Shown here in pieces: positions 1 to 34,914 of a DNA stretch of 34,914 nt; positions within the stretch are counted from its first letter, which is position 1, and each line of letters begins with the position of its first letter. Location: positions 1-34,914 of the forward strand of contig PHAZ01000007.1 of assembly GCA_002841825.1 (NCBI GenBank), written 5' to 3'. The notes under the pieces were generated by a model. The model saw only the letters and a program-made list of their open reading frames with translations. It was not told the DNA's origin and did not search any database. A program made the translations under genes and the position numbers. This stretch comes from Deltaproteobacteria bacterium HGW-Deltaproteobacteria-22 (lineage in GTDB: Bacteria > Myxococcota_A > Polyangia > HGW-17).

Positions 1-1283
1 GGCGCCTGAGGCGGAAGCCGGTGATGGGACGTGAGAAATGTCTGCAGTTTGAGCATGCGCTCGCGCTCGGCCGGGCTCTTGGGACGGTAGAACACCGCGT
101 CGGCGAGCTTGTCGGGCAGGTAGGTGATGCGCGCGGAGCCGGACTTGTGCGGGTACACGTAGTCGATGCCGCGACCCAGGTCGGCGGCCGAAGCGTAGTG
201 CGCATCGGACAGGTGCAGCGGCACGGGGTAGCTCTCACCCTTGGCGATGCGCCCGGACGCGTCGCCCAGGGCCTCGATCACGGCGTTGCTCTTGGGCGCG
301 GTCGCGACATACAGCACAGCCTGCGCGATGACCAGCCGCCCCTCGGGCATCCCCAGGTGCTCGAACGCCCGCAGCGCGGTCTCGGCCTGCACCAGCGCCT
401 GCGGATCGGCCAGCCCCACATCCTCGGATGCGGTCACCATCAGCCGCCGCAGGATGAACCGCGGGTCCTCGCCGCCGTCGAGCATCTTGGCGAGCCAGTA
501 CAGCGCGGCCTGAGGATCGGAGCCGCGCAGGCTCTTCTGGAACGCGCTGGCATGGTTGTAGTGTTCGTCGGACGCGCGATCATACCGCACCACGAACGAA
601 GGCAGGATGCGGTCGAGCACCTCGCGGGCGAGGGTCTTCTTCCCGTCGGCAGGCGCCGTGGCGGCCCACAGTTCGTCGAGCAGCCCCAGCGCGCGCCGGA
701 AGTCGCCCCCCGACAGGATCGCCAGCGGCTCAAGCACGTCGGCGGCGTCGGTCTCGCAACGGCGCTCCTTAGACAGAAATGTCACTGCGCGGGAAAGCCC
801 CGCGATCAGGTCCTCGACCGAGAACGCATGGAACTCCACCAGCCGCACCCGCGAGCGCAGGGCCGGTATGATCGAGAACGCCGGGTTCTCCGTGGTCGCA
901 CCCAGCAGGATCACGTCGCCGGTCTCGACGGCTGGCAGCAGCGCGTCCTGCTGCGCCTTGTTGAAGCGGTGGATCTCGTCAAGGAACAGCACCGCCTGCG
1001 GATTGAGCAGCGGCGTGCGCGAATCGATGATCTTCCGTACGTCGGAGAGCGTCGCGTTGACGGCCGACAGTTCGTGCATGGTCAAACCGTGGTGCCGGCA
1101 CAGAAGCCGGGCCAGGGTGGTCTTGCCGGTCCCTGGCGGCCCCCAGAAGATCGTCGAAGTGAGCCGGCCGCCCAGGAACTGCGCCATGAACGGCGAGTCG
1201 GGCGCCAGGATGTGCCTCTGGCCGATGAATTCGTCGAGATTTCGCGGACGCAGTCGTTCCGCGAGGGGATTGATATCCGTCAA
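1..1283 (-). CDS. rarA: Replication-associated recombination protein A (RarA/MgsA), 3' end outside window
   Basis: An AAA+ clamp-loader-like ATPase of the RarA/MgsA/WRNIP1 family, which acts at stalled replication forks. The ORF track misses it because no stop lies inside the window. The reading frame begins TTG-ACG-GAT-ATC (MTDINPLAERLRPRNLDEF) behind AGGGGTATCTCCC. It shows the N-terminal RPRxLDEFIGQ signature, Walker A GPPGTGKTT at about residues 48-56, Walker B LFLDEIHRFNKAQQDALL, and sensor 1 GATTENPAF followed by the SRVRLVEFHAF arginine-finger region. The C-terminal RarA region includes GGEDPRFILRRLM and ASEDVGLADPQAL. About 427 codons are visible and the family is about 440, so only the last few residues are missing. 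It lies downstream of the NifU-domain gene on the same strand with a gap of about 95 bp. Family assignment is firm; the TTG start is inferred from the spacing and the conserved N terminus. Confidence 0.95.
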   Translation of the reverse strand, partial: MTDINPLAERLRPRNLDEFIGQRHILAPDSPFMAQFLGGRLTSTIFWGPPGTGKTTLARLLCRHHGLTMHELSAVNATLSDVRKIIDSRTPLLNPQAVLFLDEIHRFNKAQQDALLPAVETGDVILLGATTENPAFSIIPALRSRVRLVEFHAFSVEDLIAGLSRAVTFLSKERRCETDAADVLEPLAILSGGDFRRALGLLDELWAATAPADGKKTLAREVLDRILPSFVVRYDRASDEHYNHASAFQKSLRGSDPQAALYWLAKMLDGGEDPRFILRRLMVTASEDVGLADPQALVQAETALRAFEHLGMPEGRLVIAQAVLYVATAPKSNAVIEALGDASGRIAKGESYPVPLHLSDAHYASAADLGRGIDYVYPHKSGSARITYLPDKLADAVFYRPKSPAERERMLKLQTFLTSHHRLPPQA

Positions 1284-1335
1284 GGGAGATACCCCTGAAT
1301 TGCCCTGGAGGCAACTCTTGAACGGCCGGCTTGGC

Positions 1336-1353
1336 CGACAGTCCAGACTGTCG
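1336..1353. repeat. Perfect 8-bp inverted repeat between nifU-like gene and rarA
   Basis: CGACAGTC-CA-GACTGTCG is a perfect palindrome in the gap between the NifU-domain gene and rarA. No T run follows it on the minus strand, so it is not a classical intrinsic terminator. It could be a protein-binding site or an mRNA hairpin. Confidence 0.5.
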
Positions 1354-1377
1354 ACCACCGGTACAGCCGTCAGTTTT

Positions 1378-1617
1378 TTACTGCAGGTTGATGACCTGAG
1401 TGACCTCGGGCACTTCCTGCCGCAGCACGCGCTCGACCAGGTTCTTCACGGTCATCTGCGAGAACGGGCAGCCATAGCAGTGACCCTGCAGCTTCACGGA
1501 CACGGCGCCTTCCTCGGTGACGTTCACCAACTCCACGTCGCCGCCATCCTGCTGCAACGCAGGGCGAACCTTGTCCAGGGCGGTCTGTACGCGTACCTTG
1601 AGTTCTTCCAATGCCAT
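1378..1617 (-). CDS. NifU C-terminal-domain Fe-S scaffold/carrier protein
   Basis: A 79-residue protein that is essentially a stand-alone NifU C-terminal (Nfu) domain. The family binds or carries a labile Fe-S cluster and passes it to apoproteins. Diagnostic features are the helix ALDKVRPALQQDGGDVEL, the CxxC motif in GHCYGCPFSQMTVKNLVERVL, and the end PEVTQVINL. ATG follows GGGGAGACTCAG. It lacks the degenerate A-type domain of NfuA, so I leave the symbol blank. It is the first gene of a minus-strand pair with rarA, and a plausible sigma-70 promoter lies about 66 bp upstream. Confidence 0.9.
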   Translation of the reverse strand: MALEELKVRVQTALDKVRPALQQDGGDVELVNVTEEGAVSVKLQGHCYGCPFSQMTVKNLVERVLRQEVPEVTQVINLQ

Positions 1618-1682
1618 CTGAGTCTCCCCGGAGCCGCCGCTTCAAGGCGCACGCCAACCATGCGCATCGCGACCCCGCTCGC

Positions 1683-1712
1683 ATTACTAATGAGTCCCCC
1701 GGCCCACGTCAA
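1683..1712 (-). promoter_or_regulatory. Candidate sigma-70 promoter for the NifU-domain gene
   Basis: On the minus strand TTGACG is followed after 18 bp by AGTAAT, about 66 bp before the ATG at 1617. The -35 box matches 5/6 and the -10 box 4/6. The rest of the 261-bp gap up to 1878 holds an AT-rich patch near 1755-1775 but no gene or terminator I can defend. Confidence 0.4.
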
Positions 1713-1878
1713 GCCCCCAGTTGGAAGTTTCAACTAAAAACGTCACCGACATGTCATAATAATTTTAACTCTCAACCCATACCGCGTCGGCCCGCCTCAC
1801 AACCCGGTCGGAATTTCCGTCCCGCGACACTGTGCATCCCGTCTCCAGGCTCTAGAATTCACAGGCAGGCGACAATTT

Positions 1879-3258
1879 TCAAGGGACTTTCCCATCCCGG
1901 GGATCGGCCGGTCCTGCGGGCCGACGGCGCAAAAACTCGCGAGAGGCGACCCACTTGTCGACCATGGACACGATGAAGGCCTCACGGGTACGCGGGGGCA
2001 TGGGCGTCAGGGGCCACATGTGGCGCAGGATGCAGTCGCGCTCGATGTCGTTGAGCTCGAAGTGGGTGCGGGCGTTCTCCAGGGCGATCTTCGGGTGGGC
2101 CAGGCCGTGGAACTTCTCGCGGGGCAGGTCCGGCACGTCGTGGTTGCGCCAGTCATATAGGAAGAAGTCGTGCAACAGGCCCCCACGGGCGGCGGAGCGG
2201 TAATCCAGGCCGAATTTCTTGCAAATCGAATAGGATAAATAGGAGACGGCGCAGGCGTGGGTGAAGATCGTGACGTGCTTGTGGTGAGGGAATTCGCGCG
2301 TTCGCAGAAACTCGGGATGGGCAAGGATGTCGGCCACAAGGGCCGCGTACTCAACCCGGCTGGGCCGGCGTCGCAGAAGACCCGCCTGCAGGCGTCCCGG
2401 CACCGACCGCAACCGCCCAGGCACCGACCGCAACGGCAACCAGACCAGGCGTCTCAGTCGTGCCAAAGCCGTGCGTTTTCCCCGGCTGACAGGGGGTTTC
2501 CCCCGGCTGACAGGGGGTTTCCCCCGGCTGGCAGGGGGTTTCCCGACTCCCGTAAGGAATCTATGGAAATTCTGCACCCATAATTTGGGCAGTGCACCCT
2601 GGAGGTTCTTTTTCATCACGGCAAACAGTTGCCGGTTCAAATCCGGGAACGCCTCGAGCAGGCGGCGCAGGCGCCCCAGCTGGCGTTCCAGTTCGAAGTC
2701 ACGGCGGGTCACGAAGTCGGACTGCAGCCTGCCCAGGAACAGGCGGAAGGCGCGAATCTCAGCCACCGCGGTCATCGTGTCCAGCGTCAGGTACCCCACG
2801 AACATCATCGCCGTCAGCCGAAGGATCTGGGGGTCTCCCCGGCCGGCGACCCACAGTACGGCAGGATGGATCCACAGGGAAAACACCACCGCCAGTCCCG
2901 TCCAGGCAGCGGAAAAACTCAGGCAGATCCGGCCCTGCCAGTTGTAGCGGCTGTCCTCATAGGTCCATAACTTCACATGGAGCCACTTCTCCAGCAGCCA
3001 ACCGACCGCATACTCCAGCGCCGTCAGCACCACGCCATAGATCGGAACCTGAACGACCGGATGCAGGCCCTCCAGCGGCCGTCCCAGCAGCACAATGCAC
3101 GAGGCCCCCATGGCGTAGAGCGGCACGAAGGGTCCGCGCAGAAAGCCCGGGTTGACGAAACGGCGCGCTTGGAATGAGCGGTAGGCGACCTCCACGAGCC
3201 ACCCGCAGAAGGCGTAGAAGGCAAACAGGACGACGGCCTGCTCGATGGTGACGGGCAT
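1879..3258 (-). CDS. Putative CmpB-type permease fused to an HD hydrolase domain
   Basis: 459 residues in two parts. The N-terminal 200 or so residues are multi-spanning membrane sequence resembling the 'putative ABC transporter permease' (CmpB-like) family: FCGWLVEVAYRSF, then FVNPGFLRGPFVPLYAMGAS (usually NRGFLxGPxxPIYG). Further hydrophobic segments include PAVLWVAG and LTAMMFVGYLTLDTM. The C-terminal part (about 300-430) is an HD phosphohydrolase-like domain: HHKHVTIFTHACAVSYLSY, GGLLHDFFLYDW (the HD pair) and a later D in VSMVDKW. Between them lies a basic low-complexity linker of three GKPPxSR heptads and two RSVPGRL repeats. ATG follows GGGAGG. In Firmicutes these two families are often neighbouring genes (recalled, not checked), so the fusion is notable. 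Substrate is unknown. It is 69 bp downstream of the lipoprotein gene. Confidence 0.8.
   Translation of the reverse strand: MPVTIEQAVVLFAFYAFCGWLVEVAYRSFQARRFVNPGFLRGPFVPLYAMGASCIVLLGRPLEGLHPVVQVPIYGVVLTALEYAVGWLLEKWLHVKLWTYEDSRYNWQGRICLSFSAAWTGLAVVFSLWIHPAVLWVAGRGDPQILRLTAMMFVGYLTLDTMTAVAEIRAFRLFLGRLQSDFVTRRDFELERQLGRLRRLLEAFPDLNRQLFAVMKKNLQGALPKLWVQNFHRFLTGVGKPPASRGKPPVSRGKPPVSRGKRTALARLRRLVWLPLRSVPGRLRSVPGRLQAGLLRRRPSRVEYAALVADILAHPEFLRTREFPHHKHVTIFTHACAVSYLSYSICKKFGLDYRSAARGGLLHDFFLYDWRNHDVPDLPREKFHGLAHPKIALENARTHFELNDIERDCILRHMWPLTPMPPRTREAFIVSMVDKWVASREFLRRRPAGPADPRDGKVP
2399..2434. repeat. Two 21-bp-spaced repeats in the linker of the permease-HD gene
   Basis: GGCACCGACCGCAAC occurs at 2399-2413 and 2420-2434, exactly 21 bp apart, and encodes the duplicated RSVPGRL peptide on the minus strand. 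The period matches that of the neighbouring repeat at 2479-2541, so the linker appears to have grown by heptapeptide duplication twice. Confidence 0.8.
2479..2541. repeat. Three tandem 21-bp palindromic minisatellite units in frame
   Basis: Three near-identical units (core GGCTGACAGGGGGTTT preceded by a C run) lie head to tail at about 2479-2499, 2500-2520 and 2521-2541; the third has one A-to-G change. Each unit pairs CCCC(C) with GGGGG around GGCTGACA and so can form a hairpin. The units encode GKPPASR/GKPPVSR on the minus strand and keep the reading frame. Confidence 0.9.
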
Positions 3259-3327
3259 CAGGCGGTCCTCCCGAATCCGGCGTGCGGCTTGTTCGGAAAA
3301 TGGAATCTGGACGGACTCACGATGGAC

Positions 3328-4443
3328 TCATTTCGGCTCCACGGCATCAAACACCCTGCGCAGGCGGGTCACCTCGGCGGGCGTGGTGGATAACACTGAT
3401 ATGCCGCCGATACGCCAGCCCTTGGGAACGCGGGAACGCATCGCGGCGATGGCCGGATGCATCGGAGCGTAATCCTGCATCTCCGGGGGCAGCTCCTCGG
3501 CCAGCGCGTAGCCGTCAAAGGAGGGACACGCACGACAGCCGGCCCAGTAGTGATATGCCACCTGGAAACCGATGTTCGCCAGGCTCTCCGGGAACACCGG
3601 GTAAAAATGCGCGACATACAGATTCCCGGCATCGTATTCGATGCCACTGTCGTATTCCTGAAGTTGTTTGTTTATCATTGGCTCCAGTTCCTTGCGACGG
3701 ACGTGCAGATCAAAGTACTTTTTCCAGGTGCTCTGCTCGTCGGTTCCGGAGAACTTCGTGGTCACCGGGATTCCCTGGGCCAGATCGATGATCTCGAACT
3801 CGTCGACGTTGAACGGGCGCATGCCGCATGGCTGGTTGTATCCATGGACGCGAAGGAACAGGTACGGGCCGAGACCGCCCAGCAACTCGGCGAAGCGCAC
3901 GGATTCGGACGGGTATTCGAGCGCCTCGAGGGACGCAGCCGCAGGCAAAAGCGGCGTCTTCGTGCCGGTGCCCAGGTCCTGCAGGATCAGTCCGCTGCCC
4001 TGGGCGCTGATGCCCTCGGTCAGGCTGTTGTCCTGCACCATGCCACGGCACTCCTTCAGCGCATCGCTGTCCTGCTCGGTGGCGGGAGGCAGCTCGGTCA
4101 TCCGGTGATGATAGCGGGCGATGATCACCTCCGTCAGCCGCTGACCCAGGGCAATAAACAAACCAGGGCGCTGCGCCACGACCGCCCAGGCATTGCCCAC
4201 CGGAGCGACCCAGAACGTGCGCACCAGAGCGGATTCCTCCCAGAATCCGAAGTTGGCGGAGCCCTTGTATTCGATCTCCCGAAACGGCCGGATCCAGACC
4301 AGCGCAGCATCGGTGAGCTTGGTCCGGGTCGCATCGGGCGTGGGCAGCTTTGGCGGAGCGTTCGGACCCGGCTTTGTGCAGGATATAATAAAGATTATAC
4401 TGAACAACAAACACAGGAGACTTTGGTTCATGGATTTCTTCAT
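3328..4443 (-). CDS. Hypothetical lipoprotein
   Basis: 371 residues with a type II signal peptide: basic MKKSMNQ, a hydrophobic run and the lipobox IISC followed by TKPGPNAPPKLP. This suggests a lipid-anchored envelope protein. The mature part has no family I recognise. It contains a Cys-bearing segment (WAGCRACPSFDGYALAEEL) and Trp/Tyr-rich stretches such as IRPFREIEYKGSANFGFWEE. ATG follows GGAGTAG. It starts 6 bp after the end of the spermidine-synthase-like gene and is very likely co-transcribed with it and the permease-HD gene. Membrane localisation is inferred from the lipobox; function is unknown. Confidence 0.8.
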   Translation of the reverse strand: MKKSMNQSLLCLLFSIIFIISCTKPGPNAPPKLPTPDATRTKLTDAALVWIRPFREIEYKGSANFGFWEESALVRTFWVAPVGNAWAVVAQRPGLFIALGQRLTEVIIARYHHRMTELPPATEQDSDALKECRGMVQDNSLTEGISAQGSGLILQDLGTGTKTPLLPAAASLEALEYPSESVRFAELLGGLGPYLFLRVHGYNQPCGMRPFNVDEFEIIDLAQGIPVTTKFSGTDEQSTWKKYFDLHVRRKELEPMINKQLQEYDSGIEYDAGNLYVAHFYPVFPESLANIGFQVAYHYWAGCRACPSFDGYALAEELPPEMQDYAPMHPAIAAMRSRVPKGWRIGGISVLSTTPAEVTRLRRVFDAVEPK

Positions 4444-4449
4444 GGGAAT

Positions 4450-5136
4450 CTACTCCGGTCGGATCGCCGTCCAGATGAAGTGCCGATTTCCGCCCCTGGT
4501 GCCCCGCGCGCGTACCGGAACCAACTCGACACGGAAGTCAGCGCGCTCCAGTCGCCGGGTGAAGCTCCGGTCATCGTGGGCGGACCACACCGCGAGCATG
4601 CCGCCAGGCGTCAATGCCTCGTAGGCGCTCCGGATTCCCTGCGGGCTGTAGAGCCATCCATTGGCCAGTTGGGTGAAGGACTTGGGACCGTTGTCCACGT
4701 CGAGCAGGATCGCGTGCCAGGGCTGCGTCGGATTCCTGATCAGTTCGGCGACATCGGTGAGCACCAATTCGGCCCGCCCATCGCGCATCGGGTGCCCCGA
4801 GGCGTCCCCCAGCTCCCCCTCGTTCCAGCGCGCGATGGCCTCCACGAGCTCAGCCACCACCACGCGCCCGGCAGGGCCGCAGCGACGCAGCGCCGCTGCC
4901 GCAGTGAAACCCACGCCCAGCCCGCCGATGAGCACTGCCACGTTGCCCTCCGGGTGCAGCACGTCGAGGTGGTCGAACGCCAGATCCGACAGGGCCTCCT
5001 CGGAGCCGTGCACGTGGGTGCCCATGAGCTCGTGGTCATCGATGCGGATGATCATCTCCTTGCCCCGGCGCATCAACTCCATGCTCCCCTTGCCGTCGGG
5101 CATCTTCACGCTTTCCAGGAATTCCCATTGCAGCAT
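4450..5136 (-). CDS. Spermidine synthase-like SAM-fold methyltransferase/aminopropyltransferase
   Basis: 228 residues. I start at MLQWEF, not the longer track ORF, because GGAGG sits 7 bp upstream of this ATG. The Rossmann core has VAVLIGGLGVGFTAAAAL (SAM or decarboxy-SAM glycine loop), VVVAELVEAIARWNEGEL (acidic residue ending strand 2) and WHAILLDVDNGPKSF, the DxDNGP motif of spermidine-synthase-like proteins. The protein lacks the full N-terminal beta domain of SpeE, and this short subgroup is often annotated only as spermidine synthase-like, so the real substrate is open. It leads a likely three-gene operon with the lipoprotein and the permease-HD fusion. Confidence 0.82.
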   Translation of the reverse strand: MLQWEFLESVKMPDGKGSMELMRRGKEMIIRIDDHELMGTHVHGSEEALSDLAFDHLDVLHPEGNVAVLIGGLGVGFTAAAALRRCGPAGRVVVAELVEAIARWNEGELGDASGHPMRDGRAELVLTDVAELIRNPTQPWHAILLDVDNGPKSFTQLANGWLYSPQGIRSAYEALTPGGMLAVWSAHDDRSFTRRLERADFRVELVPVRARGTRGGNRHFIWTAIRPE

Positions 5137-5248
5137 CGCAAACCCTCCTTCGCATGGAGGATGGTATGTCACATGAGAGGTGGAAATTCAAACGGTTCTT
5201 GAGGCGCTGCGTCTACGGAACGAGGTCCGGATGACGTGCAGGAGGCGG

Positions 5249-5732
5249 CTATTTTCCGATCGGATTGATGTACTCCAGGTCGAGGCCCCCGGATACAGGT
5301 ACGAGGTGTAGGAGGCGAAGCCATAGACCTCGATGCCGAACTTGATGGTTGCATTGGGGGCAGAAATCCGGTGCGAGCCGCGATGCCCGTGGAGGTCACG
5401 TCGAAGTCGGTGCCCGGAGGCTGCATCAGTTCGACGAAACCGCCCTTGTCCAGCGTCACAGGGGCCGACACAGACGACGGCGTGAACGTGACGGTGACCG
5501 CATCTTCACCGGAAAGGATCCGCACCATGTTGGTCTCGTCGGTTCCGTCCTGCACGGGATGCGTCATGGCCACGAAGAAGTGCTTGCCCCAGGTCTCCAG
5601 CGGGAAGACCATCTCCTCGAGGTGGTCGCAGGCCCAGGAACTGAAGGGGACGAACACGCAGTTGTGGCCGGAGAACACCGCCACGGGCAGCAGCAGCGAC
5701 GCGTCGTTGGTATGCCAGGAAAACCGATCTCC
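5249..5732 (-). pseudogene. Decayed IgGFc-binding-type protein gene
   Basis: The minus strand holds pieces of a protein like the IgGFc-binding domain surface proteins common in Myxococcota. After an in-frame TGA (5735-5733) one frame reads TNDASLLLPVAVFSGHN, then LEEMVFPLETWGKHFFVAMT, VTVTFTPSSVSAPVTL and TDFDVTSTG. The next homologous segment, HRISAPNATIKFGIEVYGF, appears in another frame with the intervening region missing. After ASYTSYLYPG a lost G in a G run shifts the frame again, and GLDLEYINPIGK continues to the probable ancestral TAG at 5249-5251. Stop, internal deletion and two frameshifts argue for a pseudogene rather than the 171-aa ORF in the track. The N-terminal half is gone. 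Family naming is from recalled motifs. Confidence 0.75.
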
Positions 5733-5931
5733 TCAAGGAAATGCGCGGTCGAACCTGAAGTTCCGGCTGCACACCGGCCTCCATCAAGCGTCACCCAAGT
5801 TCATGAAACTCATCCTTACGAATTCTATTGCCATGAATAGACTTGACTAATCGTTAAAAACAGCTAAGGAAATAGGACCTCTAACCCGCCCATTGGCATG
5901 GGCGACTTCGAAAAGCGAAGAGGAGAGAAGC

Positions 5932-7185
5932 ATGCGCACAGCCTGGTTGCTGATTCTGGTCATGGCCGCCCAGCTCGGATGTGATGACAAGTCGACGAAC
6001 ACGAACAACAACGTCAACAATGTCAACAACCTCAACAATGTCAACAATGTCAACAATCAGGATGGGGGACCCGACGCCGACGCGCTCAACAACGTCAATA
6101 ATCTCAATGACGGCGGACCCGACGCCGACGTCACCGACGGGTCCATCGACGCCGACGCCGACGGCGGCACGGTCGATCCCACGCCGATCGCGTTCACGGC
6201 GCTGACGGCCAACGTGGGCCACGGAGACGCCGAGTTCCCGAACTATCCGCTGCGCCTGTGGAGCCAGAGCTACGAGGACTACATGGGCGCGGTCATCCAG
6301 GCCATGGCCCCCGACGTGGTGGTGCTGCAGGAGGTGCTCTCGGGCAAGACCTGCGAGGCCTTCACCGAGATCGACCCGAACAAGACCTGCTATGAGTGGG
6401 ACACCCGGCTGCGGCCGGCCGTTCGCCTGATCGGACCGGGGTACAGCATCGTGTGCGACCAGCGCGAGCAGGTCGAGTGCATCGGCGTGAAGGTGTCCTT
6501 CGGCACCATCGACGGCGTCGAGCCGGGCGCCTACGTCGAGCTCGGCGCCAACACGCCTGCGCTGCCCATGGCGGGCTGCAACTGGGCCGCCGGCCAGTGC
6601 AACAACGAAACCTGCGACGACGAGTCCACCGTGTCCGACGTGCTCGTGCACACCGCCGCGGGCGACCTGCGCCTGGTGCACATGCACCCGACCGCGCAGG
6701 TGAGCGCCTTCGTCGCCGCCGATCCCTGCCGCGCGGATCAGATCCGGCAGGTCTTTCAGGACGGCATCGTGCCGGGCGACGTCTCCATGGTGCGACCCGG
6801 CGAGCAGGCCATGATCCTCGGTGACTGGAACGTTGGCCTCGAGGTCTACAACATCCGCACGCTCATGCAGTCGTCGGAGGCCGATGACGTGTGGCACCAG
6901 TACATCGGCTGTCCGGGCTGCGCGTTCACCGACATGGACCCCCGCGATGGGGGTGGTCAGCGCTACTCCACGACCTCGGCCAACGCCTGGGTCGGCATCG
7001 TCGCCATCGACCATGTCGTCACCACCAACGAGATCACCGGCTCCTGCGTGGTGCACGACGAGGGCGGCATGCCCGCCACCGAGCGCCTCGACGTGGGCTA
7101 TCTGTACCTGGACCAGCTCGGCGACAGCCGCATTGACCATTACGCCATCTCCTGCGAGATGACAATCTACCCGCAGAACCCCTGA
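5932..7185 (+). CDS. Endonuclease/exonuclease/phosphatase-fold lipoprotein with Asn-rich linker
   Basis: 417 residues, started at MRTAWLLILVMAAQLGC because GAGGAG precedes this ATG; the track's longer start adds only a charged leader. Signal peptide with lipobox QLGC, then a linker of NNVNN/NNLNN repeats and two DGGPDAD segments (about residues 20-85), typical of surface lipoproteins in deltaproteobacterial lineages. The catalytic domain shows EEP-superfamily landmarks: TANVGHGD, VVVLQEVLSG (metal-binding Glu), LVHMHPT, MILGDWNVGL (GDxN) and terminal RIDHYAISCEM. Probable secreted phosphodiesterase or nuclease-like hydrolase; several Cys residues suggest disulfides. Substrate unknown. First gene of a packed plus-strand set with the M48 protease and mnmG. 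Confidence 0.85.
   Translation: MRTAWLLILVMAAQLGCDDKSTNTNNNVNNVNNLNNVNNVNNQDGGPDADALNNVNNLNDGGPDADVTDGSIDADADGGTVDPTPIAFTALTANVGHGDAEFPNYPLRLWSQSYEDYMGAVIQAMAPDVVVLQEVLSGKTCEAFTEIDPNKTCYEWDTRLRPAVRLIGPGYSIVCDQREQVECIGVKVSFGTIDGVEPGAYVELGANTPALPMAGCNWAAGQCNNETCDDESTVSDVLVHTAAGDLRLVHMHPTAQVSAFVAADPCRADQIRQVFQDGIVPGDVSMVRPGEQAMILGDWNVGLEVYNIRTLMQSSEADDVWHQYIGCPGCAFTDMDPRDGGGQRYSTTSANAWVGIVAIDHVVTTNEITGSCVVHDEGGMPATERLDVGYLYLDQLGDSRIDHYAISCEMTIYPQNP
5995..6132. repeat. Asn-codon repeat and duplicated cassette in lipoprotein linker
   Basis: A 9-bp-type repeat (AACAATGTC and variants) recurs from about 5997 to 6058 and again, diverged, at 6087-6111. The 16-mer GGACCCGACGCCGACG follows each block (near 6068 and 6116). 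An N-rich plus DGGPDAD cassette has therefore duplicated in frame. Confidence 0.75.
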
Positions 7186-7194
7186 TCATTTCCC

Positions 7195-8727
7195 ATGAAC
7201 GACTCGAACTTTTCCCTGTATTTTCGGGCGCTGGCGGCCTTTGGTCTTTGGCTGGGCTTCTACATGCTCGCGCTGGGCATCATCGCGGCCATGATCGCCC
7301 TGACGTGGATGCAGTTCGCCATCGGGCGCGTCCACCCGTACCTGATCTTCATCTCGGCGACGATCGTGTTCTTCATCGTGGCGGCGATCATCCCCCGTCC
7401 CGATCGCTTCGTGGCGCCGGGACTGCGGCTTTCACCCGACGAGCACCCGGAATTGTTCAATGAAATCGCAACTATTGCCCACGCGACAAACCAGCCCATG
7501 CCCCTGGACGTGTACCTGATCCACGAGGCCAACGCGTGGGTGGCCGAGCGCGGACGACTATGGAATGCGCGGCGCATGCTCGCGCTGGGCTACCCGCTGC
7601 TGATCCAGCTCACCCAGAACGAGATGCGGGCAGTGCTGGCCCACGAATTCGGACACTACGCCGCCGGGGACACCTGGCTCACACCGTGGATCTACCACAC
7701 ACGCCAGGCCCTCGCGCGCACCCTGGAAAACCTGTCGGGCAACGTGCTGGATTTCCTGTTCGCCGGATACGCCCGACTTTTCCTGCGGGTGACCAACGCC
7801 ATCTCACGACAGCAGGAGCTCGACGCGGACCTTCTGGCAGCGCGGTTGGCCGGCGGGGAGAGCCTGGTCGCCGGGCTCAAGAAGATCTCGACCCTGGCGC
7901 CCGGGCACGACCACTTCTGGCACACCGAGGTGGTGCCTCTGCTGGACTCGGGCTACCTGCCGCCGCTGGCCACCGGCTTCGGCGCGTTCTGCGCCAATCC
8001 TTTCATCCAGAAGATCGTCAAGGATGCCCTGGCCGACGAGCTGCGTCAGACCGAGGCCGTGGACATCGACACGCACCCTCCCCTGTCCGAACGCATCCGC
8101 AACGTGCACGCCTTCGTTTCCTCGGGGCCGCGAAACCGTCCGGATCCGGCCTCGGCCTGGCTGGGGACGCCGCCTGACCTGGAACGGCGCCTGCTCGACG
8201 CGGCGTTTCCTGCCGCGGGGGTCGAAACGCTCCGGGACATCGCCTGGACTGAAGCGATGGACCGCGTGTACCTGCCCGGCTACAACCGGACCGCCAGGGA
8301 GCACGCCGGCGATGTTTCCGGGCTTCATCTGGTGGATCTTCCGATGTGGGTGACCGACCCTTTCCCGCTGCTGGAGAAACTCGACGAGTACGTCGATCCG
8401 GACCTCTCGCGTCCGGACCTGCTCAGCCAGCTGGGCGCCATGTTCGGACCCATGATCACGGCGGTTCTGGCCGCGCGGGGCGCCGAGATCGTGTGCGATC
8501 CGGGCGAGCCGGTGTACGTGCGTACTCCCTCCGGCAAACTGCGCTCCTTCTGGGTGTTCGGTGATCTGGAAACGGGAGAACTGAAGCCCGAGCAGTGGAA
8601 GGAGCTGGTCGACGCGTACGGGGTGGCCGATGCAGATCTCGGTGAACTATGCAGCGCCCTGCCCGACGATCCTGCGGATGGGGATGGCGACGGTGTTGTT
8701 CTCAGCGACGGAAAGAAGGACCCATGA
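7195..8727 (+). CDS. M48-family membrane metalloprotease (HtpX/Ste24-like)
   Basis: 510 residues. The N terminus has two strong membrane segments (about 10-40 and 47-67: [34 protein letters not shown]). The peptidase domain carries the zinc site [12 protein letters not shown] (H150, E151, H154) and the downstream glutamate motif [17 protein letters not shown] (E208, D212). The motif [12 protein letters not shown] is typical of M48 proteases. A C-terminal region of about 170 residues beyond the usual domain ends in an acidic Asp-Gly tail and has no family I recognise. The family cleaves membrane or misfolded envelope proteins. It begins 9 bp after the EEP lipoprotein and its TGA overlaps the mnmG ATG (ATGA). 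Confidence 0.9.
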
Positions 8728-10637
8728 CGGTCGCCACCCGTGATTTCGACGTGATCGTCGTCGGGGGCGGACACGCCGGCTGCGAGGCCGCCGCAGGTGC
8801 CGCCCGCCTGGGCTGCCGCACGCTGCTGGTGACGCTCAACCCGGAGCTGCTCGGCGAGATGCCGTGCAACCCCGCTGTGGGCGGGCTCGGAAAAAGTCAC
8901 CTAGTCAAGGAGATCGACGCCCTGGGCGGAATCATGGCCCACGTCGCCGATGCCTCAGCGATCCAGTACAGGCGCCTCAACGGCCGCCGCGGACCGGCCG
9001 TGCGCGCCACACGCGTGCAGTCCGACCGTCACCTTTATGTGAAAAACATGATCGCCCGGCTCGCGACAGTGCCCGGGCTCACCGTGCGCGCCGCCGAGGT
9101 GGCAGGACTGGTCACGGAACCCTCCGGGCCCGATGATGACTCCCACGGATTCAACGATGAATCCACCGGGCGTGTATGCACCGGCGTCACGCTGGCCGAC
9201 GGCTCCCGCATCTCCGCCGGCGCGGTGGTGATCACCTCGGGCACCTACCTGCGCGGCCTGCTGCACACGGGCGCCCACGTGCGATCCGGTGGCATCGACG
9301 GCGAACCGTCCGTGCAGGCACTCTCGGGAGCGCTCCTGGCACTGGGGTTCAGGCTAGGTCGCCTCAAGACCGGCACTCCACCACGCCTGCTGCGGCAGAC
9401 CATCGACTTCGCCCGCTGCACCCCACAGCCGGGCGAGAGCGGCGTGCCCCCATTCGCGATCTTCGGCACCAGATCAACACTTCCGCAGGTGCCGTGCCAC
9501 CTGACCTGGACCTCTGAGGCAACCCACGATGCCATCCGCGCGCGGCTCGACGTTGCGCCGCTGTTCAACGGACAGATCTCAGGCACCGGGCCCCGCTACT
9601 GCCCCTCCATCGAGGACAAGGTGGTCAAGTTCCCCGACAAGACGCGTCACCACGTGTTCCTGGAGCCCGAGGGGCTGACCAGCGACTGGATCTATCCCAA
9701 CGGCGTGTCCACCTCGGTGCCCGTGGACGTGCAACTGGCGTTTCTGCGCACGATCGAGGGCCTCGAGCACGTGGAGCTGGCTCGCCCCGGCTACGCCGTC
9801 GAGTATGACTTCTGTGATCCCCGTGACCTGACGCACACGCTGGAATCCCGGCTGCTGCCTGGTTGCTTCCTGGCCGGTCAGATCAACGGCACCTCGGGCT
9901 ACGAGGAGGCCGCCGCCCAGGGCCTGCTGGCCGGGATCAACGCGGCGCTGCGCGTGCAGGAGCGTGACCCGCTGACCGTGTCGCGTCACGAGGCCTACCT
10001 GGGCGTGATGATCGACGATCTGGTCACCCGCGGCGTGGACGAACCCTACCGGCTGTTCACCTCCCGGGCCGAGCACCGGCTGCTGCTGCGTGAGGACAAC
10101 GCCGCGGATCGGCTGATGCCGACGGGCCGCAGGCTGGGGCTCGTCGGGGACGCGACCTGGGCGCGGTTCGAGGCGATGCAAGCCGCCCGTGATGCCCAGA
10201 CGGCCGCGGTACGGACGATCCGACTGCCCGAGGCCGACGCCGACGCATTCGCCGACCGGATGGGAATCTCGCGCCCGCACCGCGCAATGACCATCGCGGA
10301 GTTCCTGCGGCGTCCCGAGGTCTCCTGGCATGACTTTGGCGAGCACGGCGTGGCTGCCTTCGACTGCGATCCGGCCCTGGCCGAGACCATCGAGAGCGAC
10401 ATCAAGTACGAGGGCTACATTCAATTGCAGCAGCAGGAGATCGAGCGCATGCACAAGCTCGACCGCATCCCGCTGCCACCACAGTTACGCTATGAGGACG
10501 TCCCGGGGCTCCGCGTGGAGTGGGCGCAGAAGCTCACCGCGCGGCGACCCGCCACCCTGGGCGAGGTGCTGGCCATCCCCGGCCTGACCTCGGCGGCCAT
10601 CGTCGCTTTGTCGATTCACCTGCGATTGCAGAAGTAA
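8724..10637 (+). CDS. mnmG: tRNA uridine-5-carboxymethylaminomethyl modification enzyme MnmG (GidA)
   Basis: 637 residues, matching the family length. I use the ATG at 8724, which overlaps the M48 stop as ATGA and leads straight into the FAD-binding motif [22 protein letters not shown]. Other hallmarks are [26 protein letters not shown], the [20 protein letters not shown] segment, [39 protein letters not shown] and [19 protein letters not shown]. MnmG acts with MnmE on the wobble uridine of several tRNAs. mnmE is not in this window, and coupling to a metalloprotease gene is unusual. The full length and clean motifs make the call firm. Confidence 0.97.
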
Positions 10638-10640
10638 GAT

Positions 10641-10752
10641 CACCACAGAAAAGAAATGAAAAGAAAAAGATGGGGATTGACCATGGAACACGCGGAACAA
10701 CTACGATGATGAATCCCCATTCCAATCCATTTTCTGTGTGTTCCGTGGTGAA
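10641..10752. repeat. Imperfect palindromic intergenic repeat with CACGGAA-type arms
   Basis: Between convergent mnmG and a lipoprotein gene. The inner perfect arms are ATGGGGATT (10670-10678) and AATCCCCAT (10712-10720). Outer arms TTGACCATGGAACACG and the reverse complement of TGTGTTCCGTGGTGAA match each other with a few differences, and CACCACAGAAAAG also resembles the far end. The element could act as a bidirectional terminator or be a REP/MITE-like dispersed repeat. A related arm recurs near 11254-11310. Confidence 0.65.
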
Positions 10753-10781
10753 AATGTCTTCTGCTTGATTTTTTTTCGGGG

Positions 10782-11144
10782 CTATTTCATCACGTCCCAT
10801 TCCTTGGCGTCCTTGACGCCGTTGCTGCGGGCCAGCGTGTCGGAGAGACAGTCACAGAAGTCCTTGCAGTCGCGCTTCATGCAGCGGTCGACGACGTTGG
10901 TCCAGGCCTTCTTCGAGTCGGCGTCGCCACCGCAGGTCTTGACCCATTTTTCCTTGGCAGGTGGCTTGAGGCTCAGGCCGCAGGTCAAGGTGCCGGGCTC
11001 CTTGCCGCACTTGGCCATCTTGTCGTAGAGTGCTCCGCAGTCGGGGCCGCCGCCGTCTTTCTTCCCGCAGCCCAGTGCCAGGACGGTAAAGATCGACAGA
11101 AGCATCAGAACGGAAATTCGGGTGAACAGTTGGGTCGAACGCAT
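10782..11144 (-). CDS. Small cysteine-rich lipoprotein
   Basis: 120 residues, started at MRSTQLFTRISVLM since GGAGG lies 6 bp upstream; the longer track ORF has no such site. Signal peptide with lipobox LALGC, then a small Lys-rich, Cys-rich domain with about nine further Cys (CGALYDKMAKC, TLTCGL, KTCGG, DRCMKRDCKDFCDC) that look like paired disulfides. This pattern is familiar from small hypothetical lipoproteins in Myxococcota-like genomes, but I know no function. Flanked on both sides by CACGGAA-type repeats. Confidence 0.8.
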   Translation of the reverse strand: MRSTQLFTRISVLMLLSIFTVLALGCGKKDGGGPDCGALYDKMAKCGKEPGTLTCGLSLKPPAKEKWVKTCGGDADSKKAWTNVVDRCMKRDCKDFCDCLSDTLARSNGVKDAKEWDVMK

Positions 11145-11253
11145 GAATCCCTCCAGATGGAAATGGTCCCGCAGGACCGGGTTGGATCGCAAATAACTTT
11201 TGAATCGTCGAAGCCAGCATCCGACAAACCCGGACCCCAGTCAACCCCCCTTT

Positions 11254-11310
11254 TCTTTTTCCGCGTATTCCGTGGTTAAAATATTCTTTTCTTATCTTCT
11301 TTTCTTTTTC
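11254..11310 (-). repeat. Second copy of the CACGGAA-type dispersed repeat
   Basis: On the minus strand TTAACCACGGAATACGCGG is followed by an A/G-rich tract, matching the arms of the element at 10641-10752 (consensus ACCACGGAAyACrCrGAA). It lies between the three-gene operon end and the Cys-rich lipoprotein start. Confidence 0.6.
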
Positions 11311-12462
11311 TCATCGGGTGGCGAGATCGTGCTCGAGGTCGCGCAACTTCTTCGTCCGCCACTCCTCGAAGTCGGCGTTGCGCGCAAAGGAGATGCCTCC
11401 GGCGGTGGCCTGCACGATCGAGGTCTTGTGCTTGCGCTCGTAGTTGACCGCCAGCAGGACGCCGAGGAAGTCCATCATGCCGTGCTCGTAGAGCGCAAGG
11501 CGGGCCTCGTCGAGATCCATCTGCAGGGCCTTGGCAGCCGTGATGAAGCCGGCCGCGTCGCCGGCGTGCGCGAGCGCGAGCAACTGCTCCTTCTCCTGAC
11601 GTTCGCGGTCGTCGGCGTTGTCGTTCCAGACATTGTTGGTGTAGTGGATCATCTTGTCAGCCACGCTCTGCTGCACGGTGCGCACCGGCGCCGGATGCAT
11701 GGACACGATCGTGTTGTAATACTTGGTCCAGTACGCCTCGGCCGCGCGCAGGTAGACCTGGTGGTCGGCCTGGGTCGGGTGGCGGAACCACTGGTACTTC
11801 TCCTCGGCGGCGTTCATGGCGTCATATTCGGCCAGGGAGGCCTCCTGCCCCAGGTAATGCAGCCCGGAGCCGAAGTACAGGGCCGTGCCCATCTTCGGCA
11901 TGATCTCGTTGACCGAACCGCAGTGCGGGCAGGTCTCGTTGGCGCTCTGGAAGCGCAGCATCACGGGCATGGGACCGGCGCAACGCGGACAGTTCGTCGG
12001 CTGTCCGTATTCGCTCTGCATCAGGTTGTACAGGACCCGCGCCCAGTAGCCGCCGGCATGAATCTCCAGCGTGTTGCCCTCGCGCTCCAGCCGGTTGCGC
12101 AGGGCGCGCGAGTCATTGAGCAACTGGGTCCAGACCACCGACAATTTGCGGTGCTCCTTGTCCTTGAGTCCGTCGTCGTCGGCCTTCTCGCTCCACTCCG
12201 AGTCGAGCTTCTCGACGGCCTGGTCCACCTTGTTGCCGAGCTGGTGAAACCGCGACGTGATCGACGTGAAGCCCGCCGAGATCGCCCCGGAATCCAGCGG
12301 ATTGGAGTCGATCAACTCCTGGATCCCCGCCGCTTCCTGACGGATCTCCTCCACGCGGGAGAGGATCTTCCCCTCGAAGGTCACATAGCGATCCACCAGC
12401 GCGATGAAGGCCTGGGCCCGCTGGGGGGCGATTTCCTGGAGCAGGTTCTTGTCGATGGTCAT
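11311..12462 (-). CDS. Zinc-ribbon protein of unknown function
   Basis: 383 residues, started at MTIDKNLLQEI because this ATG overlaps the upstream stop as ATGA. The N-terminal 160 or so residues are helical and charged (RVEEIRQEAAGIQELID, VDQAVEKLDSEWSEK), possibly coiled coil. A central zinc ribbon has two CxxC pairs: NCPRCAGPMPV and TCPHCGSVNEI (about residues 170-200). The C-terminal half is rich in Trp, Tyr and His (EKYQWFRHPTQADHQVYLR, YWTKYYNTIVSMHP) and ends in a highly charged helix. No signal peptide, so probably cytosolic. I do not recognise a family. Last gene of a coupled three-gene operon whose middle gene also ends in a zinc ribbon. Confidence 0.8.
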   Translation of the reverse strand: MTIDKNLLQEIAPQRAQAFIALVDRYVTFEGKILSRVEEIRQEAAGIQELIDSNPLDSGAISAGFTSITSRFHQLGNKVDQAVEKLDSEWSEKADDDGLKDKEHRKLSVVWTQLLNDSRALRNRLEREGNTLEIHAGGYWARVLYNLMQSEYGQPTNCPRCAGPMPVMLRFQSANETCPHCGSVNEIMPKMGTALYFGSGLHYLGQEASLAEYDAMNAAEEKYQWFRHPTQADHQVYLRAAEAYWTKYYNTIVSMHPAPVRTVQQSVADKMIHYTNNVWNDNADDRERQEKEQLLALAHAGDAAGFITAAKALQMDLDEARLALYEHGMMDFLGVLLAVNYERKHKTSIVQATAGGISFARNADFEEWRTKKLRDLEHDLATR

Positions 12463-13001
12463 CCGAATTTCTCCCCGCAGAACTGGCATTTCAGTTCCGA
12501 ACTGGTGCGCGGTGCCCCGCAGAATCGGCAGGCGTGGACGATCACGTCGGACACCGGACCCGTGGGCATCACCGGAGACGGCTTCTGGGCGGCCTCCTTG
12601 GCGAACGCAAACATGCCCCGCTTCGGAAAGACCTTCTGACGGTAGTTCCTCAGCGCTTCCTCGGTGTTGCGCTCGGCCTGGGCCCGGAGCCGGTCGATCT
12701 TTCCGTCATAGCCGTCCAGCGAGGCCAGCTTCTTCAGGTTGCGCAGGACCTCGCGTGCGACGGCCTCGAGGGCCACCTGGACCTCGGCGACCAAGGCGCC
12801 CCTGGGCTGCTCGTTGGCCTTCAGAATCAACTCCCGGTCCGCCTGCGGCGTGCGGGCGATGCCGTACTCCTCCCGGACGGCGCGCCAGCGGTCGTTGTCT
12901 CCGCCGGCGGTCTCCACGGAGGCCCCCGCATCCACGATCAGCGTGGTGCGTTCCCGCATCCAGGTTTCCAGTTGGTTCAGATAGCCCTCGGTGGCGTCCA
13001 C
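12459..13001 (-). CDS. C-terminal zinc-ribbon protein of unknown function
   Basis: 180 residues from a GTG start; no other in-frame start follows the upstream TAG, and AGGA lies about 10 bp before the GTG. The first 130 residues are helical and charged (GYLNQLETWMRERTTLIVD, VALEAVAREVLRNLKKLAS, DRLRAQAERNTEEALRNYR). The C-terminal 20 residues form a zinc ribbon of the zinc_ribbon_2/DZR sort, CRFCGAP...CQFCGEKF. It starts 12 bp after the acidic-protein gene and its TGA overlaps the next ATG, so all three are probably translated together. Function unknown. Confidence 0.78.
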   Translation of the reverse strand: MDATEGYLNQLETWMRERTTLIVDAGASVETAGGDNDRWRAVREEYGIARTPQADRELILKANEQPRGALVAEVQVALEAVAREVLRNLKKLASLDGYDGKIDRLRAQAERNTEEALRNYRQKVFPKRGMFAFAKEAAQKPSPVMPTGPVSDVIVHACRFCGAPRTSSELKCQFCGEKFG

Positions 13002-13013
13002 GAAATCCGATTC

Positions 13014-13748
13014 CTAGATGTCGATGTCGTCGTCCGGTGTGCCGCCGGCCATGAATTTGGCCTTGTACTGGTTCAGAAGATCACCGTGCTTCATCGCGAG
13101 CTGGACATCCTTCATGAAGCGGTTGGACCAGTAGGAGCCGTAGTTGGACACGTCAACGGCGGTGATGCCGAAGACTTCCTGCAGCTTGCGGTTGACGTCC
13201 ATGCCCATCTCGCCCCAGGCGGCCTGGGCGCCGGCGAGCTCGCCGTACTTCTCGAAACTGATCGGCTCGGGGCCGTCCATGTTCACGTTCTGGGCGGCGG
13301 CGAACGCGTTGCCGAAGATCGTCGCGATGACGGCGGTCTGGTCGCCCTGCATGCGGGCCTGGAACTCGTTGTTGGCCTTCTCGTAGCGCGCGCGGTCCAT
13401 GCCCAGGGCGGCCAGTTTCTGCATCTGCTGGCCGGCATCCGGCGTCGAAGCCATCATCGCGGCGGCCTGCGCCCAGTTCTCCACGGTCACGCCGTCGACC
13501 GGAGCGACCAGCGCCGGGTTGGCGGCCATCGCGGCGGCCTGCTTGGCGCGCATCTCGGCGTGGGCCGCGTCGGCCATCGCCTGCACGTTGGACCAGTCCT
13601 GCTCGGAGGGCTCGTTGTCGGACGCATCCTCGTCGACTTCTTCCTCTTCCTCTTCCACCTCGTCGACCGGGGCCGGCGGAGGGGGCGGGGGCGCCATGTC
13701 TTCAGCCTTGTTCTTCGCCTTGCCAAACAAAAAATCGAAAAATCCCAT
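13014..13748 (-). CDS. Acidic/polyproline-linker protein of unknown function
   Basis: 244 residues, started at MGFFDFLFGK because GGAG stands 7 bp before this ATG. A short amphipathic N terminus (MGFFDFLFGKAKNK) could be a membrane-targeting helix. It is followed by a PPPPPP run and a stretch of about 15 Glu/Asp (VDEVEEEEEEVDEDASD), then an Ala/Met-rich helical domain (MADAAHAEMRAKQAAAMAAN) and a C-terminal region with SNYGSYWSNRFMKDVQLAM. The hexaproline would normally need EF-P for efficient translation, and efp is in this window. First gene of the coupled three-gene operon. No family recognised. Confidence 0.78.
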   Translation of the reverse strand: MGFFDFLFGKAKNKAEDMAPPPPPPAPVDEVEEEEEEVDEDASDNEPSEQDWSNVQAMADAAHAEMRAKQAAAMAANPALVAPVDGVTVENWAQAAAMMASTPDAGQQMQKLAALGMDRARYEKANNEFQARMQGDQTAVIATIFGNAFAAAQNVNMDGPEPISFEKYGELAGAQAAWGEMGMDVNRKLQEVFGITAVDVSNYGSYWSNRFMKDVQLAMKHGDLLNQYKAKFMAGGTPDDDIDI

Positions 13749-13831
13749 GATAAGCTCCTTGTTTTGGTTCAAATCTTTTCACCGGTTGGACCGGTTGGTT
13801 TCAAACACGTGAAAAGCTCCGGTAAGGGTTA

Positions 13832-13860
13832 AATGGACCCCATTGATCAATATTTGTCAA
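13832..13860 (-). promoter_or_regulatory. Candidate promoter for the zinc-ribbon operon
   Basis: On the minus strand a perfect -35 TTGACA is followed after 17 bp by TCCATT, a poor -10 (3/6). It lies about 85 bp before the ATG at 13748. Between promoter and gene there is a direct pair CCGGTTGGACCGGTTGG, which could be an operator. Confidence 0.35.
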
Positions 13861-13867
13861 GCAAAAA

Positions 13868-15508
13868 TTAGAGCTTCTCGAAACCCAGGTCCAGGCGCCA
13901 GAAACCGTCATGGGTGGTGATGCCCAGCAGCGTGGTGAGGACCGAGGGGCCCGGGTCGCCGTTGAGCTTGGGGAGCATCGTCGAGGTCATGCGCACGATC
14001 GGGAAGGTGGAGAACAGGTCCGAGACGACGCCGGGCACGGCCGTGGTCAGCAGCCGCACCACCTTGGAGGGGTCGACCAGGTCCGACATCCGGTTGAAGC
14101 CGACGTCGTAGAAAAAGACCCCGCGGCTCTCGTCCCGCAGCAGCACGATGGCGTTTTCGCGCTGCTCGAAGTAGATCGGCACGCGCCCGGCGGTGTGGGC
14201 CAGGGTGTCCTCGGCGCCGTCCATCTTCATGGTGATCTCGATGCCGCCGATGACCAGCCAGGGTCCGGTCTCGTCCCACTCCAGGACCGGGGGCAGCAGC
14301 AGGTCGATCTGCGAGGTCTTGAGCCGGTCGTAGTAGCCGCCGAGCTTCTCCATGCCCAGGTCGTAGAGCTGCTGCTTGGTGTAGATCTTCCCGTTGGCGT
14401 TGCCGGCGTCCCACATGGCGAACGCGATCTGGTTGACCAGCGCCGATCCGAAGGTGATCGACATGCCGTCCTCGCGCTCGGCGTCGCGGTGGAAGCGCTC
14501 CAGCACGCCCGCTTGGGGTCCGGCCAGCAGCGGCGTCTCGGCCTGGATCTTCGTCTCGTAGGCCAGTTGGATGTTCCCGTCGAGGATGTCCATGGTCTGG
14601 GCCCGGGTCTGCTGCAGGATCGGGTTCTCGAACTCCAGGACCACCTGGGGCACCAGCGTGGACATCATGGTGTTGAAGACGATGCGCGAGGAGTTGCGCG
14701 TGGTGACGATGATCGCGTCCTGCACGGCGACGTCGAGCTTGTCGATGATCAGGCCGAACGCCTCCTCGGGCACGCCACCGTCGTCGGTGATGTGCGGCGC
14801 AGACGCAGTGGCGCTCATATTGATCAGGTCCGAGTCTCCCACGGACAGGACCAGCTCACCGTCGATCTCCATCCAGTCGTAGAGCGCCTGACCGGATCCC
14901 GAGATGCCCGCGGCCTTCGAATTATAATAGATGAGCACATTGCTCAGCCGTGAGTGGAAGTACAGCGTGTCGCCCTCGAAGTGCATGGTGACCTCGATGG
15001 ACTCGGCCACCACGGAGGTGGTCGTGACCTCGATGGTCACGGGGATGAACGCAATCTCGGTCTCCACGACGATGGGATTGTCCATATAGGAGACGAGCTC
15101 CTCGCCGGCCATCATCTCCTCGCAGATCGAGGCGAAGGAGACATCGCGGTTCTGCAGGATGTCGATACCCAGGCGTGTCTGCACCGTCTGGGACTGGAAG
15201 TCGGCGATGTCGCGGAACACACCCTGCAGGTAGGAGCGCACGGTGAACAGCGGATCACCCTTCTTCGAGGCCTTGATGAAGCCCAGTCCATCCACCGGCG
15301 GCAGCACCGCCGTGAAGGACTTGCCGCTGTACTTGGTGCCATTGACGGTGATCGGACTTTCCTTGGTGGTGACCTGGACCTCGATTTCCTGGCCAGCGGT
15401 GAAGAACGAGCCGGGCTCCGGGGATTCAATCCGGATGGAGTTGATCGACTCGCAGGAGCACGCCACTGCGAACCACCCGAGCAAAGCCGAAAGGATAAAT
15501 AATTTCAT
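13868..15508 (-). CDS. Large hypothetical lipoprotein, beta-rich
   Basis: 546 residues with signal peptide MKLFILSALLGWFAVAC; the lipobox is the first Cys of ACSCES. An Ig-like module follows (about 25-90: IRIESPEPGSFFTAGQEIEV). The remaining 450 residues are mixed alpha/beta with long amphipathic strands (VTIEVTTTSVVAESIEVTMHF, LVIGGIEITMKMDG). The repeated strand/helix pattern with a pro-like break loosely recalls tubular lipid-binding (BPI/SMP-like) folds, but this is a guess without a motif. Likely lipid-anchored in the periplasm or outer membrane. It has its own good promoter and appears monocistronic. Confidence 0.8.
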   Translation of the reverse strand: MKLFILSALLGWFAVACSCESINSIRIESPEPGSFFTAGQEIEVQVTTKESPITVNGTKYSGKSFTAVLPPVDGLGFIKASKKGDPLFTVRSYLQGVFRDIADFQSQTVQTRLGIDILQNRDVSFASICEEMMAGEELVSYMDNPIVVETEIAFIPVTIEVTTTSVVAESIEVTMHFEGDTLYFHSRLSNVLIYYNSKAAGISGSGQALYDWMEIDGELVLSVGDSDLINMSATASAPHITDDGGVPEEAFGLIIDKLDVAVQDAIIVTTRNSSRIVFNTMMSTLVPQVVLEFENPILQQTRAQTMDILDGNIQLAYETKIQAETPLLAGPQAGVLERFHRDAEREDGMSITFGSALVNQIAFAMWDAGNANGKIYTKQQLYDLGMEKLGGYYDRLKTSQIDLLLPPVLEWDETGPWLVIGGIEITMKMDGAEDTLAHTAGRVPIYFEQRENAIVLLRDESRGVFFYDVGFNRMSDLVDPSKVVRLLTTAVPGVVSDLFSTFPIVRMTSTMLPKLNGDPGPSVLTTLLGITTHDGFWRLDLGFEKL

Positions 15509-15564
15509 GAGCGCCTCGAATCCGGATCTGGGGCGAAAAAAGAGGTAACTTACTACCGACGAAG

Positions 15565-15593
15565 ACTGTAGCCGAAGGACTCCGCTCCGTCAA
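15565..15593 (-). promoter_or_regulatory. Sigma-70 promoter of the large lipoprotein gene
   Basis: On the minus strand TTGACG, 17 bp, TACAGT, with a predicted start about 50 bp before the ATG at 15508. Both boxes and the spacing fit well. It is one of the best promoters in the window. Confidence 0.6.
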
Positions 15594-15628
15594 CCTCTGG
15601 AATTGTAAAATAATGAATATTTTCAACG

Positions 15629-15686
15629 AGTTTTGACGCAGTGAGTCAATTCTTGACGCGGCTTCGGATGACACAACGCGTCAAAA
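15629..15686. repeat. Cluster of TTGACGC inverted/direct repeats
   Basis: TTTTGACGC, TTGACGCG and the inverted GCGTCAAAAA lie within about 55 bp between hpf and the large lipoprotein, together with GTGAGTCAATTC. The arms could form a stem or bind a dimeric regulator just upstream of the lipoprotein promoter. No T-tailed hpf terminator is evident here. Confidence 0.4.
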
Positions 15687-15781
15687 ACTGTCACCCCGGA
15701 AGCAGGGAGTCAGATTCATCGGACCGTCCGCCACGGGCCCGGCGATTCAATTTCTATTTCCATGCGGATGTTCCGCGGAGA

Positions 15782-16381
15782 TTACCGGTTGGTCTCGATG
15801 ACGCCGAAGGCGCCGTCTTCACGACGGTAAACGACGTTGAGCGTCTTGGTCTGGGCGTTCACGAAGAGGAAGAAATGGGAGTTCTGCAATTCCAGTTGCA
15901 TCAGCGCGGAGTTGACGTCCATCGGCTCGACGGAGATCTCCGACGAGGACACGATCTTGCGCGGGGACTCTGGAACGGCGACCTTCTGGTTCTCCTCGGC
16001 GGCCGGCTCCAGATCATCGTCAATGAAGTCGGTGTCGAGGTCGGCCTCGAGGGTGTGGTCGGTCAGCATCAGGGCCGGAGCCGGGGCCGGCTTGTGGCTC
16101 TGGATCTTTTCCTTGTACTTGCGCAGCTGCTTCTCGATGCGCGTCAGCGCCTGGTCGATCGAGAAGTACATGTCGTCGGAAGTGTCCACCCCTTTCACGA
16201 AGAGCCCGTTGTTGAGGGTGAGCGTGATATCCGCCTTGTTACGGAAACGCTCCGAGGTCAGCACGACGTGCGCATGCGACGGGCGTGCCAGGAACTTGCG
16301 GATGCGACCCATCTTGTCTGTCAGATAGTTGCGCAGAGCGTCTGAGGGATCCATGCGGCGGAAGGTGATGTCAATCTGCAT
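15782..16381 (-). CDS. hpf: Ribosome hibernation-promoting factor, long form
   Basis: 199 residues. The N-terminal HPF/RaiA domain (1-100) is clear: MQIDITFRRMDPSDALRNYL, RIRKFLARPSHAHVVLT, ADITLTLNNGLFVKGVDTSDDMY and IDQALTRIEKQLRKYKEKIQ. An acidic linker (about 105-145) leads to the C-terminal dimerisation domain VEPMDVNSALMQLELQNSHFFLFVNAQT. The long form lets a single protein drive 70S dimerisation into 100S ribosomes. ATG follows a near-perfect TAAGGAGG. It sits 77 bp downstream of rpoN, the classic rpoN-hpf order. A GCCCG-CGG-CGGGC hairpin at 16401-16413 lies just upstream of the ribosome-binding site. Confidence 0.95.
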   Translation of the reverse strand: MQIDITFRRMDPSDALRNYLTDKMGRIRKFLARPSHAHVVLTSERFRNKADITLTLNNGLFVKGVDTSDDMYFSIDQALTRIEKQLRKYKEKIQSHKPAPAPALMLTDHTLEADLDTDFIDDDLEPAAEENQKVAVPESPRKIVSSSEISVEPMDVNSALMQLELQNSHFFLFVNAQTKTLNVVYRREDGAFGVIETNR

Positions 16382-16458
16382 ATTGGCCTCCTTAGGTCCC
16401 GCCCGCGGCGGGCTGGTGCAACATAGGGTTCAAATCCTCCATGGCAAGACCTGAACCC

Positions 16459-18012
16459 TCAAAAAAACCGTTTTCTCTGCGAGGAGTTCAAAATTCCCAA
16501 CTGCTCCCGATATTTCTGTACCGTCCGGCGCGCGATTTCAATCCCCTCGCGCGCCAGCGCCGCGACGATTTCCTGGTCGCTCATCGGTTTCTTGGGATTT
16601 TCGGCCTCCACCAGGGTCCTTATTTTACTCCGGACCACTTCCGACGCGATGTCGTCCCCGTCGGTGCGGGTCACGGCGTTGCGGAAGAAATATTTCAACT
16701 CAAACAACCCATGGGGCGTGTGTGCGTACTTGTTCGTCGTCACGCGCGACACGGTCGATTCATGCCGCTCCACGTCCTGGGCGACCTCACGCAGCGTCAG
16801 CGGCCGCAGCCGGCTGGGCCCAAAATCAAAGAAGTCGTGCTGGAACTTCAGGATGCTGCGGGTCACGCGCAAAATGGTCTCCTGACGCATCTGGATCGCC
16901 TGGATCAGCCACTTCGCGTGGCGTTTCTTCTGCTCGATGTATTCCTTCACGGCCGCCTGATCGTGGGTGTTGATGAACTTCTGGGACAATCGCAGCCGCG
17001 GCATGCCGTCATCGTTGAGCGTCACCTGGTAGTCGTCGCCCTGCCGGTAGATGTACACGTCGGGTACAATATAGTTGACGTCCTCGGAGCCGTAGGCCCG
17101 ACCCGGGTGCGGATCGAGCACCAGGATCGCCTTGACCGTCTCGAGCACGTCCTCGACGGGAATCTTCAGCGCCCGTGCGATGGTGCCATAGTCCTTGCGC
17201 TCGAGTTCGCGCAGATGCCGCGCGAGGATCGTCTCCATCACCGGGTCCACCGTACCGTAGTGCTGGGCCTGGATCAGCAGGCATTCGACGAGACTGCGGG
17301 CACCCACGCCCACCGGATCGAACTGCTGGATCTTCGCGAGCGTGCGCTCGACGGTCTCCACGAGCAGGTTCGTCTTCTGCGCGATCTCCTCGACCGTGAT
17401 CGAGGTCAGGTAGCCGTCGGCGTTGAGGTTGCCGATGATGAACTCGGCGGCGGCCCGTTCATGGGAGTGGAAATCGGAGACCTGCATCTGCCAGAGGAGG
17501 TGCTCGGCCAGGGTGGGCTTGCTCGAGAGGCGGTTTTCCGGGGGCACCCACTCCTCAAGGGCGGACGGGTCGTACATGCCCTGGTCGGGCGTGTAGTTCA
17601 CGGAGTCGGCCACGTACGCGTTCCACTCGACGTCCTCTCGCAGGCTGTTCTCCTGCTCAAGGCTCAGGCTCTCCGAGGACGGGACCTCCGGGAGGAGATC
17701 GTCGACACCGGAGGCCTCTCCTTCGAGGCGCTCGCTCTCGAGCCGGACATCGTCGTCTGGCTGGGCCACGGGATCGTCGGCGTCACCCACGGCGGGCAGC
17801 TCCATGGAATCGCGGCCCTCGGCATCGTCGCCCGACGCGTCGTCAGCCTCCTGAAGGATGGGATTTTCCAGTAATTCCTCGTTGATCTGTTCGATCAATT
17901 CCAGGTGCGACAACTGCAGCATCGAGATGGCCTGCTGCATCTGCTGGGTCATCACGAGGCGGTGTTCAAGCCGCTGTGTAATGTTCAATTGCTGTTTCAG
18001 ATCAAAACCCAT
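16459..18012 (-). CDS. rpoN: RNA polymerase sigma-54 factor RpoN
   Basis: 517 residues from MGFDLKQQLNITQRLEHRL; the 15 extra residues in the track ORF lie beyond the conserved start. Region I is Gln/Leu-rich (MTQQMQQAISMLQLSHLELI, then EELLENPIL), region II is acidic (about 60-130). The core-binding domain has QMQVSDFH and GNLNADGYL. The DNA-binding part includes SLVECLLIQAQHYG, LTLREVAQDVERHESTVSRV and the RpoN box ARRTVQKYREQLGI. It directs transcription from -24/-12 promoters with enhancer-binding ATPases. I saw no convincing -24/-12 element in the window. Upstream gene of hpf. Confidence 0.97.
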   Translation of the reverse strand: MGFDLKQQLNITQRLEHRLVMTQQMQQAISMLQLSHLELIEQINEELLENPILQEADDASGDDAEGRDSMELPAVGDADDPVAQPDDDVRLESERLEGEASGVDDLLPEVPSSESLSLEQENSLREDVEWNAYVADSVNYTPDQGMYDPSALEEWVPPENRLSSKPTLAEHLLWQMQVSDFHSHERAAAEFIIGNLNADGYLTSITVEEIAQKTNLLVETVERTLAKIQQFDPVGVGARSLVECLLIQAQHYGTVDPVMETILARHLRELERKDYGTIARALKIPVEDVLETVKAILVLDPHPGRAYGSEDVNYIVPDVYIYRQGDDYQVTLNDDGMPRLRLSQKFINTHDQAAVKEYIEQKKRHAKWLIQAIQMRQETILRVTRSILKFQHDFFDFGPSRLRPLTLREVAQDVERHESTVSRVTTNKYAHTPHGLFELKYFFRNAVTRTDGDDIASEVVRSKIRTLVEAENPKKPMSDQEIVAALAREGIEIARRTVQKYREQLGILNSSQRKRFF

Positions 18013-18022
18013 GAGACTCGCC

Positions 18023-18041
18023 TGCGGCTTTTCGAGCCGCA
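18023..18041 (-). promoter_or_regulatory. Hairpin in the rpoN 5' leader
   Basis: TGCGGCT-CGAAA-AGCCGCA on the minus strand is a perfect 7-bp stem with a 5-nt loop ending 10 nt before the rpoN ATG, where only a weak ribosome-binding site (GGCGAG) is present. It could mask or shape translation initiation. Confidence 0.5.
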
Positions 18042-18089
18042 ACAACCAGCATATCATACATGAGAGTTACATGTAAACGCCCGCTCAGC

Positions 18090-18117
18090 TTGCTTTGCAG
18101 GAAAAAATGCCTATGAT
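18090..18117 (+). promoter_or_regulatory. Candidate promoter for the MoxR-like gene (near-leaderless)
   Basis: TTGCTT, 16 bp, TATGAT. The -10 box ends only 8 bp before the ATG at 18126, so a transcript from here would be leaderless or nearly so; no ribosome-binding site is visible before that ATG. Confidence 0.35.
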
Positions 18118-18125
18118 GCGCAGCC

Positions 18126-18962
18126 ATGTCATCGTCCACCGCACGTTCGATTGTTCTCGATGGAGTCCGCCTTGAACTGGCGCTTCCTGTCAAGATGGAG
18201 GTTTCCTGGGCCGGGCGCACGGATCTGCTGAGACAGGTGCAGGCCGCCTGGATGGTCGTCGACCCCTCGGACCTGCCGCTGGCGCCCCGCATCATCGGAC
18301 CTCCGGGCACGGGCAAGACCACCCTGGCCTACACGGCCGCTGCAGGCCGTGGCCAGGACGTGTTCTTCTTCCAGGCAACCATGGATACACGCCCCGAAGA
18401 TCTCATCGTGCAGCCGGTGCTCGCCGGCGCCAATGAATTGAAGTATGTCGCCTCTGCGCTGCTGACCGCGGTGATCACCGGCGGCGTATGCATCCTCGAC
18501 GAGGGCAACCGGATGAGCGAGAAGGCCTGGGCCTCCCTGGCGCCGCTGTTCGACTACCGGCGCTACGTCGAGAGCGTCGTCGCGGGGCTGCGCATCCACG
18601 CCCACGCGGACTTCCGCTTCTGCACGACCATGAACGAGGACGCCTCCACGTTCGACCTGCCGGAGTACATCCATTCCCGCCTGCAACCGCAGATCCAGAT
18701 CGACTGGCCCTCGGCCGAGGAAGAGTTGGTGATCCTGGCCAGCCAGCTGCCGTTCGCCGGAAAACTGCCGTTGCAGAAGATGGTTGAATTTTTACAGAAG
18801 GCTCACAGACAGGGCGCCCCCTGGTCCGTGCGCGATGGCATCTCGGCCCTGCGGTACGCCGCCAAGCTGGGCAAGATGGAGAACCGGGACCTCGACGAAT
18901 TCTTCGCGACCGCCGTCCTGCACGTGTGCGGGAGCGAGGCGACGGAACTGATGGGAGACTGA
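18126..18962 (+). CDS. MoxR-like AAA ATPase
   Basis: 278 residues. AAA_5/MoxR core: Walker A IIGPPGTGKTTLAYTAA (about 58-73), QATMDTRPEDLIVQPVL (the MoxR-type segment after the pore loop), Walker B GGVCILDEGNRMSEKAWASL, sensor 1 FRFCTTMNED and arginine-rich YIHSRLQPQIQIDWPS. MoxR ATPases usually act as chaperones on a VWA-domain partner encoded next door, but no VWA gene is present here. Instead a PAS histidine kinase follows after only 7 bp, suggesting joint expression. Divergent from rpoN. Confidence 0.88.
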   Translation: MSSSTARSIVLDGVRLELALPVKMEVSWAGRTDLLRQVQAAWMVVDPSDLPLAPRIIGPPGTGKTTLAYTAAAGRGQDVFFFQATMDTRPEDLIVQPVLAGANELKYVASALLTAVITGGVCILDEGNRMSEKAWASLAPLFDYRRYVESVVAGLRIHAHADFRFCTTMNEDASTFDLPEYIHSRLQPQIQIDWPSAEEELVILASQLPFAGKLPLQKMVEFLQKAHRQGAPWSVRDGISALRYAAKLGKMENRDLDEFFATAVLHVCGSEATELMGD

Positions 18963-18969
18963 GCGTTTC

Positions 18970-21279
18970 ATGGACCACCATGCGCTGCTGCAAAAGTTTT
19001 TTGAATTATGCCCTAACGGACTGTGCCTGTGCTCTGTCAAGCGATCGGCCGCCGGCACCATCGAGGAGGCCGTCCCCATCGCGGTGAACGAGGCCTTCTG
19101 CGTCCACGCCGGCCAGCCCGACACCGAGCTCATCGGCCGGCCCCTGCACCTGATCCTGCGCAACTTCTACCTGCTCACGCAGAAATACTTCGCCAGCCTC
19201 CACGATCTCGGGCAGAGCTTCACGCTCGAACTGCAACTGGAGCCCGTTCACAAGCCCGTCACCGTCACGGTGTTCTTCCTCGACGATGATCATCTGATGG
19301 TGATTCTGCAGGACGCCACCGAGCATCAGGTCGCCGAGGCCGCCCTGCTGAGCATCGGCGAGATGTGGGCCTTCTCCCTCGAAGGCGAGGGTGACGGCGT
19401 GTGGGACTGGGAGATTCCGCAGAAGACCATCCACTACAGCCGCCGCTTCAAGGAAATCCTGGGCATCTCCGACGAGCTCAGCGACGTCGACGACTTCGAC
19501 TTCAAGGACCGCATCCATCCCGAGGAGGTGGAGCGCGTGTCCCTGTCGATCCACGAGCACGTCAAGGGCCTGACGAACAACTACGTGCAGGAGCACCGCA
19601 TGCGCTCCGACGAGGGCTCGTACAGGTGGGTCATCACGCGCGGCAAGGTCATCAAGCGCACCCCCGACGGCCGCGCCCTGCGCATGATCGGCACCCTCAC
19701 GGATACGTCCGAGCGGCGCATGATCACCGAGGCGCTCCAGCGCTCCCAGCAGTGGCTGTCGGCATTCTTCCAGAACAAGACGCACGGGTTCGGCGTGGTC
19801 GATCGCCAGAACACGCTGTTTCTGGTCAACGAGACGCTGGCCCGCATGGCCGGCGGTCCGGTCACAGCCATCGCCCACCGCAAGCTCAACTCCATCATCG
19901 TCCCGGTGGACTGGCAGACCCATGTCTCGCGTGCCATCGCCGCGATCTGGAACGGCCACGAGAGCGCCGCACGCATGGAGATCCGCGTCCAGGTCCCCCA
20001 GAGCGAGCCCCTGTGGGTCGAGTGCAGCCTGTCCCCGATCGTCAACTCGCAGAAGCAGGTCGAAGCCATCGCGGGCATCTTCACGGACATCACCGACCGC
20101 AAGCGCACCGCCGCGGCCCTGCATCTGGAACAGGAAAAGCTGCGCCACTCCACCTGGATGCTCGAGCGCCGCGTGCAGGAACTGACCTGCCTGTACGAGG
20201 TCGTCAACCACCTCGAGCAGGTGAACGTGTCGCTGTCCGAGAAACTGCAGGCCGTGGTCGAGGCCGTGCCCGCGGCGTTCCAACTGCCCCAGGACACCTG
20301 TGCCCGGCTCGAGGTCGAGGACCAGGTCTACCTGTCGCGGGACTTCGTCGCTCACGAGAACAGCCGGATCCACCCGTTCCTGTTCGCCAAGAACCGCCGC
20401 GGCTGCCTCGAGGTGTTCGTGTCCTCGGCGGCCACACCGCCCACCGGCGAGATCTTCCTTCAGGAGGAGCAGGCCTTCCTGCAGTCGGTGGCGACCCAGC
20501 TCGTGCTCACCCTCGAGCAGCACTTCACCCTCGAAGACAATCAGTTCCTGTCCTCACGGCTGCGCCAGTCCCAGAAGGTCGAGGCCATGGGCCGGCTCAC
20601 CCACTTCGTGGCCGATGACTTCCAGGGCGTCCTCGAGCAGTTCTCGGAGAACCTCACCGGCCTGCGGCCGCACCTGGCCGAAAATCCCGACGCCACCGAC
20701 CGGTATGACCGCGTCCAGACCGTGCTGCACGAGGGATCCCGCATGGTCCGCCAACTGGCGTTCTTCTCGAAGAACCGACCGCTTTCGGCAAACCTGACGG
20801 ACCCGGCCCAGTTGTTCGAGCCGATCCTGGCGCAGTTCCAGACCCGCTATGGCAAGCGCATCCGCTTCAACCTGCAGACGGCCGTCGTTGCGGGCCAGAC
20901 CACGCCGCTGGACCGCGACTACGTGAGCCTGCTGGCCGACCAACTGCTGCAGAACGCCGCCGACAGCATCCTCCACATGGGCAACGTCCATGTGACCCTC
21001 GCGCGCGTGCACCTCGACCACGAGGCCGATGATCATCTGCCGCCCGGCATGTATCTGCAGTTGCAGATCGCCGACACCGGCGTGGGCATGGACGCTGAGG
21101 AACTGACGCACCTGTTCGAGCCGTTCTACTCCACCAAGAACCACCGAAAGAACGCCGGCCTTGGTTTGTTTGTGGTCTTGGGTATCATGAAACTACATCA
21201 TGGCGCAGTTCGCGTCCGTTCCACCCCCGGGCATGGCACAGTGTTTACCTGCCTGTTCCCGGAAATCCAAAAAAACTAA
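18970..21279 (+). CDS. Multi-PAS/GAF sensor histidine kinase with non-canonical phosphoacceptor site
   Basis: 769 residues, no membrane segment, so probably cytosolic. Order: N-terminal PAS-like domain (1-115); PAS/PAC (about 130-255, GVWDWEIPQKTIHYSRRFKE ending MIGTLTDTSERR); PAS (about 258-380, ending GIFTDITDRKR); coiled coil; GAF-like domain (about 405-525); DHp; HATPase_c (about 640-769). The ATPase domain is intact: N box LADQLLQNAADSI, G1 ADTGVGM, F box LFEPFYSTK, G2 NAGLGLFVV. The DHp region QKVEAMGRLTHFVADDFQGV aligns with the usual GRLxxGVAHDFNN, but the phosphoacceptor His is Asp (D549, codon GAT); the closest His is H545. It may be a pseudokinase or use another His. Coupled to the MoxR-like gene. 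Confidence 0.9.
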   Translation: MDHHALLQKFFELCPNGLCLCSVKRSAAGTIEEAVPIAVNEAFCVHAGQPDTELIGRPLHLILRNFYLLTQKYFASLHDLGQSFTLELQLEPVHKPVTVTVFFLDDDHLMVILQDATEHQVAEAALLSIGEMWAFSLEGEGDGVWDWEIPQKTIHYSRRFKEILGISDELSDVDDFDFKDRIHPEEVERVSLSIHEHVKGLTNNYVQEHRMRSDEGSYRWVITRGKVIKRTPDGRALRMIGTLTDTSERRMITEALQRSQQWLSAFFQNKTHGFGVVDRQNTLFLVNETLARMAGGPVTAIAHRKLNSIIVPVDWQTHVSRAIAAIWNGHESAARMEIRVQVPQSEPLWVECSLSPIVNSQKQVEAIAGIFTDITDRKRTAAALHLEQEKLRHSTWMLERRVQELTCLYEVVNHLEQVNVSLSEKLQAVVEAVPAAFQLPQDTCARLEVEDQVYLSRDFVAHENSRIHPFLFAKNRRGCLEVFVSSAATPPTGEIFLQEEQAFLQSVATQLVLTLEQHFTLEDNQFLSSRLRQSQKVEAMGRLTHFVADDFQGVLEQFSENLTGLRPHLAENPDATDRYDRVQTVLHEGSRMVRQLAFFSKNRPLSANLTDPAQLFEPILAQFQTRYGKRIRFNLQTAVVAGQTTPLDRDYVSLLADQLLQNAADSILHMGNVHVTLARVHLDHEADDHLPPGMYLQLQIADTGVGMDAEELTHLFEPFYSTKNHRKNAGLGLFVVLGIMKLHHGAVRVRSTPGHGTVFTCLFPEIQKN

Positions 21280-21428
21280 GCTGCCACAAGGATTTTTCAT
21301 GTCTTTCAAAAAAAGATTGAAAACTTGCGATCCCCGATCGGTTATGGCAGGATGCCCGAACGTCAGATGATGACGGTGACATTCCGGGATGACGTGAACG
21401 TTTTCCCCCGATGTCCAGGAGCGTGAAC

Positions 21429-21641
21429 ATGAACACACTTTCTCCGGCCCCCGCCTGTGACAACCTGATCGCCTCGTACGACTTCCTCGAGCGCGACTTC
21501 CAGCGCGCCATCGAGAAGCGTCTGACGCGCCGCGGTGAAGGCTACATCATGCCGCGCATCCTCGAGATCCACGACATCGATCATCTCGAAGCCATCCTTG
21601 AGGCCCTGCTCGAGGGCCACGGCGTCGCCTCCATGTGCTAG
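21429..21641 (+). CDS. Small hypothetical protein
   Basis: 70 residues, started at MNTLSPAPACDNL because AGGAG precedes this ATG; the longer track start is not supported. Codon use is strongly GC3-biased like neighbouring genes, which supports coding. Predicted helical with SYDFLERDFQRAIEKRL and HDIDHLEAILEALLEG, ending VASMC. No transmembrane segment or known motif. It follows the histidine kinase after 149 bp and could be transcribed with it or separately. Confidence 0.6.
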   Translation: MNTLSPAPACDNLIASYDFLERDFQRAIEKRLTRRGEGYIMPRILEIHDIDHLEAILEALLEGHGVASMC

Positions 21642-21707
21642 TCCTGTCGATCTCCTGCTTTTCATATTCATTCGTTGGTCACCAGTAAAATAATAAAAAG
21701 AGCATTG

Positions 21708-21785
21708 ACGATCCGGTCACGATCGTTCCCTCTGGTGGCGCGCTAACGCGCGGTTCGGTTGATCCGGCGCGAGCGTCGTCGCGCC
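21708..21785 (-). terminator. Candidate terminator region of the efp-thyX operon (three hairpins)
   Basis: Reading the minus strand after the DUF4911 stop there are three inverted repeats: GGCGCGA/TCGCGCC (21785-21766), GCGCG/CGCGC (21751-21738) and ACGATC/GATCGT (21726-21708). The last is followed, after a few bases, by CTCTTTTTATTATTTT. Only the third resembles an intrinsic terminator, and its T tract is displaced. Confidence 0.45.
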
Positions 21786-21810
21786 TGCAATTGCCATTCC
21801 CCAATAATTC

Positions 21811-22074
21811 TTAACGGAGGCGGGTCAGCAGATCGGCCAGAAGAGCCTCGGCGTCGGGGCGCAGGGCGGCCGGGACCGTCCAGGTCACGTGGGAGGAGCC
21901 GGGTTCGCTGGTCTGGACGCCGAGGTGGTCGTAGCCTTCGAGGATGAAGCGGGTGGTGCTCACGGCTGCGCGCGGCACAAAGAAATGCAGCCGCACGAGC
22001 TGGTCTGAACCCACGGACTCCACAGTGAACGGCGCACCGGCCTCGACAGGGACGCCCGGAGCCTCCGGCTTCAT
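21811..22074 (-). CDS. DUF4911-family protein
   Basis: 87 residues, hidden at the C-terminal end of a long spurious track ORF (21811..23070). The true start MKPEAPGVPVEAG overlaps the thyX stop as ATGA. The sequence resembles DUF4911: VRLHFFVPRAAVSTTRFILE, then GYDHLGVQTSEPG and a terminal VPAALRPDAEALLADLLTRL. The family is small, cytosolic and of unknown role; it often has an RNA- or regulator-sized alpha/beta look. Last gene of the long efp operon. Confidence 0.75.
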   Translation of the reverse strand: MKPEAPGVPVEAGAPFTVESVGSDQLVRLHFFVPRAAVSTTRFILEGYDHLGVQTSEPGSSHVTWTVPAALRPDAEALLADLLTRLR

Positions 22075-23414
22075 GACAGGGTCTTCCCCGCAAAGGCGTC
22101 CTTGCCGCCGAAGATCCGGCCGCAATGGGGCGCGTGCTCGCGCACGATCGCCGAGACGGCGCCGGCGAACGCGCGGATGTCCCACTGGGCATGGGCGTCC
22201 TCGCGCAGGCGGGAGAAGTGCAGGGTCTCTCGAAGGTTGGCCGTCCACGTCAGGCGCCGACGATGGCCCGACAGCAGCGCGTAGACGCTTGCGGGGCCCT
22301 CGACCCGGGAGGCCGTGGCCTCGGACAGGGCCACCAGGTCCCGGGCGCGCGCGGCGAAGCCGTCCGTCGCGGCGGCCGCCGGATGCGTGAAGCCCAGATG
22401 CGGATCGTACGCCGCGGGCGTGATGCCGGCGAGCCGGTGGCGCTTGAGCTGGGCGTAGGCGGCCGCCGAGAGCACCCACTCCCAGGTCAGGCTCACGTGC
22501 TCCCACGGGCGCGGCGCCGGATCGTGCACGCTCATGCCGTCGGTGATCCGCGCAAAGGCCTCCGAGCGACCCTCGGCCGACAACTGCCGGGCACCCGCCA
22601 GCGCGGCGGCGTACGGCGCCCCGGCGCGCACGGCCTGATGGGCGAGCACAAGGGCGTCCCAGTCGTCGACGGGCGAACACAACTGGAGCTGGCCCACGGG
22701 CTGGCCGAGAAACGACACGTTCTCCTCGAGCCGGGTCTCCTCGGTCGCCAGCAGCGTCCAGCCGGCGGCCTCCTCGCGGAGGATCCATGCCGAGGGCTCC
22801 ACGTAGCGGATCAGCGACGGCACCACGGGCTTGAGCACACCGAACAGCAAACCGGCGAGCTGCCGGGCCTCGGCAAAAGGCGACGCGGCCAGCCGCAGGA
22901 TCATGTGCTCGGCCGAGCGGGCGTTGCACGACAGCCCCACCTGCCCGGTCACCACCAGCGGCAGATAGTAGCGCGCGTCTTCGGCGGCCACCCCGGCTGA
23001 TAGCAGATCCTGGTAGAAGGCGACCGCATGAGTGTGTAGTTGCATCAATTCTTGACTGTTTTTCACCCACTCCGCGGGCTGGTGCCAGTCGGAGTCGAGC
23101 TTGACGTAGCGCTGGCTCTTCTCGGTGTACGAGGCCAGCCGGTGTTTTTCCAGCTCCTCGAGGGCCAGGCGGGACACATCTTCTATGTCAATATTAAAAA
23201 ATGCATGTTCGGCGATGGAGGCGTGCCCCATGTCGTAGACGATGCTCTCGTTGCTCTTGCGCGCCTTCTCCACGTTGGCGCGCGCGACCTCGCGCAGTTG
23301 GGCCAGCGTCTTTTCGGAGCGGCTCACGCGGGCGTAGGCGGCGGTGAGCACCTCAGGCGTGCGCACCGGGTTTTCGTGCACTTCCATGTTGAAGCCGGAC
23401 AGCGTCACCTTCAT
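22071..23414 (-). CDS. thyX: Tandem-domain FAD-dependent thymidylate synthase (ThyX-like)
   Basis: 447 residues, about twice the usual 220-250 of ThyX, because two ThyX-like domains are fused. Domain 1 (1-215) has GHASIAEHAFFNIDIEDVSR and the signature KHRLASYTEKSQRY (residues 90-103; normally RHRxxS..SxRY), but its C-terminal part, NARSAEHMILRLAASPFAEAR, is altered. Domain 2 (about 235-447) has LKRHRLAGITPAAYDPHLG, where the Ser and SxRY are lost, but keeps the canonical end NLRETLHFSRLREDAHAQWDIR. ThyX makes dTMP from dUMP with methylene-THF, FAD and NAD(P)H. It starts 16 bp after rlpA and overlaps the DUF4911 gene. Family is firm; activity depends on how the two halves combine. Confidence 0.88.
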   Translation of the reverse strand: MKVTLSGFNMEVHENPVRTPEVLTAAYARVSRSEKTLAQLREVARANVEKARKSNESIVYDMGHASIAEHAFFNIDIEDVSRLALEELEKHRLASYTEKSQRYVKLDSDWHQPAEWVKNSQELMQLHTHAVAFYQDLLSAGVAAEDARYYLPLVVTGQVGLSCNARSAEHMILRLAASPFAEARQLAGLLFGVLKPVVPSLIRYVEPSAWILREEAAGWTLLATEETRLEENVSFLGQPVGQLQLCSPVDDWDALVLAHQAVRAGAPYAAALAGARQLSAEGRSEAFARITDGMSVHDPAPRPWEHVSLTWEWVLSAAAYAQLKRHRLAGITPAAYDPHLGFTHPAAAATDGFAARARDLVALSEATASRVEGPASVYALLSGHRRRLTWTANLRETLHFSRLREDAHAQWDIRAFAGAVSAIVREHAPHCGRIFGGKDAFAGKTLS

Positions 23415-23430
23415 TGAAAACTCCTCGTGC

Positions 23431-23811
23431 CTATCTCCGCGACTTGCCGCGCGGCCGTCGCTTGGGCCGGGGGGGCGCTTCCTTGACCACCTCGAGGGTC
23501 ACCGAGATCACCCCGCGTGCCAGGGGGGCCAGGCGCGCAAAGCCCGCCGGTGTCAGATCGATGACCCGTCCGCGGATGTACGGCCCACGGTCGGTGATCC
23601 GCACCTCGACGCTCTTGCCGGACTTCACCTCGGTCACCTTCACGATCGTCCCGAACGGGAGCGTGCGGTGGGCCGCCGTGAGCGCCTTCGGGTCCACGCG
23701 CTCGCCCGACGCGGTCTTCCCGCCGTGGCTACCGTAATAGGAGGCCTTCCCCGACTCGGTGTGGGCGCAGGAGGTAGCCAGCGCCAGGATCAGCAGGACT
23801 TCAGCCACCAT
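23431..23811 (-). CDS. rlpA: RlpA-like lipoprotein (double-psi beta-barrel)
   Basis: 126 residues. Short signal peptide with lipobox LATSC (Cys at 15), then the RlpA/DPBB domain: GKASYYGSHGGKTASGERVD, LTAAHRTLPFGTIVKVTEVK, SVEVRITDRGPYIRGRVIDLT and the terminal barrel strand, followed by a basic tail. RlpA proteins are outer-membrane lipoproteins that act on naked glycan strands at the septum. This one lacks the C-terminal SPOR domain, as in many deltaproteobacterial homologues. ATG after GGGAGGGC; it overlaps the upstream CDP-alcohol transferase gene by 11 bp. Confidence 0.92.
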   Translation of the reverse strand: MVAEVLLILALATSCAHTESGKASYYGSHGGKTASGERVDPKALTAAHRTLPFGTIVKVTEVKSGKSVEVRITDRGPYIRGRVIDLTPAGFARLAPLARGVISVTLEVVKEAPPRPKRRPRGKSRR

Positions 23812-25225
23812 GCTTGCCCTCCCGCTTCTCCCCGGACAGCTGCTTCGTGTCCCGCCGGTCCGACGGAGGCTTCGTGTCCCGCTTCTCCCCGGCCGCCTGT
23901 TTCTGGTGCTTCTCCCGACGCAGGCGAAGCAGCAGCTGGACGTGCTGGATCGACAGGATCGTCGCCGCGATCATGGCCGACACGAAGATGAAGTACGCGC
24001 CGACCCACAAGAGACCGGCAAAACCCAGGATCATGAAGGTGAACAGGTGAAAATCACGCTTGGTCAGGTATTTTAATTTATTTAATATACGACCAACAAG
24101 ACCACCGCCGGGCTTGTCGGGGGACCCCAGTTGGTAATCCTGGTTGTTGCCCGTACCGGCAACCTTGATTAAATAATAATACATGACCACATTGGCGATC
24201 CACTGGCCGACAAACGCGGCCAAGCCCATCCAGATGAAGTACGTATGCCCCGTGTACTGGTACGACCACGCTGCGACGCCCGCAAAGAACAGGCAGTTGC
24301 AGATGTCGTCGAAGATGGTGTCGAGCCAGTCTCCCAGGTGCGAGTACTGGAACTTCACGCGGGCGATCTCGCCGTCGCAGCCGTCATAGACCGAGCAGGC
24401 CTGAATCAGCAGGCCACCCAGCGCGCCCGAGAGCCACAGACCCCACCCGAACACCGGGTGTCCCAGGAACAGCACCAGCGCCGCAGCCACCGCGAAGCCG
24501 GCGTTGAGCACCGTCAACTGGTTCGGTGTCAGGTGTGTGTGTGCCAGCAGCCGGCTCACCGGCAGCGACAGCGGACGGTTGAACGTGCGCGCGATCAGGC
24601 CGTCCTGCGGCTTGCGGAGGCTGTGAAACAACAGGCGCTCGGCGTCGCGTACATCACGACGATCACGGATCTTCCGGAAAAATCCCCCTTCGGACGATTT
24701 CTTCCAGGTCTTCTCCTTGTCGAGTCGTGCATGGATCGTCTGGATGTCGCCGCTCTCGGAGTCGTTTCCAAGCGACTTGACCAGCTCCGCGCGCACCGCG
24801 GCGGGAAAAAACGCCACGCCGGTCCATTGCTCGTCGCCGACATCGAGGAAGCCGTCGGAGCTGGTGCCGCCCTTGGCGCCGTGTCCGGGACGACCGCAGA
24901 CCACGGTCGCCTTCTCGGCGCTCTTGACGAGCCCGATCAACTGCTTGTGCACGACCGCGTCGGCGCGCAGCCAGATCACCCCGGTGGAAGGAAACTCGGG
25001 AAGCTCACGCACGGCCTGCACGGTGGTGCCCTCGAGTTGGAGCACGCGGCCGATGGGCTTCCAGTGCCCCTTGGGATCATAAATGTAAATTTGGTGGATG
25101 CCCGCGTAGTGCAGGCCCAACACGTGCCGCTCCACGAGGTCGAGGCCGCCGCAGCGCGCCTGGAACAGGTCCGGGGACGATTGCAGGCCGCCCGTCTGGA
25201 GAATCGCGCAGGTGGGTTCAGTCAT
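23801..25225 (-). CDS. Degenerate nucleotidyltransferase fused to CDP-alcohol phosphotransferase
   Basis: 474 residues. The N-terminal 200 residues have an NTP-transferase-like plan (CAILQTGGLQSSPD, LDLVERHVLGLHYAGIHQIYI, VIWLRADAVV) but lack the usual GxGxR...KP nucleotide-binding signature, so this half may be inactive. The C-terminal half is a membrane CDP-alcohol phosphotransferase with the full motif DGEIARVKFQYSHLGDWLDT (DGxxAR-x8-GxxxDxxxD, completed by the following IFD) and several membrane segments. The tail is a charged repeat (EKRDTKPPSDRRDTKQLSGEKRE). This layout matches bifunctional inositol-phosphate cytidylyltransferase/di-myo-inositol-phosphate synthase proteins, a plausible but unproven role. 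Start overlaps the preceding gene by 8 bp. Confidence 0.85.
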   Translation of the reverse strand: MTEPTCAILQTGGLQSSPDLFQARCGGLDLVERHVLGLHYAGIHQIYIYDPKGHWKPIGRVLQLEGTTVQAVRELPEFPSTGVIWLRADAVVHKQLIGLVKSAEKATVVCGRPGHGAKGGTSSDGFLDVGDEQWTGVAFFPAAVRAELVKSLGNDSESGDIQTIHARLDKEKTWKKSSEGGFFRKIRDRRDVRDAERLLFHSLRKPQDGLIARTFNRPLSLPVSRLLAHTHLTPNQLTVLNAGFAVAAALVLFLGHPVFGWGLWLSGALGGLLIQACSVYDGCDGEIARVKFQYSHLGDWLDTIFDDICNCLFFAGVAAWSYQYTGHTYFIWMGLAAFVGQWIANVVMYYYLIKVAGTGNNQDYQLGSPDKPGGGLVGRILNKLKYLTKRDFHLFTFMILGFAGLLWVGAYFIFVSAMIAATILSIQHVQLLLRLRREKHQKQAAGEKRDTKPPSDRRDTKQLSGEKREGKHGG

Positions 25226-25859
25226 GATGGGGTTTCTCCTGCGGGGGCAGCTTCTTCAGCATCAGGTAGCCCTCGCGGATACGGAAAAGGGCCGTCAGGT
25301 GCCCGAGGGTCGCGAGCACGATCAGCAGCCATTCGACGGGGGTGAAAAGCCACCAGCGTGGCACGCCCAGCGCCTCGGTGCCGATCTGCACGAAAGGAAT
25401 GATAATCAGCAGCACATGACGCTCGGCTCGTCCGAGCACGCCCGACTCCACGCGTCCGCCGCCGGAGGCCTGGCTCTGGCTGCCCAGGAAACTGACCAGC
25501 AGGACGGCCACGATCGCCAGATGCGCCAGCAGCGCGTCGGCGTAGGGCGAGAAGGCAATGCCGGTGAGGATCGCCACGTCGGTGTAGCGGTCGACGACGC
25601 AGTCGAGGAAGTCGCCCAGCGGGGACATCTTGTTGTGACGTCGCGCAAGGTGGCCGTCGAGCAGGTCCAGCAGGCCGTTGAGGATGGTCAGCAGGCTCGC
25701 CGCAATGAGAAAACCCCAGCCTCCGATGGCCCAGGCCACACCCGCGAGCAGGCCCGGAATCAGGCTCCAGAAGGTGATGGTGTTGGGATGGGTGCCGGCC
25801 AGCCGCCCGCCGATCGGGTATAAAAGTCGTTCCTTGAGCGGTCGAAACAGGTGCAGCAT
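25218..25859 (-). CDS. CDP-alcohol phosphatidyltransferase family protein (second of three)
   Basis: 213 residues, multi-spanning. The N terminus FRPLKERLLYPIGGRLAGTH and PNTITFWSLIPGLLAG are typical of the PgsA1/archaetidylinositol-phosphate-synthase-like branch. The catalytic motif is complete: DGHLARRHNKMSPLGDFLDC, with the last Asp in the following VVD. A later segment GVLGRAERHVLLI recalls the RxER substrate-binding segment of inositol-phosphate-using members. It would transfer a phosphatidyl group from a CDP-lipid to an alcohol phosphate; the acceptor is not decided by sequence. 22 bp after the small membrane protein and overlapping the fused transferase. Confidence 0.88.
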   Translation of the reverse strand: MLHLFRPLKERLLYPIGGRLAGTHPNTITFWSLIPGLLAGVAWAIGGWGFLIAASLLTILNGLLDLLDGHLARRHNKMSPLGDFLDCVVDRYTDVAILTGIAFSPYADALLAHLAIVAVLLVSFLGSQSQASGGGRVESGVLGRAERHVLLIIIPFVQIGTEALGVPRWWLFTPVEWLLIVLATLGHLTALFRIREGYLMLKKLPPQEKPHHD

Positions 25860-25881
25860 GACGAAAACCCTATGACTTCAA

Positions 25882-26139
25882 CTACCAGGTGGTCCAGATC
25901 CGGTGCGTAGCCAGAAACAAAGAACCCAAAAGGATCACGATGTTGGTGCTCCAGCCGAACAGCCGGTCCGACAGGTCCGCGCGGGCGGCACCCTCGGCCT
26001 TGCGGAAGTCCCGCGCGTCCCGCACGAGGCGGTAGACGTACAACGGAAACATCAGCGGCAGCACCACCCACAGGAACACCGCGAAGCCGGTGGTCATCCA
26101 GCCGGCGCCATGGTGGTTGGCAGCGATGAGGTCAAACAT
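25882..26139 (-). CDS. Small two-span membrane protein
   Basis: 85 residues with two hydrophobic segments (FAVFLWVVLPLMFPLYVY and IVILLGSLFLATHRIW) separated by a charged loop, VRDARDFRKAEGAARADLSD. Its start overlaps the preceding transferase gene by 8 bp, which supports it being real. No family recognised. Its position between two CDP-alcohol transferase genes suggests an accessory membrane role in the same lipid pathway. Confidence 0.75.
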   Translation of the reverse strand: MFDLIAANHHGAGWMTTGFAVFLWVVLPLMFPLYVYRLVRDARDFRKAEGAARADLSDRLFGWSTNIVILLGSLFLATHRIWTTW

Positions 26140-26674
26140 GGGGGACCTCCTCGCCGGGCTTCATGGTCAGGATGCGGACGTAATCGTGCAGGACCACCAC
26201 GATCGTGAAAAGGGCCATCCACCAAATAATTGTCTCGGCATAGAAGTCCAGCAGCACGCCCACGAGCACGAAGAAGGTCGCACCACCGACGGCCTCGGAC
26301 ATGTACGAGCGGAAGTTCGTGACGCGCCCCACGCGTCGGATGTGGATCACGCGGCCCAGGGCGTTGAGCACGCCCACGCCAAGGAACACGGCGACCGGCA
26401 GAACGTCGACATAGCCGGTGGCCGCGGCGGTGACCAGCGTGACCAGGAACAGTCCGGCGTCCGAGATCGCGTCGAGCATCTCTCCGAAGGGGCCGGCACA
26501 CTTGAAATACCGGGCAATCGAGCCGTCGACGAGATCCACGACGCCGCTGTAGACCAGCAACACCAGCGCCAGCACGACGCGGTGGGTGGCCATCGCCCAG
26601 ACCACCACCGGCAGCACCAGGATGCGCGTGGAGGTCGCGGCGTTGGCGGGGTTGATTATTTTTCCATAACTCAC
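26132..26674 (-). CDS. CDP-alcohol phosphatidyltransferase family protein (first of three)
   Basis: 180 residues from GTG (MSYGKIINPANAATSTRIL); this GTG overlaps the MBL gene's stop as GTGA, so the longer track start is wrong. PgsA-like N terminus NPANAATSTR, complete catalytic motif DGSIARYFKCAGPFGEMLDA plus ISD, and four to six membrane segments. Likely a phosphatidyl-transfer enzyme using CDP-diacylglycerol; glycerol-3-phosphate, inositol phosphate or another alcohol cannot be told apart here. Confidence 0.87.
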   Translation of the reverse strand: MSYGKIINPANAATSTRILVLPVVVWAMATHRVVLALVLLVYSGVVDLVDGSIARYFKCAGPFGEMLDAISDAGLFLVTLVTAAATGYVDVLPVAVFLGVGVLNALGRVIHIRRVGRVTNFRSYMSEAVGGATFFVLVGVLLDFYAETIIWWMALFTIVVVLHDYVRILTMKPGEEVPHV

Positions 26675-27438
26675 AGTTCCCAAGCCTCCCCGGGGTCGAG
26701 CACCCGGACCCGATCGGCCATCTGGTGCGCGCGGGCCGCCTCGAGGACGGCCTCGACCGGCTCCCGCACAGGGGTGCCGGCCATGCGCACGACGCCCCAG
26801 TGAATGGGCACCATCATGCGCGCTCCGGTCTGCAAAAACAACTCCCACGCGGTTCTGGGGTCAATGTGCACGCCTTTTTTCCCTCGGCGGCGCTCGTAGT
26901 ATGCCACCTCGCGCATGCCGCCCACGGGCAGCGCCGCGGCCGAGAGCACGAAGCGGTCAGCCAACTGGGCCATCTCCGGCGACGGACCGAAGTCGATGTC
27001 TCCGGCGGCGAAGAACGCATGGGCGGCGTCGGCCAGGACGTAACTGTTCACCCCGGTGTCCTGCCACGGGAAGAACCGTCCACGCACGTGGTTCACGGGG
27101 ATGGCCGTGATCGTAAAAGTACCGGCGGTGGTGCTTTCACCCCAGGCCAGCTCGCGCACTTCGGAAAAGCCCAACCGGCGCACGAAGCGGCCCACGCCCG
27201 AAGGAACGATCAGCAGGCAGTCGCGCGGCAGCAGCGCCAGCGACGGCAGATGAAGGTGATCGGTGTGCGCGTGGGAGATCGTGATCGCGGTGAGCCTTGG
27301 CAGGTCCTGCAAGGCAAGGCCCGGCGCGGTGGCGCGCTTCTTCAGCATGATGCGCGGCGTGAGCAGCGGGTCGGTGAGGACCGCATCGGCGCCGGACTGC
27401 AGCAACAGGGTGGAGTGGCCGAGGAACGTGCACTTCAT
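26671..27438 (-). CDS. Metallo-beta-lactamase-fold hydrolase (UlaG/NAPE-PLD-like)
   Basis: 255 residues. MBL-fold landmarks: FLGHSTLLLQSGADAVLTDP, the metal motif SHAHTDHLHLPSL, VNHVRGRF, GDIDFGPS (metal-bridging Asp) and a late His in MVPIHWGVVRM. The opening and the LTPRIM...LPRLTAITISHAHTDH spacing fit the UlaG/NAPE-PLD-like class, whose members act on phosphodiesters or lactones. Placed 4 bp after epmA and overlapping a CDP-alcohol transferase gene, so a lipid-phosphodiester substrate is a fair but unproven guess. Confidence 0.87.
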   Translation of the reverse strand: MKCTFLGHSTLLLQSGADAVLTDPLLTPRIMLKKRATAPGLALQDLPRLTAITISHAHTDHLHLPSLALLPRDCLLIVPSGVGRFVRRLGFSEVRELAWGESTTAGTFTITAIPVNHVRGRFFPWQDTGVNSYVLADAAHAFFAAGDIDFGPSPEMAQLADRFVLSAAALPVGGMREVAYYERRRGKKGVHIDPRTAWELFLQTGARMMVPIHWGVVRMAGTPVREPVEAVLEAARAHQMADRVRVLDPGEAWEL

Positions 27439-27442
27439 GATT

Positions 27443-28636
27443 TCACAACTCGTCTCCGGCGAACGTCAGCACCGAGCGGATATGGTCGGCACCCCACCAC
27501 AACATGACCAGGCGGTCCAGCCCCAGCGCGATGCCCGAGACCGGGGGCATCCCCTCGGCAAGCGCCTGCAGGAACTTTTCGTCGAGAGGGTACTCCGGGG
27601 CCCCGTGGGCGCGGCGCCAGGCAAGGTCCTCGAGGCTGCGCGAGCGCTGCAGCTCCCCGTCGAGCAGTTCGCCGAAGCCGTTGGCGATCTCGAGATCACC
27701 GCCGCCGGGCGCCGGGGCGAAGAACTCGAAGCGGTCGGCCACCAGCGGGTTCTCCGGGATCAGGCGGGCCAGGGACGCCATGGGCGCGGGCCATTGGGTC
27801 AGGAACACCGGGCCTTCCTCGCAAAGCCGCGGCTCGATCCGCTCCACGAACACCGTGAAGAAAGCCTCCTCCCAGGACAACCCGCCATCGGGCAGGTCCC
27901 CGGGCACCGGCAGGCCAGCCTGTGCAAGCAGCACCGGTGCGGGCGCCATCATGTCGGTCACGCCGGCAAAGCGCGCGAAGGCGGCAGCCATGGGAAGTCT
28001 CGGATACGGCGGGGGCGGCAGCGGAGACGGCACGTCCTCACGCTCCTGCACATAGGTGATCAGGGCCTCGACCTCGGCGCGCAACTGCGTGGTGTCGGCG
28101 CCCACGGCGTACCACTCGAGCATGGTGAACTCGGGGTTGTGGCGCGCGCCGGTCTCATCGCGTCGGAACGCGCGGCAGATCTGGTAGATCGAGCCCGCGC
28201 CGCCGGCCAGCAGCCGCTTCATCTGGAATTCGGGCGACGGCGAGAGGAACCAGTCATCGGCCGACAGCGCGCTCAGGTGCGTCTCCACGCCCGGGGACGG
28301 CACGCGCAGGGGCGTCTCCACCTCGAGGTAGCCCCGCGTGTCGAAAAACTCGCGCACGCGCCTCATGATGCGGTGGCGAAAACGCAGGGCCGCAAGCCGC
28401 GAGCGGCCCGCCGGGTCGGTGCGGTGCAGCCGACGCCACTCCTCGCCGGGAAACGGCGCGGCCGTCTTCTGCACGGCCGCGGTCAGGGAAGTGCCCTCCC
28501 CGGTCGTATGCAACCAGCCCCAGTCTCCGGGTTGAATGTCGTCGTGGATGTGCTCGAGCGTGACAATCCCTGCGGCGTCCTCGGCCAGCGGGGGTTGCCG
28601 CGAGACCAACCGTCCCGGTCGCGGTGCACCAAGCAT
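27443..28636 (-). CDS. epmA: EF-P lysine aminoacylase EpmA (GenX/PoxA), with N-terminal extension
   Basis: 397 residues; E. coli EpmA is about 325. The class II lysyl-tRNA-synthetase-like core begins near residue 85: FRHRIMRRVREFFDTRGYLE, VETPLRVPSPGVETHLS, SPSPEFQMKRLLAGG, RAFRRDETGARHNPEFTMLE and the C-terminal GIALGLDRLVMLWWG. It attaches (R)-beta-lysine to the EF-P lysine. The first 80 or so residues (IVTLEHIHDDIQPGDWGWL) look like a remnant OB-like domain. It contains PSPLPPPPYP near residue 210. 11 bp after efp. EpmB, needed to make beta-lysine, is not in the window. Confidence 0.93.
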   Translation of the reverse strand: MLGAPRPGRLVSRQPPLAEDAAGIVTLEHIHDDIQPGDWGWLHTTGEGTSLTAAVQKTAAPFPGEEWRRLHRTDPAGRSRLAALRFRHRIMRRVREFFDTRGYLEVETPLRVPSPGVETHLSALSADDWFLSPSPEFQMKRLLAGGAGSIYQICRAFRRDETGARHNPEFTMLEWYAVGADTTQLRAEVEALITYVQEREDVPSPLPPPPYPRLPMAAAFARFAGVTDMMAPAPVLLAQAGLPVPGDLPDGGLSWEEAFFTVFVERIEPRLCEEGPVFLTQWPAPMASLARLIPENPLVADRFEFFAPAPGGGDLEIANGFGELLDGELQRSRSLEDLAWRRAHGAPEYPLDEKFLQALAEGMPPVSGIALGLDRLVMLWWGADHIRSVLTFAGDEL

Positions 28637-28647
28637 GCGCGAGGAAC

Positions 28648-29211
28648 CTATTTCTTCACGCGTTCGACGTACTCACCGGTGCGGGTGTCGATCTTCAGCC
28701 ATTCGCCCTCGTTGACGAACAGGGGGACCTGCACGGTGGCGCCCGTGATCAGCGTCGCGGGCTTGGAGGCGCCCGTGGCGGTGTCGCCGCGCACGCCGGG
28801 CTCGCAATGGACGATCTGCATCTCGACGAACGTCGGGAACTCCACACCCACGGGCTTCTCGTTGAAGAACAGCACGTCGGTGACGAGGTTGTCGATGAGC
28901 CAGCGCGAGTCGTCGCCGAGGACTTCGGCCTCGACGTGGAACTGCTCGTACGTCTCGCGATCCATGAACACGAAGTGCTCGCCCTCGGAATACAGGAATT
29001 CCATCTTGCGGTTTTCCGTGTTGGCCAGCTCGATGCTCTCGTTGGAACGCCAGGTGCGCTCGAGCACGGAGCCGGTGATCAGGTTCTTGATCCGGCACTT
29101 CGTGAACGCCGTGCCCTTGCCGGGCTTGACGAACTGGGCTTCCACGACCGTGTACGGATCGCCGTCGACCAGGATTTTCAGGTTCTTTTTCAGATCGGAC
29201 GTACTTGCCAT
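28648..29211 (-). CDS. efp: Translation elongation factor P
   Basis: 187 residues, the standard length. The modifiable loop is VKPGKGTAF with K32 as the lysylation site; this KPGKG type is the substrate of EpmA, encoded next. The OB domains follow (LERTWRSNESIELANTENRK, FMDRETYEQFHV) and the C terminus RTGEYVERVKK is canonical. EF-P rescues ribosomes stalled at polyproline. First gene of the long operon, with a strong promoter and an unusual CG-rich, T-tailed leader. Confidence 0.97.
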   Translation of the reverse strand: MASTSDLKKNLKILVDGDPYTVVEAQFVKPGKGTAFTKCRIKNLITGSVLERTWRSNESIELANTENRKMEFLYSEGEHFVFMDRETYEQFHVEAEVLGDDSRWLIDNLVTDVLFFNEKPVGVEFPTFVEMQIVHCEPGVRGDTATGASKPATLITGATVQVPLFVNEGEWLKIDTRTGEYVERVKK

Positions 29212-29258
29212 CGCTCACCTCTTCTGGTCCGTCCGGACCCGGGTCGGGCCCTTCCGGT

Positions 29259-29286
29259 AAAAAAAACGCGCGCGCGCGGGACGCGG
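29259..29286 (-). terminator. Terminator/attenuator-like element in the efp leader
   Basis: On the minus strand CCGCGTCC and a (CG)6 run (29267-29278) are followed directly by eight T (29266-29259), about 48 bp before the efp start and downstream of the promoter. CGCG can pair across TCC or within the run. This resembles an intrinsic terminator placed as an attenuator; the stem is short and could fold in several registers. Confidence 0.4.
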
Positions 29287-29294
29287 CAGGCCGT

Positions 29295-29322
29295 TATATA
29301 CTGGTTTTTCCCCTTTTTGCAA
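29295..29322 (-). promoter_or_regulatory. Candidate sigma-70 promoter of efp
   Basis: Minus strand TTGCAA, 16 bp, TATATA, then a leader of about 75 nt. The AT-rich spacer region stands out in this GC-rich window. It probably drives the whole efp-to-DUF4911 operon. Confidence 0.55.
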
Positions 29323-29478
29323 AGTGGAATTTCCTTCCATATTGTATTTTAAACAACAACCTCCAGATTGGTCTGACGCGTCATGCAGTCCACACAAGCA
29401 CAGTCACAGCCCTGTGAGCGTTGACTGACACTGGCCTATCCGAACCGATCGCTCCAACGCTTGCAGACACCCGTGAAT

Positions 29479-29507
29479 TTGCGGATTGGACTCTGATTGA
29501 CTATATT
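29479..29507 (+). promoter_or_regulatory. Candidate sigma-70 promoter of rmuC
   Basis: TTGCGG, 17 bp, TATATT; predicted start about 22 bp before the rmuC ATG, leaving room for GGGAGGCGGG as ribosome-binding site. Confidence 0.5.
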
Positions 29508-29536
29508 CGTGGATTCCTTTCCGGGAGGCGGGACGC

Positions 29537-30913
29537 ATGGATTTTCTGGCATTGTTCCTGGGTATTTTCATCGGCGTCCTCATCGGTTTCCTCATCGCAC
29601 GGCTGAGGTCCCGGGCTCGGACCGGAAGCACGGAGGAGGAGGCACGCGTGGGCCTTGCCCTGGCGGGGGCGCAGGAGCGGATACGATCCCTCGAAGCCCG
29701 GTGTGCGGAGTGGAAGGAGGAGCAGGCAGGGTGGTCCGGTCGCCTGGAGCGGCTGCAACGGGAAAAGAGCGGTCTGGAGGCCGAGGTGGCGCGGCTGGAG
29801 CAGGAGCTTGAGGGGACGAGGTCTGCAGCCGGGGAAAAACTCGCGGAGTTGACATCGGCGCGGGACCAGTTGGTCATGACGTTTAGGGCCACGGCCGCCC
29901 AACTGCTGCAGGAAACCCGGGAGCAGGGCGTGGACCAGCAGCGGGAGAAGCTCGAGATCGCGCTGCGGCCGTTCCAGGACCAGCTCAAGGGATTCCAGGA
30001 GCTCGTCAGGACGACGTATTCCGAAGAGGTGCGCGATCGGGTGGCGCTGAAGAAGGAGATCGAGCTGCTGGCGCTGCGGCACCAGAGCCTGTCGCAGGAG
30101 GCGCAGCGGCTCACCCTCGCGCTCACGGGCAGCTCCAAGGTGCGCGGTGACTGGGGCGAGATCACGCTGCTGCGGCTGCTGGAGAAGAGCGGTCTGCGGG
30201 AGGGCCACGAGTTCCGTATTCAGGAATCCTCGACCCAGGCAGATGGTTCCAGGCTGCGGCCCGACGTGGTCGTCTCCCTGCCCCATGACGGTGCCCTGAT
30301 CATCGACTCCAAGCTCCAGTTGGTCTCCTGGATGAAGGTCTGCGAGGCCACCACCCCCGAAGAAGCCCGAAACGCCGGCGTCGAACTGGCCGCGGCGGTC
30401 CGGACGCACTTCCGCAGCCTGAATCGGAAATCCTACCAGGAACTGTACTCGGATTCCATCGACCTGGTGGTCATGTACCTTCCCATCGATGCCGCGCTGC
30501 TGGCTGCCCTGGACGCCTCCCCGGAGTTGTTCGAAGAGGCCCATGCCCTGGGTGTGATCCTTACGGGCCCCACTCTGTTGATGGCGCTGCTGGGCAGCCT
30601 GGCGCAGCAATGGCGCACCCGTCAACAGGAGCGCAATGTGGTGAAGATCGCCAAACTGGCGGAGGCACTTGGTAAAAAATTGGAAGGTTTTCTGGTCAGT
30701 TACCAGGAACTCGGCCAACGCCTGCGCCAGGGCGTCGCGGTGTACAACCGGGGCTGGGGCCAGCTCGCCGCGGGCAACGGCAATGTGATCAGGAGGGCGG
30801 CCGAGTTGGGCGAACTGGGTATCAAATCCGCCAGGAAACTGGGAGTGGACTGGGAGACGGCCGACCTCGCCGTCGAATCGGGCCCGCTGGCGGAGGAGCC
30901 CGTGGAGGATTGA
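29537..30913 (+). CDS. rmuC: DNA recombination protein RmuC
   Basis: 458 residues. N-terminal membrane anchor (ALFLGIFIGVLIGFLIARL), a long coiled coil (about 33-160: ERIRSLEARCAEWKEEQ, LEAEVARLEQELEGTRS) and the RmuC nuclease-like core: SSKVRGDWGEITLLRLLEKS, GSRLRPDVVVSLPHDGALII, DSKLQLVSW, DLVVMYLPIDAALLAAL and LTGPTLLMALLGSLAQQWR. RmuC limits inverted-repeat-mediated rearrangement and is implicated in anti-phage and recombination functions. Its TGA abuts the coaX stop with no spacer. Domain order and length are standard. Confidence 0.95.
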   Translation: MDFLALFLGIFIGVLIGFLIARLRSRARTGSTEEEARVGLALAGAQERIRSLEARCAEWKEEQAGWSGRLERLQREKSGLEAEVARLEQELEGTRSAAGEKLAELTSARDQLVMTFRATAAQLLQETREQGVDQQREKLEIALRPFQDQLKGFQELVRTTYSEEVRDRVALKKEIELLALRHQSLSQEAQRLTLALTGSSKVRGDWGEITLLRLLEKSGLREGHEFRIQESSTQADGSRLRPDVVVSLPHDGALIIDSKLQLVSWMKVCEATTPEEARNAGVELAAAVRTHFRSLNRKSYQELYSDSIDLVVMYLPIDAALLAALDASPELFEEAHALGVILTGPTLLMALLGSLAQQWRTRQQERNVVKIAKLAEALGKKLEGFLVSYQELGQRLRQGVAVYNRGWGQLAAGNGNVIRRAAELGELGIKSARKLGVDWETADLAVESGPLAEEPVED

Positions 30914-31693
30914 TTATTTCTGCAGAAAGGCCAGACCCTCGTGGGTGAGATCCGGGAACACGGGATGGGGCGTGGCGAGGTGGGGGGCAACCAGAAAGGC
31001 CGACCCGCCCGTAAGGATCGTCATGGGTGGCTCCGGGAGCGAGGCCTCAATCCGGTTGATGATGCCGTCGACCTGGGCGAGAAAACCGAACCAGAGCCCG
31101 GCCCGCAGGCAGGCTTCGGTGTCACGACCCACGACGGTGTCCACGGCGATGGGCTCCACGAAGGGGAGCTTCGTGCGCGACGGGAGCGCATGGGCCAGCG
31201 TATCCAGGCCCGGGGCGATGACACCGCCGGCGAAGACGCCCTCGCCAAGCCCTTCCTGGTCACCCGTGGCCAGCACCAGATCCCAGGTGACGGCGGTGCC
31301 CATGTCCACGATCAGGCATGAACGCGAGAAACGACGCCAGGCTGCGCTGCAGTTGATCAGACGATCCATTCCCACGCGCTCGGGAGCGGGCACGGCGTAG
31401 CGCAACGGAAGATCGGTGTGCCGCGCGAAGCGACAGGGAACACCGGCGTCGGAGGTCCATTCGGCGAGCACCGGCTCCACGGCGGCCACGACGCAGCAGA
31501 CCAGGACTTCAGTGGCCTGGCCCTGCTTCAGCACCTGCAGCCAGCCGGAGCGCGTCCCCGGCTCGCGGGCGAGCCAGTCCCGGGTGGGCCACGCCGCCAG
31601 ACGGCACACCTCGACGCCTGCGGCAGTGGCGGTGCAGAGCGCGACACTCACGTTCGTGTTGCCGACGTTGACGGTCAGGACGGAGGAATTCAT
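30914..31693 (-). CDS. coaX: Type III pantothenate kinase CoaX with altered phosphate motif
   Basis: 259 residues from MNSSVLTVNVGNTN; this ATG overlaps the upstream stop as ATGA, and the 22 extra residues of the track ORF are unsupported. Type III motifs: VNVGNTNVSVAL, GMDRLINCSAAW, LIVDMGTAVTWDLV, AGGVIAPGLDTLAHALP and ILTGGSAFLVAPHL. The first motif normally reads DxGNT; here its Asp is Asn (N9). CoaX phosphorylates pantothenate in CoA synthesis and needs a monovalent cation. The rest of the active site looks intact. Last gene of a four-gene minus-strand run, converging head-on with rmuC. Confidence 0.9.
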   Translation of the reverse strand: MNSSVLTVNVGNTNVSVALCTATAAGVEVCRLAAWPTRDWLAREPGTRSGWLQVLKQGQATEVLVCCVVAAVEPVLAEWTSDAGVPCRFARHTDLPLRYAVPAPERVGMDRLINCSAAWRRFSRSCLIVDMGTAVTWDLVLATGDQEGLGEGVFAGGVIAPGLDTLAHALPSRTKLPFVEPIAVDTVVGRDTEACLRAGLWFGFLAQVDGIINRIEASLPEPPMTILTGGSAFLVAPHLATPHPVFPDLTHEGLAFLQK

Positions 31694-32313
31694 GCAGGAT
31701 CTTGTTCGCGGGGCTCCAGCGCGAGCGCCAGGAAGCCCACGGTGCGATCGGGGTAGCACAACTCGAGGGCGTAGACGCCGGACTCGGGCAGGTCAAAGTG
31801 GAAGGCGCCGTGGTCCTCGGGAGCCGAGTCCAGAAGGGTGCCGTCCCTTTTCAGTTCCACGCGTGCCGGAACGATCGCCGGCGCCGGAAACGACAGGTTG
31901 AGCCGCGCACCACCGTGGAGATCCGGAGACAACTCGAGGTGGGCTCCATCGGCTGTGACGGTGCGCACGCCCACGAGCTCTGCACCATTCTCGCCACGCA
32001 CGCCCGCGACCACGGCGGGCTGCCAGGTCAGACTCGACATCACAACCTGGACCTGCTTGTGCACCCAGCACACCAGCACGTCGAACGGAGAGGACGAGGC
32101 TGCCTGCTCCTTCCAATCGTAGTTTTCCCACTCGGCGACGGTGTCGACGAACTCCCGCAGATCCGCGTCCAGATCGCCGGGGATGCGCGTGCGGCCTGTG
32201 GCCATGGACACGATATCCTGTAGCGAGACGCCTCCGGCATTGTCCGCAGCCGCCTTCCGCGCCGAATACACACGCTGGAGAATGGCCTCCCAGTCTCTAT
32301 GTTGCCCGCTCAT
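31690..32313 (-). CDS. Hypothetical protein next to a sigma factor
   Basis: 207 residues from MSGQHRDWEAILQRVYSARK, with GAGGAG upstream; the track's longer start is unlikely. N-terminal 100 residues are helical and acidic (DLDADLREFVDTVAEWENYD). The C-terminal half is beta-rich (LELSPDLHGGARLNLSFPAP, VYALELCYPDRTVGFLALAL), resembling a small beta-sandwich. No membrane segment, no zinc-binding anti-sigma motif. It starts 85 bp after the sigma-factor gene and overlaps coaX. It may be a soluble partner of the sigma factor, but that is from position only. Confidence 0.7.
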   Translation of the reverse strand: MSGQHRDWEAILQRVYSARKAAADNAGGVSLQDIVSMATGRTRIPGDLDADLREFVDTVAEWENYDWKEQAASSSPFDVLVCWVHKQVQVVMSSLTWQPAVVAGVRGENGAELVGVRTVTADGAHLELSPDLHGGARLNLSFPAPAIVPARVELKRDGTLLDSAPEDHGAFHFDLPESGVYALELCYPDRTVGFLALALEPREQDPA

Positions 32314-32398
32314 GTTCTTGCTCCTCTCCGATCTCTTCCGATGTTCGAACCGCGAACACCCCGGTATACGCACCCGCTTCGAAAATCTGGACGCCCCG

Positions 32399-33022
32399 CT
32401 ACCGTTTCAGGCGTACCGTGCTCAATTCGGCGACCGCGTCCATCAACTTGTGAAGAATCTTGTTCTTCTTGCTGTAGACCGTGTTGATGTTGAGGCCCAG
32501 GCGCACGCCGATCTCTTCAGGCGCCAGCTGGGCGTCATAGGCCAGCTCGAGAAATTCGCGGTCCCCCGGCGACAAGGTCGCGATGGCCGCCATCAGCAGG
32601 CGGCTCTCCTCCTCGCGCTCGGCGTTCTCGACAGGGCTCGCCATCATGGAGCGCGGTTGCGCCACCTTGCGCTCCGTGTCGTCGAGGGACACCGTCGGCC
32701 GCGCATTCTTCCGGATATGGTCCACCGTGGCGTTGGTCGTGATGATGCCGACCCATGTGCTGAGGCGATAGCCCCGCCCCGGATCGAACATGCGCAATTT
32801 TTTATAATCATCCTGCAAAAAACTCAGGAAGACGGTGCTGATCATGTCGTCGATCTCGTCTTCCGTGAAGTCAAATGTCCATTTATAAAATACTTTACGG
32901 ATGCAGGAGGCCACCAAACGCTGATACCGGCGGTAGAACTCGGAAAAGGCCGCCGATTCACCGTGCAGGAGCCGTGTGAGCAGGGTCAGTTCCTCGGCTC
33001 TGAGCTGGTCGTTCTGGGTCAT
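32399..33022 (-). CDS. ECF-like RNA polymerase sigma factor
   Basis: 207 residues, started at MTQNDQLRAEELTLLTRLL as GGAGG sits 5 bp upstream. Region 2: AFSEFYRRYQRLVASCIRKV, then EDEIDDMISTVFLSFLQD and RLSTWVGIITTNATVDHIRK (the DNA-melting/-10 segment). Region 4: LSPGDREFLELAYDAQLAPE and EIGVRLGLNINTVYSKKNKI, a clear helix-turn-helix. It is 27 bp after the beta-propeller gene. No recognisable anti-sigma factor follows, so regulation may be unusual or act through the adjacent unknown protein. Confidence 0.92.
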   Translation of the reverse strand: MTQNDQLRAEELTLLTRLLHGESAAFSEFYRRYQRLVASCIRKVFYKWTFDFTEDEIDDMISTVFLSFLQDDYKKLRMFDPGRGYRLSTWVGIITTNATVDHIRKNARPTVSLDDTERKVAQPRSMMASPVENAEREEESRLLMAAIATLSPGDREFLELAYDAQLAPEEIGVRLGLNINTVYSKKNKILHKLMDAVAELSTVRLKR

Positions 33023-33049
33023 GAAACCTCCAGTTGCAGATTCATGCAA

Positions 33050-34423
33050 CTATTCATCAGTCTCCGGCGCACAGAATTCCAGGCGCTGATCCGACGTGAA
33101 CAGGCCCACGGTCTCCATGCCCACGATCAACTGGCTGGAGCCGGCGTGATCGATCTGGAACAGCGAACTGGTGTAAACGGCGCGCCGGCTGGTCAACTGG
33201 ATGCCTACGACCTCCGCGTTGATGCTGTCTTTGAGCCGGCCCAGATGTGTGCCCGGATAGTCGACGAAGGCCATCTGCTGGGGCCGGGGCACCTCGCCCA
33301 GCGTGAGATAGACGCGCCCCAGCGTGTCCACGACGGGCTCGGTGACGACCATCACGATGATCTCCCTGTCGGACATCAGGTTCGTGGGCACCTGCAGGTC
33401 GATGGTGGAGGCGCCGGTGTTGACGTCGAGCCCCCGCAGCTTCCCGGCGGTCGTGCCGAAGACGAGGGTGTTGCGGTAGAGCGCCAGGGAGGTGGCGATG
33501 TCCAGGTGCATCACCGACCAGGCCTTGCGTCCGGTCTTGAGGTCCAGCGCGATGATGTTGGGGAAGCGGCGGCCGCCGGCCCCGTAGGCGACGATCACAC
33601 GGGAGGTGGCGGGATCGCCCACCAGCGCCAGCGGCTCGGAGTGGCCGACCTGCGCCTTCCACAGTTCGCGCGTCTTGCCGGCGGCCAGATCGGAGACCGA
33701 AAAGGCGTGGAGGCCGCCGACGGCGTCGGGCACCACCACGGTCTGCGTGTGGAGCACCGAAAGCGGCGGGTACCGGCGCTGGGTGTAGACGCCCGGCAGC
33801 GGGATCTCGACGATCGTCTTGCCCGACGCAGGGGCGACCGCGCGCACCACGGCCCTGGCCGCGAAGGCGTTGCGGCCCGAGCGGGCGCTGCCCTTGACGT
33901 TGCCGTGCATGATCACGAGCCGGTCGTTGACCAGCAGCGGGGGATGCCACAGCGAGGGTTTGCCGTAGACGTTGCGCCACAGGATCGTGCCCGCGGGCTG
34001 GCGCACGGAGGACTCCTGGTTGTTCACCAGAAAGTAGCGGCCCTCGGGGAGCACCAGCACGTGCGAGGAGGGGAAGCGGGCGTTGGGGAAGCGGTTGCGC
34101 AACTGGAGGCGGTGGGAGAACTGCCACAACTCGCCGCGGCCCGAGAGCAGCGAAAAATAGTTGGCACCCTCGTAGGAAAAGAACGGCGCCACGACAGCCT
34201 TTTCAAGCATGGTGCAGATGTCCTCGGAGCCCGAAGAAGGACCCGAGAAGGCCACCTGGCCGGTGCGCAGTCCGTTGCAGCGGAACTGGTTGCACAACTG
34301 CACCTCGGTGCGCATCACGTCGTAGACGGGGCGACCGGGGAGGCCCGTCCAGGGCAGGCCCGCGATCGCGGGAGACGCCCACAGCAGCAGGATGGTCAGA
34401 AACAGGGGAACCGATCGTCGCAT
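33050..34423 (-). CDS. Exported PQQ-like beta-propeller protein
   Basis: 457 residues, started at MRRSVPLFLTILLLW. A signal peptide (cleavage probably after SPAIA) precedes a beta-propeller-like body with repeated blades: TVVVPDAVGGLHAFSVSDL, PNIIALDLKTGRKAWSVMHL and NTLVFGTTAGKLRGLDVNTG, the xALDxxTGxxxW pattern of PQQ/BamB-like repeats. An N-terminal Cys pair (LCNQFRCNG) and DICTML may form disulfides. Probably periplasmic or surface scaffold; no catalytic residues identified. It begins the run that includes the sigma factor and coaX. Confidence 0.82.
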   Translation of the reverse strand: MRRSVPLFLTILLLWASPAIAGLPWTGLPGRPVYDVMRTEVQLCNQFRCNGLRTGQVAFSGPSSGSEDICTMLEKAVVAPFFSYEGANYFSLLSGRGELWQFSHRLQLRNRFPNARFPSSHVLVLPEGRYFLVNNQESSVRQPAGTILWRNVYGKPSLWHPPLLVNDRLVIMHGNVKGSARSGRNAFAARAVVRAVAPASGKTIVEIPLPGVYTQRRYPPLSVLHTQTVVVPDAVGGLHAFSVSDLAAGKTRELWKAQVGHSEPLALVGDPATSRVIVAYGAGGRRFPNIIALDLKTGRKAWSVMHLDIATSLALYRNTLVFGTTAGKLRGLDVNTGASTIDLQVPTNLMSDREIIVMVVTEPVVDTLGRVYLTLGEVPRPQQMAFVDYPGTHLGRLKDSINAEVVGIQLTSRRAVYTSSLFQIDHAGSSQLIVGMETVGLFTSDQRLEFCAPETDE

Positions 34424-34498
34424 GCGGTTCTTTCTGCCTTGCCGGGTCCGACACCGGGCCCGCGGGTTGCACAAACACCTGTACAAGGCGAGAGGAAC

Positions 34499-34525
34499 TG
34501 TATACAAATGGAGACCGGGAATCAA
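34499..34525 (-). promoter_or_regulatory. Weak candidate promoter of the beta-propeller/sigma/coaX run
   Basis: Minus strand TTGATT, 15 bp, TATACA, about 76 bp before the ATG at 34423. The GTATAC core is palindromic and could also serve the divergent EcsC gene (TGTACA, 15 bp, TATACA on the plus strand). Spacing is short on both sides. Confidence 0.25.
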
Positions 34526-34564
34526 CTCATGTTTCTAGTTCCCACCATCTTCGGGGGTGTCGTC

Positions 34565-34914
34565 ATGAAAGAGAGCAAGTCCACCATACTCATGAACTGG
34601 ATCCTGGATCAGGCGCTGGCCGGGGTGCCGCCGTTTGCGCCCGCCTCGGCGCTGGCCGAGGACATGCGCCGCCGGCTTCCCGACGCGTCACCCCATGCGC
34701 AGGCCTCGAAACTGATCCTGCGCGAATCCGTGAAGAACTTCTCCACGGGCTTTGTGACCGGCCTGGGCGGTCCGGTCACGCTCCCTCTGGCGGTGCCCTC
34801 GGCGATTTTATCCTCGTGGCTGCTCCAGGCACGGCTGGTGGCGGCCATCGCGTTGCTGCACGGGCACGACCTGAAGGACCCGCGCATCCGCTCCCTGGTG
34901 TTATGGGCGCTGTT
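34565..34914 (+). CDS. EcsC-family protein, 3' end outside window
   Basis: The last 350 bp of the window are open from ATG at 34565 (after GGGGGTG), reading MKESKSTILMNWILDQALAG onward for 116 codons. The segment FSTGFVTGLGGPVTLPLAVP, followed by QARLVAAIALLHGHDLKDPR and IRSLVLWAL, matches the EcsC family of membrane-associated proteins. The track offers only an antisense ORF here. Function of stand-alone EcsC proteins is poorly defined. Divergent from the beta-propeller gene with a 141-bp gap. Confidence 0.8.
   Translation, partial: MKESKSTILMNWILDQALAGVPPFAPASALAEDMRRRLPDASPHAQASKLILRESVKNFSTGFVTGLGGPVTLPLAVPSAILSSWLLQARLVAAIALLHGHDLKDPRIRSLVLWAL

Follow-up and report, generated by a model that had tools for sequence, protein, structure and literature searches.

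The flavin-dependent thymidylate synthases (ThyX, or FDTS) of Thermotoga (TM0449), Mycobacterium, Helicobacter and PBCV-1 are homotetramers of subunits of about 220-270 amino acids, in which every subunit carries all of the active-site residues and four sites are formed. In solved ThyX each site draws on three subunits: RHR, which reaches FAD and dUMP, and R174 come from subunit A, S71 (T55) and R190 (R165) from subunit B, and S105, R107 and Y108, which form the S88/R90/Y91 loop, reach dUMP from subunit C (PMC6514825). In the PBCV-1 enzyme Gln75 and the equivalent of R174 belong to one monomer and Ser88 to another (PMC3498832), and H53 is contributed by a third (PMC11940539). R174 polarises dUMP, S88, R90 and Y91 assist the transfer, and Thermotoga mutants of the latter three residues lose much of their activity (PMC8316439). 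Residues are numbered here as in Thermotoga TM0449, from its aligned residues, by subtracting the 12 residues of the tag from the chain number; this offset agrees with R78-H79-R80, S88, R90 and R174. ThyX is essential and has no human counterpart, and its three-subunit sites make the assignment of residues to subunits hard to test.

A few double-length proteins are already on record, most of them by name. The "thymidylate synthase" gp020 of Microcystis phage Ma-LMM01 (491 aa) is very divergent and annotated by name only; our profile of the double proteins matches its whole length (115 bits), S-x-R-Y falling in the first half, RHR and LR in the second, and it was detected by this profile only, being missed by the single-domain seed profile. 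Gp50 of Tunturiibacter phage Tunturi_5, also annotated by name only, is alike in its double length. A divergent "FAD-dependent thymidylate synthase" of 528-565 aa on linear Paenibacillus and Bacillus plasmids has the same division of residues as the proteins described below. ThyX of C. trachomatis (CT632, about 530 aa), studied by Griffin et al. in 2005, reportedly has two ThyX domains and is active; if it belongs to the double branch, one characterised member exists. Herpesvirus dUTPase offers a precedent, as an oligomeric enzyme that was duplicated and fused and now has its motifs distributed over the two halves and fewer sites, yet it is an unrelated enzyme derived from a trimer. In the literature searched, with most subscription journals lying outside it, no description of a tandem, fused or double ThyX with a divided active site was found. 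The gene analysed here is itself not unknown, because public annotation already calls such proteins FAD-dependent thymidylate synthase; within the searched literature, what was not found described is the divided active site and its spread. Compared with canonical ThyX, the double protein has the same fold, motifs, three-subunit site and predicted chemistry and likewise needs no DHFR, but it is a fused pair with its residues divided and with two predicted sites.

Results

A double-length ThyX gene

The window, that is the whole stretch of 34,914 nucleotides analysed from contig PHAZ01000007.1 of Deltaproteobacteria bacterium HGW-Deltaproteobacteria-22, carries an open reading frame of 447 amino acids at 22071-23414 of the reverse strand, on which all features given below lie. 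It starts with ATG, and a Shine-Dalgarno-like GAGGAG (23421..23426) stands six nucleotides 5' of this codon. A preliminary description, made from the letters alone, had called the gene a tandem ThyX, and profile searches bear this out: Pfam Thy1 (PF02511) matches twice (2.4e-52) and NCBIfam thyX (TIGR02170) matches at 3e-40, both above the cut-off. The frame contains no stops and recurs with 91-97% identity in two other assemblies. In an AF2 model built with 49 relatives (mean pLDDT 86.3, pTM 0.86) strands and helices follow a like order in both halves, and the top Foldseek matches in the PDB are all ThyX, with a TMt of about 0.8 for one half. Full-length matches came from a viral structure library, namely the Ma-LMM01 thymidylate synthase (TM 0.63/0.58) and a 461-aa protein (0.67/0.65); the two-domain arrangement is thus roughly reproduced, with high rmsd.

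The two domains of this protein are the only Thy1 matches in its genome, a 4.4 Mb draft of 361 contigs that is 87% complete, and the search for thyA that the preliminary description had proposed returned neither ThyA nor a second ThyX from this draft. A thymidine kinase match (G000:C150:9749-10270) is part of an open frame of 374 aa, which exceeds the usual length of such an enzyme.

The gene is followed by a small ORF (21811-22074, reverse strand) resembling DUF4911, at 28.9 bits slightly under the Pfam cut-off of 29.3, whose ATG overlaps the ThyX stop by four bases (ATGA), an overlap that suggests translational coupling. Directly upstream, at 23431-25859 of the same strand, are genes for an RlpA-like lytic transglycosylase and a CDP-alcohol phosphatidyltransferase, and ORFs of both kinds also adjoin the double ThyX of another genome of the same family (L082).

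Division of the active-site residues between the two domains

The first domain (D1, aa 1-205, 22800..23414), whose limits were drawn from the alignment and the AF2 secondary structure, fills the H53/T55 and S88-R90-Y91 roles. Its HASIAEH motif (aa 64-70, 23205..23225) holds His64 (H53), Ser66 (T55) and Glu69 (E58); SQRY (aa 100-103, 23106..23117) provides S88, R90 and Y91; and Arg148 (22971..22973), which has no equivalent in the second domain, corresponds to R147, the ligand of the dUMP phosphate. A degenerate RHR, here KHR (aa 90-92, 23139..23147), precedes SQRY, so that residues 90 to 103 read 90-KHRLASYTEKSQRY-103 and Lys90 stands at the place of R78; across the double family this first place is K, S, A, R, H or W. 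In the stretch NARSAEHMILRLAASPFAE (aa 164-182, 22869..22925) alignment and model put Leu175 at the place of the catalytic R174 and Pro at that of H178, so the C-terminal helix NARSAEHMILRLAASPF is without the catalytic Arg.

The second domain (D2, aa 241-440, 22095..22694), delimited by Pfam, AF2 secondary structure and alignment, supplies the Q75/RHR/R174 role. It has Gln322, an intact RHR (Arg325-His326-Arg327, 22434..22442; R78-H79-R80) and, in NLRETLHFSRLREDAHAQW (aa 393-411, 22182..22238), Arg404 (R174), His408 (H178) and Gln410 (Q180), its end reading NLRETLHFSRLREDAHAQWDIR. The places of H53 and T55 are occupied by APR (aa 300-302, 22509..22517), with Arg302 at that of T55, and a different loop (aa 328-338, 22401..22433), identified by alignment, replaces S88-x-R90; H53, T55, S88, R90, R147 and the whole of S-x-R-Y are absent.

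Thus the preliminary description was right that D1 keeps the N-terminal KHR...SQRY with an altered C-terminal motif and that D2 has lost SxRY and kept the canonical LR end. Its statement that RHR has become KHR holds for D1 and fails for D2, where 324-KRHR-327 is intact, which rules out a loss of RHR from the protein. We also considered whether D1 keeps R174 behind a one-residue gap. Many members do have a conserved Arg one residue ahead of the R174 place in D1, which a gap in the helix would align, but this alignment was set aside because the AF2 model gives the helix the same length in D1 as in D2 and places the missing residue in the loop that follows, which is one residue shorter. FAD contacts are present in the chain as a whole, through RHR and R174 of D2 and S66 and R166 of D1.

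An alignment of 118 double proteins, from which Ma-LMM01 was excluded, shows that this complementary split is essentially invariant. In D1, H53, S or T at position 55, S88, R90 and R147 are found in all 118 and Y91 in 117, compared with R78 in nine and R174 in none. In D2, R78, H79, R80 and R174 are each present in 118, Q75 in 110 and Q180 in 111, compared with H53 in none; Arg occupies the T55 place in 111, and the S-x-R-Y loop is missing. All 32 single-domain ThyX aligned keep H53, R78, H79, R80, S88, R90, Y91, R147 and R174, and L081, an unfused ThyX of 281 aa from the same order, has RHR, S-x-R-Y and R174 in one domain. Neither half of the doubles retains all dUMP and FAD contacts, although no catalytic contact position is left empty in both. 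The motif RHR-x7-S-x-R-Y is not whole within one domain, RHR lying in D2 and S-x-R-Y in D1, and since it is whole only across the full chain these proteins are a variant and not canonical ThyX. The division is not total: N163-x-R165 is conserved in both halves, and E58 in both halves of most members, and the retention of R165, a contact of the B role, in both is left unexplained by the subunit scheme.

Peptide patterns served to find the first 65 loci, and because one of these patterns includes H178-Q180 the columns of H178 and Q180 are slightly favoured in that set. A further 43 doubles, found by the Pfam profile and free of this bias, show the same split. As it is essentially invariant in 118 homologues, 43 of them found by profile and not by motif patterns, the split is not due to chance.

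Two variations on the pattern were noted. In a divergent subgroup of Myxococcota doubles (L134, L137-L142, L184 and similar) the RHR of D1 is entirely gone (LHAHPFYNSEQVSQRY) and D2 reads DSQDQRHR...MRLC.NAQEE, with the split between A and B/C residues still kept. One locus (L145, genome G066) is the sole member without Tyr91 (SGRP), and its genome also encodes a full ThyA; the loss is consistent with relaxed constraint.

Distribution and origin

Scanning of genome contigs gave 65 loci, of which all the full-length ones are fused doubles with open frames of 460-600 aa. They occur in the bacterial groups Myxococcota, Fermentibacteria, Margulisiibacteriota, Omnitrophota, Elusimicrobiota, Cloacimonadota, Fibrobacterota and Auribacterota and in the archaeal Thermoplasmatota (Methanomassiliicoccales) and Woesearchaeota. 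The Pfam search of 143 other Myxococcota genomes provided the 43 further doubles (tallied by hand from the table), and more were found on linear Bacillus and Paenibacillus plasmids, on IMG/VR contigs and in Microcystis phage Ma-LMM01, so that the genomes, plasmids and phage contigs with this two-domain architecture number more than 100. Three copies (L176-L178) lie on putative viral IMG/VR contigs of 340-470 kb, an endolysin-like amidase adjoining that of L176, and Tunturi_5 (L214, 309 kb) is another very large viral contig with a double ThyX.

A tree was built from 87 domains, including 33 from single-domain ThyX; in it all D2 form one group (support 97) and all D1 form another (weak support, 64), with no mixing of the two. 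This tree is most simply read as a single event of duplication and fusion, after which the doubles spread by descent and transfer. The exact place of the doubles among single ThyX is uncertain because of long branches.

Co-occurrence with other genes of dTMP synthesis

Among 50 genomes bearing a double ThyX, 44 have neither ThyA nor another ThyX, three have a ThyA match (one of them partial) and three have a further single-domain or split ThyX. DHFR was found in two, both alongside ThyA, and is missing from the other 48. A true thymidine kinase is present in eight of the 50 and in the genome of the window, 20-bit matches being counted as other ATPases on the basis of their length. Thymidine kinase is also missing from 36 of the 44 genomes without ThyA or another ThyX, leaving no other route to dTMP found in them; these 36 include two Omnitrophota records (L029, L039) whose titles name them as chromosomes. 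The absences are soft because most of the genomes are draft MAGs. In a set of 143 Myxococcota genomes at least 90% complete, two of the 43 doubles co-occur with a full ThyA, where 18 would be expected (P about 2e-10; 6e-8 when two weak partial ThyA matches are included), that is, the double ThyX excludes ThyA in Myxococcota. L145, the member without Y91, is one of these two. The double protein replaces ThyA and makes DHFR dispensable, as is characteristic of ThyX, and judged by this co-occurrence it very likely functions as a thymidylate synthase. The same data favour dUMP over UMP as its substrate.

Discussion

We consider it highly probable that the 447-aa protein, made of two fused and subfunctionalised ThyX domains, is a flavin-dependent thymidylate synthase built as a two-chain pseudo-tetramer, for which the dimeric state, the count of two sites and the activity are predicted. 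By comparison with solved ThyX, D2 would act in the A role only, R78-H79-R80 holding the phosphates and ribityl of FAD and R174 polarising dUMP. D1 would take the C role, in which the S88-x-R90-Y91 loop and R147 hold dUMP and assist methylene transfer, and the B role as well, its H53/S55 helix facing flavin and folate. Two chains may pair into a pseudo-tetramer, and a 222 tetramer can accommodate two D1 and two D2 in three layouts. If D2 occupies positions A and D, and D1 positions B and C, complete sites would form at A and D, and those at B and C would have none of the parts; either of the remaining layouts would leave each site short of a part. Because D2 fills one role and D1 the other two, a single 222 layout would fit, and because only this layout gives complete sites, we infer a homodimer that has two sites, where canonical ThyX has four, and about one FAD per chain. 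A fused pseudo-dimer with shared composite sites, as the preliminary description proposed, is therefore still the best reading and withstands both refuting conditions named along with it, except that the sharing appears not to be reciprocal, one class of site being complete and the other dead throughout. More broadly, the doubles probably represent a widespread ThyX branch of single origin, in which duplication and fusion made an asymmetric enzyme of two chains out of a symmetric homotetramer, reduced four sites to two, left FAD and R174 to one half and dUMP and folate to the other, and produced the sole dTMP synthase of many lineages.

Several other explanations were weighed against this one. 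All four composite sites of the pseudo-tetramer could be active if the substitutions were tolerated variants, and the retained ThyX fold, together with N163-x-R165 and E58 in both halves of most members, would fit such a view. We find it very unlikely, as the second class of site would have neither R174 nor, usually, R78 and H79 on the side of D1, and no H53, T55, S88 or R90 on the side of D2, throughout the 118 members, and the loss of activity in the Thermotoga S88, R90 and Y91 mutants (PMC8316439) speaks against tolerance. Either half alone is short of essential residues and looks degenerate, as would be expected if the protein resembled a pseudo-enzyme pair, with one catalytic half and one remnant kept for structure or regulation. 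Both halves, however, hold invariant catalytic residues belonging to different subunit roles, and a remnant would not keep R78-H79-R80 and R174, or S88, R90 and Y91, in 117-118 of 118 members, which makes this explanation extremely improbable.

The protein might also carry out flavin-dependent C5-methylation of pyrimidines for another task, such as modification of UMP or of DNA bases, instead of house-keeping dTMP synthesis. The ThyX-like PolB of polyoxin synthesis, described as methylating UMP (PMC5003785), is a precedent, and in a few genomes the double ThyX does stand beside ThyA or a single ThyX. We give this very little chance, given that the protein is the only dTMP synthase found in most bearers, that DHFR and often thymidine kinase are missing, that ThyA is excluded, and that conservation over phyla is that of a house-keeping gene. 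An assembly error, a pseudogene or a frameshift fusion of two thyX genes might be suspected in a draft of 361 contigs. The probability of such an artefact is practically negligible, and this reading is already refuted by the relatives that share the architecture, more than 100 as counted above, in addition to the open frame and its close counterparts in two other assemblies.

If the roles are separated on one chain as we propose, a single mutation per site would address each contact, and it becomes possible to test why there are four sites or whether sites cooperate. The double ThyX would also be a clean, large-scale example of complementary loss after duplication and fusion, and annotation that seeks RHR...S in one domain may misread it as degenerate.

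A different alteration was seen in two Myxococcota genomes of the same class (L207 in G133 and L208 in G166), whose single-domain ThyX is split by an intein inside the catalytic motif; in L207 the insert matches Pfam Intein_splicing (4e-11) and HNH and reads RHRTA / C...VVHN / SVNEYSGRY at its borders, and L208 has the same ends.
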